Of a stretch of 64,000 bases of DNA, positions 1 to 64,000 are shown one piece after another. How positions within the stretch are numbered: the stretch's first letter is position 1; every line of letters starts with the position of its first letter. Made by a program: the position numbers and the translations under genes. A model generated the notes under the pieces. That model saw nothing but the letters and a program-made list of their open reading frames with translations, made no database searches and was not told the DNA's origin. This DNA comes from Halarcobacter anaerophilus (GTDB lineage Bacteria; Campylobacterota; Campylobacteria; Campylobacterales; Arcobacteraceae). The stretch lies in the NCBI RefSeq assembly GCF_006459125.1, contig NZ_CP041070.1, positions 2,170,001-2,234,000 of the forward strand, written 5' to 3'.

Positions 1-740
1 TTTTCAACGATGACACGACATATTATGCCGCAAGTCTAAGTTTTTTTACAATTTTCTCTCTTTTACCTATTATCGCACTTTTGATTTCAATAATTTCAAG
101 TTTGGAAATAGTTCAACAATATCATGATATTTTTGTTGAGTATATTTTTGATATCTTAAATCCTACTCATTCAAAAGCTTTTATCCAAACTTTCACCGAC
201 TATATCTCAAACTCAAATAAACTGGGATTTTTGGGTCTTTTATATATGCTTTTCGTATTTATTATGTTTTTTAAAGATTATGAATATATAGTAAATAAAA
301 TACACAATGCAAAAAGAAAACCTCTGCTTCAATCTTTCTTTTTCTATCTTGTATTTTTAATTACTCTGCCTCTTATGTTAGCAGCACTAAACATTGCGTT
401 AAGTTTTTATGAAAACAGTTTTTTTAACTGGTTTATAACCTTCATGTTTGCATGGTTTATATTTTTCGGTCTGTTTAAATTAAGCGTTAATAAGCCGATC
501 TCTTTTAAAGCTGCCGCAATTTCATCTTTATTTACTCTAATAGTTTTGTCTATTACAAAAAATCTGTTTGTCTATTATGTAATTTATAATAAAACTTATA
601 CGACAATTTACGGTTCTTTGGCTATTTTATTATTTTCATTTTTTTGGATTTATATCTCTTGGGTGATTTATCTTTACGGAATAAAGATGTGTCATAGATT
701 GAATATTCAGGAAAGAATAAAAAACAGAGCAAAAGATTAA
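1..740 (+). CDS. YihY/virulence factor BrkB family membrane protein, 5' truncated by the window
   Basis: The open frame is continuous from the window edge (frame beginning at base 3) to a TAA at 738-740, so the true start lies outside. The internal ATG at 81 is not the start: upstream codons read DDTTYYAASLSFF, which matches the N-terminal part of the YihY/UPF0761 family. The visible part has about five hydrophobic helices and ends in a short basic tail, as expected for this inner-membrane family. The family was once called ribonuclease BN, but its molecular role is not settled. It converges with the next gene, and their stop codons overlap by 4 nt. Confidence 0.85.
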   Translation, partial: FNDDTTYYAASLSFFTIFSLLPIIALLISIISSLEIVQQYHDIFVEYIFDILNPTHSKAFIQTFTDYISNSNKLGFLGLLYMLFVFIMFFKDYEYIVNKIHNAKRKPLLQSFFFYLVFLITLPLMLAALNIALSFYENSFFNWFITFMFAWFIFFGLFKLSVNKPISFKAAAISSLFTLIVLSITKNLFVYYVIYNKTYTTIYGSLAILLFSFFWIYISWVIYLYGIKMCHRLNIQERIKNRAKD

Positions 741-1726
741 TCTTTACTCTGCACTACTTTTAAAACATTATCTAACTGCTTTTTTAAATCATTTAATTTT
801 TTTGTTGTTTTTATAAGATTGTCGGAAGACTCTATTGCAATATCTTCACTTCTGTCAATTCCTTTCATAATATCCGATTTATTCTCCAAATCATCAATTA
901 TATCTTCAAACTCATCTGTTAAATCCTGAAGTTTTTCAGAAGCCAGTCTTGATTGTTCTAAAGCCACTTGGGAATAATCCATTGCAGAATTTACTTTATT
1001 GATAAAAAAGTTAATATTATCTGCCATCTCCACAAACTCTTTTTCGGATTCAACTTTTATAGGTTCGATTTTATTTATATCTGTTGCTCCCATTTTTTTA
1101 TATTTTTCTAAAAACTCGTTTGCATGAGTCTCTATTTGTTTTAATTGAATCAAAGAGTAAAGAGAAAAAATAAAAAGAAAAGAGAAAGCCAAATATTGAA
1201 AGTTTTTAATAAAAGCTGTCTTATGTTCAATATATTCCGTATATAAAGTTACAATTTCATCGACCTCATCAAGAAGTTTATTATTTGTTTGATATATATA
1301 TTTAATAAGAGAATTAAGCTCTTGAATATCATTACTTAAAAGTGCTTTTTTAAACTCATTCGTATTTTTTTCAAAAGTTGTCCAAAGAACAGTAACTTTT
1401 GCAATCTGATTTACAATTTTTTCTGTAGGAGCTTTTGATATTTTCAAAAGTTCATTTCCTTCTCCTAAAGTATTCAAACCAAATTTAAATTCATCAATCG
1501 CATTATCTATTTCGGTAAAATTATTCGTTTTTGTTTGATAAAGATAAAATATATTTTTTGTAATTCTTTGAGTAAGCATTCTTTGCTTCCCTGCAATATT
1601 TACTATCGTCGCATCTTTTATATTTTTTTGATTTAGATAAATAGTAATTGCTATTACAAAAAATATCGAACCTAGAAGCAAAGCTCCTAAAATTTTAATT
1701 TTTTGACTAACACCGATTTTTTTCAT
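737..1726 (-). CDS. Orphan PilJ/NarX-like nitrate-sensor domain membrane protein without kinase or MCP output domain
   Basis: This 329-residue protein has TM1 at about 12-31, a helical periplasmic domain at about 32-173, TM2 at about 175-195, and a charged, probably coiled-coil cytoplasmic tail to the end. Residues 43-54 (NIAGKQRMLTQR) resemble the P-box of NarX/NarQ and the type IV pili methyl-accepting N-terminal (PilJ) domain; R49 aligns with the ligand-contacting arginine of NarX. No H-box, ATPase or MCP signalling tip is visible, so the sensor has no recognised output. It begins 1 nt after the stop of the Crp/Fnr gene upstream and is probably co-transcribed with it. A nitrate/nitrite sensing role is inferred from the P-box and from the nap/hao context. 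Confidence 0.75.
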   Translation of the reverse strand: MKKIGVSQKIKILGALLLGSIFFVIAITIYLNQKNIKDATIVNIAGKQRMLTQRITKNIFYLYQTKTNNFTEIDNAIDEFKFGLNTLGEGNELLKISKAPTEKIVNQIAKVTVLWTTFEKNTNEFKKALLSNDIQELNSLIKYIYQTNNKLLDEVDEIVTLYTEYIEHKTAFIKNFQYLAFSFLFIFSLYSLIQLKQIETHANEFLEKYKKMGATDINKIEPIKVESEKEFVEMADNINFFINKVNSAMDYSQVALEQSRLASEKLQDLTDEFEDIIDDLENKSDIMKGIDRSEDIAIESSDNLIKTTKKLNDLKKQLDNVLKVVQSKD

Positions 1727-1727
1727 T

Positions 1728-2390
1728 TTATATTCCTAAATAAATACTTCTTAATTCATCTTCTTTTAAAATTATAACTTCACCTTTTTCTATTGAAATA
1801 GTCTCATTTCTGACTAATCTTTTTAAAACTCTTGAAAGAGTTTCAGGTTGAATATGAAGCAGTAAAGCCACTTCATTTCTTTTTAGTTGGTTAAACATAG
1901 ATAAATCATTTGTTAACATAAAAGCAACTTTTGAAGTTGCATCAAAAACCAACTCCCTGTTTACAATACATTGAAGCTGTTGATTTTTATAAATAAGTTC
2001 GTTTATAAATTTTAAAACTAGCTCGTTTTGAGATAAAAACTCTTTTTTAAACCTTTTAAAATCTATAGATAGAAGAAGACTATCTCTTAAAAATTCACTA
2101 TTTGAAAAACAGTTAATTTTATTATCTTTTAAATTTGACAACTCTGAAATCATTGAGTTTGGATATACATAATATAAAAATATCTCATTGTCATATTTAT
2201 CGATTTTATAAACTTTTAAAAGTCCATCAACCAAAAACAACAATCTATCTGTAGACTCAGTCTCATAAAATAGCACCGTATCGGTGTTATAAGAGGAGAG
2301 TTCAGACATTGATGCAATTAATTCCAGCTCTTTATCTTCTAAATGAGAAAAGAGACTTATTGATTTTATAGCTTCTTTTGTTTTAATCAT
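1728..2390 (-). CDS. Crp/Fnr family transcriptional regulator
   Basis: The 220-residue protein has an N-terminal cyclic-nucleotide-binding-type beta-roll (about 10-125), a dimerisation helix, and a C-terminal winged helix-turn-helix (about 150-220). The recognition helix contains E-T-L-S-R, matching the E-x-x-S-R pattern with which Fnr reads TTGA half sites. There are only two cysteines (in NCFSN and QCIVN) and no N-terminal cysteine cluster, so an oxygen-sensing Fnr-type Fe-S cluster is unlikely. It is more like the DNR/NnrR/NssR group, which responds to NO or nitrogen oxides. It is divergent from the YgbA_NO gene, with a matching palindrome between them, and is followed by the PilJ-like sensor. 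Likely regulator of the nap/hao locus (inference). Confidence 0.88.
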   Translation of the reverse strand: MIKTKEAIKSISLFSHLEDKELELIASMSELSSYNTDTVLFYETESTDRLLFLVDGLLKVYKIDKYDNEIFLYYVYPNSMISELSNLKDNKINCFSNSEFLRDSLLLSIDFKRFKKEFLSQNELVLKFINELIYKNQQLQCIVNRELVFDATSKVAFMLTNDLSMFNQLKRNEVALLLHIQPETLSRVLKRLVRNETISIEKGEVIILKEDELRSIYLGI

Positions 2391-2424
2391 AAATCTATTA
2401 TATAAAAAAAAACTGAAATATTAA

Positions 2425-2438
2425 TTGACTCAAATCAA
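2425..2438. promoter_or_regulatory. Fnr-like operator between the crp/fnr gene and ygbA
   Basis: The sequence is TTGACTCAAATCAA, a TTGAY-N4-RTCAA palindrome. Exactly 22 nt downstream on the plus strand is TAAAAT (2461-2466), a good -10 for the YgbA_NO gene. This spacing puts the site near -41.5, the class II activator position. On the other strand its centre is only about 41 nt from the regulator's start codon, so autorepression is possible. Confidence 0.75.
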
Positions 2439-2485
2439 TTTAATATTTTTTTTATTTTTGTAAAATGGAAATAAAAAGATAAGAA

Positions 2486-2824
2486 ATGACAAAAGAGAAA
2501 TTTAAAAGTGAAATTCAGATACTAAAAAAATTTTCTGAACTATATTGCAAAAACAAACATTCAAATCAAAACTCTTTTAAATCTGTAATTATATATAAAG
2601 ATGAAAAAATCCATATAAATCTAAATTTATGCGAAGAGTGTGAAGAGATTATCAATTACAGCATAAAAAGATTACAAGAGTGCCCTCATGAGGAAAAACC
2701 AAGATGCAGAAAATGTCCAAATCCCTGTTATGAAAAAGTTTATTGGAAAAATTTATCAAAAATCATGAGGTATAGTGCTCTTAAATCAGGTCTTACAAAA
2801 ATAAAAAAATTTTTTTCCGAATAA
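2486..2824 (+). CDS. YgbA_NO family protein (nitrous oxide-stimulated promoter family)
   Basis: This 112-residue cytoplasmic protein has the family's cysteine pattern: LCEECEE at about 49-55, a CPHEEKPRCRKCPNPCY block near the middle, and MRYSALKSGL towards the C-terminus. The spacing matches the small YgbA_NO family, whose members are found in Fnr/NsrR-type NO- or nitrate-responsive regulons. The cysteines suggest metal or Fe-S binding; the biochemical role is unknown. It has its own Fnr-like box and -10 upstream and precedes moaA, so it belongs to the nitrogen-oxide-responsive set here. Confidence 0.8.
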   Translation: MTKEKFKSEIQILKKFSELYCKNKHSNQNSFKSVIIYKDEKIHINLNLCEECEEIINYSIKRLQECPHEEKPRCRKCPNPCYEKVYWKNLSKIMRYSALKSGLTKIKKFFSE

Positions 2825-2834
2825 ATTCAAAATA

Positions 2835-2848
2835 TTGATTTAAGTCAA
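2835..2848 (+). promoter_or_regulatory. Fnr-like operator and promoter of moaA
   Basis: The sequence is TTGATTTAAGTCAA, a TTGAY-N4-RTCAA palindrome. A -10-like TAAGAT lies at 2871-2876, 22 nt after the site, the same spacing as at ygbA and napA. The moaA start codon is at 2895. Confidence 0.75.
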
Positions 2849-2894
2849 GCAATAAAGTTCTTTTTTGGTGTAAGATTTTAAATAGGAGATTATT

Positions 2895-3866
2895 ATGTTA
2901 GTAGATAAATTTGACAGAAAAATTGATTATTTAAGGGTGTCCGTAACACAAAGATGTAATTTCAGATGCCAATACTGTATGCCTGAAAAACCTTTTGAAT
3001 GGACGCCTAAAGAGGATTTACTTTCATATGAACAGATGTTTGATTTTATCAAAGTAGCAATTGATAAGGGAATAAAAAAAATAAGAATAACAGGTGGAGA
3101 ACCTTTAGTTAGAGATGATTTACATAAATTGATTTCTATGATTTCATCTTATAAACCTGATATCGATTTAGCCATTACTACAAACGCTTATCTTCTAAAA
3201 GAGCAAATTTTTAAACTAAAAGAGGCTGGATTAAAAAGAGTAAATATCTCTCTTGACTCTTTAGAAAAAGAGACTTTTTGGTATTTAAGTAAAAGAGATG
3301 CACTTCAAAAAGTATTAGACTCAATTGAAGCTGCTTTAAAAGCAGAAGTAAAAGTCAAAATAAACAGCGTAATTTTAAAAAATATAAATGAAAATGAGAT
3401 ATTAAATCTCTATAATTTTGCAAAATCGAAAAATATACAAATCCGTTTTATAGAGTATATGGAAAATAAAAATGCCTATATAGATTTAAAAACAGTTCCA
3501 AGTTCCCAAATAATAGAAACCATAAAAAGCAAATATTGTCTTGAAGAGACCAATCTTCCCAAAAGCTCCGCGGCAAAACTATATAAAGATGAAGATGGAT
3601 ATGTTTTTGGAATTATTGAACCTTATGACGACTCATTTTGCAAAGCCTGCAACAGAATAAGACTAAGTGCAAACGGAGATTTAATTCCTTGTTTATATTA
3701 TGAAGATTCCTTAAATATAAAAAGCAGCCTGCATAACAAACAAAAAACGGAAAATATTTTAAAACAGGTAATAGATAATCGACCTGAAAAAAACAAATGG
3801 TCACATAATAAAACAGCAGAAAATACGGAAATATCAAGTAGAGCTTTTTATTTTACGGGAGGATAA
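2895..3866 (+). CDS. moaA: GTP 3',8-cyclase MoaA
   Basis: This radical SAM enzyme carries out the first step of molybdenum cofactor synthesis, converting GTP to 3',8-cyclo-7,8-dihydro-GTP. The N-terminal Fe-S motif CxxxCxxC is at C21, C25 and C28. The second-cluster ligands are C249, C252 and C266 in the motif CKACNRIRLS...C. TGGEP (about 66-70) is the usual radical SAM glycine motif, and the protein ends in the Gly-Gly pair typical of MoaA. Length (323) is normal. The gene lies immediately upstream of the napA operon, which needs Moco, and has its own Fnr-like box. Co-regulation with nitrate reductase is therefore likely. Confidence 0.96.
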   Translation: MLVDKFDRKIDYLRVSVTQRCNFRCQYCMPEKPFEWTPKEDLLSYEQMFDFIKVAIDKGIKKIRITGGEPLVRDDLHKLISMISSYKPDIDLAITTNAYLLKEQIFKLKEAGLKRVNISLDSLEKETFWYLSKRDALQKVLDSIEAALKAEVKVKINSVILKNINENEILNLYNFAKSKNIQIRFIEYMENKNAYIDLKTVPSSQIIETIKSKYCLEETNLPKSSAAKLYKDEDGYVFGIIEPYDDSFCKACNRIRLSANGDLIPCLYYEDSLNIKSSLHNKQKTENILKQVIDNRPEKNKWSHNKTAENTEISSRAFYFTGG

Positions 3867-3966
3867 AAAACTTTTTATAAGACTCCTTCTCTTCTGCTTT
3901 ATTAAACTTTATAAAATCTCACTTAATTTTTTTTATTATATTAAAAACAAATCTTTTTTTAATTAT

Positions 3967-3980
3967 TTGACTTAAGTCAA
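3967..3980 (+). promoter_or_regulatory. Fnr-like operator and promoter of the nap operon
   Basis: TTGACTTAAGTCAA is a perfect 14-bp palindrome. TAAACT (4003-4008) follows after exactly 22 nt and can serve as a -10, giving a start near 4015 and a leader of about 35 nt before napA. It lies in the 182-nt gap after moaA, which is otherwise AT-rich with no recognisable terminator. Confidence 0.8.
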
Positions 3981-4048
3981 GGTATTAATTTTTATTTGGT
4001 GTTAAACTTGTCTTGTTAGAAAAGAAAAATTTTAGAGGGAGGAAGAAG

Positions 4049-6859
4049 ATGTCACTTTCAAGAAGAGATTTTCTAAAAAGCTCTGCAGCAGCTTCAGCAG
4101 CTGCTGCAGTGGGCATGAATGTACCAAGCAGTTTAAAAGCTGCAGCTTCTACGGCAGAAGCCGGTTGGCGATGGGATAAAGCTGCATGTAGATTCTGCGG
4201 TACAGGTTGCGGAATTATGATGGCAACAAAAAACGGAAAAATTGTTGCGGTAAAAGGAGACCCTGCAGCTCCTGTAAACAGAGGGTTAAACTGTATTAAA
4301 GGGTATTTTAATGCAAAAATTATGTATGGAGCAGATAGATTAAGAACTCCTCTTTTAAGAGTAAATGCAAAAGGAGAATTCGATAAAAACGGTAAATTTG
4401 CTCCTGTGTCATGGAAAAGAGCTTTTGATGAAATGGAAAAACATATCAAAATAGCTTTAAAAGAATCAGGTCCCGAAGGAGTCGGAGTATTTGCATCAGG
4501 GCAATATACTATTATGGAAGGTTATGCAGCCCAAAAAATGATGAAAGCCGGATTTAGATCTAATGCAATTGATCCAAATGCAAGACACTGTATGGCTTCA
4601 GCTGTCGTCGGATTTTATCAAACTTTCGGAATCGATGAACCAAGTGGATGTTATGATGATATCGAATTAACCGATACGGTTGTAACATGGGGAGCTAATA
4701 TGGCGGAAATGCACCCTATTTTATGGTCAAGAGTTACAGATAGAAAATTAACAGATCCAAAAAGAGTAAAAGTCGTAAATATCTCGACATATAGACATAG
4801 ATGTTCTGACTTGGCAGATATGGAGATTATTTTTACACCTAATACAGATTTAGCTTTATGGAACTATATAGCACATGAAATCGTATATAATCATCCCGAA
4901 GCTATTGACTGGGATTTTGTAAAAAAACATATAATTTTTGCTGCAAGTCCCGTAAATATGGGTTATGGAATGAGAAGAGCAGGAGAAAAATCTCTTGTAG
5001 AAGGGAAATATACTAAAAAAGAGATGGAAACTATCTCTAAAGAGATGAAAAAAATCGTATCACAAACTGAGGCACCTGCTCTTGCTCCATATGGATATAA
5101 AGAGGGTGAAGTGATGGAGAATAAACCAGCTGGATTAAAACACTGGGAAATCTCATTTGAAGAGTATAAAAAATTCCTTGAACCTTATACCTTAGATTAT
5201 GTTGCAAAAATAGCAAAAGGTAATCCCGATGAAGATATAAATGAATTTAAGAAAAAACTTAAAACATTGGCTTCATTATATGTTGAAAAAGGAAGAAGAG
5301 TGGTGTCTTTTTGGACAATGGGAATGAATCAACATACAAGAGGAACTTGGGTTAATACTTTGTCATATAATGTTCACTTCTTATTAAACAAACAAGCAAA
5401 ACCAGGTTCTGGAGCATTCTCTTTAACAGGACAACCAAGTGCATGTGGAACAGCAAGAGAAGTGGGAACATTTTGTCATAGACTACCTGCTGATATGATG
5501 GTTGCAAATCCCGCTCACAGAAAAATTGCGGAAAAAAGATGGAAAATTCCTCAAGGAACACTAAATCCTGTAGGAAATCAACATATTATGAAAATCCACA
5601 GAGATATAGAAGACGGCATTATCAAATTTGCTTGGGTAAATGTATGTAACCCTTATCAAGATAGCGCAAGTGCAACTCACTGGATAAAAGCTGCAAGACA
5701 AATGGATAACTTTATCGTTTGTTCAGACGGGTATCCCGGAATCTCTGCAAAAGTATCCGATTTGATACTTCCAAGTGCAATGATTTATGAAAAATGGGGA
5801 GCATACGGAAATGCCGAAAGAAGAACCCAACACTGGAGACAACAAGTACTTCCTGTAGGTGACGCAATGTCGGATACCTGGCAATGGGTAGAATTGGCAA
5901 AAAGATTTACGGTAAAAGATTTATGGAAAGACTATACCTTAAGAAACGGTAAAAAACTTCCTAATGTAATCTCTAAAGCAAAAGAGATGGGATATGATGA
6001 AAATACAACTATGTATGATATTCTATTTGCAAACGAAGAGGCAAAAAGTTACAAACTAGATCACAATGATCCAATACAAAAAGGTTATGATAATTCAGAA
6101 GGTTTCGGTGACAGCAGAAATGTAGAGGGAAGTGACGGAGAAGTTTGGAAAGGTTACGGATTTTTTATCCAAAAATATCTATTTGAAGAGTATGCTTCAT
6201 TCGGTAGAGGTCATGCCCACGATTTGGCAGACTTTGATACATATCACAGAGTAAGAGGACTTAAATGGCCCGTAGTTGACGGTAAAGAGACTCAATGGCG
6301 ATTTAATACAAAATATGATCCTTATGCAAAAAAATACGGTAAAGAGACAGGAGATACAGATTTTGCTTTTTACGGAAAACTAGCAAAAGCACTTCCAAGC
6401 GGAGATTTATTAGGAATTAAAAACAAAACTAAAAAATCTTTAAAAAACAAAGCAAAAATATTTGCAAGACCCTATATGGATCCTCCGGAAGTTCCAAATG
6501 AAGAGTATCCTATTTGGTTATGCACAGGAAGAGTTTTGGAACACTGGCACAGTGGAACAATGACAATGAGAGTTCCTGAATTATATAGAGCAGTTCCTGA
6601 AGCTTTATGTTATATGCATCCCGAAGATGCAAAAAAATACGGCTTAAAACAAGGTGAATTATGCTGGGTAGAATCAAGACGTGGAAAAGTTAAAGCTAGA
6701 GTTGAAACAAGAGGAAGAAACAGACCTTCAAAAGGTTTAGTTTTCGTACCTTGGTTTGACGAAAAAGTTTTCATCAACAAAGTTTGTTTGGACGCAACTT
6801 GTCCTCAATCAAAACAGACTGATTATAAAAAATGTGCAGTAAAAGTTTATAAAGCATAA
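4049..6859 (+). CDS. napA: Periplasmic nitrate reductase catalytic subunit NapA
   Basis: NapA reduces nitrate to nitrite in the periplasm using Mo-bis-MGD and one [4Fe-4S] cluster. I chose ATG 4049 (936 aa) over a TTG at 4013 because a strong GAGGGAGGAAG ribosome site precedes it and the Tat motif SRRDFLK then begins at residue 4. The [4Fe-4S] ligands are C47, C50, C54 and C82, and the Mo-ligating cysteine is C181 in ARHCMAS. Length fits the long Campylobacterota NapA form. It is first in an operon with napG, napH, napB, napF, an unknown gene, napL, napD and a PAS gene. There is no napC, as is usual in this phylum, where NapGH feeds electrons from menaquinol. Confidence 0.97.
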
Positions 6860-6879
6860 AAACATTAAGGAGTACTGCT

Positions 6880-7710
6880 TTGAACAGTAACAATCCTTTA
6901 AAAGAGAAAAAGATGAAGAACGAAGAGATAAGTGACAGAAGAAAATTTTTTCTAACTATGGCAAGAGCGGCAGGACTTGCTGCCCTTGGAGGTCTTATGT
7001 GGAGTGCATATGTTGATGAAGTTACGGCTTCACAACTGACACTTAGACCTCCTGGTGCTTTAGATGAAAAAGATTTTCTAAAAACATGTATCAAATGCGG
7101 AATGTGCGTAGAAGCATGTCCTTATGATACTCTCAAATTGGCAAAACCGGGAGACAACAAACCTTTGGGAACTCCTTTTTTTGAACCAAGAGAGACTCCA
7201 TGTTATATGTGTACAGATATACCTTGTGTTCCTGTTTGTCCGACCGATGCCCTAAATTTAGACAAAGTCAGCACAAACGGAAAACTTGATATCAATAAAG
7301 CACAAATGGGAGTCGCTGTTGTAGATACAAAAAACTGTATTGCTTTTTGGGGAATTCAATGCGATGCCTGCTATAGAGCCTGTCCCTTATTAGATGTTGC
7401 TATAAAATTAGAATATACAAAAAATGAAAGAACAGGAAAACATGCTTTTTTAAAACCGATTGTCGATAGTGATTTTTGTACAGGCTGCGGTCTTTGCGAA
7501 AGAGCTTGCGTAACGGAAAAAGCATCAATTTTTGTTCTGCCTAGAGAAGTGGCTTTAGGACGTGCCGGAGATTATTATATCAAAGGCTGGGATAAAAACG
7601 ATGAAAAAAGATTGGAAAATGCAACAAGCAAAACAACCAAAACAGAACTTAGCAAACAAAAAGCTGTAGATTCGTTAAATGATATGGAAGGACTTTTAGA
7701 TGATGAATAA
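6880..7710 (+). CDS. napG: Ferredoxin-type protein NapG
   Basis: NapG is a periplasm-facing protein with four [4Fe-4S] clusters that passes electrons from the NapH quinol-side module towards NapB/NapA. A TTG start at 6880 has a clean AAGGAG at 6867-6872 with 7-nt spacing. The in-frame ATG at 6913 has only a weak purine stretch, so TTG is preferred. The Tat-like signal DRRKFF is at about 19-24. Cysteine sets are CIKCGMCVEAC (70-80), CYMCTDIPCVPVC (108-120), CDACYRAC, and CTGCGLCERAC near 200. It overlaps napH by 11 nt, indicating translational coupling. Confidence 0.95.
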   Translation: MNSNNPLKEKKMKNEEISDRRKFFLTMARAAGLAALGGLMWSAYVDEVTASQLTLRPPGALDEKDFLKTCIKCGMCVEACPYDTLKLAKPGDNKPLGTPFFEPRETPCYMCTDIPCVPVCPTDALNLDKVSTNGKLDINKAQMGVAVVDTKNCIAFWGIQCDACYRACPLLDVAIKLEYTKNERTGKHAFLKPIVDSDFCTGCGLCERACVTEKASIFVLPREVALGRAGDYYIKGWDKNDEKRLENATSKTTKTELSKQKAVDSLNDMEGLLDDE

Positions 7711-8515
7711 TAAATTTTTAATTCTTAGAAGATTTACCCAAATATCAATAATGTTTTTATATTTTGCGGCAAATGCCTGGGGATGGAACTTTTTAATTGG
7801 AAATTTAAGCTCATCAAAAATCTTAAATCTTATTCCAATGAGTGACCCTTATGCAGTATTACAAATGTTTGTATCAGGAGCAATTATAGCTTCAGATGTT
7901 TTCGTAGGTGCTTTAATTGTTGTTTTATTCTACTCTATAATCGGAGGAAGAGCATTTTGCTCTTGGGTTTGTCCTGTTAATATGATAACCGATTTAGCAA
8001 ATTATACAAGAAGAAAATTCGGATTAAACAGAATTCAAAAAAAACAACCTGCAACTAGAAATATGAGATACTGGATAATTGCTTTAAGTTTAATTATCTC
8101 TTTTATTTTTGCAGTACCGGCTTTTGAATTTATCTCTCCTATTTCAATGATACACAGAGGTATTGTTTTTGGATTAGGATTCGGCTGGGCAGCAATTTTA
8201 ATGATATTTTTGTTTGATCTTTTTGTTTTAAAAAACGGTTGGTGCGGACATATCTGTCCTTTAGGCGGATTTTATTCCCTAATAGGAAGATTTAGTCTTA
8301 TAAAAGTAGAGCACCAAGAAGAAAAATGTACGCTTTGTATGAAATGCAAAGAGGTTTGTCCAGAGAGTCAAGTACTTTTTATGGTAGGAAAAGAATCGGG
8401 ACAAGTTTTATCAGCAGAGTGTACGAATTGTGGAAGATGTATTGAAGTTTGTGAAGATGATGCAATGAATTTTTCAATAAGAGATCTAATTGCAAATAAA
8501 AAGAAGGAGAAATGA
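7700..8515 (+). CDS. napH: Membrane ferredoxin-type quinol dehydrogenase NapH
   Basis: This 271-residue inner-membrane protein has about four or five hydrophobic helices, two CX3CP motifs (CSWVCP and CGHICP), and a C-terminal pair of [4Fe-4S] motifs, CTLCMKCKEVC and CTNCGRCIEVC. With NapG it forms the menaquinol-oxidising branch that replaces NapC. Two adjacent ATG codons occur at 7700 and 7703; both overlap the end of napG, and an AAGGA precedes them. The gene is followed after 1 nt by the napB start. Confidence 0.95.
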   Translation: MMNNKFLILRRFTQISIMFLYFAANAWGWNFLIGNLSSSKILNLIPMSDPYAVLQMFVSGAIIASDVFVGALIVVLFYSIIGGRAFCSWVCPVNMITDLANYTRRKFGLNRIQKKQPATRNMRYWIIALSLIISFIFAVPAFEFISPISMIHRGIVFGLGFGWAAILMIFLFDLFVLKNGWCGHICPLGGFYSLIGRFSLIKVEHQEEKCTLCMKCKEVCPESQVLFMVGKESGQVLSAECTNCGRCIEVCEDDAMNFSIRDLIANKKKEK

Positions 8516-8516
8516 T

Positions 8517-9149
8517 ATGAAACTTGTTACTAAACTTGGGCTTGGTTTAGCAGTGACTTCATTTATAGTATTTATAGGTTGCAGTAAAGCTCAACCGACA
8601 TATTCAGAAGAGTCATTAGGGTTAAGAAAAGATAACCTTTATAATGAAGATAAAGTTGTGCCTGAAGAGACACATTATAGTAAAGTAGCACCTAGTACGG
8701 GAGGAAAAACATTTAAAAGAGCTTTTCAAGACGCTCCGCCGATGATTCCACACGATGTTGAGGGTATGTTACCTATTACTATAAACAATAACCAATGCGT
8801 AAGCTGTCATTCGCCTGAAGTAGCACCGTCGTTAGGGGCTTTGCCATATCCTAACTCACATATGATTAATTTCAGACCTGATACTTCATTGGCAAAAGAT
8901 GGTAAAATTACAAAAAACGGTAAAGAGATTGACAACACTTCTAGTGAAAAACTTGCGAATGTTTCAATTAAACATTTAAATAAGTTATCATCTGCTAGAT
9001 TTAACTGTACTCAATGTCATGCACCGCAAAGCAAAGGAGAATTGGTAGGAAATACATTCCAACCGGATTTTACCGATAAAGAGGGAAATAAAAAATCAAG
9101 CTGGAGCGGAAGCAAACTAACCGAAGGGTTAAATACTTTAATGGAATAA
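8517..9149 (+). CDS. napB: Diheme cytochrome c NapB, possible lipoprotein
   Basis: NapB is the small electron-transfer subunit that reduces NapA. ATG 8517 has AAGGAG upstream and fits better than the earlier in-frame codon at 8490, which would put charged residues before the signal. The two c-heme motifs are CVSCH (94-98) and CTQCH (164-168). The N-terminal signal ends VFIGC with cysteine at residue 22. This is close to a lipobox, although the -3 residue is Phe rather than Leu/Val, so NapB may be membrane-anchored rather than freely soluble. Confidence 0.95.
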   Translation: MKLVTKLGLGLAVTSFIVFIGCSKAQPTYSEESLGLRKDNLYNEDKVVPEETHYSKVAPSTGGKTFKRAFQDAPPMIPHDVEGMLPITINNNQCVSCHSPEVAPSLGALPYPNSHMINFRPDTSLAKDGKITKNGKEIDNTSSEKLANVSIKHLNKLSSARFNCTQCHAPQSKGELVGNTFQPDFTDKEGNKKSSWSGSKLTEGLNTLME

Positions 9150-9151
9150 AG

Positions 9152-9634
9152 ATGGAAAGAAGAGAGCTTTTTAGCTCTCTTGCCAACTCTTTTTCAAAAA
9201 AAGAGGGTCAAGAGAGTATTATTCGACCACCGTACTACAAAGATTTAGATTCTTTTTACAAAGAGTGTCTTGATTGCGATAATCAATGTGCCACTTTTTG
9301 CGAAGAGAATATAATTGTTATAAAAGAGGATAAAACTCCTATCTTAGATTTCAGTCTTGGAGGCTGCACTTATTGTGATGCTTGTGCAAATAATTGTCCT
9401 AAAGAGGTATTATCCCTTGAAAATAAAAAAAGAGTTAATGCCAAATTTGAGATAGATATACTAAAATGTATGAGTTGGCATCAAACAATGTGTTTTTCCT
9501 GTAAAGACCCTTGTTTAGATGATGCTATAAAATTTTTAGGAGTTTTTCGTCCCTCAATAGATGAAAATCTTTGTACAAATTGTGGATTTTGTGTTAACAT
9601 TTGTCCAAGCAATGCAATAAAAATAGTTGATTAA
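9152..9634 (+). CDS. napF: Ferredoxin-type protein NapF
   Basis: This 160-residue, cysteine-rich, signal-less cytoplasmic protein has CLDCDNQC...C, CTYCDACANNC, CMSWHQTMCFSCKDPC and CTNCGFCVNIC sets, consistent with several [4Fe-4S] clusters. NapF is thought to help mature or reduce NapA in the cytoplasm before Tat export. It starts 2 nt after napB. The third set lacks the regular CxxCxxCxxxC spacing, so the exact cluster number is uncertain. Confidence 0.9.
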   Translation: MERRELFSSLANSFSKKEGQESIIRPPYYKDLDSFYKECLDCDNQCATFCEENIIVIKEDKTPILDFSLGGCTYCDACANNCPKEVLSLENKKRVNAKFEIDILKCMSWHQTMCFSCKDPCLDDAIKFLGVFRPSIDENLCTNCGFCVNICPSNAIKIVD

Positions 9635-9644
9635 GGAGAAGAAA

Positions 9645-9923
9645 ATGCCGGTAAAATTCGTATCTCACGTAGATGAAGACAAAGATCAAAATTGGTTTAT
9701 AAAACTAACCGATACCTTAAGTAATAACAGTGTTATTTGCAAAGATTTAGATGAGTACAAAATAAAACTTGAAGAGTATTCAAGTGAATATGGTTTTGAT
9801 ATAGAAGTGGTATGGACGAAATCAAAGTCACTTTCACCTAAAAATTATCAAGATTTAAACAATCAAATGGCTCTTTTACAAGAAGAGTATAAAAATGAAA
9901 TAGATGAAATAAATCAAAAATAA
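9645..9923 (+). CDS. Small protein of unknown function inside the nap operon
   Basis: ATG 9645 (92 aa) has AAGGAG immediately upstream and is preferred over an in-frame codon at 9627 inside napF. I do not recognise the family. The protein is acidic, has no signal peptide, no membrane segment and only one cysteine (VICKD), and ends in a probable helix rich in Glu, Asn and Lys. It sits between napF and napL with tight spacing, so it is almost certainly co-transcribed. A role as an assembly or accessory factor of NapA is only an inference from position. Confidence 0.8.
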   Translation: MPVKFVSHVDEDKDQNWFIKLTDTLSNNSVICKDLDEYKIKLEEYSSEYGFDIEVVWTKSKSLSPKNYQDLNNQMALLQEEYKNEIDEINQK

Positions 9924-9933
9924 GGAGATTAAA

Positions 9934-10875
9934 ATGTATAAAATTTTACTCTTAATCTTTTTTTCTCTAAATCTTTTTGCTACACAAATAATGCAGCCTC
10001 AAGAAGTTTTTAAAGCCTCAGGCAGTGTTCAAGATATAAAATTTAAAAACAATAAAATTTATACGGCAACAGATAACGGAAGTATAGAAATTTTTGATTT
10101 AAATACAAAAAATAAAATCAACACTATAAAAATCCCCGATATAAAAGATTTTATGGGTGATTCTATTGCCTCAAAAATCTACTCTATTGATCTGCTTGAA
10201 AATAAAATTTTAATTGTATCTCAAGGAATGAAAGGTTATAGAAATATCTATATTTATGAAAATAACTCCTTGAAAAAAATTATAGGAATAGACAAAAAGT
10301 ATTATATTCAAAAAGCATATTTCGTAAATAAAGATGAAATAATCTTTGCCCTTCTTAGCAATCAAATAGGTTTATATAATATAAAAACAAAAACCTTAGA
10401 GTATTTAGTTCAAGTTAGTGCTTCATCCTTTTCCGATTTTGTAATAAGTGAAAATAAAAAAAGTATCGCTTCAACAGATGAGAGCGGAATAGTACGAGTA
10501 TTAGATATTCAAAAAGGAAGTATAAAAAAAGAGTTAAAAGCCTTAAATCTTGATAAAGTATATCAGCTTGACTTTAAAAAAGGAGTAATTTTAACAGCAG
10601 GACAAGATAGAAAAGCCGTTTTATACGATAAATTAAACACTTACAGTCTTGATTTTGATTTTTTACTTTACAGCTGTGCTTTAGATAAAACTGCAAAATT
10701 CGCAGCAATAGCCTTTAATGAACAAAATGATGTATTAATTTTTAATACAAAAACAAAAAAATATCTTTATGAATTAAAAGGTCAAGATGCAACTATAACA
10801 AAAATATTATTTATAAATAAAAATGAAGTCTTAGTAAGCAGTGATAGTCAGAAAATAAACTATTTTAGATTTTAA
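9934..10875 (+). CDS. napL: NapL, periplasmic beta-propeller-like protein
   Basis: This 313-residue protein has a Sec signal (MYKILLLIFFSLNLFA) and repeated blade-like stretches such as IYTATDNGSIEIFDLNT, SIASTDESGIVRVLDI and ILTAGQDRKAVLYD, typical of WD40/PQQ-type propellers. NapL is a Campylobacterota-specific nap operon member; its role in nitrate reductase maturation or activity is poorly defined. An AAGGAG precedes the start. No cofactor-binding residues are visible. Confidence 0.88.
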   Translation: MYKILLLIFFSLNLFATQIMQPQEVFKASGSVQDIKFKNNKIYTATDNGSIEIFDLNTKNKINTIKIPDIKDFMGDSIASKIYSIDLLENKILIVSQGMKGYRNIYIYENNSLKKIIGIDKKYYIQKAYFVNKDEIIFALLSNQIGLYNIKTKTLEYLVQVSASSFSDFVISENKKSIASTDESGIVRVLDIQKGSIKKELKALNLDKVYQLDFKKGVILTAGQDRKAVLYDKLNTYSLDFDFLLYSCALDKTAKFAAIAFNEQNDVLIFNTKTKKYLYELKGQDATITKILFINKNEVLVSSDSQKINYFRF

Positions 10876-10888
10876 AAGGAGAGATAAA

Positions 10889-11272
10889 ATGAATATTTCA
10901 AGTATAGTAGTACAAACTACTCCAAAATATTTGGATCAGGTTGTAGAAGCTTTAGTAGCTTGCAAAGAGTGTGATTACTATATACATGACGATAAAGGAA
11001 GAGTAGTTGTCACAATAGAAGGAAACGGCGTAGATGAAGAACTTGCAAAATTAAGAGTAATAGAAGCAATTCCCCATGTAATCTCGGCAGATATGCAAAT
11101 GGCATATAGTGAAGAGGAGTTAGAAGAGCATATGGAAGTTTTGGAAAATGCCGATTTAGTTCCTAAAATGTTGAATGATGAAAATGTAGATCCTAAAAAA
11201 ATTCTTTATAGAGGAGACTTGAAAAAGAAAGATTTAGAAGGCTTTGCAAAAGATTTTAGTAAGGTTGATTAG
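10889..11272 (+). CDS. napD: NapA-specific chaperone NapD, with long C-terminal extension
   Basis: NapD binds the Tat signal of NapA and holds back export until cofactors are loaded. The N-terminal 85 or so residues (MNISSIVVQTTPKYLDQV..., with VVVTIEG and VISADMQMAY) give the ferredoxin-like NapD fold. The total of 127 residues exceeds the roughly 80-90 of enterobacterial NapD; the extra C-terminal 40 residues are charged and probably helical. The stop codon is followed directly by the ATG of the PAS gene. Confidence 0.92.
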   Translation: MNISSIVVQTTPKYLDQVVEALVACKECDYYIHDDKGRVVVTIEGNGVDEELAKLRVIEAIPHVISADMQMAYSEEELEEHMEVLENADLVPKMLNDENVDPKKILYRGDLKKKDLEGFAKDFSKVD

Positions 11273-11716
11273 ATGGAATATAATGAGAGTGAATTTCTAA
11301 TAGAAACAATAGTTCCAAAAAATGAACTTATTATTTCAAGAACAGATTTAAAAGGTGTTATTACCTACGTAAATGACACCTTTGCTCAAATTAGCGGTTA
11401 TGAAGAAGAGGAATTAATAGGAAATCCTCATAATATAGTAAGACATCCGGATATGCCAAAAAAAATCTTTAGGCAGATGTGGGAAAAACTCCAAAACAAG
11501 CAAAAATGGGAAGGAGTTATAAAAAACTTAAGAAAAGATCATGGATTTTATTGGGTCCATGCAATAATAAGCGGTGTTTATAAAGACAATCACTTAGTAG
11601 AATACAAATCAATAAGAACTCCAATAACTTACGAAACAAAACTAAAATATCAAAAACTCTATGATCAATATAGAAATATTGATAAAGAGAATATTCGAAG
11701 AGTAGTCTATTCATAA
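11273..11716 (+). CDS. Single PAS-domain protein, CetB/Aer-like redox sensor
   Basis: The 147-residue cytoplasmic protein is one PAS domain. Diagnostic segments are TDLKGVITYVND, FAQISGY, and the Aer-type NIVRHPDMP followed by FRQMWEKL. This resembles the FAD-binding PAS domain of Aer and the PAS-only partner CetB of the bipartite CetA/CetB energy-taxis system of Campylobacter. There is no output domain. The ATG abuts the napD stop, so it is the last gene of the nap operon and precedes a clear terminator. Likely role: passing redox or electron-flow state to a separate MCP-type partner (inference). Confidence 0.85.
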   Translation: MEYNESEFLIETIVPKNELIISRTDLKGVITYVNDTFAQISGYEEEELIGNPHNIVRHPDMPKKIFRQMWEKLQNKQKWEGVIKNLRKDHGFYWVHAIISGVYKDNHLVEYKSIRTPITYETKLKYQKLYDQYRNIDKENIRRVVYS

Positions 11717-11732
11717 AATAGACTGCTTTTTT
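11701..11732 (+). terminator. Rho-independent terminator of the nap operon
   Basis: An 11-bp stem (11701-11711 with 11717-11727, one G-T pair) with a 5-nt loop is followed by a T-rich run. It overlaps the last codons of the PAS gene and ends nap transcription before the haoC promoter. Confidence 0.85.
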
Positions 11733-11752
11733 CTTTTTTTTAATCAACTCTC

Positions 11753-11766
11753 TTGACTTAGGTCAA
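11753..11766 (+). promoter_or_regulatory. Fnr-like operator and promoter of haoC-haoA
   Basis: TTGACTTAGGTCAA is a TTGAY-N4-RTCAA palindrome. TATAAT, a perfect -10, lies at 11790-11795, 23 nt after the box. This is the fourth copy of the same arrangement in the locus. Confidence 0.78.
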
Positions 11767-11827
11767 TAAAAATGAACATTCATTTAGGTTATAATGAAAA
11801 CGGTGAATCTAACGGTAAAGGAGTACG

Positions 11828-12373
11828 ATGGAAAAGATTAAAAAATCCAAATCCAAAGTCATTGTTCCGTTATCACTTGTTTTAGTCGGGCTTATTGTAG
11901 GTCTGATTATTTCGTTTGGTAGCTCAGTCGGGGTAAAACATACAAGCGATAAAAACTACTGTGCAAGCTGTCACACCATGCAACCCGTTGTTGATTCATA
12001 TAAAATGGATATACATGGAGGAGCAGGAGAGCACGGCATAGAAGTAAAATGTGTTTATTGTCATTTACCGCAAGACTCAATGGCTAATTACTTAATCACT
12101 AAGGTTAAAACAGGAATGCATGATTTATATGTAGAAAACTTTGAAGATACTTCAAAAATAGATTGGCATAAGATGAGAGAACACAGAGAATCTTTCACTT
12201 ATGATAGTGCCTGCCTTAATTGTCACACAAATCTTAAAAATGCAACAGAATCAAATCTAAAAGCATTTAATGCACACAGAAAGTATTTTGCAAAAACTAC
12301 AGATAAAACTTGTGTTGGTTGTCACGAGAATGTAGGACATAAAGATTTAGGTTTATATTTGCCTAAAAATTAA
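11828..12373 (+). CDS. haoC: NapC/NrfH-family tetraheme cytochrome c, HaoC-type quinol dehydrogenase
   Basis: This 181-residue protein has a single N-terminal membrane anchor (about 12-30) and four CxxCH motifs at 45-49, 75-79, 129-133 and 162-166, the architecture of NrfH/NapC quinol dehydrogenases. It directly precedes an octaheme HAO-family gene, not a pentaheme NrfA with CxxCK, so it is the HaoC of the epsilon-type HaoCA pair. It should take electrons from menaquinol and pass them to HaoA. Its promoter carries a consensus -10 and an Fnr-like box. Confidence 0.9.
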   Translation: MEKIKKSKSKVIVPLSLVLVGLIVGLIISFGSSVGVKHTSDKNYCASCHTMQPVVDSYKMDIHGGAGEHGIEVKCVYCHLPQDSMANYLITKVKTGMHDLYVENFEDTSKIDWHKMREHRESFTYDSACLNCHTNLKNATESNLKAFNAHRKYFAKTTDKTCVGCHENVGHKDLGLYLPKN

Positions 12374-12396
12374 GTCCCAAAAGAAAAGGAGAAGAG

Positions 12397-13749
12397 ATGT
12401 TAAAGAAGTTACTGTTATCAATATTTGCTTCAAGTATTATGCTTTTTGCGGCTAATGTCGGTGACTTAAGTTCAGTTAAAACCCTCAAAGTTGACAGGGA
12501 TATGACAAAAATTGGAAAAAGCTGTGTAGAGTGTCATGCCAAAGAAACACCAGGCATGGTAAATGATTGGAAAGAGAGCCGCCACGGTCATGTGGGAATC
12601 TCATGTATTGATTGCCACCAAGTAAAAAAAGATTCACCAATGGCAACACAAGCCTGTCCAGGAGTAAAAGGGACAGAAGTATATATTTCGTTATTGGTTA
12701 CTCCTAAAACTTGCCAAAGATGTCACCCTAACGAAGTAAAAGAGTTTGAAGAGAGTGGACATGCAAGAGCAGGTCTGCAAGTTCATGCAAAAGCAGGAAT
12801 GCAGTCACTAATACACCATTTTGAAGGTGCAGATAATCCTCACACAAAAGGTTCACCCGAAGCAACAGGATGTATGCAATGCCACGGTAGAGTCGTGGAA
12901 TTAGATTCAAACAAAAGACCGACACCCCAAACTTGGCCGCAAGCAGGAATGGGAACTATTTATCCCGATGGAAGTGTAGGAAACTGTGCTACTTGCCATA
13001 CAAGACACAAATTCTCTATTGAAGAGGCTAGAAAACCTGCCGCTTGTGCTTCATGTCACTTAGGACCGGATCATCCTGATATTGAGATTTATAATAACTC
13101 AAAACACGGACATATTTTTAATGCAGAAGGAAATAAATGGAAATATGATTCAGCACCCGATGCTTGGGAACCGGGAGATTACAGAGCACCTACTTGTGCT
13201 ACATGTCATATGAGTGGAATCGGAGATTTGAAAACAACTCACAATATAAGCAGAAGATTAAAATGGAATTTGTGGGCTCCAAAATCTAACCTAAGAGACG
13301 GCGGATTTGATAATGCCGTAAAAGTTTGGAAAGAAGAAGGTAAATTTACAAAAGGAAATCCTGTTGCAGGACATCCTGACGGACACAAAGCAGCAAGAGC
13401 AGAGATGGAACAAGTATGTAAATCTTGTCACAGTACATTACACACTAAAAACTTCTTTGAGATGGCAGATAAACATGTAATACTTTACAATGAGTCTTAT
13501 TATGCACCTGCTAAAAAAATGTTAGATGAATTAAAAGAAAAAGGTTTGATTGAAAAGGATCAATGGACAGATGAATTCTTTAAAATCTACTATCATTTAT
13601 GGCATCACCAAGGAAGAAGAATGAGACAAGGTGCATTAATGAATGGACCTGATTATGCTCACTGGCACGGTGTATTTGAACTTCAACAAGATATTAGAGC
13701 GATGAAAAAAATATACGAACATAGAATAAAAACCGGAAAAATCGACTAA
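12397..13749 (+). CDS. haoA: Octaheme hydroxylamine oxidoreductase-family protein (epsilon HAO)
   Basis: This 450-residue periplasmic multiheme cytochrome has a Sec signal (1-18) and eight CxxCH motifs starting at C43, C70, C106, C159, C197, C217, C267 and C341. No CxxCK is present, so it is not NrfA. The C-terminal GPDYAHWHG segment is typical of the HAO family. In Campylobacterota such proteins (with HaoC) are thought to work reductively, converting nitrite or hydroxylamine to ammonium. Whether Y420 could form the catalytic tyrosine-heme cross-link of nitrifier HAO cannot be settled by reading; epsilon HAOs are reported to lack it. No nrfA occurs in the window, so HaoCA may be the outlet for nitrite made by Nap. 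Confidence 0.93.
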   Translation: MLKKLLLSIFASSIMLFAANVGDLSSVKTLKVDRDMTKIGKSCVECHAKETPGMVNDWKESRHGHVGISCIDCHQVKKDSPMATQACPGVKGTEVYISLLVTPKTCQRCHPNEVKEFEESGHARAGLQVHAKAGMQSLIHHFEGADNPHTKGSPEATGCMQCHGRVVELDSNKRPTPQTWPQAGMGTIYPDGSVGNCATCHTRHKFSIEEARKPAACASCHLGPDHPDIEIYNNSKHGHIFNAEGNKWKYDSAPDAWEPGDYRAPTCATCHMSGIGDLKTTHNISRRLKWNLWAPKSNLRDGGFDNAVKVWKEEGKFTKGNPVAGHPDGHKAARAEMEQVCKSCHSTLHTKNFFEMADKHVILYNESYYAPAKKMLDELKEKGLIEKDQWTDEFFKIYYHLWHHQGRRMRQGALMNGPDYAHWHGVFELQQDIRAMKKIYEHRIKTGKID

Positions 13750-13751
13750 AT

Positions 13752-13776
13752 TATAAGGGAGAAGTTCTCCCTTATA
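13752..13776. other. Strong hairpin between haoA and the parvulin gene
   Basis: A 12-bp perfect inverted repeat (13752-13763 and 13765-13776) is centred on one base. It lacks a downstream T tract on either strand, so it is more likely an mRNA-stabilising or processing hairpin or an attenuator than a classical terminator. Confidence 0.6.
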
Positions 13777-13803
13777 TAATAAGCTAAATAAAAAGGAAAA
13801 TTC

Positions 13804-14679
13804 ATGAAACTTTTAGTATCCCTGTTACTTATACTTCTTGCTACAAATATATATGCAAAAGAGTTGTTGGCAATTGTAAACGGAAATGAAATAACAACAG
13901 ATGTAACCCATAATGACTTTTCAACCATGAATATAGATCAAAAGAAAATTGCAATAAAAAGATTGATTGAAAAAGAACTTGCAATAGAATATGCATTAAA
14001 TAGCGGTATTATAAAAGAAAAAAAATTTATTGATATATTTAATCATATAATTGAAAAAACAAAAAAAAACAATAATGATTTAGCATCAAAAGTTAAAAAG
14101 AGTGAAAATAGCTATTCAAAAGAGCAAATAAGAAGTAAAAAAGGCTTATTGGCTTTTGATATGTTATTAGATAAAAAAGCTAAAAAATTAAATCCTGATA
14201 TAAATACATTAAAAAAATATTATGAAATAAACAAACAAAAATATGATACAAAAAAAATGTATGAACTTTTACATATAGTTGTAAATACAAAAAAAGAAGC
14301 ATCAGAAATAGAGAAAAAATTACAAAAAAGTAAAAATCCAATAAAAACATTCCAAGAACTAGCATCAAAAGAGTCTCTGGCGCCTACAAAAGACAAAAAC
14401 GGTTACTTAGGACAATTCTATTATGAAAATATGCCCACAGAGCTAAAACAAGCTCTAAAAGAGCTAAAAAGAGGAGATTACAGTAAACCCTTTAAAACTG
14501 ATTTCGGTTACCAAATAATATATGTAATGGGATATCAAGATGAAGTAAAAAGAGGATACAAAGAGAGTCAAATCAATGTCAAAGAAGATTATATAAAAGA
14601 GACTGTGATTAATTGGGCATTTGAAGAAATAAACAAATTAAAAGAAGAGGCAAAAATAAAAATCATTTTTAAAGGTTAA
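13804..14679 (+). CDS. Periplasmic parvulin-type peptidyl-prolyl cis-trans isomerase (SurA/PpiC-like)
   Basis: This 291-residue protein has a signal peptide (MKLLVSLLLILLATNIYA), an N-terminal SurA-like chaperone helical region, and a rotamase domain at about 155-245 containing ELLHIVV, ELASKES, NGYLGQF and FGYQIIYV. It resembles the PEB4/Cj0694-type foldases of the phylum. It follows haoA after a hairpin, so it may be partly co-expressed with it and help fold periplasmic or outer-membrane proteins. No link to heme maturation is visible. Confidence 0.88.
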   Translation: MKLLVSLLLILLATNIYAKELLAIVNGNEITTDVTHNDFSTMNIDQKKIAIKRLIEKELAIEYALNSGIIKEKKFIDIFNHIIEKTKKNNNDLASKVKKSENSYSKEQIRSKKGLLAFDMLLDKKAKKLNPDINTLKKYYEINKQKYDTKKMYELLHIVVNTKKEASEIEKKLQKSKNPIKTFQELASKESLAPTKDKNGYLGQFYYENMPTELKQALKELKRGDYSKPFKTDFGYQIIYVMGYQDEVKRGYKESQINVKEDYIKETVINWAFEEINKLKEEAKIKIIFKG

Positions 14680-14690
14680 AGTATTTAAAA

Positions 14691-14766
14691 TGGTGCCCAC
14701 AGCAAGATTTGAACTTGCAACCTCTCCCTTACCATGGGATTGCTCTACCGTTGGAGCTATGCGGGC
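14691..14766 (-). tRNA. tRNA-Thr (anticodon GGT)
   Basis: Read on the minus strand, the acceptor stem GCCCGCA pairs with TGTGGGC, followed by encoded ACCA. The D arm is GCTC...GAGC, the anticodon loop is ATGGTAA giving GGT, and the T arm is GCAAG-TTCAAAT-CTTGC. The base pair at the outer end of the anticodon stem is a mismatch. It lies beyond the rRNA operon terminator, so it probably has its own promoter. Confidence 0.93.
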
Positions 14767-14794
14767 AATTAGTAAACAAATTATTAAGGAGAGA

Positions 14795-14803
14795 ATAATA
14801 CCA
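14795..14803 (-). promoter_or_regulatory. Possible extended -10 promoter for tRNA-Thr
   Basis: On the minus strand the sequence TGGTATTAT (extended -10) ends 28 nt upstream of the tRNA 5' end and downstream of the rRNA terminator. No clear -35 is present. This is a sequence-based guess. Confidence 0.35.
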
Positions 14804-14843
14804 AAAGAATAATCAAAACTAATTTAATTTTGAGAAAAAGGGC

Positions 14844-14897
14844 TAAAAAAAAGCCTTGTCTTAGACAACTAAAGATAAGTTGAGAAAGATAAGGCTT
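14844..14897 (-). terminator. Terminator of the rRNA operon
   Basis: On the minus strand, AGCCTTATCTT pairs with AAGACAAGGCT (one mismatch), with an inner CAACT/AGTTG helix and a run of eight T after the stem. It lies just after the 5S gene. Confidence 0.8.
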
Positions 14898-14911
14898 AAA
14901 AATAAACTCAA

Positions 14912-15029
14912 GAGCTGGCAGCGGCTTACGTTTCCACTCCCGTAGGGAGCAGTATTATCAGCGCAGAGGTGCTTGACTTCCGGGTTCGGAATGGAGCCGG
15001 GTATTTCCACCTCGCTAAAACCACCAGCA
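14912..15029 (-). rRNA. rrf: 5S ribosomal RNA
   Basis: The minus-strand ends GCTGGTGG and CTGCCAGC pair as helix I, and the interior carries the conserved 5S segment around CGAAC..GGAAGT. Ends are estimated to within a few bases. Confidence 0.9.
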
Positions 15030-15164
15030 ATATGAGTAAAGAAACTATTTTTAATAATATATCTCTTTACTCACATCTTCTGAGTTCTTTAAATTAATGT
15101 TAAGTCTTTTGACACTCTTTTGAGTTTAACTCAATAAGATAGTAAACCAAGAAATTTATAAAAA

Positions 15165-18043
<2,879 letters not shown>

Positions 18044-18397
18044 ATCTCCTTTAAAAATTTTCATTTTTAAAGGGACCAATTTGAGAATAAAATAACTTTC
18101 GTTATTCTACCTTTTTTGAATAATTATTCCTTGGCTACTATCTTATTGAATTAACTTCAATAATATAGTTGTGTCTATCATGTTTTTACTATTTCTAGTA
18201 AATTTTAGATATGAAATTTTTTTGTTTTTTAAATCATCTTTATACGAAAGATATTGATTTAAACGAAAAAATTAAAGACTTTAACATTATGTTTTTAAAT
18301 ATCACTTTGACTTTAAAAGTCAAATATAAATTCAACTTTTTTATTGAACTTATATTTGATTTTTATTTCAAAACTCTTTTTCTTGATTTGTTATAGA
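18044..18397 (-). other. Internal transcribed spacer between tRNA-Ala and 23S
   Basis: About 350 bases of very AT-rich spacer. I see no gene in it. A short inverted repeat (AGAATAA...TTATTCT, near 18083-18107) may be part of an RNase III or antitermination structure. Confidence 0.7.
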
Positions 18398-18473
18398 TGG
18401 TGGAGATAAGCGGGATCGAACCGCTGACCTCCTGCGTGCAAGGCAGGCGCTCTCCCAGCTGAGCTATATCCCC
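18398..18473 (-). tRNA. tRNA-Ala (anticodon TGC)
   Basis: Minus strand: GGGGATATAGCTC...; anticodon stem CCTGC/GCAGG with loop CTTGCAC; encoded CCA end. It lies in the 16S-23S spacer, as is usual. Confidence 0.97.
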
Positions 18474-18510
18474 ATCTACTGGATAATCCTTCTATCAGAT
18501 TATTTAATAA

Positions 18511-18587
18511 TGGTGGGCCTACCAGGACTTGAACCTGGGACCTCACGATTATCAGTCGAGCGCTCTAGCCAGCTGAGCTATAGGCCC
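18511..18587 (-). tRNA. tRNA-Ile (anticodon GAT)
   Basis: Minus strand: GGGCCTATAGCTC...; anticodon loop CTGATAA; encoded CCA end. It lies in the 16S-23S spacer next to tRNA-Ala. Confidence 0.97.
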
Positions 18588-18690
18588 ATTCTCACCTATT
18601 TGTCTTAAATAACCTTTATAAACCGAATATGATAATTAATGCAATCTTTGATTGCTTTGGAGACTTAAAACGAATTAAGTCTCTCTTCTC

Positions 18691-20209
<1,519 letters not shown>

Positions 20210-20425
20210 AAAAGTTTAATCTGACTTTGATTTATAATATCTTTCAATTACAAATTAAATCTCATTGTGTTATAGACAAGGATATATGTTTTACATTTAT
20301 CCTGTTTCTTTATTCTTGTTTATCATATTCGGTTTATAAAGATTACTTTCCTCTTAACAAACCTTCGTTTTTAAAGATCTTAATCTCTTTAGAACTTTGT
20401 GTCGTTCCTCTGAAATTGGACGGGA
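20210..20425 (-). other. rRNA operon leader
   Basis: About 215 bases between the promoter and 16S, AT-rich with no gene. It probably contains antitermination and processing elements, but none could be assigned with confidence. Confidence 0.6.
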
Positions 20426-20454
20426 ATTATAATAGATTTTTTCCCCCTTGTCAA
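20426..20454 (-). promoter_or_regulatory. Perfect sigma-70 promoter of the rRNA operon
   Basis: On the minus strand, -35 TTGACA (20449-20454) and -10 TATAAT (20426-20431) are separated by exactly 17 bp. The sequence just upstream (20455-20500) is A/T-tract rich, like an UP element. Confidence 0.92.
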
Positions 20455-20505
20455 GAACTTTTCCTAAAATCTCGCTTAAATTTTTAAATTCTTTTCTCTT
20501 CCTCT

Positions 20506-20767
20506 CTATTCTATGTACGTATATCCACTCTTTGGTTCTATTATTATCCCTATTTCTCGACCTTCTTCTGATTTTAGCTCTATTTTACATCTCTGTTTTA
20601 TCTCATATTTATTTTCTTGATTTTCATAATTACTAAGCTTTGAATACACTTTCCCATCATTTCCAAAAGAAATTTGCCCCAAACTTGATGTCATGTTACA
20701 ACTTATATTTACATCACTTATTCCATACTCTTTTGTAAGAAGAACATATTTACTTGTATTTGAATTT
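20506..20767 (-). pseudogene. GspH/FimT-like pseudopilin, C-terminal fragment
   Basis: Segments such as GQISFGNDGKVYSKLSN and a C-terminal GIIIEPKSGYTYIE match the C-terminal part of type II secretion/type IV pilus minor pseudopilins. The cleavable N-terminal helix is missing: upstream (minus strand) the sequence turns into an IS256-type transposase fragment in another frame. The apparent start at 20781 therefore lies in IS-derived DNA. It is probably the leftover of a pilin gene cut by insertion and deletion. Confidence 0.6.
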
Positions 20768-21320
20768 ATAATGAATGGCATCTAGCCAAACAAATGGATA
20801 TATTGAATCAAGTGGTCTACTTTGCAAAGCTTTCACTTTATCAATTATTTTATCTGTAATAGTACTTATTGTTGCAGTTGAGATAGATACTTGATAGATT
20901 TATGTGAAGAAATATCTGTATAGCTCATTCCTAAACCATACATTGAGAGTATCTTTTCCCCTATTTCATTACTAATTGTAGTTTGATGTTTTTTAACTAT
21001 TTGCGGTCAACTGTTCCATTTCTATCTCTTGGTGTTTCAAGTTCAAAGCAACCATCTGATAGCCTTTTGATGTTTTTTTTCAAAGAGAGTGTAAGCACAA
21101 GATTGACACCTTTTTTTCTATTCTTATTTCCAAACAGAACATCATTTGCAATATGCGATTCTACTTCAGCTTCTAAAGATGCTTCTGTTAGTTGTTTGAT
21201 AAGAGGTCCTAAAAGCCCATCTTTACCTGTTAATCTTTTCCCATTTCAAAATTGATCTAATATTTCATTCCTGTGCTTGCACTCTCTTTGAGAAAATCAA
21301 ATTCAATTTGTTCTACCACT
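20768..21320 (-). pseudogene. Degraded IS256-family (Mutator-type) transposase, N-terminal remnant
   Basis: Translating the minus strand in shifting frames gives GLLGPLIKQLTEASLEAEVESHI-type, ELETPRDRNGT, KKHQTTISNEIGEKILSMYG, and PFVWLDAIHYK, all hallmarks of IS256-family transposases. There are several frameshifts and stops. The remnant ends just after the first catalytic Asp segment (WLDAIHYK), so the second Asp and the Glu are missing. No terminal inverted repeats were identified. It is inactive. Confidence 0.85.
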
Positions 21321-21362
21321 GTCAATCCTTGATCTTATTTTATCAGATTCTAAAATTTAAAA

Positions 21363-21935
21363 TTAATATAAATACTTTACTATATCATCAAATATATCTA
21401 TATCGACAGAATATTTTTTCAATAAAGAAATCTTAATACAATTCTCAGGTTTTAAAATTAATTTAGCTCCTTTTTTAACATTAAGTTCTAAAAGCTTTTT
21501 GTAATATTTTTTAGGAAATATTACAGGAACACTAAGAGAATCATTATAAAAAGATGCACAAATTTTTTCATATTTTATATATGTAGTTAAAGTTTTATAA
21601 TGAGAAATTGGAATTAACGGTTGATCACATAACATTACCATTGTATTTTCATATACTATTGTATGGCTTATTCCAAATGACAAAGAACTCCCCATACCTT
21701 TTTTATATTCTTTATTATAAAGAATATTAATATTAAAATTTTTTATCTCATTTTCACAAATTTCTTTTTCGTGTCCTAACACGACAAAAACATCTGTTGA
21801 AATTTTTAAAGCTTTTTTAATAGCAATTTTTAATAAACTTTCATTTTTATATGTAACCAATTGTTTTGGATATCCAAGTCTGCTAGATGTTCCAGCAGCC
21901 AAAATTAAAATAGCGAGATGGTTTGTTTTTTTCAT
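21363..21935 (-). CDS. MocA/MobA-like NTP transferase (molybdenum cofactor cytidylyl/guanylyltransferase type)
   Basis: The start is set at ATG 21935 (190 aa), giving MKKTNHLAILILAAGTSSRLGYPKQL, the classic nucleotide-binding AAGxSxRxG...K motif. An upstream in-frame codon at 22013 would lie deep inside xdhC. The central MVMLCDQPLI is the metal-binding segment of the MobA/MocA group. It follows xdhC after one base and belongs with the molybdenum hydroxylase genes upstream. Likely role: attaching CMP (or GMP) to Moco for the IorAB-type enzyme. CTP versus GTP preference cannot be read. Confidence 0.82.
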   Translation of the reverse strand: MKKTNHLAILILAAGTSSRLGYPKQLVTYKNESLLKIAIKKALKISTDVFVVLGHEKEICENEIKNFNINILYNKEYKKGMGSSLSFGISHTIVYENTMVMLCDQPLIPISHYKTLTTYIKYEKICASFYNDSLSVPVIFPKKYYKKLLELNVKKGAKLILKPENCIKISLLKKYSVDIDIFDDIVKYLY

Positions 21936-21936
21936 T

Positions 21937-22719
21937 TTATATTTTCTTATTTTTATTTTTTTCAATTTCTGCACAAATTGAAAGAGCAATTGAGTGATCA
22001 GTATAACTTCCAAGATCTAATCCAATCGGAGCAAAAAACCTTTCATCATTTTCTAAATTAAACTGTTTTTTTTTACGTTGAACACTTTTTTTATTTCCCA
22101 TCAATCCTATATATTTCATATTTGTTTTAAGTAAAGCTTCCAAGTAAACATCATCAGTTTTAGGATCATGACTTAAAATGACAGAGGCATCATAAAAACT
22201 TAAATCCAAAATTAATATATCTTCTAAATTTGAAAGTTCGATTAATTCATCAGCTTGACTAACATACTCTTTTTTAATTTCCATATCAATAACTGTTGTT
22301 TTCCAAGTCATTAAATTTGCCATGGTAACCAATGAACTAACATGTGCTCCACTTCCAAAAATCAAAAGGGAATAAGGGGTTTTTATATATTTTTCAATCC
22401 CAAGATAATTATTTTTATAATAAAAAGGAATACTTAAATACTTACTCGTTCCATGTCCAGAAGATTCATTTTTAGGAAAAGATTCAAAAGTTTGACTTTC
22501 TCTTTTTTTTAAAGCCTTCATTGAAGTAAGTAATACTTGTTTTTGTAAAAAAGCACTTCCTAAAACACCTATAAACTCTTGTTTTGCGTTAACAAGCATT
22601 AAATTGCCTTTTTTTGTAAAGGTAGAACCTTCAGTATTTGTAACTATTGTCAAGGCAATATCAATTTTTTTGTTTTTACAATTTTCAATAAATTTCAAAT
22701 ATTGTTTATTTTCAAACAT
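21937..22719 (-). CDS. XdhC/CoxI family molybdenum hydroxylase maturation factor
   Basis: This 260-residue protein has an N-terminal XdhC_CoxI segment (TIVTNTEGSTFTKKGNLMLV) and a C-terminal Rossmann-type domain starting with LLIFGSGAHVSSL and including YIGLMGNKKSVQRK. XdhC proteins insert sulfurated Moco into xanthine dehydrogenase-family enzymes. It lies 6 nt after iorB-type and 1 nt before the MobA-like gene, so it serves that enzyme. Confidence 0.88.
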   Translation of the reverse strand: MFENKQYLKFIENCKNKKIDIALTIVTNTEGSTFTKKGNLMLVNAKQEFIGVLGSAFLQKQVLLTSMKALKKRESQTFESFPKNESSGHGTSKYLSIPFYYKNNYLGIEKYIKTPYSLLIFGSGAHVSSLVTMANLMTWKTTVIDMEIKKEYVSQADELIELSNLEDILILDLSFYDASVILSHDPKTDDVYLEALLKTNMKYIGLMGNKKSVQRKKKQFNLENDERFFAPIGLDLGSYTDHSIALSICAEIEKNKNKKI

Positions 22720-22725
22720 AATCTG

Positions 22726-24861
22726 CTAACCTATTTTAATGGGCATAGAGTGGTATCTTTTTCCAGTAGCATCAAATAGTGCATTTGGTACTGCTGCTAA
22801 GATTGGAGGAACACCTGGTTCTCCTATACCACCTATTTTTTCTCCTGAATTTATAATATTTACTTCTATTTCTGGAGCATCTGAAATTCTACTTACTTTA
22901 TAATCATAAAAATTATTTTGTGTAGCTTCACCATTATTTATTGTTATTTCACTATATTTAAGTGCGGCAATACCAAAGTTAATAGAACCCGCTATTTGGT
23001 TTTTCACATTTTGTGGATTGAAAGCAAATCCACAATCAACACTTGCCCATACTTTTTCTACTTTGAAATCATCTTTTGTAACTCTTACCTTTGCAATTTG
23101 AGCACTGATTGTTCCAAAAGATTCGTGAATAGCAACCCCATAACCAACATTTTTCTCTTTTTTTCTTTTTTCCCAATTTGCTTTTTTAGCTACATCTTTT
23201 AATATATTTATAAATCTGTGATCTTTTAACATATTTATTCTATATTCAATAGGGTCAACACCAGCTGCAAATGCTGCTTCATCAACTATACCTTCAACTG
23301 TTGGTGAACTTTGTGTATGACCAACTGATCTCCACCATAATACTGGTATTGGAGAGTCCATTGTAAATGCTTGCATATCATGATTATCTATATCATAAGG
23401 ATGATCTATCAATCCCTCTTTTTGAGCTCCATCTACACCATTTTTAAATCCAAAGGCTGCAAAAGGAGAACCTTTAAAAATAGATTGTGAAGCTACTTTT
23501 GCATCAAAAGCAGTTATATCTCCATGTTTATCTAAAGCAACTTTTACTTTATTTTTATATTTTGGTCTATAGTTACCCATTTTAATATCATCTTCTCTTG
23601 TCCATAAAGTCATAATTGGAAAATCTTCATCTTTTGAAACATAAGCTCCATCTAAAATAAAATCAAGGTTAATTGTCCCTCTTCTTCCAAACGCACCACC
23701 TAAATAAGGAGTATTATATGTAATATTTTCACCTTTAACACTTAACACTTTTGATATAGCTTTTAAAGCCATAGTTTGTGATTGAGATGATGACCAAACT
23801 GTTGCTTTATTTTTTTCATGGTGAACTACTACTCCTAATGGTTCCATTGGAGCATGTGCTAAAAATGGAAAATCATACTCTGCTTCAATTGTTTTTTCTG
23901 CAGTTTCAAAAGCTTTTTTTGAATCTCCATTTTTTCTCATTAAAGCACCATTTTTTTGCATTGCTTTTGAGTATTGTTCATTTAGTTCTTTATCACTTGT
24001 ATTTTTAAACTCATCTTTATCCCAAACAACATCGATATCAAATAGAGCTTGTTTTGCTATCCACCAATGCTCAGCAATAACAGCAATTCCTGAAGGGATT
24101 TGTTTTACTTTTATAACACCATCTTTTTTTAAAGCTTTACTTGCATCATAACTTTTAACTTTTGCTCCAAAAATAGTTGGATGGTAAACTGCTGCATATT
24201 TCATATTTGGAACTCTTACATCTATACCAAATTCTGCTTTTCCTGTAACTTTTTCCCACATTTCTTTTGGATGTCTAGAGTGTGGTTTCCCTACAAATTT
24301 ACAATCTTTTAGTTCTTTTATTTTAGGATTAGTAGGAACTTTCATCGATGATAAATCATTTACTAAATCACCAAATTTAAAACTCTCTTTTGTCTTTTTG
24401 TTAAATACTTTTGAGTCTTTTGTATAAACATCATAAGCTCTTACTTTCCATTTTTTAGTAGCTGCTTTGATTAACATTTCATTAACTGCTGCTCCTATTT
24501 TTCTCATTTCTAATTGTTTACTAAATACAGAAGAAGAACCACCTGTTATCATCAATGGACCAAAAACACTATAATATACTGGTGCTATTTTTGCAGGTAC
24601 AATATTGATATTTTTCCAATCAACATTTAACTCTTCTGCTATACACATAGCTAATGTTGTATATGTACCTTGTCCCATCTCGACTTGCCCAACAATAAAG
24701 TTGATATTATTATCTGGTGTTATTTCAACAAAAGCATTTGGTTGTAATGCTTTTTCATCTTTTTTAGTTTCGCTAGCTCTTGATTTAATTGGAATATAAA
24801 ATCCAATAACATATGCTGCACTTACAGCTGAAGTTATTTTTAAAAAATCTCTTCTTTTCAT
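22726..24861 (-). CDS. Molybdopterin-binding subunit of an isoquinoline 1-oxidoreductase-type hydroxylase (IorB-like)
   Basis: This 711-residue protein of the xanthine dehydrogenase superfamily has an N-terminal Tat signal (MKRRDFLKITSAVSAAYVIG), so it is exported with its partner. Moco-binding stretches include GQVEMGQGTYTTLAM, GGAFGRRG, PVLWWRSVGHTQS and near the C-terminus GGIGEPGVPP, which carries the catalytic Glu. It is followed by XdhC and MobA-like genes and preceded by the [2Fe-2S] subunit. The substrate is unknown; an aldehyde or N-heterocycle is expected. No dedicated cytochrome c gene is adjacent. Confidence 0.88.
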   Translation of the reverse strand: MKRRDFLKITSAVSAAYVIGFYIPIKSRASETKKDEKALQPNAFVEITPDNNINFIVGQVEMGQGTYTTLAMCIAEELNVDWKNINIVPAKIAPVYYSVFGPLMITGGSSSVFSKQLEMRKIGAAVNEMLIKAATKKWKVRAYDVYTKDSKVFNKKTKESFKFGDLVNDLSSMKVPTNPKIKELKDCKFVGKPHSRHPKEMWEKVTGKAEFGIDVRVPNMKYAAVYHPTIFGAKVKSYDASKALKKDGVIKVKQIPSGIAVIAEHWWIAKQALFDIDVVWDKDEFKNTSDKELNEQYSKAMQKNGALMRKNGDSKKAFETAEKTIEAEYDFPFLAHAPMEPLGVVVHHEKNKATVWSSSQSQTMALKAISKVLSVKGENITYNTPYLGGAFGRRGTINLDFILDGAYVSKDEDFPIMTLWTREDDIKMGNYRPKYKNKVKVALDKHGDITAFDAKVASQSIFKGSPFAAFGFKNGVDGAQKEGLIDHPYDIDNHDMQAFTMDSPIPVLWWRSVGHTQSSPTVEGIVDEAAFAAGVDPIEYRINMLKDHRFINILKDVAKKANWEKRKKEKNVGYGVAIHESFGTISAQIAKVRVTKDDFKVEKVWASVDCGFAFNPQNVKNQIAGSINFGIAALKYSEITINNGEATQNNFYDYKVSRISDAPEIEVNIINSGEKIGGIGEPGVPPILAAVPNALFDATGKRYHSMPIKIG

Positions 24862-24862
24862 C

Positions 24863-25318
24863 TTAAACCTCCGCTGTTGCAGCTTTTATAGCTGTTTTTA
24901 TTTTATTATATGTTCCACATCTACAGATATTGCCATCCATAGCTTTTATTATCTCTTCATCATTTGGTTTTGAATTTGTTTTTACTAAACTTGCTGCATT
25001 CATGATTTGTCCTGATTGACAATATCCGCATTGTACAACATCTTCTTGTACCCAGAATTTTTGTAATTTTTGTACAGTTTTATCTGTTTTTGTTTCTATT
25101 GTTGTTATTTTTTTATCACCTACCATACTAATAGGAGTTTGACAGGCACGTACGGCTTCATCTTCTAAAAGCACAGTACAGGCTCCACATTGTCCCACTC
25201 CGCATCCAAATTTTGTACCTGTAAGATTTAAGTGATCTCTTAAAACCCAAAGTAATGGTGTATCTGGATTAATATCTAAATTATAATTTTTGTCATTTAT
25301 TTTTATTTTAAAAGACAT
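24863..25318 (-). CDS. [2Fe-2S] subunit of an isoquinoline 1-oxidoreductase-type hydroxylase (IorA-like)
   Basis: ATG 25318 (151 aa) has AAGGAA upstream and is preferred over an earlier codon at 25354. The N-terminal plant-type [2Fe-2S] ligands are C39, C44, C47 and C59; the C-terminal helical cluster has C97, C100, C132 and C134 (CGYCQSG...CRCGTY). It lies 1 nt before iorB-type and would ride through the Tat pathway with it. It transfers electrons from the Mo centre to an unknown acceptor. Confidence 0.92.
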   Translation of the reverse strand: MSFKIKINDKNYNLDINPDTPLLWVLRDHLNLTGTKFGCGVGQCGACTVLLEDEAVRACQTPISMVGDKKITTIETKTDKTVQKLQKFWVQEDVVQCGYCQSGQIMNAASLVKTNSKPNDEEIIKAMDGNICRCGTYNKIKTAIKAATAEV

Positions 25319-25406
25319 TTTATTCCTTTTTATATTATATATTTTAATTCTCAATTCAAATTATGATTGTTACAAACTACCTATAATTTATTTTCTACTA
25401 ATTTTT

Positions 25407-25830
25407 TCAACTTACTTTTTTTATTGAATAAAATAATAACCCAAATGTACCCATACTTAAGGCTACCACTTGTTTCATTGTTGCTTTCGTTCTAAAGATT
25501 ATCATAAATAAAAAATATGTAAGCAAAGGGACTAAAGAGGTAACCAGAGTTTCTTTATATCTAGCTTTCCCATCTGCAAGTCCTGCAAAAAAACATATAA
25601 CTATATACTGCACTTAACAATCCAACTAAATTAGTTTTTAAAGATCTTTTATATAAAAAATTACTGCTATCATCTCGATAAAAGATATAAAATATCTCCA
25701 AAAGGATAATACTTGAATGTTTTAGTGTTCAACTGCAACTTTCTCTGAGGTCAAAGAAATTCCCTGAAGTAACATGCCCTAACCATTCCAATGAAGTATA
25801 TACTTTTATTCTCTTTTTTATACATTAAAA
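25407..25830 (-). pseudogene. Degraded EamA/DMT-family transporter
   Basis: The longest open piece (25407-25613, 68 aa) reads TSLVPLLTYFLFMII...MGTFGLLFYSIKK, like the last two helices of an EamA permease. Upstream on the same strand broken frames give FWRYFISFIEMIAVIFYI and GISLTSEKVAVEH, like the first half. Stops and missing central helices show that the gene is dead. The remaining bases hold nothing else that I can identify. Confidence 0.55.
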
Positions 25831-26853
25831 TGCTCTAATGTAAGAAGAATCTATAAGCTCTTTTTCTTTTAATTCATTCGCTGCTATAAATGTAAAATTA
25901 GGTGAACGTAATAATTCTCTTCCATACGCCACAAAGTCACAATATTTTTCTTCTAAAAGTTTTTCCCCTTGTTTTGCCGTTGTGATTAATCCAACAGCAA
26001 TTACAGGAATATTTACCTCTTTTTTTATATCTTTTGCAAAATCAGCTTGATAGAGAGGTTTGATCTTTAATGGTTTATTTGTGTTTTCTTGATTTCCACC
26101 TGATGAAACATGAATAGAATCAACTCCTACTTTTTCAAGTTCTTTTGATAGGTAAATCGAATCATTAATATTCCAACCCTCTTGCATCCATTCATCAGCA
26201 CTTATTCTAACAATTATAGGTAAATCTACTTTTTGCTTAAGCTCTTTTGCTATTTCTAAAGTTAGTCTACACCTATTTTCTAAACTTCCACCATAAATAT
26301 CATTTCTGAAATTACTTAGAGGTGATAAAAATTCACATAAAAAATATCCATGTGCAGCGTGAAGTTCAATTGCATTATAATTAGCAAGTTTAGCTCTAAG
26401 TGCTGCTTTGATAAATAATTCTTTTATTCTTTTTATCTCTTCTATTGTTGCCTCTTTAGGCATTTTAAAAGGTTTATCTTCACTAAAAGCAATGGCACTT
26501 GGTGCAATTGGAGTTTCGTTTTCAACATTACATTTTCTACCAGCATGTGCTAGTTGTATTGCTGTTTTTGCTCCAAAAGAATGCATTTGTTCATTTAATT
26601 TTTTGTGTGAATCTATGAAAGAATCATCCCAAAGGCCTAAGTCATTTGCTGATATTCTTCCTCTTGGTTCAACGGCAGTTGCTTCAAGAATAATAAATCC
26701 AACTCCGCCAATAGCTCTTGCTAAATAATGACCCTTATGAAAAGTTTTTAATTCACCACTATTATCACTTTTATACATACACATAGGTGGCATAACAATT
26801 CTATTTTTCAATTTCAAATTTTCTATTTGACCTTCTTCTAATAACAAACTCAT
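25825..26853 (-). CDS. Old yellow enzyme family NADPH dehydrogenase (NamA/YqjM-like)
   Basis: This 342-residue FMN-dependent ene-reductase begins LENLKLKNRIVMPPMCMYKS-like; C25 and Y27 match the YqjM-class active-site cysteine and tyrosine. Also present are IQLAHAGRK, the LHAAHGYF active-site His segment, and RISADEW. The class reduces C=C bonds of unsaturated carbonyls and nitro-compounds and is induced by electrophiles. It is the last gene of a minus-strand redox cluster that begins at the Fe-ADH gene. Confidence 0.9.
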   Translation of the reverse strand: MSLLLEEGQIENLKLKNRIVMPPMCMYKSDNSGELKTFHKGHYLARAIGGVGFIILEATAVEPRGRISANDLGLWDDSFIDSHKKLNEQMHSFGAKTAIQLAHAGRKCNVENETPIAPSAIAFSEDKPFKMPKEATIEEIKRIKELFIKAALRAKLANYNAIELHAAHGYFLCEFLSPLSNFRNDIYGGSLENRCRLTLEIAKELKQKVDLPIIVRISADEWMQEGWNINDSIYLSKELEKVGVDSIHVSSGGNQENTNKPLKIKPLYQADFAKDIKKEVNIPVIAVGLITTAKQGEKLLEEKYCDFVAYGRELLRSPNFTFIAANELKEKELIDSSYIRAF

Positions 26854-26865
26854 GTAAACTCCTTT

Positions 26866-27615
26866 TTAATCTTTAAACTCAAAACCTTGGCTTTTATAAT
26901 TTTTAGCAATTTTTCTAGAATATATATTTTTATAATAGTTTGCTGTTTGTTCACAATACGATTGTAAATAATCCATATTATGATCCTCTCTAAACTGTTT
27001 CATCTGTTTTTCATAAGCAATCACACCATCTTTTACTTTTATATCACTATATGTATCTTCAAAAGAAAAACTATTTATAGGAACTCTTGGTTTTAATGGA
27101 GCTTCAAGTGCTTCTTTTGTGGGGACACCAATTGTTGTAGCAACTATTGGAAATGTTTGAGGAGGTAGCCCTAATAATTTTATCATTGATTCAGGTGCAC
27201 TTCTAATTGCTCCAATAGCTGTTGTTCCATAACCCAAAGATTCAGCAGCAACTTGAATAGCATTTAGCATAATTCCCGCATCAACTGCACCGACTAGTAC
27301 ACCTTCTGCTGATTTTTCTATAAGCTGTGTTTCTCCAGCTTGTTCAACTGCAAAAGCTGTTCTGTTAAAATCAACAACAATTGTGATAAATACATCAGAA
27401 GTAGCGATTTGTGGTTGACCTCCACAAAGTTCAGCAATTTTTTTAATTGTTGCTTTATCTTTTGTATATACTAAAGATATTTGTTGTCCATTTATTGATG
27501 TTGGACATCTTTGTGCGGTTCTAATAATAAGTTCTAAATCTTCAGATTTTACATTTTCACCTGTAAATTGTCTAATAGATTTTCTAGAACTTAATTGTTT
27601 AATAATGTGATTCAT
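26866..27615 (-). CDS. NfsA/FRP-type NADPH-dependent flavin/nitroreductase
   Basis: The 249-residue nitroreductase-fold protein shows SSRKSIRQFTGENV at the N-terminus, CPTSINGQQ, and a long C-terminal extension typical of the NfsA/FRP subgroup (GVPTKEALEAPLKPRVP). It uses FMN for two-electron reduction of nitroaromatics or quinones. The gene is in series with OYE and ALDH genes on the same strand. Confidence 0.88.
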   Translation of the reverse strand: MNHIIKQLSSRKSIRQFTGENVKSEDLELIIRTAQRCPTSINGQQISLVYTKDKATIKKIAELCGGQPQIATSDVFITIVVDFNRTAFAVEQAGETQLIEKSAEGVLVGAVDAGIMLNAIQVAAESLGYGTTAIGAIRSAPESMIKLLGLPPQTFPIVATTIGVPTKEALEAPLKPRVPINSFSFEDTYSDIKVKDGVIAYEKQMKQFREDHNMDYLQSYCEQTANYYKNIYSRKIAKNYKSQGFEFKD

Positions 27616-27659
27616 GACTACTCCTTTTTTTATGTTTTTATTATAGTGTTATTGTACAT

Positions 27660-29015
27660 TTAAAATGTACGAATAAGTTTTTCATTTACAAATTCTTTAA
27701 TACCTAGATGACCTAATTCACGACCATATCCAGATTTTTTAACACCTCCCATAGGCATACTTGAATATGTCCATGACATTTGATTTATAAAAGCAGTTCC
27801 AGATTCAAGTTTTTGAGCAACTCGTAAACCTCTTTTTTCATCACTAGTATAAACTGAACTTCCAAGACCGAATAAACTATTATTAGCTACTTCTATAGCT
27901 TCATCTTCATCTTTTACAATAAATATATTAGCAACAGGACCAAAAATCTCTTCTTCAAAAGCAGGAACACCTTTTGGTATATTTGTTAAAATAGTAGGAG
28001 ATATAAATGCATTATTCCTTTCTCCACCAAGTAGTAATATAGCACCACCTTCAACAGATTTTTTAATTTGATTTTCTACATCAATTGCTGCTTTTTCATT
28101 ACATAAAGGACCATAGTGTTCACCTTCTACACTTGGATCTCCTGCTTCAAGATTACCTAGTTTTTCTTTAAGTCTACTCAAAAAATTTTCTGCAATTGAT
28201 TCGATTAAAATAATACGCTTAGGAGAAATACAAATTTGTCCACTACCTAACATTTTAGTTTCTGCTAAATAATCAGCAGTTTTTTCTATATTAGCATCTT
28301 CAAGTACGATAAAAGGATCAGTTCCACCAAGTTCAAGAACAGTTTTCTTAACATTTTTACCTGCTTGTTCTGCAACTTTAGAACCAGCTATATTACTACC
28401 GGTAAAGGAAACACCTTGCACTCTATCATCAGCAATTACTATTCCTGCATTTTTTCCAGAAACTACAACATTGGTATAAACACCTTTGGGTGCTCCTGCA
28501 TCAAGCATAATTTGTTCAAATGCAGCAGAACACTGTTGTACATTTGAAGCATGCTTAGTAACAATTACATTTCCTGCCATTAAATTTGGCGCGGTACCTC
28601 TAGCTGGTTGATAAAATGGAAAATTCCAAGGTTGAATACCAAATATAATACCAACTGGTTGATTAAATATTGTTCCTTCTCCATCTTTTGTTATTAATTT
28701 TGTAGGTGATAATAATTTTTCACCTTCATCTGCATAATAATCAAAAATATCAGAAACTAAATCAATTTCTGCACGCCCATGCTCAAGTTTTTTACCCATT
28801 TCTTTAGCCATTAATATTGACAACTCTTCTTTTTTATCTCTAAACAATTCAGCAGCTCTTTTAAGAACTTTTGCTCTTTGTTCAAAAGATGTATCCTTCC
28901 ATGATTTATAAGCTTTATTAGCTTTAGTAATTATTTTATTAATTTCTTCTTCTGTCATTTCTTCAAAAGTTGCTAATACTTCATTGTTATATGGATTAAT
29001 TGATTTTATAGACAT
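27660..29015 (-). CDS. NAD(P)-dependent aldehyde dehydrogenase, succinate-semialdehyde dehydrogenase type
   Basis: This 451-residue ALDH has the catalytic cysteine C262 (SGQICISPKR) and general base E228 (LELGGTDP); IQPWNFPFYQP and SFTGSNIAG form the substrate/NAD site. The sequence is closest to the short YneI/SSADH-type group. It would oxidise aldehydes, pairing functionally with the Fe-alcohol dehydrogenase of the same cluster. The exact substrate is not readable. Confidence 0.87.
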   Translation of the reverse strand: MSIKSINPYNNEVLATFEEMTEEEINKIITKANKAYKSWKDTSFEQRAKVLKRAAELFRDKKEELSILMAKEMGKKLEHGRAEIDLVSDIFDYYADEGEKLLSPTKLITKDGEGTIFNQPVGIIFGIQPWNFPFYQPARGTAPNLMAGNVIVTKHASNVQQCSAAFEQIMLDAGAPKGVYTNVVVSGKNAGIVIADDRVQGVSFTGSNIAGSKVAEQAGKNVKKTVLELGGTDPFIVLEDANIEKTADYLAETKMLGSGQICISPKRIILIESIAENFLSRLKEKLGNLEAGDPSVEGEHYGPLCNEKAAIDVENQIKKSVEGGAILLLGGERNNAFISPTILTNIPKGVPAFEEEIFGPVANIFIVKDEDEAIEVANNSLFGLGSSVYTSDEKRGLRVAQKLESGTAFINQMSWTYSSMPMGGVKKSGYGRELGHLGIKEFVNEKLIRTF

Positions 29016-29061
29016 TTTTTCTCCTAATTTTTATTATAAATAATTTAGCATCACCATTTAT

Positions 29062-29538
29062 CTATAATATATTCTCAATATCTTTTTTTAAAGAAAGTGG
29101 TTTTGTAATAGGTGCATATCTATTTATTACTTTACCTTTTTTATTAATTAAGAACTTTGTAAAGTTCCATTTAATTCTTTTACTTTCTAATATTCCTGTT
29201 TTTTCTTCTTTTAGATACTTATACAATGGTGCTTCATTTTTTCCATTAACTTCAACTTTTGCAAACATATCAAATTGTACATTATATGTTAAAGAACAAA
29301 AGTTTTTAATCTCTTCTTCATTTCCTGGTTCTTGATTTGAGAACTCATTTGAAGGAAAACCTAAAACCATAAAGTTTTTATTTTTATAAGTTTCGTATAA
29401 TTCTTCTAATTCTTCGTATTGAGAAGTAAAACCACACTTACTAGCTACATTCACAATAAGTAAAGTTTTATCTTTATATTTTGACATTGATACATCATTC
29501 CCATCAATATCTTTAACATTAAAATCATAAATATTCAT
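29062..29538 (-). CDS. Glutathione peroxidase-family thiol peroxidase
   Basis: The 158-residue protein has the peroxidatic cysteine C35 in VASKCGFTSQY, the family signature LGFPSNEFSNQEPG, and KWNFTKFLI with the catalytic Trp. Selenocysteine is replaced by Cys, as usual in bacteria, and the real reductant is probably thioredoxin. It lies 2 nt after the DoxX gene and is part of the detoxification run. Confidence 0.92.
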   Translation of the reverse strand: MNIYDFNVKDIDGNDVSMSKYKDKTLLIVNVASKCGFTSQYEELEELYETYKNKNFMVLGFPSNEFSNQEPGNEEEIKNFCSLTYNVQFDMFAKVEVNGKNEAPLYKYLKEEKTGILESKRIKWNFTKFLINKKGKVINRYAPITKPLSLKKDIENIL

Positions 29539-29540
29539 AA

Positions 29541-29921
29541 CTAATCCTTAATAGTTTTTCTTGTATAAATATAAGCCCAAGCTATAAGTATTAGCTGAAT
29601 TGGTAATCTTACTAAAAGTGCTGTTTCACTCATATCAGGAAAATCCGTATGATTTAAATACATATTAATATTTGCAGGAAAAATTGCTATAAAAAGTAGT
29701 ATTATTCCTATTGCAGCTTTTCTTGTTGTTTTGTAGATTACTAACAACACACCTAAAACTATTTCTAATACTCCACTTGCATAAACAATAAATTCATGAA
29801 AAGGTAAATATGAAGGCATTGCTTTCAAATAAAATTCTGTTTTTGTAAAATGAGCAATACCACCAAATACTAATAATATTCCTAATAAATACTTAAATAC
29901 AATATATAATAATTTTTTCAT
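29541..29921 (-). CDS. DoxX-like small membrane protein
   Basis: This 126-residue protein has four hydrophobic helices, with GGIAHFTKTEFYLKAMPSYLPFH and a following YASGVLEIVLGVLL typical of DoxX/MauE-related membrane proteins linked to thiol or redox stress. Only 2 nt separate it from the glutathione peroxidase gene. Its function is not established. Confidence 0.78.
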   Translation of the reverse strand: MKKLLYIVFKYLLGILLVFGGIAHFTKTEFYLKAMPSYLPFHEFIVYASGVLEIVLGVLLVIYKTTRKAAIGIILLFIAIFPANINMYLNHTDFPDMSETALLVRLPIQLILIAWAYIYTRKTIKD

Positions 29922-29935
29922 TGTAGTAACAACTT

Positions 29936-30571
29936 TTATTTTATAAACTCAACTACATTTTTAAAAGGTAGTCTAAAGTGTTCTGATTGAGGATTTAACC
30001 TATATCCAAAAGGAAGGATTAATGACAATTGAAATTTTGATGTATCTAATCCAAGTAATTTTTCAATATTTTCTTTTTCAAATCCTTCAATAGGACAAGA
30101 ATCTATACCTTTTATAGCTGCAGCTGTCATCATATTTGCTGCGGCTATATAAGTTTGTTTCGAACTCCATGCGTAAATATTCTCATCACTTTCAAGTACT
30201 TTTGTAACTATTAAATGATTTTTATAGAGATTGTCGTAAAATTCTCTTTTATCTTGGGGCATTTCACGTCTTCTAAATCTTTTAGCAGGAATTCCACTTT
30301 CAGGCTTTAAATTTTCTATAGCTGCTAAAATAATAATTAAATGTGAAGAAGTTGTAATTTGTTGCTGATTCCAACAATATGGTTTAATTTTTGCTTTTAA
30401 ATCCTCATTTGTTATTACTAAAAATTTCCATCCCTCCTGACCAAAGGAACTTGGACTTTTTCTTCCTGCTTCTAAAATATAATTTATATCTTCATCTAAT
30501 ATCTTTTTCGTGTCATCAAAAACTTTACACGCATGTCGAAAATCCATTGCTTCCATAAAATCTTTTTTCAT
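29936..30571 (-). CDS. Nitroreductase-family NAD(P)H-dependent oxidoreductase
   Basis: This 211-residue FMN protein has FRHACKVFD near the N-terminus, GRKSPSSFGQEGWKFLV (flavin site), and a C-terminal LSLILPFGYR. It differs in subgroup from the NfsA-type gene of the same cluster. It likely reduces quinones or nitro-compounds. Confidence 0.87.
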   Translation of the reverse strand: MKKDFMEAMDFRHACKVFDDTKKILDEDINYILEAGRKSPSSFGQEGWKFLVITNEDLKAKIKPYCWNQQQITTSSHLIIILAAIENLKPESGIPAKRFRRREMPQDKREFYDNLYKNHLIVTKVLESDENIYAWSSKQTYIAAANMMTAAAIKGIDSCPIEGFEKENIEKLLGLDTSKFQLSLILPFGYRLNPQSEHFRLPFKNVVEFIK

Positions 30572-30580
30572 ATCTATCCT

Positions 30581-30871
30581 TTATATTTTCTCTAATTTAG
30601 TAATTTCTAAGTTTTCCAATTTGTTTTTTGTATTTTTTATAAATACTTGAAAATGTTCTTTTTTCATATGTATATCTAAAAATTGACTATTCTCCCATGT
30701 TTCAATAAAAGTAAAACAATTTTCATCATTTAAATCTTTGTGAAGATCATATTGAATACAACCAAAATCATTATTATGGGTAGTTTTATGTAAATTTACT
30801 AATAAAGGATATACATCTTGTGTAAACTCTTTTTTAATTTTAATTTTTGCTACGATTGTTATTTTTGACAT
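30581..30871 (-). CDS. Antibiotic biosynthesis monooxygenase (ABM) domain protein, YgiN-like
   Basis: The 96-residue single-domain protein reads TIVAKIKIKKEF...TFIETWENSQFLDIHMKKEHFQ, a dimeric alpha-beta barrel of the ABM/YgiN type. YgiN-like quinol monooxygenases often occur next to mdaB-like NADPH quinone reductases, and an MdaB-like gene lies immediately upstream here. A quinone-redox role is therefore likely. Confidence 0.85.
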   Translation of the reverse strand: MSKITIVAKIKIKKEFTQDVYPLLVNLHKTTHNNDFGCIQYDLHKDLNDENCFTFIETWENSQFLDIHMKKEHFQVFIKNTKNKLENLEITKLEKI

Positions 30872-30899
30872 TATTGATTCCTTTTATCACCATTATATT

Positions 30900-31487
30900 T
30901 TAAAATATATTTTCAATATGCTCTTCAAACTGCTTCACATCATTTTCAATAGTATTATCTTTAAATATATTATAAATACTAAAGGAAGGAAGTGCTTGCA
31001 TTCCAAAAAATTGATAAGTTTTATGTATTGATATTAATACTTCATCAACACTTTTGTCATCAAAAAATTGATTTTTATTGTTAAATGCTTCTTTTGGAGC
31101 ATTCCATGTTGAAGAAAGCATATATTTAGCACCATTTTTCAATCCACCTGAACCATATTTTTTATTTAAGTCTCTTCGTGTTCTACCATCACCTTGACAA
31201 AGAAAACCATTAGCATATCCAAACCCATATACTTCATCAATATATTTTTTATATAATGCAGGTGCACTAAACCAATAAACTGGGAATTGAACAAAAATAA
31301 TATCTGCTTCAATATTCTTTTTTAATTCATCCTCTAAAACATACTCATCTTCAAGTATTGTAGTTTTAACTTGATATCCTTTTTTAATTAAAGTTTTTTC
31401 AGCTATTTGACAAAGATTTTTATTTAGTTTACCTTCTCCTATCCCTTTGTAAGTTTCATATGCATTTATTATTAACGCTTTTTTCAT
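30900..31487 (-). CDS. mdaB: MdaB-like NADPH:quinone oxidoreductase (flavodoxin fold)
   Basis: This 195-residue flavoprotein shows FVQFPVYWFSAPALYKKYIDEVYGFGYA, a signature of MdaB, plus MLSSTWNAPKEAFN. MdaB reduces quinones by two electrons, avoiding semiquinones, and in Helicobacter it protects against oxidative stress. It is followed by the YgiN-like gene. Confidence 0.88.
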   Translation of the reverse strand: MKKALIINAYETYKGIGEGKLNKNLCQIAEKTLIKKGYQVKTTILEDEYVLEDELKKNIEADIIFVQFPVYWFSAPALYKKYIDEVYGFGYANGFLCQGDGRTRRDLNKKYGSGGLKNGAKYMLSSTWNAPKEAFNNKNQFFDDKSVDEVLISIHKTYQFFGMQALPSFSIYNIFKDNTIENDVKQFEEHIENIF

Positions 31488-31500
31488 TTATTATTCCTTT

Positions 31501-32646
31501 TTATGCTTTTTCTAGTATTTTCAAAATAATTTCTTTTGAATATATAGTATCCATGCCCCAAACTTTTGCTGTTTCATATGCATTATCTGCCAACGCTTCA
31601 ATTTCTTTTCTTGAAATATTTATATCATTAAGTGTTATAGGTGCACCAATTTTGTTAAACCAGTTTTCTAATTTTTCTATTCCTACATTTTCATCATTAT
31701 TATTAAATATTTCTTTGGCAAATCTTTTAAATTGAGATATATTTTTTTCTTTATACCACTTCATCCATGCTGGAATTACAACTGCTAAACCTGCTCCATG
31801 TGCTACATTAAATAAAGCTGAAAGTGAATGTTCAATCATATGATTTGGAAAATTACCATCTTTTGTTCCTGTAGGAGTTAATCCATTTAATCCTTGTGTC
31901 GCTGCCCACGCGAATTCAGCTCTTGCATCATAATCATTTGGATTTTTTAATAGTATTTCTGTTGTTTCAATAACAGTCTTAATTATAGATTCAACTAATC
32001 TTGAATTAAAATGAGGATGAATAGTTGCAGTAAAATATACTTCAATACAATGAGCAATAACATCAACAGCAGAATATGCTAAATACTCTTTACTTACTGT
32101 AGCCATAAGTTCTGGATTTATAATTGAAATTGTTGGATTGATAAGAACTGAAGAAATAGAATACTTCTGTTTTGTATCATCATTTATAATTACCGCATTC
32201 CCATTCATTTCACTAGCAGTTGCGGAAAGCGTCATAACTGTAAATATTGGTAGGGCTTTTAAAATTTGTGCCTTATTTATAAAAAAATCCCAAACATCTC
32301 CATCGTATTTAACTCCTGCTGCAATTGTTTTTGCACTATCTACAACAGAACCACCACCAACAGCTAGAATTGCTTTTATCTCATTATTTTTAGCCAGTTC
32401 TATGCCTTCATAAACTTTACTAAGTACTGGATTGCTTACAACTCCTGAAAGTTCTTCAAACTTTATATTATTTCTATTAAGTGAAGTTATTATTTTTTCG
32501 TAAAGGCCATTTTTCTTAATACTTCCTCCACCATAAACTAATAATACTTTTTTAATATTAGATTGTTTTAAATATTCACCTATGTTGTTTTCTTTCTCTT
32601 TTCCAAACTCTATTTTTGTTGGATTATAATATGTAAATTTATTCAT
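31501..32646 (-). CDS. Iron-containing (butanol-type, YqhD-like) alcohol dehydrogenase
   Basis: The 381-residue group III alcohol dehydrogenase has the NAD(P) motif VYGGGSIKKNG, the GGGSVVDSAK loop, and the metal-binding set in AVDVIAHCIE, HMIEHSLSAL and FNVAHGAGLAVV. It probably reduces aldehydes using NADPH, as YqhD does. It is the first gene of the minus-strand cluster, facing the HxlR gene across a 127-nt regulatory gap. Confidence 0.9.
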   Translation of the reverse strand: MNKFTYYNPTKIEFGKEKENNIGEYLKQSNIKKVLLVYGGGSIKKNGLYEKIITSLNRNNIKFEELSGVVSNPVLSKVYEGIELAKNNEIKAILAVGGGSVVDSAKTIAAGVKYDGDVWDFFINKAQILKALPIFTVMTLSATASEMNGNAVIINDDTKQKYSISSVLINPTISIINPELMATVSKEYLAYSAVDVIAHCIEVYFTATIHPHFNSRLVESIIKTVIETTEILLKNPNDYDARAEFAWAATQGLNGLTPTGTKDGNFPNHMIEHSLSALFNVAHGAGLAVVIPAWMKWYKEKNISQFKRFAKEIFNNNDENVGIEKLENWFNKIGAPITLNDINISRKEIEALADNAYETAKVWGMDTIYSKEIILKILEKA

Positions 32647-32690
32647 TTAACATCCTTTATGTTTATAAGTGAAAATAATAAACTAAATAC

Positions 32691-32738
32691 ACTTAAATAT
32701 TCCTTACAATACTTTAGGTAAGTAATGATAATTTAAGT
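32691..32738. promoter_or_regulatory. Nested inverted repeats between the Fe-ADH and HxlR genes, candidate HxlR operator
   Basis: CTTAC (32703-32707) and GTAAG (32718-32722) are separated by 10 bp and lie inside an outer pair ACTTAAAT (32691-32698) and ATTTAAGT (32731-32738). The element sits centrally in the divergent promoter region. HxlR-family proteins bind such dyads; assignment to this regulator is an inference. Confidence 0.5.
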
Positions 32739-32773
32739 ATTTTTAGTTACAATTATGATTATAAAGGATTTTA

Positions 32774-33112
32774 ATGTATTATTTAAATGGTAAAAAATAT
32801 AAATGTTCAGTTTCAATAACTATGGATATATTTAATGACAGATGGAAATTAGCTGTTATTTGGTATCTATTAGAAAAAGATAAAAGATTTAAAGAGTTAA
32901 GTGAAGATATAAATGAGATAAGTCAAAAGACACTCACCTTAAAATTAAAAGAATTAGAAGAAAAAAACATTATAAAAAGAGAAGTGTTTGCAGAAGTACC
33001 GCCAAAAGTTGTTTATTCTTTAACCCCCATTGGATTAAAATTGAAATTTGTTCTTAAAGAAATGTTTAATTGGGGAATTGAATATGCAAAAGAAAATGGC
33101 AAAATTTTTTAA
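32774..33112 (+). CDS. HxlR-family transcriptional regulator with N-terminal cysteine
   Basis: The 112-residue winged-helix protein includes FNDRWKLAVIWYLL, the HxlR helix KDKRFKELSEDI...ISQKTLTLKLKELEEKNII, and a C-terminal dimerisation helix. C11 precedes the first DNA-binding helix, where redox-sensing HxlR proteins (YodB, HypR) keep their reactive cysteine. There are no other cysteines. It is divergent from a run of quinone/aldehyde/nitro detoxification genes and upstream of an MFS transporter, so a thiol-switch repressor of that cluster is likely (inference). Confidence 0.88.
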   Translation: MYYLNGKKYKCSVSITMDIFNDRWKLAVIWYLLEKDKRFKELSEDINEISQKTLTLKLKELEEKNIIKREVFAEVPPKVVYSLTPIGLKLKFVLKEMFNWGIEYAKENGKIF

Positions 33113-33221
33113 GGATTATATTTTTAAATCAACCGTAGATAAATTAAAAACATGGAACAGCATTGATGATAAAAAGAATATTCCAGATTTTAATTACTTC
33201 GAAAGAACTCTAAAGGATTAA
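33096..33221 (+). CDS. Possible 41-residue small protein between hxlR-type and MFS genes
   Basis: ATG 33096 opens a 41-codon frame (MAKFFKDYIFKSTVDK...) that overlaps the end of the HxlR gene by 17 nt and stops 1 nt before the MFS start. It has no recognisable domain. The tight coupling on both sides favours translation, but the preceding ribosome site is only AAAGAAAA, and it could be a decayed remnant. Confidence 0.35.
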   Translation: MAKFFKDYIFKSTVDKLKTWNSIDDKKNIPDFNYFERTLKD

Positions 33222-33222
33222 A

Positions 33223-34368
33223 ATGAACAATACTAGACGAAGTCAAAAAATTACTATATTTGCAACATTTTTAGCTTTTATGGGTATGGGAGTAGTTGAT
33301 CCTATTTTACCTGATATTGCTAAAAATTTAGGTGCTAACAATTGGGAAGTTGAACTATTATTTTCTACCTATATTTTTATGATGGCACTTATAATGATAC
33401 CAGCTGGCATATTAGCAACAAGAATAGGAGATAAAAATGTAATGACTATTGGACTTCTTATAGTTTCTTTTTTTGCAATAGCTTGTTCTTTTTCTGAAAA
33501 TATTACAATTTTGGCCTTTTTTAGAGCAGGATGGGGATTTGGAAATGCATATTTTTTTGCAACTGCTTTAATTTTGTTAATTCTACTTTCAAAAAATCAT
33601 TATAAAGCAATTAGTCTTTTTGAAGGTGCGATAGGTTTTGGGATGGCATCTGGCCCTCTTCTTGGCGGTTTTATTGGGCAATATTCTTGGAGATATCCAT
33701 TTCTTGTTACTGGTATTTTAACGGGTATTGCTTTTATATTAGTAGTAGCATTTGTAAAAATACCTCCTGAAAAAAATAAAAAAAAATCAGGTGGATTTAA
33801 AGAACTAAAAGATTTATTTAAAAATAAAAAATTTTTAAAAATTTCATTTGCAGCAATGTTTTACTACTATGGTTTTTTTGTAATTTTAGCTTATTCTCCT
33901 CTTATTCTACATTTTACACCCATTCAAATTGGTTTAGTTTTTTTTGCTTGGGGTCTTGCATTAGCTATTGGTTCTATAATTATTTCTACATATTTAGAAG
34001 TGCATTTTTCTATAAAAAAGGTCATCCCCATTACCCTTATATTTTTCATTATATTACTGTTATTCTTTTATGAAATAACTTCTCAATTTTTACTTTCAAT
34101 TTTAATAATTTGTTCTGGCTTTCTTTCGGGAATAAATAATTCATTATTTACAAGTTATGTTATGGATATAAAGTTTGAACGAAATATTATCTCAGGAGGT
34201 TATAACCTTTTAAGATGGAGTGGTGCTGCAATAGCACCAATAACTTCTGGTTTTATAAGTGAATATTTTACATTAAAAACACCATTTGTTATAGCTGTGA
34301 TACTCTCTTTATTATCCCTAACAATTATTTTATTACTCTCTAAAAAGACAATTTACACTCACAATTAA
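33223..34368 (+). CDS. MFS transporter, drug-efflux type
   Basis: This 381-residue membrane protein has about 12 hydrophobic helices. Motif A appears as AGILATRIGDKNVM between helices 2 and 3, and motif C-like GFGMASGPLLGGFIGQ in helix 5, typical of DHA-type antiporters. It follows the HxlR gene on the same strand with an AAGG ribosome site. It probably exports the toxic compound sensed by the regulator; the substrate is unknown. Confidence 0.87.
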   Translation: MNNTRRSQKITIFATFLAFMGMGVVDPILPDIAKNLGANNWEVELLFSTYIFMMALIMIPAGILATRIGDKNVMTIGLLIVSFFAIACSFSENITILAFFRAGWGFGNAYFFATALILLILLSKNHYKAISLFEGAIGFGMASGPLLGGFIGQYSWRYPFLVTGILTGIAFILVVAFVKIPPEKNKKKSGGFKELKDLFKNKKFLKISFAAMFYYYGFFVILAYSPLILHFTPIQIGLVFFAWGLALAIGSIIISTYLEVHFSIKKVIPITLIFFIILLLFFYEITSQFLLSILIICSGFLSGINNSLFTSYVMDIKFERNIISGGYNLLRWSGAAIAPITSGFISEYFTLKTPFVIAVILSLLSLTIILLLSKKTIYTHN

Positions 34369-34455
34369 ACTGGAGATGTAACTGAAATAAAAACACATAT
34401 TTATTAGAAACATACTTCCTCTCATCTTTGATTTGATGATATTGCGGGAAAAAGT

Positions 34456-35151
34456 TTATTTATTTAAATTATCAACTATTTTGATTAAATAGTCAGCTGA
34501 AGTTTCTGCACTTGATTTTAAAAATTCATCAAAATCAAATCCTGCATCCATATCTGCACTGTCCGATATAGCTCTTAATATAAAAAAAGGTACTTTTAAA
34601 GCATTGCAAATCACTGCTACACTTCCACCTTCCATTTCGAGTGCATCTGCATGAAAAGTTTTTTCAATAAACTCTTTTCTTTTGTTTGAGTGAACAAATT
34701 GATCGCCTGTGGCAATAGTTCCTTCTAAAACATTTAAAGAGTTTTGTTTTGCAACTTCTTTGGCAACTTCTCTTAGTTTTTTTGATGTTTCTATAAAAAC
34801 AGAACCGCCCGGTACAAAACCGCTTGGATGTCCAAATGCCGTAATATCCAAATCATGTTGGCATAATTTATCGGCTATAATTAAATCACCTATTTTTAGT
34901 TTTGGATTAATTGCCCCTGCAACTCCTGAAAAAAGTAAGGTATCACAAGTGAATTTTTCTATCATTGTAGCAGCAGTTAAGCTTGCAAATACTTTTCCTA
35001 TTTTTGAATATGCAACTACAATATCAAGTCCGTTGTAAACAACTTCATAATATTTATTATCTGCATACTCGGTAACTTTTACATTTTCAAAATAAGCTAA
35101 TAGAGGTTCAATCTCCTCCTCCATAGCTCCCATTATTGCTAGTTTTTTCAT
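34456..35151 (-). CDS. mtnN: 5'-methylthioadenosine/S-adenosylhomocysteine (and aminofutalosine) nucleosidase
   Basis: The 231-residue enzyme has the catalytic Glu in GAMEEEIEPL, LEMEGGSVA (ribose-binding Glu) and the general-acid Asp in RAISDSADMD. In Campylobacterota this enzyme recycles MTA/SAH and also cleaves 6-amino-6-deoxyfutalosine in menaquinone synthesis. It starts 2 nt after fabD. This gene marks the return to conserved chromosomal order after the accessory region. Confidence 0.95.
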   Translation of the reverse strand: MKKLAIMGAMEEEIEPLLAYFENVKVTEYADNKYYEVVYNGLDIVVAYSKIGKVFASLTAATMIEKFTCDTLLFSGVAGAINPKLKIGDLIIADKLCQHDLDITAFGHPSGFVPGGSVFIETSKKLREVAKEVAKQNSLNVLEGTIATGDQFVHSNKRKEFIEKTFHADALEMEGGSVAVICNALKVPFFILRAISDSADMDAGFDFDEFLKSSAETSADYLIKIVDNLNK

Positions 35152-35153
35152 AA

Positions 35154-36086
35154 TTATGAGTTCAACTCTTCAATTACTTTTTCTAAAGAGGTCATATCTG
35201 AAATATTTAAAGTAGGAGTTCCTTTACATATTTTTCTATTTAAACCTTTTAAAACAACCCCGTTTCCAAACTCTATAAAAGCATCAATTTTTGAAGCGTT
35301 AGCTGCTATTGATTGTTTATATTTCACAGGACTTGTTAATTGTGACGATAGAAGTTCTATTGCCTCGTCTTTTGTAGTATACTCTTTTGCCGTTACATTT
35401 GAAATCACCGGTAAAAATTCATCTTTTAAGTACTCTTCCAAATAAGGTTTTAAATTTTCAACGGCTGAAGTTAACAATTCACAATGACTTGCTACTGACA
35501 TATCTAAAACTATAGCTCTTTTTGCTCCGGCTTCTTTAAAAGTATCAACCAAACTCTCTAAGTCTGCTTTAATTCCGGCTAATACTAATTGACCGTCTTG
35601 GTTATAGTTTGCAGGCCAAACTTGTTTTCCTTCTTCTCTTTTAGCTTCACAAATATCTTCAACTGTTTTATCATCAATTCCGACTAAAGCCATCATTCCA
35701 GCTCCACCGTTTGAGCAAGCTTCTGTCATAAATTGACCTCTTTTATATACTAATTCAACAGCATCTAAATAATCTAATGCCCCTGCACTAACCAAAGCAG
35801 AAAATTCACCCAAAGAGTGCCCTAAAAGAAATTCCGGTTTAATATCACATCTATCTTTGAATATTGCATTTGCAATTGAACTAACTAAAAGTATAGCCGG
35901 TTGAGTGTATTGTGTTTGTCCTAATTTATCATTCTCTTCAAAAAGCAGTTTTTCAAAATCTATATTTAATCTCTCACTTGCTTTATTAATCATCTCTTTT
36001 GCAATTTCACTATTTTCAAAAAAGTCTTTTCCCATTCCAACAGACTGACTTCCTTGACCTGGAAAAATAAATGCTACTTTTTTCAT
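35154..36086 (-). CDS. fabD: Malonyl-CoA:ACP transacylase FabD
   Basis: I chose ATG 36086 (310 aa) rather than the GTG at 36095: AAAAGG is 8 nt upstream of the ATG but abuts the GTG. Motifs are FIFPGQGSQSVGMG, the nucleophile serine in GHSLGEFSALVSAG, and the catalytic His in SVASHCELL. It loads malonyl units onto ACP for fatty acid synthesis. Confidence 0.95.
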   Translation of the reverse strand: MKKVAFIFPGQGSQSVGMGKDFFENSEIAKEMINKASERLNIDFEKLLFEENDKLGQTQYTQPAILLVSSIANAIFKDRCDIKPEFLLGHSLGEFSALVSAGALDYLDAVELVYKRGQFMTEACSNGGAGMMALVGIDDKTVEDICEAKREEGKQVWPANYNQDGQLVLAGIKADLESLVDTFKEAGAKRAIVLDMSVASHCELLTSAVENLKPYLEEYLKDEFLPVISNVTAKEYTTKDEAIELLSSQLTSPVKYKQSIAANASKIDAFIEFGNGVVLKGLNRKICKGTPTLNISDMTSLEKVIEELNS

Positions 36087-36162
36087 ATTTTTCACCTTTT
36101 GTAATTTTGTATTATTTAAAATTGAGCAATATTATACTATCTTTTTATACTCTATAAAATAA

Positions 36163-36194
36163 AAAAGCCCAAAAGCAAAAACTTTTGGGCTTTT
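36163..36194 (-). terminator. Terminator after slyD
   Basis: A 13-bp perfect stem (AAAAGCCCAAAAG with its complement) has a 6-nt loop and A/T runs on both sides, so it can act on either strand. It lies between slyD and fabD. Confidence 0.9.
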
Positions 36195-36213
36195 CATAAA
36201 ATATAAGTTGCAA

Positions 36214-36789
36214 TTAGTGACTACAACCACATCCTCCACCGTGAGAATGACCATGGTCATGACCACCTTCACTTGAACAACAACTACCTTCTCCTTGTTC
36301 GTGTGAACCGCATCCACAACCACCCATAGCTGCCATTCCACCTACTACACCTGTTTGAATCTCTTCTTCAGTTGCATCTCTTAATGAAAGAACAGTTACA
36401 GAAAACATTAAAGTTTTTCCAGCCATAGGATGATTATAATCAATTGTTACATCAGAATCAGAAAAAGATTTAACTGTAACTTGTACAGTTTCACCTTGTT
36501 GACCTTGACCGTAAAGAGTCATTCCCTCAGATAATTCGATTCCTGCAAATTGTTCTTTTGGAAGAGTTTGCATTGCTTCTTCACTATACTCACCGTAAGC
36601 TTCTTCGGGTTTAACCATTACGTCTGCAGACTCATTTTCCATCATTTCTAATAATTTAGACTCTAATCCAGAAATGATTTGACCTTTTCCTGTTACAAAC
36701 TCTAATGGAGCTGCACCAACATTTGAATCTAATTGTTCACCTGTATTTGCGTCTTTTAAGCTATATTCAAAACCGATTACTTTTGACAT
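36214..36789 (-). CDS. slyD: FKBP-type peptidyl-prolyl isomerase SlyD with Cys/His metal-binding tail
   Basis: The 191-residue protein has residues 1-140 as the FKBP and insert-in-flap domains of SlyD (EYSLKDANTGEQLDSN, PEEAYGEYSEEAM, DYNHPMAGKTLMF). The C-terminal 45 residues are very rich in Cys, His and Gly (CGCGSHEQ, CCSSEGGHDHGHSHGGGCGCSH-like), as in nickel-binding SlyD. It acts as a folding helper and nickel metallochaperone for hydrogenase or urease. It lies upstream of fabD and downstream of ybgF on the same strand. Confidence 0.93.
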   Translation of the reverse strand: MSKVIGFEYSLKDANTGEQLDSNVGAAPLEFVTGKGQIISGLESKLLEMMENESADVMVKPEEAYGEYSEEAMQTLPKEQFAGIELSEGMTLYGQGQQGETVQVTVKSFSDSDVTIDYNHPMAGKTLMFSVTVLSLRDATEEEIQTGVVGGMAAMGGCGCGSHEQGEGSCCSSEGGHDHGHSHGGGCGCSH

Positions 36790-36806
36790 ATTATTCCTTT
36801 ATTAAT

Positions 36807-37778
36807 TTATTTTATATTTGACAAATTTTTAACAGCTATTTTAGCCTCTTTTGAATTCGGATAAATATCAATTAAAGAGTTATAAAAAGTAGCTGCATTG
36901 TTAAAATCTTTTATTTTTTCAAAAGATATTGCACTGTGAAGAAGAAGTTTCGGCATATATGAAGCTTTATCATATAACATAGCAGAAGTTTTAAAATGAC
37001 TTATTGCGTCATCATATTTTTTTCTGTAATACCAAATCTCTCCTAGATAAAAATTGCTGGTTGCAGGCTTATAATTCGAAGCAATCAACTGTTCAAACAT
37101 TGGTATTGCTTTCGTAAAATAATCCTTTTTAAACAAAGCAATAGCTTCATCTAAAATAGTTGCATTATCTTTGCTTGATGATATCTTTTTACTATTACTC
37201 TTTGCTGTTATTTTGTTACTAGTTTGCTTTCCTAAAGATTTTTTTAAGGCTTCAAACTCAGCACGAGTTATAAATTGATTCATATTTGATTTAAACTCTT
37301 TTTCCGAAATATATGTTTTATTTATAGAGTTAAGAGTTTTAGAGATTTTTGAAACTGCATTTTTAAGTTTTTTCAAACTTTTAGAATACTCTTCTTGCAT
37401 TGTTAGCATTTGAGAAGATACAGTTTTTAAACTTTCTATATCTTTACCGTTCTTTTCTGTAAGAGTTGAATTTTCTTCAACATTTTTGATAATTTCATTA
37501 ATCTTTAATACAGAATCGTTAAGTTTTTGTGAGTCACCTTCATAAATTGACTCTAATCCATCTATTCTTTCACTTATTGATCCAAGAGAAAGTTTTACAT
37601 CTTTTACTTTAGAATCAATATTTCCTAAAGTTTTTTTATTTTTTAAAATATTTTTTTCTGCCGAACTTAGACCGTAAGGATTCTTAGAGTCTAAATCACC
37701 GGCACCGAAAGCTGAAATTTCTTCAGCTTTTACTATAGTGCTGGTGATTATTAAAGTTACAAGTAAAATTTTTTTCAT
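36807..37778 (-). CDS. ybgF: Tol-Pal system protein YbgF/CpoB
   Basis: The 323-residue periplasmic protein has a signal peptide (MKKILLVTLIITSTIVKA), a long coiled-coil region (about 45-185) and C-terminal TPR repeats (about 205-323: IALFKKDYFTKAIPMFEQL, NFYLGEIWYYRKKYDDAI). It coordinates septal peptidoglycan synthesis with Tol-Pal. It starts 6 nt after pal. Confidence 0.9.
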   Translation of the reverse strand: MKKILLVTLIITSTIVKAEEISAFGAGDLDSKNPYGLSSAEKNILKNKKTLGNIDSKVKDVKLSLGSISERIDGLESIYEGDSQKLNDSVLKINEIIKNVEENSTLTEKNGKDIESLKTVSSQMLTMQEEYSKSLKKLKNAVSKISKTLNSINKTYISEKEFKSNMNQFITRAEFEALKKSLGKQTSNKITAKSNSKKISSSKDNATILDEAIALFKKDYFTKAIPMFEQLIASNYKPATSNFYLGEIWYYRKKYDDAISHFKTSAMLYDKASYMPKLLLHSAISFEKIKDFNNAATFYNSLIDIYPNSKEAKIAVKNLSNIK

Positions 37779-37784
37779 TAAGTA

Positions 37785-38342
37785 CTATTTTACTAATTTA
37801 TGTTCAGATCTTCTGTTTTTTTGCCAGCACTCTCTATTTTTATCAGTACATACAGGATTTGATTCACCAAAACTTACAACTGAAACAGCAGATTCTGAAA
37901 TTCCGTCCATTACTAAAAAGTCTTTAACTGCTTTTGCTCTTTTTAATCCTAAAGCATAGTTATATTCATCTGTACCCCATTCATCACAGTTACCTTCAAC
38001 TTTGATTGTAGTACCTGCTTGAACAGCTGATAATTTTTCTGCATTTGATTTAGCAACAGATTTCATTTTATCTGATAAATTGTATTTATCAAAAGCAAAA
38101 TAGATATTTTCAATGAAAACTTTTTCTCCATTGATTGTATAATAATAACCATTTTCCGCTTTTTCTAACAATTCGTCATTTACTACTTCATCTTGAACAT
38201 TTGAGTTATCAACATTGTCTAATGCTGACTCTGATGTTTGCTCAACAGGTGCGGGTTCATTAGTAACTTCAACTTCTTTTTGGCTACAACCACTAAAAAG
38301 TACTGCTGCAACTAAAAAAGTGTAAATACTTAACTTTTTCAT
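37785..38342 (-). CDS. pal: Peptidoglycan-associated lipoprotein Pal
   Basis: The 185-residue protein has a lipobox at AVLFSGC (C19) and an OmpA-type peptidoglycan-binding domain (about 75-185) with VEGNCDEWGTDEYN, YALGLKRAKAVKDFL and a final RRSEHKLVK. It anchors the outer membrane to peptidoglycan with TolB. Unusually, tolB is about 6.6 kb upstream, with an unrelated six-gene block between. Confidence 0.95.
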   Translation of the reverse strand: MKKLSIYTFLVAAVLFSGCSQKEVEVTNEPAPVEQTSESALDNVDNSNVQDEVVNDELLEKAENGYYYTINGEKVFIENIYFAFDKYNLSDKMKSVAKSNAEKLSAVQAGTTIKVEGNCDEWGTDEYNYALGLKRAKAVKDFLVMDGISESAVSVVSFGESNPVCTDKNRECWQKNRRSEHKLVK

Positions 38343-38529
38343 AATTTACTTTCCTTTAATAAAATTTGCTTTGATTTTACAAAACTTAAACTTAATCGAC
38401 AATTACTTAAAATCAAGATAGCTTATAATTTTCTTTAATATTTCTAAAAAGTAATTATTATATTGAAGCTTTTCTATTTTTAAAAATAATTTTTACATAA
38501 TTTGAAATAAAAGAATTATGAAGAAAAAA

Positions 38530-38552
38530 TAGAGAGTTAGATTAACTCTCTA
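38530..38552 (-). terminator. Terminator after the SDR gene
   Basis: A 10-bp perfect stem (TAGAGAGTTA and its complement) with a 3-nt loop is followed on the minus strand by a T6 run. It overlaps the SDR stop codon and isolates the photolyase block from pal. Confidence 0.9.
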
Positions 38553-39404
38553 TTTCAAACTCTTTTCAATAGCCTCTTTTATTGAAGAATTTTCAAATAT
38601 AAAACCGCTATCAAGAAGTCTTTTAGGAATAACACATTTTCCGTCCGTTAATACTTTTGCTCCTTCACTGAAAACAAGATTCAAAACAAACTGCGGTACG
38701 GGGAATATAGTAGGTCGGTGTAAAGCTTTACCCAATGCTTTTGTCAATCCTTTATTTGTAGTCGATATTGGAGCCGTTAAATTAAAAATTCCTTCTAAAC
38801 TGCTATTTTCATATATAAATTTATATGCGTTTAATAAATCATCTATATGAATAAAAGAGAAATATTGATTTCCGTCTCCTATTGTTCCGCCTACTCCTAA
38901 TTTAAAAGGTGTTAACATTTTAGTTAAGGCCCCGCCGTTTCCTAATACTATACCGAACCTAAAAATAGCTGTTCTAATGCCTAACTCTTTTGCTTTTAAA
39001 GCCTCTTTTTCCCAATCTTTACAAAGATTTGCCAAAAAATCATCGGAATATTCAAAATTTTCTTCATCATAGCAACTTCTGTTTTTATATATTCCAACTG
39101 CTGATGTTGAGATAAATAGTTTGGGTTTTTTGTCCGCTTTTTTCATAGCTTCAATTAGTGCTTTAGTCGTATCAATTCTACTTGAATAAAGCAGTTTTTT
39201 ATAACTATGTGTCCATCTATTTATAATATTAGCACCTGCAAGGTTTATTATAAGTTCTGATTCTTCAACTATTTTTGTTAATTTTTTTGAATCTTTTAAT
39301 TCTTCTCTTTTTATACCTACAACTTTAAAACCTAAATTTGAAAAATAATTTTTTAGGTTTGAGCCTACAAATCCACTTGCCCCTGTAATTGCTACTGTTT
39401 TCAT
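38550..39404 (-). CDS. TIGR01777-family SDR epimerase-like protein (YfcH-like)
   Basis: The 284-residue protein has the extended-SDR NAD(P) motif TGASGFVGSNL, INLAGANIINRWT, the STSAVGIYKNR active region with Tyr, and RFGIVLGNGGALTKM. It belongs to the YfcH/TIGR01777 group, whose substrate is unknown. In many bacteria this gene travels with photolyase, DUF523/DUF1722 and a FAD oxidoreductase, as here. An 82-nt gap separates it from the response regulator. Confidence 0.87.
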   Translation of the reverse strand: MKTVAITGASGFVGSNLKNYFSNLGFKVVGIKREELKDSKKLTKIVEESELIINLAGANIINRWTHSYKKLLYSSRIDTTKALIEAMKKADKKPKLFISTSAVGIYKNRSCYDEENFEYSDDFLANLCKDWEKEALKAKELGIRTAIFRFGIVLGNGGALTKMLTPFKLGVGGTIGDGNQYFSFIHIDDLLNAYKFIYENSSLEGIFNLTAPISTTNKGLTKALGKALHRPTIFPVPQFVLNLVFSEGAKVLTDGKCVIPKRLLDSGFIFENSSIKEAIEKSLK

Positions 39405-39486
39405 AATAGACTCCTTTTATATTTTTATTTCATTATATATTAATTTTTGTAATTTAATATATTTTTTTTGTAAGTTAAAATAATTT

Positions 39487-40191
39487 TTATAAACTTCTTT
39501 TTTCTAAACTCTGTCTAAACTCTTTTGCTCCGTCTTTTGAACTTGTAACGACATCATCAATTCCTTCAAACGATATTTCAAGTTTTGATTGTTCTACGCT
39601 TTGCATAGATTTTATTTTATCTATGTTTATAATATAAGATCTATGGATTCTAAAAAAGTTTTTATCTTTTAATAACTCTTCCATATCCCCTATTTTCTTT
39701 CTTAGATAAGCATCTGCCTCTTTTATTCTGATTATAACTTCATCCAAATCTGCTTTAATATAATAGATATCTTCAATATTTATAAGATATATTTTATTTC
39801 CTCTTTTGGCAATTATTTTTTTATTATTTTCCATTTTTGCATATTTAAAAACTTTCTGCAAACTTTTTTTTACGGTCTCTTTTGATATCGGTTTTAATAA
39901 ATAATCAATTCCTCCTGAAGAAAAGGCTTTTAAAGCATGCTCTTCATAAGCTGTTTGAAATATTATAAAAATATTCGGATTTATCTGCAAAAGTGTATTT
40001 GCAAGCTCTAGTCCGTCCATTTGCGGCATTGAAATGTCTAAAAATGCAATATCAAACCTGTTTTTTGCTGCTTCTTTAATTGCTTCAATAGGATTGTTAC
40101 ACTCTACGATATCAGTTATTTTTTCATCATTTAAAAGTCTTTTTAATCTGCTTAAAGCAAGTTTTTCATCATCTACAATCAGAGTTTTCAT
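39487..40191 (-). CDS. LytTR-type response regulator
   Basis: This 234-residue protein has an N-terminal receiver domain with phospho-acceptor D52 (AFLDISMPQMDG), and K-containing LLKPISKETV; residues about 130-230 form a LytTR DNA-binding domain (KIYLINIEDIYYIKADLDE, FFRIHRSYIINID). It overlaps the kinase gene by one base. Its position in the photolyase operon suggests it controls these genes. Confidence 0.93.
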   Translation of the reverse strand: MKTLIVDDEKLALSRLKRLLNDEKITDIVECNNPIEAIKEAAKNRFDIAFLDISMPQMDGLELANTLLQINPNIFIIFQTAYEEHALKAFSSGGIDYLLKPISKETVKKSLQKVFKYAKMENNKKIIAKRGNKIYLINIEDIYYIKADLDEVIIRIKEADAYLRKKIGDMEELLKDKNFFRIHRSYIINIDKIKSMQSVEQSKLEISFEGIDDVVTSSKDGAKEFRQSLEKRSL

Positions 40192-41183
40192 TATTTACCT
40201 TTTAAATATATTATAAAGCTCATCTTATCTTTATAAGTTTTATAATCTAATTTTCCCACATTTAATAAAATAAGCCTTTCTTGAAGATTTGTAAGTCCCG
40301 TACCGAAAACTATTTTTTCAATTGTTTTACCGTTGTTTGTTACCTCGATTTTCTCTTTTTCTATCTTAATATCTATTTGTAATCTATTTCCCTTATATCC
40401 GTGTTTAATCGCATTTTCCACTAAAAGCTGAATCGAAAATTTCGGAATTTTTATATTATCTTCTTTTACTAAAGAGTAAATATTTAAAACAATATTGTTA
40501 TCAAATCTGATATTTTCTATTTCTAAATAGGTTTTAACCATCTTGATTTCCGTATTTATTGAAACAAGACTCTCTTTGTTTATTGCATTTCTTAAAAATT
40601 TTGATAAATCCAGTGTTACTTTTTCCGCTTTTTCTTGATTAAGGTATATTAACTCGGAGATTGAATTTAAAGCATTAAATAAAAAATGAGGATTTAACTC
40701 ATTTTCTAAAACTTTTATTTTACTTTGAAGTATTTGATTGTTTATTAACTCGTTTTTATATTTCATAGAGATAAATTGATGAAGAATAAGACCTATTAAA
40801 AAGGTTAAAAAGCCTGTTATAATGCTGATATAAATCCAAAAATCATAGATATACTCAATAATTTTAAATCCACTTTTTGAAAAAAGAAAAAAGGATAAAG
40901 AAAAACCTAAAAAGCCTGAAGAAAAAGAGAAACAAAAACTAATTAAATACCAAAATTTTTCATTTATTTTTGGAAGTATAATTTCATTTGAAAGAGTAAT
41001 TAAAATAAAAGCAAAAAAAGAGATAAGAATTGAAGTTAAAACACTAAAAAAAATTGTAGATAAACTTTTTAAAGAGTTATCTATAAAAATAAAAAAAAGT
41101 GAAAACAAAAATCCAAACAGTGCTGAAATTATAGTTATATAAAGCCAATCTTTAAAAGAAATTTTAAGTTTTACGCTATTCAT
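40191..41183 (-). CDS. LytS-type membrane sensor histidine kinase
   Basis: The 330-residue protein has four predicted membrane helices in the first 140 residues, then a His_kinase domain with phospho-acceptor H166 in ELNPHFLFNALNSIS, an N-box LLVENAIKHGYKG, and FGTGLTNLQERL. There is no PAS, GAF or LOV domain, so if it senses light or membrane stress it must do so through the helices. It overlaps both the CrtI-like gene (by 8 nt) and the regulator. Confidence 0.9.
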   Translation of the reverse strand: MNSVKLKISFKDWLYITIISALFGFLFSLFFIFIDNSLKSLSTIFFSVLTSILISFFAFILITLSNEIILPKINEKFWYLISFCFSFSSGFLGFSLSFFLFSKSGFKIIEYIYDFWIYISIITGFLTFLIGLILHQFISMKYKNELINNQILQSKIKVLENELNPHFLFNALNSISELIYLNQEKAEKVTLDLSKFLRNAINKESLVSINTEIKMVKTYLEIENIRFDNNIVLNIYSLVKEDNIKIPKFSIQLLVENAIKHGYKGNRLQIDIKIEKEKIEVTNNGKTIEKIVFGTGLTNLQERLILLNVGKLDYKTYKDKMSFIIYLKGK

Positions 41184-42591
41184 TTATTTCCTCGTTTAAA
41201 ACTTTTACTCCAAGGGCAACTCCAGGCCAGCCTTGACCTGCAAAAACCGTATCACCTATATTATATAATCCTTTAAAAGGCGTTCTACAACTTGGTATTT
41301 GAAAAATATTTTTTAAAGTTACAGGTGAACCGCCGCAATTATTTCTATTTATATATCTTTTAAAAGTTTTAGATGTGGCACTTGACAAATTTATTATATC
41401 CTCTTTTTTTACAGATTTAAAATGCTTTAAAAAAGAGTCTATTATAAAATTTTGGGTCTCTTCTTTTTTTGTTTTATACTCATCAAAAGATAAATCTTCC
41501 CAAAAAAGTGCTTTTGTATGGGTGGAGATTGTTACGCTTAAAGCTTTTTTTGACATCTTTTTATCCTCTTTATCGCTAAGAGAAATAAAAAATGAGTTTG
41601 AGACTGTATTTGGTATATTTTTTTCTAAAATTATTTGATAATGGTGTAAAAATTCCTCTTTTGAATTTAGATTAAAATTAAGTACGAAAGCACTTTGATC
41701 GCTAAAAGTAAACTTTTTATAATACTCTTTTATCTTTTTATCTTCAAAAAATCTTGCACAATCATAAATAGTTGAGTTTAAAACTACATTTAAACTTTTA
41801 TACTCACTCTTTGAAGTAATAACTCTAAAATAGTTTTTCTCTTTTAATATTTTTAAAACTTCCTCTTTTTTTCTAACTTCAACATCTTTTAAAAGTTCTT
41901 TAAAAAGTTCTCCCATGCCTTCATTTACGTAAAATACTTTATGAAAAGGGTAAGAAAGACCTATTGCCATAGATAAAATCGATAGATCTTTTGAAGTTGT
42001 CTGTAAAGTTATTAAAAGTTGCGAATCTATAAAGTTTTGATACTCTTTAGAAATCTCTCCTAAAACCTCTTTTATAAAACTTTTTGCACTTTTAAAACTA
42101 TAAGTTCTAAATTTTATAAAAAGCTCTAAAAAGGAATTTAACGTTTTTAAATATGAATAAAAACTATATTTTGCATAATATAGTTTTTGAAGCTGCCAGA
42201 ATTTTTCATCAAGTTCTTTTATCTTTTCCCAAAATATTCTATTGTTTTTATTTGGATAAGCTTTATCAATCTTTTCTAAAAATTGTTCAAAATCTTTTAC
42301 TCTGTCTATGGTTTTTCCGTTTTGCAAAACTCTTATTGCTATTTTACTTTCACGTAAATCCAAAGCTGCTTCTGCTTTATCAAATATATCTTTTACGATA
42401 TGATTTTTTTCATAACCGACAAAAGTTGTTGCTCCGGCATTAAAATAGGAACCGTATCTTTTAAAAGTACTTGCACAACCTCCTAAGTTTTGTTCTTTTT
42501 CTAAAACTAAGAGATCTCTGTTTTTATTTAAAGAGGCTATCATACTTCCGCCCATGCCTGAACCTATAACCAAAATATCATAAAGTTTCAT
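41176..42591 (-). CDS. CrtI/CrtISO-like FAD-dependent oxidoreductase
   Basis: The start at ATG 42591 (471 aa) places the FAD motif ILVIGSGMGGSMIA at the N-terminus, followed by LEKEQNLGGCASTFKRYG. An earlier in-frame codon at 42645 lies inside phr. The C-terminus TPFKGLYNIGDTVFAGQGWPGV is the second flavin-binding motif of the phytoene desaturase/carotenoid isomerase group. There are no carotenoid synthesis genes nearby, so the substrate is unknown. It overlaps phr by 14 nt. Confidence 0.83.
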   Translation of the reverse strand: MKLYDILVIGSGMGGSMIASLNKNRDLLVLEKEQNLGGCASTFKRYGSYFNAGATTFVGYEKNHIVKDIFDKAEAALDLRESKIAIRVLQNGKTIDRVKDFEQFLEKIDKAYPNKNNRIFWEKIKELDEKFWQLQKLYYAKYSFYSYLKTLNSFLELFIKFRTYSFKSAKSFIKEVLGEISKEYQNFIDSQLLITLQTTSKDLSILSMAIGLSYPFHKVFYVNEGMGELFKELLKDVEVRKKEEVLKILKEKNYFRVITSKSEYKSLNVVLNSTIYDCARFFEDKKIKEYYKKFTFSDQSAFVLNFNLNSKEEFLHHYQIILEKNIPNTVSNSFFISLSDKEDKKMSKKALSVTISTHTKALFWEDLSFDEYKTKKEETQNFIIDSFLKHFKSVKKEDIINLSSATSKTFKRYINRNNCGGSPVTLKNIFQIPSCRTPFKGLYNIGDTVFAGQGWPGVALGVKVLNEEINE

Positions 42592-43918
42592 TTTTTGCCT
42601 CTTTATATTTTTCAATTGACCTTTTTCTTGAAAGAGAGATATCAACCATCGCTTTTGGATAGTCTACAAAAAGGTTTCGCTGAACTGCATTTTCTATATG
42701 AAAAAGTTTAGAATCAACCTCTTTTAACTCTTTAATTACCGATTTTATAAAAATTCCATCTTTGTCGAATTTTTTTGATTGAGTATATGGATTAAAAACT
42801 CTAAAATACGGTACCGCATCAGCTCCCGTACTTGCACTCCACTGCCAGGAACCGATATTTGAACTAGCTTCAAAATCCAATAGTTTCAAAGCAAAATACT
42901 CTTCACCTTTTTTCCAGTCTATAAATAAATTTTTGGTTAAAAACGAAGCAACAACCATTCTTAGTCTGTTATGCATAACTCCCGTTTTATTTAGATGTCT
43001 CATGGCTGCATCAATTATGGGAATTCCTGTTTCTCCTTTACACCACCTTTCAAAATCCTCTTTATCTTCATTCCATTTTATATTTATCCCGTTGAAATTT
43101 TCAAACTGCGAGTTTGGAAAATGAAAAAGAATATAGTTGTAAAATTCTCTCCAAAACAGTTCTCTTATAAAAAAATCACTATTAGGAAATCTTTTTATAT
43201 AATTAAAAATCATTAAAGGAGAGATAAGACCGAATCTTAAGTGAACAGATATTTTTGAAGATGCTTCTTTATAAAAATAATCCCTTTGAACTTCATAAGT
43301 TTCTACTTTTTTAGAAAATTCTTCTAATAAACAAAAGGCATCTTTTTCTAAAAAATCAGGAAGAGTTGTCTTTTTAAAACCCAAACTTTCTAAAGTTGGA
43401 GTATTTGAATAATCAAAATCAATAAGTTTTAGATTGTAATTTCTTTTCTTTAGTTCTATATTAGCAGCTTGAGTAATGGCATCTAAAGAGTTGAAAAAAG
43501 GAGTAAATACTTTATAAGGGGTTTTGTCTTTTTTTAAATGATCTTTGGGATCTAAAATAAAAGAGTCCAAATACCTTTTTATGGGTATAATTTTTTCAAT
43601 CTCTTTATCTCTTTTTTTTGCATAAGAGTCAAAATCAACAGAACACAAAACTTCATCTATATTTAATTTTTGTAAAGTTGTAAAAACCTCTTTTGGTTCT
43701 GCATAGAAAACTGCTAAATCTAAACCTATTTTTTGTAATTCTTTTTTTAGTTTTATTACGCTTTTATAGATAAAATTTACTCTTTTATCCTCTTTTGGCA
43801 AACTATTTAAAATATTTTTATCGAAGATAAAAATGGGCAATACTTTATCTTTTGCATTTTGCAAAAGTGCTGAATCTTCTACTCTTAGATCTCTTCGAAA
43901 CCACAATATTTGTCTCAT
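42578..43918 (-). CDS. phr: Deoxyribodipyrimidine photo-lyase (cryptochrome/photolyase family)
   Basis: The 446-residue protein begins RQILWFRRDLRVEDSALL, the photolyase N-terminal domain. The C-terminal FAD-binding domain has WREFYNYILFHFP, MRHLNKTGVMHNRLRMVVASFL and IGSWQWSASTGADAVPYFRVFNP. It repairs UV-induced pyrimidine dimers using blue light. It overlaps the DUF523-DUF1722 gene by ATGA (4 nt). Confidence 0.95.
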   Translation of the reverse strand: MRQILWFRRDLRVEDSALLQNAKDKVLPIFIFDKNILNSLPKEDKRVNFIYKSVIKLKKELQKIGLDLAVFYAEPKEVFTTLQKLNIDEVLCSVDFDSYAKKRDKEIEKIIPIKRYLDSFILDPKDHLKKDKTPYKVFTPFFNSLDAITQAANIELKKRNYNLKLIDFDYSNTPTLESLGFKKTTLPDFLEKDAFCLLEEFSKKVETYEVQRDYFYKEASSKISVHLRFGLISPLMIFNYIKRFPNSDFFIRELFWREFYNYILFHFPNSQFENFNGINIKWNEDKEDFERWCKGETGIPIIDAAMRHLNKTGVMHNRLRMVVASFLTKNLFIDWKKGEEYFALKLLDFEASSNIGSWQWSASTGADAVPYFRVFNPYTQSKKFDKDGIFIKSVIKELKEVDSKLFHIENAVQRNLFVDYPKAMVDISLSRKRSIEKYKEAKNETL

Positions 43919-44868
43919 TTGAAAGCCTCTATTTTTGAACGTAGTGCAAACTCTTTTGGATATGGAGTCAAAAAAACTTGTGTTTGTAAATACTCTATAT
44001 TAAACTTTTTAATATATATTTTAATAATTTTAATTGCTGCAATCAAAGGAATTATTCCTTTTTTAAACTCCTCTATAGTAGCTAAAATCTCATCTTTTTC
44101 ATCTTTTGAAATAACTTTTTTAAAATATCCGTATATATGCAATAACACATTATATGTATTTTTAATAGTCCCTTTTTGAGAAATTGCTTCCATAAAGATT
44201 TTTTTATACTCCTCTAAAACTGCAAAAAAAGTTTTATTATCATGATTTGCTACAACATTTCCTAATTTTTTATAAAAATGATGAGATTTTGAATATATTA
44301 GATATTTATATGAAGTATGAAATTCTATTAAGTCATTATATGTTGGCTTTGCATTTAAAAATTCAAAAATTGCTTTATATGCAAAAACCTGCATTAAAAA
44401 ATTTTCTCTAAGCCAAGGATCTGTTAATCTCCCCTCTTCTTCCATAGGCAGATAAGGAAATCTTTTTTTCAACTCATTAGCAAATACTCCCATACCTGTA
44501 TTTTCACTTTGGGCATTTTTTTTATCCGAATATATTTTTACTCTTTGCATACCGCAAGTAGGAGATTTTGATTTAAAAACAAAACCGCATAATGAGTTTT
44601 CGTCTATTTTAGATACTAAAAGTTTAGAAATCTCTGAAAGTAATATAGTCACATCTTGATTTGAATTTGTTGTTTTTATAAAAATTTCATCATTGATTTT
44701 AACTTGTCTGATTGCTTCTCTTGGAGTAGGAAAAACTAATTTTTCAGGACAAAAAGATTCAAAATCAAAATATTTGCCAAGTTCATTTAAAACAAATCTA
44801 TCTTTAGAATGACCACCGTCATAACGACACATAGTTCCAAGTAAACATGAAGATACACCTAGTTTCAT
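43915..44868 (-). CDS. DUF523-DUF1722 fusion protein (YbbK/YbgA-like)
   Basis: The 317-residue protein begins KLGVSSCLLGTMCRYDGGHSKD, the DUF523 domain (about 1-155, with CGFVFKSKSPTCGM). The C-terminal half (about 190-310) is DUF1722/YbgA (FHTSYKYLIYSKSHHFYKKLG). Some DUF523 proteins are linked to thiouracil desulfuration; the fused form is often beside photolyase genes. It is the first gene of the photolyase block and has AAAGGAGTG upstream. Confidence 0.9.
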   Translation of the reverse strand: MKLGVSSCLLGTMCRYDGGHSKDRFVLNELGKYFDFESFCPEKLVFPTPREAIRQVKINDEIFIKTTNSNQDVTILLSEISKLLVSKIDENSLCGFVFKSKSPTCGMQRVKIYSDKKNAQSENTGMGVFANELKKRFPYLPMEEEGRLTDPWLRENFLMQVFAYKAIFEFLNAKPTYNDLIEFHTSYKYLIYSKSHHFYKKLGNVVANHDNKTFFAVLEEYKKIFMEAISQKGTIKNTYNVLLHIYGYFKKVISKDEKDEILATIEEFKKGIIPLIAAIKIIKIYIKKFNIEYLQTQVFLTPYPKEFALRSKIEAFK

Positions 44869-44900
44869 TTTTCACTCCTTTGTGAAATTGTAATAAAACT

Positions 44901-44924
44901 AGGGTTTTTTTATAGGGTTTTTTT
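44901..44924. repeat. Tandem 13-bp direct repeat in the promoter region of the photolyase block
   Basis: AGGGTTTTTTT occurs at 44901-44911 and again at 44914-44924, a 13-bp period. It lies 33-56 nt upstream of the DUF523-DUF1722 start (minus strand), within a 70-nt gap after tolB. It may be a binding site or simple slippage. Confidence 0.6.
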
Positions 44925-44938
44925 GTTAGTTTATAAGA

Positions 44939-46210
44939 TTACCAGTCAATTGATTGGATTTTTCCGTTTCTTAATGGAAATAGGAAAGATTTATCATGAT
45001 TTAATCTAATAATACCGATAGAACTTCTATTATCTACTGTTTTAAGGAAAATAATAGATTCACCGTCTTGAGAAAATTTTGGAAACTGATTACTTCCGTT
45101 TGCCGTTAATCTTTTTAGATAATCGCTTTTAGTAGACATTAGATAAAGGTTAAAGGTGTATCTGCCGAATTCATTGCCTTTTTCTCTACTCGTATATACT
45201 ACATAATCTTTATATGTAGTTGCCGAAGAGTTGTTTCTTCCGTGATAAACTAATCTTTCAACTCCTCTTGAGTTTATTCTTTTTGCGAATATATTAGGAT
45301 AATTTAATCTATCTGATACAAACACGATTCTTGAATCATTTTCGACAAAATGAGCTCCAACATCGATTCCTTTATATGTCGTAAGTCTTACTTTTGTTTT
45401 TTTTCTAAGATTATAAAGATATATATCAGGTTGATTATTAGGTGCTGCAGTAACTAAAAGTTTATTTCCGTCTTTACTTACATCCGAAGCTACAATCATA
45501 CCTTCACTTTTCATAATAACTTCTCGTTTTCTTGTATAGAGGTTTGTTTTAACTAAAGTAGGAACGCCCCTGTCATATGTAGTATAAAAAAAACTATCCT
45601 GTTTTTCATCTGCCCATTTAGGGAAAATATTTAATCCCCCTCTTATAACGGGTTTTTGAAAAGTCAAAGTATAATCGGCAATTATAATATCTGCTTTTTT
45701 TGCCTCTTTATACAAAGAAAAAATTACAAACTTATCCATCCAGTCTATTGAAGGTGCATTTAACTGTTTATTAACCGAAATTGCAACTCTGTGAGCTAAG
45801 AAAGGATATCTTTGATCTTTTGACGTACTAAAACTTTTATTTAAAATAAGCTGTTTTGAGTTTATATCATAAAGTTTGATATTTAAAGTAACTCCTTCAA
45901 AACTGCTAAGATTTGAATCAATATTTAAAAAAAGATCCGTTCCTCTATTTGACAATGCCAGCATATTTGGAAATTTATTAAATTCGGCATGCTCTCTTTG
46001 ATCTTCTATTACGTCAAAATGTCCGCTTACTTTTAAGTCTTTTACAATTACTTCTTTAATCTTTTTAGTTAAAAGATTATTCATTGCCTTAGGAGCAATA
46101 GAAACCTCAATTTTAGGTAAATTTGTACTTTTTTTAATAATATCAAGTTCAGCATCCGCTGCAAATAAAATTGTAGTAAAAGTTATGATTAAAAATAAAA
46201 TTTTATTCAT
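44939..46210 (-). CDS. tolB: Tol-Pal system beta-propeller protein TolB
   Basis: The 423-residue periplasmic protein has a signal peptide (MNKILFLIITFTTILFAA), an N-terminal TolB domain and WD40-like PD40 repeats (NIFPKWADEKQDSFFYTTYDRG, MIVASDVSKDGNKLLVTAA, QFPKFSQDGESIIFLKT). It connects TolA at the inner membrane to Pal. It starts 2 nt after tolA. Confidence 0.94.
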   Translation of the reverse strand: MNKILFLIITFTTILFAADAELDIIKKSTNLPKIEVSIAPKAMNNLLTKKIKEVIVKDLKVSGHFDVIEDQREHAEFNKFPNMLALSNRGTDLFLNIDSNLSSFEGVTLNIKLYDINSKQLILNKSFSTSKDQRYPFLAHRVAISVNKQLNAPSIDWMDKFVIFSLYKEAKKADIIIADYTLTFQKPVIRGGLNIFPKWADEKQDSFFYTTYDRGVPTLVKTNLYTRKREVIMKSEGMIVASDVSKDGNKLLVTAAPNNQPDIYLYNLRKKTKVRLTTYKGIDVGAHFVENDSRIVFVSDRLNYPNIFAKRINSRGVERLVYHGRNNSSATTYKDYVVYTSREKGNEFGRYTFNLYLMSTKSDYLKRLTANGSNQFPKFSQDGESIIFLKTVDNRSSIGIIRLNHDKSFLFPLRNGKIQSIDW

Positions 46211-46212
46211 AG

Positions 46213-46944
46213 TTATCCTTCTGATTTAAAGTTCACAATAATATCAACTTTTGAATTAATTTTTGGTCTAGGAAACTCTTCATTTAATTGAGAATCTAAA
46301 AACTCTTTTAAAGACTCGTCAAATCTTTGATTATTTGAATATTTCATAATTCTGTAATCAAAACTTCCGTCTGAAGATATCTTTACAAGAACCTTTACGA
46401 TTAAGCCCTCTTCAAGGAGCATCGGATTCCAACGTTTCCATAAAAGCTCTTTTATTTTTGAAAAATATTCATCATGTTCACCATTTGAAGTTGAACTTGT
46501 TGTTGGCATATTTGTAGTAGTTTTTACGTCATTTAAAAGTTTTGAAACGGAAACATTATCTGTTTTTTTCTGTTTTTGAAACTTTGATTTGAATCTACTT
46601 GGATCTAAAGACTCTTTAACCGTATTAACATCTTTTTGGGCAATCTCTTTTGCTTTTGTTTCTACATTTGCAAAAAGTGATTTAAAATCTGCCGTTTTTT
46701 TTATTGAAGCCGACGTTGATTTTTTTACTACGCTTTGAACTTTTTCGGGAGATTTTTTTGCAACTTTTTTTTCATTTGATTTTGTTGAAATTAAATCAAG
46801 TTCCAATACCGTAGTTTTGTTTGAATCATATTTCTTAGCTTTGGGAGCATTAACATAAACAAGAAAAGATAAACATATAAGCAGATATATACCTATAGAT
46901 AAAAAACCGCCTAGGTAAAAATAACCTTTTTGCTCCATAATCAT
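46213..46944 (-). CDS. tolA: TolA/TonB-family periplasm-spanning protein
   Basis: This 243-residue protein has an N-terminal TM helix (about 10-30), a lysine-rich linker (about 45-135), and a C-terminal TonB/TolA-type domain (KELLWKRWNPMLLEEGLIVKVLVKISSDGSFD). It is short for TolA. The start overlaps the exbD stop as ATGA; an alternative ATG lies at 46938. The position between exbD and tolB argues for TolA rather than an iron-transport TonB. Confidence 0.85.
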   Translation of the reverse strand: MIMEQKGYFYLGGFLSIGIYLLICLSFLVYVNAPKAKKYDSNKTTVLELDLISTKSNEKKVAKKSPEKVQSVVKKSTSASIKKTADFKSLFANVETKAKEIAQKDVNTVKESLDPSRFKSKFQKQKKTDNVSVSKLLNDVKTTTNMPTTSSTSNGEHDEYFSKIKELLWKRWNPMLLEEGLIVKVLVKISSDGSFDYRIMKYSNNQRFDESLKEFLDSQLNEEFPRPKINSKVDIIVNFKSEG

Positions 46945-47330
46945 CCATCAGTAATTAATGCAACTTTATAAAAACCAGCCTCTTTAACTGATTTTAAAAC
47001 GTGCATTATATCATCATATATTAAACTCTTTTCCGCTCTTATATGTATAGGAGTCTTTCTATCTCTGTTTTTTGCATAAAGGATAAAGTTATCGGCAAAG
47101 TTTTCTAAATCGTATCTTTTTTTATTAATTAAAACTTGTCTGTTTTTAGTGATTACTATATCGATTTTTTTTACTGCTTGAATCTGTTTTGAAGCACTTC
47201 CTTTTGGAAGATTAATAGGCTCTTCAAATTCAATTACAGGTGCTGTTACCATAAGTATAGCAAGTAGTACCAACATAATATCTACTAAAGGAGTAATGTT
47301 TAAATCAGGTTTTTGATTGTAATCGTACAT
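46941..47330 (-). CDS. tolR: TolR/ExbD-family biopolymer transport protein
   Basis: The 129-residue protein begins DLNITPLVDIMLVLLAILMV, the ExbD/TolR transmembrane helix with the proton-carrying Asp, then a periplasmic domain. It forms the proton-driven motor with TolQ. It lies 2 nt after the TolQ gene. Confidence 0.92.
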   Translation of the reverse strand: MYDYNQKPDLNITPLVDIMLVLLAILMVTAPVIEFEEPINLPKGSASKQIQAVKKIDIVITKNRQVLINKKRYDLENFADNFILYAKNRDRKTPIHIRAEKSLIYDDIMHVLKSVKEAGFYKVALITDG

Positions 47331-47332
47331 CT

Positions 47333-47893
47333 TTACCCTTTAGCGATTAAAATTTCAGATTGTGCCTTTAAATAAGTATTTAACTCATAAACTTTTCTAA
47401 CTAAAATTTGATGAAAAGTATAAGCAAATATAGCTACAAAAATACCTGCTGCTGTTGCAACTAAGGCTTCAGATATTGCAGGTGCAATAATAGAAAAGCC
47501 GACTTTTGTTTGATCAGAAAATTTTGCAAATGACTCTAATATCCCTACAACCGTACCAAATAGTCCGACAAAAGGAGAAGTTGAAGCAATTATTGAAAGC
47601 CAAGTAATTCCAGAACTTGCATCTTTTATAATATTAATTTCACATGCATGCAAAATCTCTTTTGTATGAACTGAACTTGAACATTTGTTTAAAGATGATA
47701 AAGGACTAATTGAAGCATTTCTAGAAGTAAGTGCTTCTAAAGATTTTTTTTCATTAAAGATTAATGAATTTAAACTCATAAATCTGTAAATAAAAAGCCA
47801 GAAACATAATATAAAATAACCTGAGAGTGTCAATAACACTAAAAGTGTTATTGCACTACCATTGTTTAAGTAATTTAATACTGTATCAATCAT
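47333..47893 (-). CDS. tolQ: TolQ/ExbB-family proton channel protein
   Basis: The 186-residue membrane protein has three helices, with GITWLSIIASTSPFVGLFGTVVGILESF and APAISEALVATAAGIFVAIFAYTF, both strongly conserved in TolQ/ExbB/MotA. It is co-directional with atpC (8 nt away), the usual arrangement in this phylum. Confidence 0.93.
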   Translation of the reverse strand: MIDTVLNYLNNGSAITLLVLLTLSGYFILCFWLFIYRFMSLNSLIFNEKKSLEALTSRNASISPLSSLNKCSSSVHTKEILHACEINIIKDASSGITWLSIIASTSPFVGLFGTVVGILESFAKFSDQTKVGFSIIAPAISEALVATAAGIFVAIFAYTFHQILVRKVYELNTYLKAQSEILIAKG

Positions 47894-47901
47894 CTACTGT
47901 C

Positions 47902-48279
47902 TTATGCAAATGAGTTGATTTTAGCTTCAACTGCTGCTAATGATACACTTGCATCTTTAACAGAATTAACTAAATCTTTTGCAGCTTCAATATTTTTAGC
48001 TATTTCAGAATCTTCTCCTGAAGTTAGAGCAACAGCTCCGTCAACTAAAACATCTACAGAACTTTCAGAAACATTTACATGTCCCCAGTTTATAGCCACT
48101 GCATCTGTTGAATCTGCTTTTTCTATAATAATTACGCCAACTGTTAATGATGAAACTAAAGAAGCGTGTCCAGGAAGAACACCGAACTCTCCCTCTTTTC
48201 CAGGAAGAGTTACACTCTTTACATCATCACTAAAAATCAGACCATTTGGTGCAACTATCGATAATTTTAATGTATCCAT
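47902..48279 (-). CDS. atpC: ATP synthase F1 epsilon subunit
   Basis: The 125-residue protein reads LKLSIVAPNGLIFSDDVKSVTLPGKEGEFGVLPGHASLVS, the N-terminal beta-sandwich of epsilon. The C-terminal helical hairpin is short. It is the last atp gene, followed by the TolQ gene. Confidence 0.95.
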   Translation of the reverse strand: MDTLKLSIVAPNGLIFSDDVKSVTLPGKEGEFGVLPGHASLVSSLTVGVIIIEKADSTDAVAINWGHVNVSESSVDVLVDGAVALTSGEDSEIAKNIEAAKDLVNSVKDASVSLAAVEAKINSFA

Positions 48280-48293
48280 AAAGCCGCCTTTAA

Positions 48294-49706
<1,413 letters not shown>

Positions 49707-50594
49707 TTATTTTAATGATTCAACACCACTGATAATCTCTATCAGTTCTGTTGTAATTGCAGCTTGTCTAGCTTTATTGTATTCAATAGTTAAAGAATTA
49801 ACTCTATCTTTAGCGTTATTTGTTGCAGCTTCCATAGCTTGCATTCTAGCAGAGTGTTCTGCTGCTAAAGAATCAATTAAAGAGTAATACATATTAAAAT
49901 CAATATATTTACCTGTTAACTCTTCTAACACTTCTTCATCATCATCGGGTTCAATTTCTAGCATAGATGTTTCATTTTTATCTGATTCAACATTTTCTAA
50001 GCTAATTGGCAATAACTCTGTTACTCTAATTTCTTGAGTAAGCATATTTAAAAATCCGTTGTAAATTAAAATAACTTTATCAGTCTCTCCGTTTTGGAAA
50101 TCCTTTACAACATCAGCAATAAACTCTGAAGCTCTGTCATAATCAGGAGCTGAAGATAAATCACTAACAGCTTGGCTTAACTCTTTCCCTTGAAAAGAGA
50201 AATAGTCTACACCTTTTCTTCCTGCTACTCTATATCTTACTTTTGCACCTTTGCTTTCATACTCTTCTGCAAGTTTACTAACTGTTTTAATTGTTGCCAT
50301 ATTAAAACCACCACAAAGTCCTTTGTCAGCAGTTACAAAAACTAAATCAACAGTTTTTGGATTTTCAACTGGGATAAACGCTTTATTATGATTACCACCG
50401 CCTTGAACTTTGCTAACTCTGTTTGCGATCTCAGAAAGAACTTCATTTATCTTTCTTGCATAACTTCTAGATTGCTCAGACAATTGTCTTGTTCTAGTAA
50501 GTTTTGCAGAAGATACAAGCTTCATTGCTTTTGTAGTCTTCTGAGTGTTTTTAACACTTCCTATTTTTAATTTAATCTCTTTTAAGTTAGCCAT
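49707..50594 (-). CDS. atpG: ATP synthase F1 gamma subunit
   Basis: The 295-residue rotor-shaft subunit begins MANLKEIKLKIGSVKNTQKTT and ends RQAAITTELIEIISGVESL, the paired N- and C-terminal coiled-coil helices. FVTADKGLCGGFN is a typical internal motif. Confidence 0.97.
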   Translation of the reverse strand: MANLKEIKLKIGSVKNTQKTTKAMKLVSSAKLTRTRQLSEQSRSYARKINEVLSEIANRVSKVQGGGNHNKAFIPVENPKTVDLVFVTADKGLCGGFNMATIKTVSKLAEEYESKGAKVRYRVAGRKGVDYFSFQGKELSQAVSDLSSAPDYDRASEFIADVVKDFQNGETDKVILIYNGFLNMLTQEIRVTELLPISLENVESDKNETSMLEIEPDDDEEVLEELTGKYIDFNMYYSLIDSLAAEHSARMQAMEAATNNAKDRVNSLTIEYNKARQAAITTELIEIISGVESLK

Positions 50595-50604
50595 TTGCTA
50601 ATCC

Positions 50605-52122
50605 TTATTTAGCATTAAAAACAGTTTTAAACTCTTCTAATGCAGCTTTTAATGCTGTTTCAGTTTCGTCATCTAATTTTTTCTTAGCTTTAATATCATC
50701 TAAGATATTAGAGTATTTTTGTCCAATGAATGCGTGTAATTCTTCTTCATATTTTACAACATCACCGACAGCTATATCATTTAAATAACCTTTTGTACCT
50801 GCATAGATAATTACGATTTGTTTTTCAATCACTAATGGTTTGTTAACACCTTGTTTAAGTACTTCAACCATTCTTTGACCAAGTTCCAACTCTTTTCTAG
50901 TTGATTCATCAAGATCTGATGCAAATTGAGCAAACGCTTCAAGTTCTCTAAATTGTGCAAGAGACAGTTTTAACGTACCTGCAACTTGTTTAGTAGCTTT
51001 GATTTGTGCAGCACCACCAACCCTAGATACAGATAAACCAACATTAATTGCAGGTCTAATCCCTGAGTTAAAAAGGTTAGTTTCAAGGAAAATTTGTCCA
51101 TCTGTAATAGAAATTACGTTTGTTGGAATATATGCAGCAACATCACCTGCTTGAGTTTCAATAATTGGTAATGCAGTCATAGACCCTGCACCTAACTCAT
51201 CAGACATTTTTGCAGCTCTTTCAAGTAATCTTGAGTGTAGATAGAATACATCCCCAGGGAACGCTTCTCTACCCGGTGGTCTTCTTAATAATAAAGACAT
51301 TTCTCTATATGCAACCGCATGTTTTGATAAATCATCATAAACGATTAATGCATGTTTTCCGTTGTCTCTAAAATATTCACCGATAGTAACACCTGTATAT
51401 GGAGCTAAGAATTGTAATGCTGAAGATTCTGAAGCACCTGCATTTACAACAATTGTATAATCCATTGCACCTGATTCTTCTAAAGTTCTAACAACTGAAG
51501 CAACTGAAGAAGCTTTTTGACCGATTGCAACATAGATACAAACAACATCTTCACCTTTTTGGTTAAGAATTGTATCAATAGCAACTGTTGTTTTACCTGT
51601 TTGTCTATCTCCAATGATAAGCTCTCTTTGCCCACGTCCTATTGGAACAAGTGCATCAATTGCTTTTATACCTGTTTGTAAAGGTTCATGTACAGATTTT
51701 CTTGCCATGATTCCAGGAGCTTTTTCTTCAACAAATCTTGATTCAGAAGACTCGATAGCACCTTTACCGTCAATTGGATCACCAAGAGCATTTACAACTC
51801 TTCCTACCATTGCATCACCAACAGGTGTTTCTAAAAGTCTTCCTAATCTTTTACAAGAAGAACCTTCTCTAAGACCGTTTCCAGATCCTAATACAACTAC
51901 ACCTACTGAAGACTCTTCCAAGTTTGAAGCAAGACCTCTCTCACCATTTTCAAACTCTACAATTTCTCCGGCCATAACGTTTTTAAGACCGTAAACTTGC
52001 GCAATACCATCTGCAAAAGAGATGATCTTACCTGTTTCATTAACATCTACATTTAATTCAAAGTTTTCAATTCTCTCTTTGATGATAGAACTGATTTCAT
52101 CTGCTTGAATTTTTGCACCCAT
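50605..52122 (-). CDS. atpA: ATP synthase F1 alpha subunit
   Basis: The 505-residue nucleotide-binding subunit has the Walker A motif GDRQTGKTT, the alpha signature [14 protein letters not shown], and [17 protein letters not shown]. Normal length. Confidence 0.98.
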
Positions 52123-52143
52123 TCAATTTCTCCTTTATAAGTT

Positions 52144-52674
52144 CTAAACTGCTTTTAAAATATGATCAATCATTTGTGATTTAAGTCTCTCTTTAGAGAA
52201 TGCAATCTCAACCCCAAGACTGTCAATATCAACTTTGATACCATCATAATCACAAACATTTTGTGATAGTGTTAATTTAACATTGAATTTTTTGCTGAAT
52301 TGTTTCTCTATAGAAGAGACATAATCAGAAGCCAACTCTTTGTTAGTATAAACTACACCTGTATATGTGTTATTCATTTCCGCGATTTTTGATTCTAATT
52401 CGGCAACAATATCCGGAATTAATTCTAATCTTTTATTAGACCCTAATAATTTAATAAGATTTTTAATTTCTTCATTGTCATTTTCCAAAAATGAAATAAC
52501 TAAATTTACTTTATCTCCACTTTTAACTTCAGATGAAGCAAGTATTGAAGTAAATTTCTCATCACTAAATGCTGATGAGATAGTTTTTAAATCATTACAA
52601 ATAGCAGTTGCAGACTCTACATCTCTACCATCTAATAATGCTTTTACGTATCTTTTTGCTATTAAATCATTCAT
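52144..52674 (-). CDS. atpH: ATP synthase F1 delta subunit
   Basis: This 176-residue stator subunit begins LIAKRYVKALLDG and ends in the conserved DYDGIKVDIDSLGVEIAFSKERLKSQM region. It shares one base with atpF. Confidence 0.93.
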   Translation of the reverse strand: MNDLIAKRYVKALLDGRDVESATAICNDLKTISSAFSDEKFTSILASSEVKSGDKVNLVISFLENDNEEIKNLIKLLGSNKRLELIPDIVAELESKIAEMNNTYTGVVYTNKELASDYVSSIEKQFSKKFNVKLTLSQNVCDYDGIKVDIDSLGVEIAFSKERLKSQMIDHILKAV

Positions 52675-53189
52675 TATGCTACCTTCTTAAGTACAATATT
52701 TGCCAACTCGTCTTGAGTTAAAGAAACATTGTCTGAACTTAATAGCTCATCAAGCACTTCTGAAACAATTTGTCTCTTAGTTTTTGATGTTTCAACTTTT
52801 ATTCTTTCATCAAAAGTTTTTTCTAAATTTGCGATTTCAACATCAACTGCATCTGAAACTCTTTTTTTAACAGAGTCTACATCTGCTTTAGCATTATCAA
52901 CAATCTCTGTTGCAAGTGCTTTTGCTTCTTCAAGTCTTTTCCCGGCTTCTTCGACTTTGTCTTGTGAAGCTTTCAGCGTATCTTGAACTTTATCAAGTTC
53001 TGCTTGAATTGAAGCAGTTCTGTTAGCAAAAAATGCTCTAACTTTATCAGCAAGTAAATACCATAAAATTCCAGCAAAAATTATAAAGTTAACGGTTCTT
53101 TGAACAATATCAGTTTCCGCACCTTCGCTATTGGCAAATAATGCCACTGGAGCTAATAAAGCTAATCCAATTAATAATAATTTTTTCAC
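52674..53189 (-). CDS. atpF: ATP synthase Fo b subunit
   Basis: The 171-residue protein has a signal-like hydrophobic N-terminus (MKKLLLIGLALLAPVALFANS) followed by a second hydrophobic segment (VNFIIFAGILWYLLADKV) that corresponds to the b-subunit anchor, then a long charged coiled coil. The extra N-terminal segment is an oddity also known in other Campylobacterota AtpF; it may be cleaved. Confidence 0.92.
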   Translation of the reverse strand: MKKLLLIGLALLAPVALFANSEGAETDIVQRTVNFIIFAGILWYLLADKVRAFFANRTASIQAELDKVQDTLKASQDKVEEAGKRLEEAKALATEIVDNAKADVDSVKKRVSDAVDVEIANLEKTFDERIKVETSKTKRQIVSEVLDELLSSDNVSLTQDELANIVLKKVA

Positions 53190-53199
53190 CTTATCCCCT

Positions 53200-53622
53200 T
53201 TAAATTGAGCTAATCTTAGCTTTTAGGCTCTCATTAAATTGAGGCATTGCAGCTACTAACGACTCTTTTAAAGCTTTTGCTTCTTTTTCTAATTCAGCAG
53301 AAAAATTAACTGTTTTTGCTTCAATCTCTTCTTTAGCACTTGCAAGTTTAGCGTCAGCTACTTCTTTTGCTTCAGTATATGCTTGTTCTCTAATAGCCGC
53401 TGCTTCTTTTTTAGCTTCTGCAAGTACATGATTTGCTTCTTCTAAAATACCGTCAACATTTGCAGAGTTAGATTGTGCATCTTTTAAATCTTTTTTAATC
53501 GATGCGTCTCTATCATCCATATGTTTCAATAACGGTTTGAATAAACAGCTGTTCAATCTAGCAACAACTAGAAGAAAGATGATTGCTGAACTAAGCAACA
53601 ATACAGGACTTATGTCTAACAT
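53200..53622 (-). CDS. atpF': ATP synthase Fo b' subunit
   Basis: The 140-residue protein has one N-terminal TM helix (about 5-22: SPVLLLSSAIIFLLVVARL) and a long amphipathic coiled coil rich in Ala, Glu and Lys. It forms a b/b' heterodimer with the next gene product. A 104-nt gap to parB could hold an internal promoter. The a and c subunits are not in the window. Confidence 0.9.
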   Translation of the reverse strand: MLDISPVLLLSSAIIFLLVVARLNSCLFKPLLKHMDDRDASIKKDLKDAQSNSANVDGILEEANHVLAEAKKEAAAIREQAYTEAKEVADAKLASAKEEIEAKTVNFSAELEKEAKALKESLVAAMPQFNESLKAKISSI

Positions 53623-53726
53623 TCATTCCTCCATATTTTTTACAGTTTAGTTTGACTAAAACTGACTTTATATTATCTAAAAGAATTATAAATATTTATT
53701 AAAATGGGAGTTTTGGTAAAAGAATT

Positions 53727-54599
53727 TTAAAAAGTGTTACCAAAGTAGTTAGAAATCTTCTCAATATCCTCTTGAGACCTAATTTCTATCTTAAAATAGT
53801 TTTTCTCGGCTTTTACTTTTAAGTTTGATTTTTTTAAGTTTTCAATAGCCGTTTGAAGAGGTTTAAAATCATAAGATTTTTTTTCTTTTTTAGAGATTTT
53901 TTCTTCAGGTTTATTTTTGCTGTTTTTAAGTTCTCTTACAAGTGTTTCAGCCTCTCTTACAGAGAGTTTTTGACCGTAAATAGAGTCCGCAACTTTTTTT
54001 TGTAATTCATCCTCTAATCCAAGCATGATTTTTCCATGACCTGCCGAAATTTTATTATTTGCAAGCATTTGTTGAACATAAGAAGAGAGTTGTAAAAGTC
54101 TTAAAGTATTCGTAATTGAAGTTCTGCTTTTAAAGACTCTTTTTGCCAATTCATCATGAGTAATAGAGTGTTCATTTATAAGTTGGGCGTATGAGTAAGC
54201 TAGTTCTATAATATTTAAATCATCTCTTTGAATATTTTCAATTAAAGCCAATTCTCTTAATTTGAACTCTTCAATATCTATAATTGCTGCTTTTATCGTA
54301 TCAAGATTTGCTAGTTTGTGAGCTCTTAATCTTCTTTCTCCCGCAACTAAAATATATCCGCCTTTATTATCTTCTCGTACGGTAACAGGTTGTAATAATC
54401 CATGTTCGACTATTGAATCACTTAGCTCTTTTAATTTATCTTCATCAAATATTTTACGCGGTTGGTTTGGATTTGGTTTTATTAAGTTAACATCAAGTTC
54501 AATAATAGAGTTATTGCTCTTTGAGTCATTACTATTTGAGTTGCTGTATGCAGTCTCAACTTCACCTAAAAGTTCACCAAGTCCTCTTCCTAACGCCAT
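53727..54599 (-). CDS. parB: Chromosome partitioning protein ParB (Spo0J)
   Basis: This 290-residue protein has the conserved N-terminal CTPase motifs PNPNQPRKIFD and GERRLRAHK, a central HTH (HDELAKRVFKSRTSITNTLRLL), SAGHGKIMLG, and a C-terminal dimerisation domain. It starts 20 nt after parA. Confidence 0.95.
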   Translation of the reverse strand: MALGRGLGELLGEVETAYSNSNSNDSKSNNSIIELDVNLIKPNPNQPRKIFDEDKLKELSDSIVEHGLLQPVTVREDNKGGYILVAGERRLRAHKLANLDTIKAAIIDIEEFKLRELALIENIQRDDLNIIELAYSYAQLINEHSITHDELAKRVFKSRTSITNTLRLLQLSSYVQQMLANNKISAGHGKIMLGLEDELQKKVADSIYGQKLSVREAETLVRELKNSKNKPEEKISKKEKKSYDFKPLQTAIENLKKSNLKVKAEKNYFKIEIRSQEDIEKISNYFGNTF

Positions 54600-54619
54600 T
54601 GTAAATCCTAAATTTAAAT

Positions 54620-55396
54620 TTAACCTGCAATCGCACGTGCAAGATTTGTATAAGCTTTTGTTCCTACCGCTGCTGCGTCGTAAAGCATAATAGGTTTACC
54701 AAAACTCGGAGATTCAGCAAGTTTTATATTTCTGGGAATCACTACATATGATGATTGATCTATTTTGAAAAGTTTGTTTTCAAAATGTTGTGCCAAGTCA
54801 GCAAAAACCTGTTTTGATAAATTGTTTTGAGAGCTATACATTGTAGGTAAAAACCCTCTTATTTGTAATTGTCTATTTATAGTCTGCTTTACTAGTTTGA
54901 TTGTATTTAACAACTGAGCCAAACCTTCTAATGCAAAAAATTCACACTGAATAGGTATAAGTACCGAATTTGATGCACTAAGAGTATTTATAGTAATCGG
55001 TCCAAGTGCGGGAGGTGAATCGATTATAACATAATCATAATCTTTTTTTACAGGATCAATTTTTCTTTTTAGAACGAGTTCTCTATCTTTTATATTTTTA
55101 TAGAACTCCTTTTCTATACCGACTAATCCGATATTTGAAGGTGCTACTTTTAAATTTTCAATTTCAGAGTCTAAAATGATTTCATTTAACTCTTTTGTAC
55201 CTAACATAACATGATAAATGTTATATTCGTAAGTATCTCTATGAAAACCTAAAGAAGTAGTTGCATTAGCTTGTGGATCTGCATCAATGAGTAGAACTCT
55301 TTTACCTTCTAAAGCTAAGGCTGCACTCAAATTAACCGCAGTCGTAGTCTTTCCTACACCGCCTTTTTGATTTGCAATTGCAATTATCTCTGTCAT
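54620..55396 (-). CDS. parA: Chromosome partitioning ATPase ParA (Soj)
   Basis: The 258-residue ATPase has the deviant Walker A motif KGGVGKTTT, the switch region DADPQANAT, and YVIIDSPPALG. Normal length for a chromosomal Soj-type protein without N-terminal HTH. It overlaps birA by ATGA (4 nt). Confidence 0.97.
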   Translation of the reverse strand: MTEIIAIANQKGGVGKTTTAVNLSAALALEGKRVLLIDADPQANATTSLGFHRDTYEYNIYHVMLGTKELNEIILDSEIENLKVAPSNIGLVGIEKEFYKNIKDRELVLKRKIDPVKKDYDYVIIDSPPALGPITINTLSASNSVLIPIQCEFFALEGLAQLLNTIKLVKQTINRQLQIRGFLPTMYSSQNNLSKQVFADLAQHFENKLFKIDQSSYVVIPRNIKLAESPSFGKPIMLYDAAAVGTKAYTNLARAIAG

Positions 55397-56028
55397 CTTA
55401 AACTAAATACCTTTGTGTTATTTATTTCGATAGAACCGTCGCTAAACAAAACGGCATTTTCCAAAGAAATTTTTTTATTATTTATTGTAGCTTTGAATTT
55501 TCTGCTTTTTTGAAATTCTACCTTAAATTGACTAAAAACTTCCTTCCAAGAGTTTTGTTTTTGCAAAGAATCAAAATAAATTTTTAAACACTCATTTTTA
55601 TCTATTTGTATATCAAGTTTCCCGTACTCTTTTGAAACTTCAATAAGATTCAGACCAATACCGCAAAATATCAAATCTTTTGTAGCAGTTGTAATTGTGC
55701 CTCCAATTTTTTTATTTTCTATATAAAAATCATTGGGCCATTTTAACCATAAAAGGGAACCTTTTTGGGCTAAAACTTTTTTTAAAATATATGAAAAATA
55801 GATTGAAGCACTTTGAAGTTGTAAATCTTCGGGTAAAGCATCTTTTTTTATTACAAAAGAGAAAAAAAGGTTTCCCTCTTTTCCAATCCAACTGTTTCCT
55901 CTACTTCCCACTCCGTCTGTCTGAACTTTTGATGTTATACAAACTGGATAAGAATAACCCTCGTTTTTGATTAAGTCTCTTAAATATGTGTGAGTCGAAT
56001 TGACTTTTTCTAAAAAAATAATTTTCAT
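55393..56028 (-). CDS. birA: Biotin-[acetyl-CoA carboxylase] ligase BirA
   Basis: The 211-residue class I (non-regulatory) biotin ligase begins with LEKVNSTHTYLRDL, followed by the biotin/ATP site TDGVGSRGNSWIGKEGNLFFSFV, LKWPNDFY, and KKIGGTIT. There is no N-terminal DNA-binding domain. It heads the parA-parB-atp series. Confidence 0.93.
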   Translation of the reverse strand: MKIIFLEKVNSTHTYLRDLIKNEGYSYPVCITSKVQTDGVGSRGNSWIGKEGNLFFSFVIKKDALPEDLQLQSASIYFSYILKKVLAQKGSLLWLKWPNDFYIENKKIGGTITTATKDLIFCGIGLNLIEVSKEYGKLDIQIDKNECLKIYFDSLQKQNSWKEVFSQFKVEFQKSRKFKATINNKKISLENAVLFSDGSIEINNTKVFSLR

Positions 56029-56092
56029 GTAATATTATATCTTATATTTTTTCAAGAAAGAATTAATTATAATAATTCTAAAAAGAGAGTTT

Positions 56093-56986
56093 ATGTTAGA
56101 TCCTGTTTTACCCATAGCAATGTATTTGTTCATCGGGTATTTTTTTAAGTTGTTTGTAAAAGACCATTCTCACGCTTTAGTTGATTTTGTAATCTATTTT
56201 TCACTTCCTGCCATGGTTTTTATAAAAATCTATCCGCTAAAACTTGATTTAGAAATTTTAAATTTGATTTTAATGTTTAACACAATAATTATTGTAAATT
56301 TGTTTTTATGCTATTTTATAGGAAAATTTTTCAAATTTGACAAAAAAACCTTAGCTACTTTTATAGTCGTGGGAGCTTTTGGAAATACCTCTTTTATAGG
56401 ATTTTCATATATTGATGCGTTTTACGGCTCAGATTATGTTGTTTATGCTCTTATTTATGATCTTTTCGGTTCTTTTTTGCTTGTTGTTTCAATAGGAACT
56501 ATTATTATAAACTGGGGAAGCGGTCAACATGTAAACTTTAAAGCAATGATAAGAAAAGTGATTTTTTTCCCTCCTATTATTATGTTTTTTATAACTGTCT
56601 TTTTAAAACTTTTTTCTATTCCCAATTTTATTATGAACACGGCAGAAGTAATTGGAACAACTTTGGTTCCTCTTGCAATGATTGCAATCGGTATGAAACT
56701 TGAATTAAAAAACATCTTTTATAAATTTAAAGAGACAACACTTCTTTTAAGTATTAAGATGTTTCTTGTTCCTCTTATTGTTATGCTGCTTTTTTATGCA
56801 TTTTATAATTTAGATGATACTTGGAGTAAAACAACTATATTAGAAGTTGCAATGCCACCTATGACAACTGCCGTAATACTTGCAATTCAAGGTGGATTGG
56901 ATGAAAGACTTGCGGTAAACTCTTTAGTTCTTGGAGTATTAATATCTTTATTAAGCGTTACAGGTTTTTACTTTTTCCTAGCCTGA
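56093..56986 (+). CDS. AEC-family transporter (auxin efflux carrier-like permease)
   Basis: The 297-residue protein has about ten TM helices, with FVIYFSLPAMVFIKIY near the N-terminus, GAFGNTSFIGFSYIDAFYG in the middle, and AMPPMTTAVILA near the C-terminus, all usual in AEC permeases (organic acid or amino acid transport). The start is TTATG preceded by AAAGAGAG. Its stop overlaps a palindrome shared with fmt. Confidence 0.87.
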   Translation: MLDPVLPIAMYLFIGYFFKLFVKDHSHALVDFVIYFSLPAMVFIKIYPLKLDLEILNLILMFNTIIIVNLFLCYFIGKFFKFDKKTLATFIVVGAFGNTSFIGFSYIDAFYGSDYVVYALIYDLFGSFLLVVSIGTIIINWGSGQHVNFKAMIRKVIFFPPIIMFFITVFLKLFSIPNFIMNTAEVIGTTLVPLAMIAIGMKLELKNIFYKFKETTLLLSIKMFLVPLIVMLLFYAFYNLDDTWSKTTILEVAMPPMTTAVILAIQGGLDERLAVNSLVLGVLISLLSVTGFYFFLA

Positions 56987-56997
56987 ATTCAGGCTAG
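56978..56997. terminator. Bidirectional hairpin at the convergent ends of the AEC transporter gene and fmt
   Basis: CTAGCCTGAATTCAGGCTAG is a perfect 20-bp palindrome spanning both stop codons (TGA at 56984-56986 on plus, TGA at 56989-56991 on minus). T-rich on the upstream side, so it is most effective for minus-strand transcription from fmt. Confidence 0.65.
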
Positions 56998-57909
56998 AAT
57001 ATCATTAATACTTAATCTTTTTCCTCTTATATAATCTACTGCATTTAAAGCTTTTTTTGATGGAGATTGAATTGTCGAAACTGATATTTTACCTTTTTTA
57101 CATGCAACTGTTATTGAATCCTTTTCAATAGATAAAATTTCACCTTCTTTATTTAAAGAATCTTCATCAAGTAGTTTTATACCTTTTAGTTTTAAACCTG
57201 AACTTAAAAAGATTCCTGGCCAGTAAGAGTAAGCTTTATATTTTAAGAAGAGTTTTTTTGCACTGGAAAAATCTACTAAGCCAAACTCTTTTTTTATCTT
57301 TTTACAAAAACTGACTTCTCTCTCATCTTGTTTTTTAGGAGCAATTTTTTCAAAATTATCTAATGTAGTAATCGTAAGTTTTGCTGCTATTAAAGATAAT
57401 TTATCAAATGCCTCTTTTACTTCCATAGAAGGAGTTATTTTCAAATATTCCAAACCTAAAATATCTCCGCTGTCTAAGCCCTCTTCCATAAGCATTGAGG
57501 TAACTCCCGTATATTCATCATCATTTAAAAGTGACTCTTGAATAGGACTTGCACCTCTGTATTTTGGGAGTAATGAGGCATGAAGATTTATGCAAGGAGC
57601 AATACCTAAAATCTCTTTAGGTAAAATTTGACCGTAAGCAGCGACTACTATAAAATCAGGATTTAACTCTTTTATTTGAGTTTGGGCTTCAATATTTCCC
57701 CTTAGTTTTTCAGGTTGAAAAATCGGAAGTTCAATATTATTGTCAATACAAAACTGTTTTATATGAGGAGGTGTTATAATCTGTTTTCTTCCGACAGGTT
57801 TGTCAGGCTGAGTAAAAAGTCCTACTACTTCGTATTGACTTTTTTGTAACTCTTTGAAAATTTCCGTTGCATAGTCAGGGGTTCCCATAAATAGAACTTT
57901 TTTACTCAT
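56989..57909 (-). CDS. fmt: Methionyl-tRNA formyltransferase
   Basis: The 306-residue enzyme begins VLFMGTPDYATEIFKEL and has the active-site INLHASLLPKYRGASPIQ and GLDSGDIL. The C-terminal tRNA-contacting domain is present. It lies 2 nt after proB. Confidence 0.96.
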   Translation of the reverse strand: MSKKVLFMGTPDYATEIFKELQKSQYEVVGLFTQPDKPVGRKQIITPPHIKQFCIDNNIELPIFQPEKLRGNIEAQTQIKELNPDFIVVAAYGQILPKEILGIAPCINLHASLLPKYRGASPIQESLLNDDEYTGVTSMLMEEGLDSGDILGLEYLKITPSMEVKEAFDKLSLIAAKLTITTLDNFEKIAPKKQDEREVSFCKKIKKEFGLVDFSSAKKLFLKYKAYSYWPGIFLSSGLKLKGIKLLDEDSLNKEGEILSIEKDSITVACKKGKISVSTIQSPSKKALNAVDYIRGKRLSINDILA

Positions 57910-57911
57910 AT

Positions 57912-58685
57912 TTATCCTTTTTCGGGTATAAAAAGCGTGCCGCTTTTATGCTCTTCATTAATTAAAAAATCATAAGCATTTGTCAAATCAAATCCCGAAC
58001 TCAAATACATAGGAATTCCTCTTTTCATCACATAATTTGCAGCTTTCAGTTTGGTAACAATACCTCCTGTAGCAAATTCTGAATTAGGAGTATGTTTCAT
58101 TTCCAAATCTTCTTGTTCGATTGTTTCAACGAATTTTCTCATTTTTGCATTTGGATTTTCATGAGGATTTGAATCATATAAACCGTCAATATCCGATAAT
58201 ATTACCAATAAATCTGCACCGAAAAAATATGCGGCACGCGCAGATAATTGATCATTATCTCCTATTAAAAGCTCTTTATTTGCTATTACGTCATTTTCGT
58301 TTAATATAGGAACAACATTATTTTCAAGAAGAATTTCCATAACTCCTCTTGCATTTTTTGATCTTTTTCTTGAATCAAAATCTTCTTCGACTAAAAGCAT
58401 TTGTGCGCATTTAAAACCGTGTTCTCTAAGTCTTTTTTTATAATATTTCATTAAAAGAGGTTGCCCTATTGCAGCTAAAGCTTGTCTGTTCAGAATCTCT
58501 TTTCTATCCAAATCAAGTTTAATATTACCTGCTGCAACGGCACCTGAACTAACTAAAATTACTTCATATTTTTTCTCTTTTTTTAATTTGGCAATTAAAT
58601 CAACCAAATTATTAAGTCTGGTAACGGCTAAGAGATCATCTTCTCTTAATACGGCGCTACCGACTTTTATTACCACTCGTTTCAT
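57912..58685 (-). CDS. proB: Glutamate 5-kinase, short form without PUA domain
   Basis: The 257-residue enzyme begins RVVIKVGSAVL and includes VSSGAVAAG, PILNENDV, GDNDQLSARAA and FATGGIVTKLKAA. It catalyses the first step of proline synthesis. The C-terminal PUA domain of longer homologues is absent, as is usual in this phylum. It overlaps obgE by one base. Confidence 0.95.
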   Translation of the reverse strand: MKRVVIKVGSAVLREDDLLAVTRLNNLVDLIAKLKKEKKYEVILVSSGAVAAGNIKLDLDRKEILNRQALAAIGQPLLMKYYKKRLREHGFKCAQMLLVEEDFDSRKRSKNARGVMEILLENNVVPILNENDVIANKELLIGDNDQLSARAAYFFGADLLVILSDIDGLYDSNPHENPNAKMRKFVETIEQEDLEMKHTPNSEFATGGIVTKLKAANYVMKRGIPMYLSSGFDLTNAYDFLINEEHKSGTLFIPEKG

Positions 58686-59776
58686 TATCTATTTTGTCCT
58701 ATCAAGTCATATAGTGCAAATTTTATCGAATTTGTATTTAGATGAGTAACAGAAGATATAGGAAGAATAAAAAAAGGTTTATTTTCATCAAATTTATTAA
58801 ATGTTAAATCTTGTACATAATATGGAAGAGATTTATCAAATCCATACTCATTTGAAGAACTTACCTCTAAATCCAATTCTTTTATAAAGGATTTTATATC
58901 AGCTTCTAAATCTTCACCGTAATAGGCGTCAACTTTGGTTAATGCAATTGCAAAGTTTCTGCCGCTAAGCTCTTCTGAGAATTTTTTAACTTCCTCTTTT
59001 AAAACTCTGTATTGATCAATTGTTGTTCTGTAATTTGCAATATCAATCATAAAAAGAAGGGTTTTTGTTCTTTCGATATGTCTTAAAAACTCTAAGCCTA
59101 AACCTTTCCCTATACTTGCACCGTCAATAATTCCGGGAATATCCGCCATTACAAAAGAGTTATATTCTCCAACTTCAACAACTCCTAATTTTGGAGTAAT
59201 TGTCGTAAACTCATAATTTGCAATTTCGGGACTTGCATTTGATGTAGTCGAAATAAGCGTTGATTTTCCCACATTTGGATATCCGACTAAACCCACATCT
59301 GCAATAAGTTTCAACTCTAGTTTAATCTCTTGCGTTTGTCCGGGTAATCCAGGTTGAAAATAAGTAGGTCTTTGATTTCTTGAATTCTTAAAGTGAGTAT
59401 TCCCTAAACCGCCTTTTCCACCTTCTAAAAAAAGCTCTTTTTGTCCCTCTTCTATCATATCAAGAAGAACTTCACCGCTATTGCTGTCAATGACTTGAGT
59501 TCCCGGAGGTACAGTTAAAACCATTGGTTCTGCTGATTTACCTGTTCTATTTCTTCCTTCTCCGGGTCTTCCGTTGTCAGCTTTTAATATTGACTTACCT
59601 TTAAACCAAGATAGTGTATCAGTATTATTGTCTACTTGAAAATATACATCTCCACCTTTTCCACCATCTCCACCGTCAGGTCCACCTTTTACAACAAACT
59701 TCTCTCTTCTAAAAGAGGCGCAACCTTGTCCGCCTTTTCCTGATGATACAGTAAACTTAACACTATCTACAAACAC
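58685..59776 (-). CDS. obgE: GTPase ObgE/CgtA
   Basis: The 363-residue protein has an N-terminal glycine-rich Obg fold ([18 protein letters not shown]...[10 protein letters not shown]) and a G domain with [15 protein letters not shown] and ALTKVD. It acts in ribosome assembly. The short C-terminal region after the G domain is as expected for the phylum. Confidence 0.96.
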
Positions 59777-59794
59777 AATAATCTCCTAAACTAA

Positions 59795-59829
59795 AAAAGG
59801 GTGTAGGCAAAAAAGCGCTACACCCTTTT
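59795..59829 (-). terminator. Terminator between rpmA and obgE
   Basis: A 12-bp stem (AAAAGGGTGTAG and its complement) with an 11-nt loop gives CCCTTTTTT at its downstream side on the minus strand. It separates the rplU-rpmA transcript from obgE. Confidence 0.85.
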
Positions 59830-59851
59830 AAAAAATTAATAACCTTGATAT

Positions 59852-60106
59852 TTACGAAGCGTAAACAGATACTTTTTTTCTATTTTTATCTTTTACTTCG
59901 AACTTAACTACACCATCAATTAATGCATAAATAGTGTGGTCTTTACCAATTCCTACATTTTCACCGCAGTGTACTTTTGTACCTCTTTGTCTAAGAATGA
60001 TGTTACCAGCTCTAACTGCTTCACCACCAAATTTTTTAACTCCAAGTCTTTTACCAGCTGAGTCTCTATTATTCTGTGTACTTCCTTGACCTTTCTTATG
60101 AGCCAT
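59852..60106 (-). CDS. rpmA: Ribosomal protein L27
   Basis: The 84-residue protein begins [20 protein letters not shown] and has [20 protein letters not shown]-terminal form without a Firmicutes-type cleaved extension. It lies 9 nt after rplU. Confidence 0.97.
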
Positions 60107-60115
60107 AGTATCTCC

Positions 60116-60433
60116 TTATGCCGCTATTTTTGTGATTCTAACTTTAGTAAAGCTTCTTCTGAAACCTCTTTTTAGTTTTGAATCTTTTCTTCTTCTTTTT
60201 TTGTAAATAATAACTTTTTTATCTCTATTTACACCTGTTCCATCTAATACTACTTCAGCCTCAACTTTTGCAGAAGAAACAGCTTCACCAGTTTTTAATT
60301 CACCATCGTTTATAGCTAAAACGTCAGTTATTTCTAATGTCTCTTTTGCAGCTTTTCCAGTATAATCAATATCAAGAATATCACCCTCTTGAACTTTATA
60401 CTGTTTACCACCACACTTAATAATTGCGTACAT
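60116..60433 (-). CDS. rplU: Ribosomal protein L21
   Basis: The 105-residue protein begins [18 protein letters not shown] and has [21 protein letters not shown]-type basic C-terminal segment. First gene of the rplU-rpmA pair. Confidence 0.97.
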
Positions 60434-60513
60434 ATTCCAATCCTCTAATTTATCAATCTTTTAGTAACTATTACATTTAACGGGACGGAATGTTATCTAA
60501 CCTTAGTTTAAAC

Positions 60514-60541
60514 TTTGTTTAAGCGAATATACTTAAACAAA
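60514..60541 (-). other. Hairpin in the 5' region of rplU
   Basis: A 10-bp perfect stem (TTTGTTTAAG with its complement) with an 8-nt loop lies between ridA and rplU on the minus strand, about 80-108 nt before the rplU start. No T tract follows. It could be the end of the ridA transcript or part of the rplU promoter region; a -35-like TTAAAC within it sits 17 bp from TAGATA. Confidence 0.45.
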
Positions 60542-60553
60542 ATAAAACTACTA

Positions 60554-60937
60554 TTAACAGTAATCCTCAGGAAGAGCAATTGCATCCATTACAATCATTG
60601 AACCCATTGGAAGTTCTTTTGAAGCAATTGTTGTTCTTGCCGGTTTATGATCACCGAAAGCTTCCGAGAAAAGTACATTTACGATTCCGAAATCATCCAT
60701 ATTTTCTAAATAAATATTAACTTTTACAACTCTTCTAAAAGAACTTTTTGAATCTTCTAATAAAACTTTAAGATTTTCCAAAACTTGTCTTGTCTGTACT
60801 TTTATATCTTTTTCAACTAATTTACCCTCTTTTGACAAAGGTACTTGAGCAGATGTATAAATAAATCCGTTTGCTCTAATAGCTTGTGAATAAGGTCCTA
60901 TTGCTTCAGGTAAATTTTTACTCTCTATTGTTTCCAT
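60554..60937 (-). CDS. ridA: RidA family reactive intermediate/imine deaminase
   Basis: The 127-residue protein reads PEAIGPYSQAIRANGFIYTSAQVPL at the N-terminus and has ARTTIASKELPMGSMIVMDAIA with the catalytic Arg. It hydrolyses reactive enamine/imine by-products of PLP enzymes. It lies downstream of dnaG on the same strand. Confidence 0.93.
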   Translation of the reverse strand: METIESKNLPEAIGPYSQAIRANGFIYTSAQVPLSKEGKLVEKDIKVQTRQVLENLKVLLEDSKSSFRRVVKVNIYLENMDDFGIVNVLFSEAFGDHKPARTTIASKELPMGSMIVMDAIALPEDYC

Positions 60938-60976
60938 TTTCCCTCTTTTAACTTTTAAAAAATTTTACAAAAAAAA

Positions 60977-62611
60977 TTATAAATTATAACTTACTAATTT
61001 ACCCTGCTTTAACTGATAAATATTATCTTTAATTTTTCTAAGAAGATTTGCTTTTTCTCTAAATTCATAACTTTTATTATATTGAATCTCTCTTAATCTG
61101 TTTGAGTAAAATTTAATCAAAAATCTAAATAGCTGTCTATGTAACTCTTCATAATTATAATCTAAAATATTTTCATTTAATAAAATACCGTTTAAAAGAG
61201 TGTTATCAGGCTCTTTTACAGCCATAATAAACTCATTTTTATGAAATTCAAACATAGTTTCATCAACAATATCCAAAATATTGTCCAAAGATTTTTTATC
61301 CTCTAAAATATATTTTATTACCGATAATTCGGCAATATCGATTTTTGTAAGATTTAACTCTTTTTTTCTATTTACATCTGTGGATACTTTTACCAAACTC
61401 TCTCTTATATTTAATTTTTGAGCTATATATCTTTTATACTCATCTTGGTAAATAAGCCCCAAAGATTTTAGATAATCGTTGGTTTCCAAAAGAGCTTTTT
61501 GTTTTTCGCTTGGATTGTTAATATTATATTTGGAAATAATATAATCTATAGCAAAAGGTATAAAAGGCATTGGATTTGCAAATATTTTATTCAGCTCTTC
61601 AACTTTGCCTTCATTTACCATATCAGCAGGATCTTTTCCTCCGCCAAAAATCACGACTCCACCTTCAAACTCACTTTGAGAAAGCATTACAGAAGCTTTG
61701 AAAGCAGCATTTAATCCGGCTTTATCTCCGTCATAAGCTACTATTACTTTTGGCTCTCCTCGTCTAAGAAGAGGTAAATGTTCTTTGGTTAAAGCTGTTC
61801 CTAGTGTGGCAACAGCTGTATTAAATCCTGCTTGATGAAGCATAATAACATCCAAATAACCTTCAGTAACGATTATTCTGTTTCTTTTATAGATATTCTC
61901 TTTTGCAATATTATATCCGTAAAGAAGTCTTGATTTATTAAAAACTTTTGTTTGAGGAGAATTTATATATTTGGCATTGTGCCCTGTTATCGTTCTTCCT
62001 CCAAAACCCACTATTTTTCCGTTAATAGAATAAATAGGGAAAGTGATTCTTTCAATAAATCTTGAATAAAGTCCGTTTTGACCCGTATCTATTACCCCTA
62101 ATTCTTTTGCCTCTGCTAGATTAAAATAGTTGTTTTTTAAAAAATTAATCGTATCTTTTGAACTTGGAGCATACCCTATTTCAAATTTTTCTACGGAGAA
62201 CTCGGAAATTCCCCTTGAATAGATATACTCTTTTGCAGTTTTATTGGAAACAAAAAGTTTTTGATAAAATTTATTAACCTCTTCAAGAACTCTAAAATCT
62301 TGTTTTTTTTGATTTGTATTATCGTAATTAAGCGTTACATTATACATTGAAGCCAATTTTTCAATAGTCTCAGGGTAAGAGAGTTTTTCATGCTCCATTA
62401 CAAAACTTATAGCATCACCCCCTGCTCCGCATCCAAAACAGTGGTAAATCTGCTTTTGGGGACTTACTACAAAAGAGGGAGTCTCTTCACCGTGAAAAGG
62501 ACAGCAGGCTTTAAAGTTTGCACCGCTTTTTTTAAGCTCGATAAATTGGGAAATTACATCAACAACATCAAGGTGATTTTTAAGGTTTTCAATAGAATCT
62601 TTTGTTATCAT
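60977..62611 (-). CDS. dnaG: DNA primase DnaG
   Basis: The 544-residue protein has an N-terminal CHC2 zinc finger (CCPFHGEETPSF...YHCFGCGAGGD), a TOPRIM catalytic core with VTEGYLDVIMLHQAG and AYDGDKAG, and a shorter C-terminal helicase-binding region. It synthesises RNA primers for replication. Confidence 0.96.
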   Translation of the reverse strand: MITKDSIENLKNHLDVVDVISQFIELKKSGANFKACCPFHGEETPSFVVSPQKQIYHCFGCGAGGDAISFVMEHEKLSYPETIEKLASMYNVTLNYDNTNQKKQDFRVLEEVNKFYQKLFVSNKTAKEYIYSRGISEFSVEKFEIGYAPSSKDTINFLKNNYFNLAEAKELGVIDTGQNGLYSRFIERITFPIYSINGKIVGFGGRTITGHNAKYINSPQTKVFNKSRLLYGYNIAKENIYKRNRIIVTEGYLDVIMLHQAGFNTAVATLGTALTKEHLPLLRRGEPKVIVAYDGDKAGLNAAFKASVMLSQSEFEGGVVIFGGGKDPADMVNEGKVEELNKIFANPMPFIPFAIDYIISKYNINNPSEKQKALLETNDYLKSLGLIYQDEYKRYIAQKLNIRESLVKVSTDVNRKKELNLTKIDIAELSVIKYILEDKKSLDNILDIVDETMFEFHKNEFIMAVKEPDNTLLNGILLNENILDYNYEELHRQLFRFLIKFYSNRLREIQYNKSYEFREKANLLRKIKDNIYQLKQGKLVSYNL

Positions 62612-62716
62612 TTTGGGATTATACCAAATAAATGTAGATAAGTAGTTTAGATTTTTATTTGCTATGTATTTAAATTATGTTATATTATTTTTTCAAATTA
62701 AAAAATAAGGTTTTAA

Positions 62717-63766
62717 TTGGACAGTTTAGTCTTAGAGTATAGAGATCCCCTATTTGGAGTTATTGTTTTTTTTGGTCTCATTTTTATAATTTCCTTTCTT
62801 ACCTACTCTTTTTCTTTGTATAAAGAGAAAAGAGCCAGAAAAGATTATAGAAGACTTTTAAGAAGATTTGAGATCGGTAAATTAAAAGAAGAGGATTACG
62901 TACATCTTTATAAAACCTATAATCTGCCCTTTGATTCTATTATTCTTTTGGCTTCTACTTTTGTTCATAAAGGAAATTATACCAAAGCAATTTCAGTCTA
63001 TCTGACTTTATTGGAACATGTAACAGACAGAGTAAAAAAAGAAGAATTACTTGAGCTTTTAGGAAGTACTTATTTTAAAAGCGGTTTTATGCAAAGAGCA
63101 AAAGAGATATTTTTAAGAATATTGAAATTCTCACCAAGAAATGAAAAGGCTTTAGACTATCTTCTAATAATAAATGAAAAACTAAAAGATTATCAAAGTG
63201 CAAAAGATAATATTGAGTGTTTAGAAGAGATCGGTGCAGATATTGAGAAAGAAAAAGTTTATATAGAAACTCTTTCTATAATAAACGATCCTCTTGAATC
63301 TTTTGAAAAAAAGAGTGAAAAGCTTTATAAAATATTTCAAACAAATCCGGAAGTTCAAAGATTAGTAGCACAATTTTATCTGCAATTCAACAAAAAATTT
63401 TTTTGGGAACACCTAAATGAATTTGATTTTAAAAAAATGGTTGATTTAATGTGGTACTTAAATTTTGATGATATAGATTTTGATGAAGTAGCAAAAAACG
63501 ATTTTCTAAACGAACTTTATAATGCAAAAGGGTATTTAGACACTTTAAATCACAGTAAAGATTTTGTTTTTGATATTTTAATTGCATTAAATAATCATGA
63601 CCATAAAATTCCTGCAACAATAGACTTTGAATTTATGTGTAATTCATGTAAACAGATTCACCCCATTTATGATTCAAGATGTCCGCACTGTCATGGAATA
63701 TTGACCTTAGAAGTAAAATATAATTTAGTAAAGAGTTTAAATGAAACAAATCAATCTCTACAGTGA
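62717..63766 (+). CDS. LapB/YciM-like TPR membrane protein with rubredoxin-type zinc motif
   Basis: A TTG start at 62717 (349 aa) has AATAAGG 6 nt upstream. It has an N-terminal TM helix (about 12-34), TPR repeats (about 70-170: IISVYLTLLEHVTDRVKKEELLELLGSTYF-like), and a C-terminal CNSCKQIHPIYDSRCPHCHG, the rubredoxin-like metal motif of LapB. LapB controls LpxC turnover or LPS assembly in Enterobacteria; whether this applies here is unknown. It ends just before rnhA, with overlapping frames. Confidence 0.82.
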   Translation: MDSLVLEYRDPLFGVIVFFGLIFIISFLTYSFSLYKEKRARKDYRRLLRRFEIGKLKEEDYVHLYKTYNLPFDSIILLASTFVHKGNYTKAISVYLTLLEHVTDRVKKEELLELLGSTYFKSGFMQRAKEIFLRILKFSPRNEKALDYLLIINEKLKDYQSAKDNIECLEEIGADIEKEKVYIETLSIINDPLESFEKKSEKLYKIFQTNPEVQRLVAQFYLQFNKKFFWEHLNEFDFKKMVDLMWYLNFDDIDFDEVAKNDFLNELYNAKGYLDTLNHSKDFVFDILIALNNHDHKIPATIDFEFMCNSCKQIHPIYDSRCPHCHGILTLEVKYNLVKSLNETNQSLQ

Positions 63767-64000
63767 CGGTTCTTCTTTGGGAAATCCGGGTCCAGGAGGC
63801 TGGGGAACAATTTTAGAGTATAAAGGCAAAGAGAGAGAACTTTGCGGCGGCAGGGAAGATACAACCAACAATCAAATGGAGCTTTTGGGCGTTATTGAAG
63901 GATTAAAAGCTTTAAAAGAGCCTTGTGACGTGACGATTATTTCGGATTCTAGTTATGTTGTAAAAGGGATAAACGAGTGGCTTAAAAGCTGGATAAAAAA
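63741..64000 (+). CDS. rnhA: Ribonuclease HI, 3' truncated by the window
   Basis: ATG 63741 overlaps the end of the TPR gene by 26 nt. The frame reads MKQINLYSDGSSLGNPGPGGWG, followed by TTNNQMELLGVIEGL and TIISDSSYVVKGINEWLKSW, with the catalytic Asp-Glu-Asp set of RNase HI (D9, the Glu in NQMEL, the Asp in ISDSS). It continues beyond the window edge. Confidence 0.95.
   Translation, partial: MKQINLYSDGSSLGNPGPGGWGTILEYKGKERELCGGREDTTNNQMELLGVIEGLKALKEPCDVTIISDSSYVVKGINEWLKSWIK

Follow-up and report, generated by a model that had tools for sequence, protein, structure and literature searches.

We favor, with a probability of roughly 0.6, the reading that an Nss-type activator encoded at 1728-2390 works on class II sites in Halarcobacter anaerophilus and has the neighboring membrane protein P0002 as its nitrate sensor by direct contact. 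The window, that is the whole stretch of 64,000 nt that was analyzed, contains the following regulatory features:

737..1726, minus strand: gene for PilJ-domain membrane protein P0002, 329 aa, kinase-less, Pfam PilJ only; proposed nitrate receptor
1728..2390, minus strand: gene for the putative Nss-type Crp/Fnr regulator P0001, 220 aa; Pfam cNMP_binding and HTH_Crp_2; recognition helix QPETLSR
2397..2402, minus strand: -10-like hexamer of the regulator gene, TATAAT, with 22 nt to the box at 2425
2425..2438, no strand assigned: box TTGACTCAAATCAA, exact pattern with a -10 on both sides; would serve ygbA (plus) and probably also the regulator gene (minus)
2461..2466, plus strand: -10-like hexamer TAAAAT for ygbA
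2835..2848, plus strand: box TTGATTTAAGTCAA before moaA; -10 TAAGAT at 2871
3967..3980, plus strand: box TTGACTTAAGTCAA before napA, the conserved core site; -10 TAAACT at 4003
11753..11766, plus strand: box TTGACTTAGGTCAA before haoC; -10 TATAAT at 11790

A preliminary description of this DNA had listed four TTGAY-N4-RTCAA palindromes at a spacing of 22-23 nt to a -10 and had regarded all of them as class II activator promoters. A pattern search found all four boxes as exact matches at 2425, 2835, 3967 and 11753, and the hexamers at 2461, 2871, 4003 and 11790, read by eye, followed at 22, 22, 22 and 23 nt. TAnnnT starts at 17 of the 434 positions in the four intergenic stretches, and the chance of finding it at 22 or 23 nt in 4/4 boxes is about 3.5e-5. 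On the opposite strand of the box at 2425 a TATAAT, overlooked before, lies exactly 22 nt away and faces the regulator gene. The assignment of the four boxes as putative class II activator sites of a Crp/Fnr protein of the non-Fe-S type is strongly supported by these sequences, and the spacing is kept before napA across the family. The genes downstream of the boxes are listed below; the YgbA protein, MoaA, NapA and the two cytochromes agreed with the identities given earlier:

2486..2824, plus strand: YgbA family protein ("nitrous oxide-stimulated promoter" family); PF11756, NF007718 above cut-off
2895..3866, plus strand: moaA; TIGR02666 above cut-off
4049..6859, plus strand: napA (periplasmic nitrate reductase), with which the nap cluster begins
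6880: napG
7700: ORF, which we take to be napH from the gene order
8517: napB-like gene (below model cut-off)
9152: ferredoxin
9934: WD40-like protein
10889: napD
11273: PAS protein
11828..12373, plus strand: NapC/NirT-family cytochrome (haoC in the preliminary description); PF03264
12397..13749, plus strand: multihaem cytochrome, Hao-like; PF13447, NF052343 below its cut-off

Within the family, TTGA-N6-TCAA with TAnnnT was present in 90 of 94 napA promoters, with a spacing of 22 nt in 83 and of 23 nt in 7; any other single offset carried TAnnnT in at most 13 of the 90. This set comprised 94 of 95 upstream regions, as L163 (29 nt) was dropped; it also excluded napA from G075 and G095, whose 5' ends are (nearly) present, and any 5'-truncated copy. 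The four napA promoters without a box belong to one genus (G037-G040), in which nap is present and both the regulator orthologue and the receptor are absent. The ygbA box recurred in 7/8 cases. Conservation of the boxes in related loci held for napA and ygbA, but not for moaA, with a box in 5/58 cases, and only partly for haoC, with a box in 5/10 homologues at ≥52% identity (own copy included in both counts). Judged by sequence conservation, napA is clearly a core target of the regulon, and the moaA and haoC boxes are mainly lineage-specific.

Palindromes could also arise by chance in AT-rich DNA. TTGA-N6-TCAA is common on its own, with 207 copies genome-wide vs 155 for the reversed control, and 27 of the 30 TTGAY-N4-RTCAA sites beyond the window lie inside an ORF of ≥80 aa in any frame (some perhaps spurious), the other 3 being intergenic. 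However, the promoter geometry in 4/4 boxes, the clustering of the sites and the conservation before napA all speak against chance. TTGAY-N4-RTCAA occurs 34 times in the genome vs 9 times for the reversed control pattern, and the window holds 4 of the 7 intergenic copies. The probability that at least 4 of 34 randomly placed sites fall in the 9.3 kb spanned by the four boxes is about 5e-6, for a stretch that was chosen because of its sites. Chance is disfavored for napA because the site is conserved there in the family, and we consider it extremely improbable as a general explanation, with moaA outside close relatives as the place where it may still apply. The regulon probably also extends beyond this locus, since an NnrS gene and a DUF2249-like gene elsewhere in the genome each have an intergenic box in front.

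The recognition helix of P0001 contains the E-x-x-S-R motif described earlier, in the form ETLSR. The absence of an Fe-S cysteine cluster was also borne out: P0001 has two cysteines, C94 and C141, and none near the N-terminus, so it lacks the Fnr-type [4Fe-4S] set. Identity with oxygen-sensing Fnr was rejected, since the four Cys ligands of the cluster are absent. The AlphaFold model (pLDDT 86.6) matched Crp/Fnr family structures in the PDB with E down to 3e-14 and a whole-chain TM of only 0.46-0.48. The best profile match among solved structures was Pseudomonas DNR (3dkw), which shares an ExxSR-type helix in the alignment and is remote (48 bits). DNR is an NO/haem sensor. We found 90 orthologue-level matches of P0001 in 87 of 104 family genomes; the alignment A4 used 66 of 75 sequences, and the regulator reference set used 31 of 34 selected ones, with L065, L088 and L126 left out. 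By its Crp/Fnr fold, its ExxSR-type helix and TTGA-N6-TCAA before nap, P0001 appears to be of the Nss type, a kind already known from Wolinella NssA.

It had been suggested that one regulator drives all these genes together. This stood for napA as core target; it is only partly supported for the whole set, because the moaA and haoC boxes are mainly lineage-specific and because the genome encodes another Crp/Fnr protein, G000:2974699, which shares the ETLSR helix with P0001 and could control some or all boxes. Six genomes (G041, G042, G053, G086, G087 and G103) keep TTGA-N6-TCAA before napA, yet have only weaker Crp matches. On the other hand, the single Crp match in G052, G069 and G070 is the Nss orthologue, and these genomes keep the box. 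The inner bases of the box also differed: C5 was present in 66/83 and G10 in 73/83 cases with the regulator orthologue, whereas T5 was found in 6/7 and A10 in 5/7 cases where it was weak or missing (Fisher P about 0.001, relatedness ignored). The box-less genomes, three without a Crp match at E 1e-3 and one with a match at 1e-7, do not discriminate between the two proteins, because relatives of 2974699 are absent there too. We regard control by 2974699 as quite improbable.

The gene directly behind the regulator gene, overlooked in the preliminary description, encodes the putative nitrate receptor P0002. It is probably co-transcribed with the regulator gene. P0002 carries the exact McpN N-box VNIAGKQRMLTQ, which fits the pattern [IVL]-[ND]-x-A-G-x-Q-R-M-L-[ST]-Q of McpN-type PilJ domains (PMC6381276). 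Its predicted model matched NarQ (E 6e-5) and McpN (TM 0.79 by target); like the McpN chemoreceptor and the NarX/NarQ kinases, it has a four-helix periplasmic domain with an N-box/P-box arginine site. Unlike these proteins, P0002 gave PilJ alone in the Pfam search, with no MCP signalling domain and, at a length of 329 aa, no histidine kinase or ATPase domain found. TM2 was below the hydropathy threshold used and is predicted by the similarity to NarQ, and the cytoplasmic tail was modelled at low confidence. In P0002 the periplasmic domain covers about residues 33-172 and the cytoplasmic tail residues 198-329. Among the receptors, mean conservation reached 0.93 for the N-box, 0.59 for the remaining periplasmic domain and 0.68 for the tail, parts of which scored 0.73-0.75. 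The N-box was exact in 53 of 86 family receptors and present in 81/86 when Q/E and A/V/S variants were allowed; replacement of its Q by E or of its A by V is common among receptors. From sequence and model we propose P0002 as the nitrate receptor of the neighboring regulator.

The receptor gene adjoined the regulator gene in 86 of 90 family loci, with 0-29 nt between the match ends (gaps include the regulator stop codon). Adjacency persisted even when nap was distant from the regulator gene or lay on a different contig, and all family genomes with a receptor match also had a regulator match. Among the matches listed for non-family regulators, a receptor adjoined in 80/112, leaving 32 without an adjoining receptor match. 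Seven of these 32 loci were read directly: G271 and G262 do have an adjoining N-box receptor, G216 has a long ORF without N-box beside the regulator, and an adjoining receptor was absent in G112, G303, G109 and the G221 copy at 687448. In the named loci (best 80 of 198), whose organisms are partly shared with the sets above, adjacency was 80/80. The mirror-tree correlation between regulator and receptor was 0.88 (62 loci), a value that shared ancestry alone could give. A regulator-receptor fusion in G157, suspected from a long open frame, was rejected, as two separate ORFs were seen on reading.

The regulator itself could be the sensor, either for NO in the manner of DNR or HcpR (haem) or by cysteines, with the PilJ protein as an unrelated neighbor, e.g., a chemotaxis accessory. 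The profile match to DNR would fit this, as would ygbA, which is from a nitrogen-oxide-linked family, and the cysteines, as C94 never varies among 67 aligned sequences and C141 is retained in ≥90%. However, neither Cys is kept in every family member (L127, L128, L131, L132). In G069 and G112 an Nss-type regulator lies beside napA and the receptor gene is not next to it, so the receptor is dispensable in some cases. Against sensing by the regulator stand the tight adjacency in the family, kept also where nap is distant or lies on a separate contig, and the duplication of regulator and receptor as a pair. We consider this reading unlikely.

Regulator and receptor were duplicated together: in both trees the second class groups as a single clade (support 1.0). 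We chose 21 second-class loci among the matches listed, by their match and a second regulator, and then read them. Among these matches, the pair lay directly before nosZ in 20/21 sister-family loci, the N-box was lost from the receptor in 21/21 genomes, and A replaced the recognition-helix Glu of the regulator in 12/21, with PETLSR kept in 9/21. A strict rule that loss of the helix Glu equals loss of the N-box was rejected, because G230 combines PATLSR and an intact N-box and because nine N-box-less, nosZ-linked pairs keep PETLSR. In the genome of H. anaerophilus, no exact TTGA-N6-TCAA was found before its own nosZ (681534), nor anywhere between 676473 and 686075, among the sites listed, which are complete for the first 1.4 Mb or so.

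C. jejuni NssR resembles P0001 as a Crp/Fnr family protein with a nitrogen-oxide regulon and has a TTAAC-type site. Unlike here, nap and nrf of C. jejuni lack identified NssR sites according to PMC8139620, which also calls the way Nss proteins sense unresolved. W. succinogenes NssA, NssB and NssC are of the Crp/Fnr superfamily as well, with TTGA-N6-TCAA and nap control by nitrate, NO and N2O (PMC6682613, PMC8139620, PMC11539149); NssA responds to nitrate (PMC6682613). The available parts of these papers name no receptor partner, whereas here a putative nitrate receptor gene lies behind the regulator gene and boxes also precede ygbA, moaA and haoC. Nitrosophilus labii NIL_RS03760, encoded before nap, is NssA-like (44.8%) with TTGA-N6-TCAA sites, the first base of which is 48-49 nt before predicted starts, and this offset fits a site center near -41.5; again, the part of PMC11539149 at hand does not mention a receptor partner. 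A literature search for a PilJ or N-box receptor with Crp/Fnr and nitrate, or in Arcobacter or Campylobacter, found none among the papers covered; an earlier mention in Kern and Simon 2016 or in a nap survey is possible.

In the favored mechanism, with P0001 probably not its own nitrate sensor, a P0001 dimer would bind TTGAC-N4-GTCAA centered near -41.5 and recruit RNA polymerase to an extended -10. P0002 would act as a two-TM PilJ/NarQ-like receptor with a helical cytoplasmic tail and no kinase or chemoreceptor output. Periplasmic nitrate would bind at its dimer interface and move the tail, which would switch the Nss activator by direct contact, through membrane release or allosteric activation. 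Activated P0001 would then turn on nap and ygbA and, in this lineage, also moaA, haoC and the regulator-receptor operon, as a phosphorylation-free equivalent of NarX-NarL. If P0002 is the sensor, this would be a new wiring, from a membrane receptor to a Crp/Fnr activator without phosphorylation. A tentative extension, to which we give less than an even chance, is that Nss proteins are the output half of such a two-protein system, in which the N-box pair reads nitrate for nap and the duplicated N-box-less pair before nosZ reads N2O or another denitrification signal. If true, the pair before nosZ would offer a candidate route of N2O sensing, of relevance to consumers of this greenhouse gas.

The sequence TTGAY-N4-RTCAA was found in exact form by pattern search in front of four genes in the window, and each copy was followed by a -10-like hexamer at the fixed distance claimed in the preliminary description. 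The features were as follows:

737-1726, minus strand: P0002, PilJ-domain putative nitrate receptor
1728-2390, minus strand: P0001, Nss-type Crp/Fnr regulator
2425: box before ygbA, -10-like hexamer 22 nt past the box
2835: box before moaA, hexamer at 22 nt
3967: box before napA, hexamer at 22 nt
11753: box before haoC, hexamer at 23 nt

With TAnnnT at 17/434 intergenic positions, the chance that all four boxes carry it at 22-23 nt was about 3.5e-5. When 22 nt separate a 14 bp site from the -10 hexamer, the site is centred near -41.5, the class II position. This geometry was borne out in 90 napA promoters of the family (the Arcobacteraceae-level set of 104 genomes). Their consensus was TTGAC-N4-GTCAA, TG at offsets 19-20 (70 and 74 of 90) and TAnAAT, the TG and TAnAAT forming an extended -10. 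TAnnnT was spaced at 22 nt in 83/90 and at 23 nt in 7/90, and every other offset in the range 10-35 had it in at most 13 of 90. On the minus strand (window 2390-2438), a TATAAT lies precisely 22 nt away from box 2425 on the side of the regulator gene, whose ATG is 48 nt away from where the box starts; the regulator transcript would therefore be leaderless, beginning with the start codon or right beside it. A box-to-ATG distance of 47-48 nt was also present in eight related loci (L050, L051, L052, L056, L061, L063, L064 and L067).

The genome (handle G000) is complete with 3.02 Mb, and its closest named records are mostly Arcobacter-like. It contains 34 TTGAY-N4-RTCAA palindromes versus 9 for the reversed control pattern. 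Thirty of the 34 lie outside the window; 27 of these fall within ORFs (minimum length 80 aa, any frame), and the following three are intergenic:

G000:C1:691634 (L186): TTGAT-N4-ATCAA before a DUF2249-like gene (weak match), -10 at 22 nt
G000:C1:2582124 (L208): TTGAT-N4-ATCAA before the NnrS gene, TAnnnT-type -10 absent at 22-23 nt
third intergenic box: before the dUTPase gene, -10 at 21 nt

The DUF2249-like gene is located about 10 kb from nosZ. Since these three boxes precede genes outside the window, the predicted regulon is mostly local, as had been proposed, but probably not wholly so.

The conservation of the boxes in related loci differed between genes. The napA gene was present in 96/104 family genomes, and a correctly spaced box was found within 300 nt in 90 of the 94 napA upstream regions of at least 60 nt. 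The four regions with no box within 300 nt (G037-G040) all belonged to one genus; three of these genomes had no regulator match at E 1e-3, the fourth had one only at 1e-7, and the receptor was not found at 1e-10 in any of them. The napA box was still present in G041, G042, G053, G086, G087 and G103, six genomes whose Crp matches were all weaker; in 5/7 copies it had the form TTGAT-N4-ATCAA. Counting the own genome, a box preceded ygbA in 7/8 cases (6 correctly spaced), moaA in 5/58 and, paralogues included, the regulator gene in 25/102 (21 correctly spaced). The haoC box was present in 5/10 homologues at ≥52% identity (own included, one with just 179 nt of upstream sequence), with two of the boxes 177 and 296 nt away, and in 0/9 more distant homologues.

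P0001 is a Crp/Fnr protein that contains two Cys and has the predicted ExxSR motif (helix QPETLSR). Crp/Fnr structures were matched by its model (whole-chain TM 0.46-0.48), and DNR was the top solved-structure match of its family profile. ETLSR was present in 86/90 family regulators; in the other four, E is replaced by A or S. All of the 67 Nss sequences in the alignment have C94, and nearly all have C141. A second Crp/Fnr protein at G000:2974699, 32% identical to P0001, has the identical ETLSR helix and would be a rival for the boxes; a third Crp-type protein has a different helix. Because of these two proteins, the proposed control of all boxes by one regulator, P0001, is no more than likely. 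The DUF2249-like and NnrS boxes may extend the regulon, or they may be bound by the paralogue.

The P0002 gene, which the preliminary description does not mention, lies directly behind the regulator gene on the same strand. PilJ was its sole Pfam domain, and no kinase or chemoreceptor output domains were found by Pfam. Its sequence includes VNIAGKQRMLTQ, which fits exactly the N-box pattern that Martin-Mora et al. (PMC6381276) derived from the nitrate receptor McpN, whose R61 binds nitrate. The AlphaFold model had a mean pLDDT of 77.5; most of the periplasmic domain reached around 90 or higher, while values in the tail were largely under 75. Among the solved structures searched, its best matches were NarQ, with E 6e-5, and the McpN domain, with a target TM of 0.79. 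Mean conservation was 0.93 for the N-box, 0.59 for the remaining periplasmic domain and 0.68 for the cytoplasmic tail, with stretches of 0.73-0.75. The N-box was exact in 53/86 family receptors, and it was present in 81/86 if Q was allowed to be E and A to be V or S; the other five were a 46-aa fragment, a degenerate, partly masked copy and three members of a second class. In several other groups the receptor is longer and mostly has a second N-box; examples from several genera are L137, L302, L303 and L308 (363-459 aa, two N-box-like motifs).

The receptor gene followed the regulator gene on the same strand in 86/90 family regulator matches, with 0-29 nt between match ends (3-32 nt if the regulator stop codon is counted). 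In G088 and G089 partial receptor matches were on other contigs, and in G069 no receptor was found adjacent to the regulator. The fourth exception (G024:C11, L126) is a divergent second regulator copy with PATLSR and without a receptor, beside what we take to be an IS21-helper-like gene, which suggests a mobile or decaying copy. No genome among the 104 had a receptor match without a regulator match. Outside the family, 80/112 regulators among the matches listed had an adjacent receptor, three of them counted because the later half of a longer receptor matched. Of the remaining 32 loci, seven were read directly: an N-box receptor in fact adjoins the regulator in G271 and G262, a long ORF without N-box does so in G216, and no adjacent receptor was found in G112, G303, G109 or the G221 copy at 687448. 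All 80 named loci (best 80 of 198, organisms partly overlapping the family set) had an adjacent receptor.

The sites, their spacing and conservation, the operon-like adjacency, the N-box and the predicted fold are seen in the sequence. In our preferred model, periplasmic nitrate would change the receptor dimer, the cytoplasmic tail would then free or activate the Nss protein, and this protein would turn on nap and its own operon; we infer that nitrate binds, that the tail touches the regulator, and which way the switch works. Alternatively, the regulator itself may sense NO or redox state, which would fit the invariance of C94 in the 67 aligned sequences, but C94 is missing in some members.

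In the second class (three family and three named loci) a sequence resembling TINxQKAFTQEISKNIF stands where the N-box would be. Both halves of this pair formed a single clade with support 1.0 in regulator and receptor trees of 32 selected loci, so by tree topology the pair is duplicated as a unit. Among the matches listed, 20/21 second-class receptors of sister family f7 of the order, probably the Sulfurimonas group, immediately preceded nosZ, with 107-155 nt between match ends; in the twenty-first (G129) nosZ was on another contig. The N-box was not found at any of the 21 loci, and it was present in all eight first-class receptors that were taken from these genomes. The regulator helix was PATLSR in 12/21 and PETLSR in 9/21, so its change does not simply track N-box loss; G230 also combines PATLSR with an intact N-box receptor. 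No exact box was found before nosZ of the own genome. The nosZ-linked pair is a candidate N2O-related sensor.

Control of nap by Nss regulators through TTGA-N6-TCAA sites is known in W. succinogenes and has been suggested for N. labii (PMC6682613, PMC8139620, PMC11539149); the regulon itself is therefore of an already known type. A review asks for further study of nitrate, NO and N2O sensing by Nss proteins. A. butzleri is said to lack Crp/Fnr homologues (PMC6682613, a review); in contrast, an Nss-type gene is present in relatives among the named records, Aliarcobacter vitoriensis (L288), Arcobacter caeni (L267) and A. vandammei (L297). A link between a PilJ receptor and a Crp/Fnr regulator was not found in the literature searched, the original Wolinella study being outside that search. 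On this evidence, the pairing of receptor and activator is a new feature compared to the known Nss regulators.
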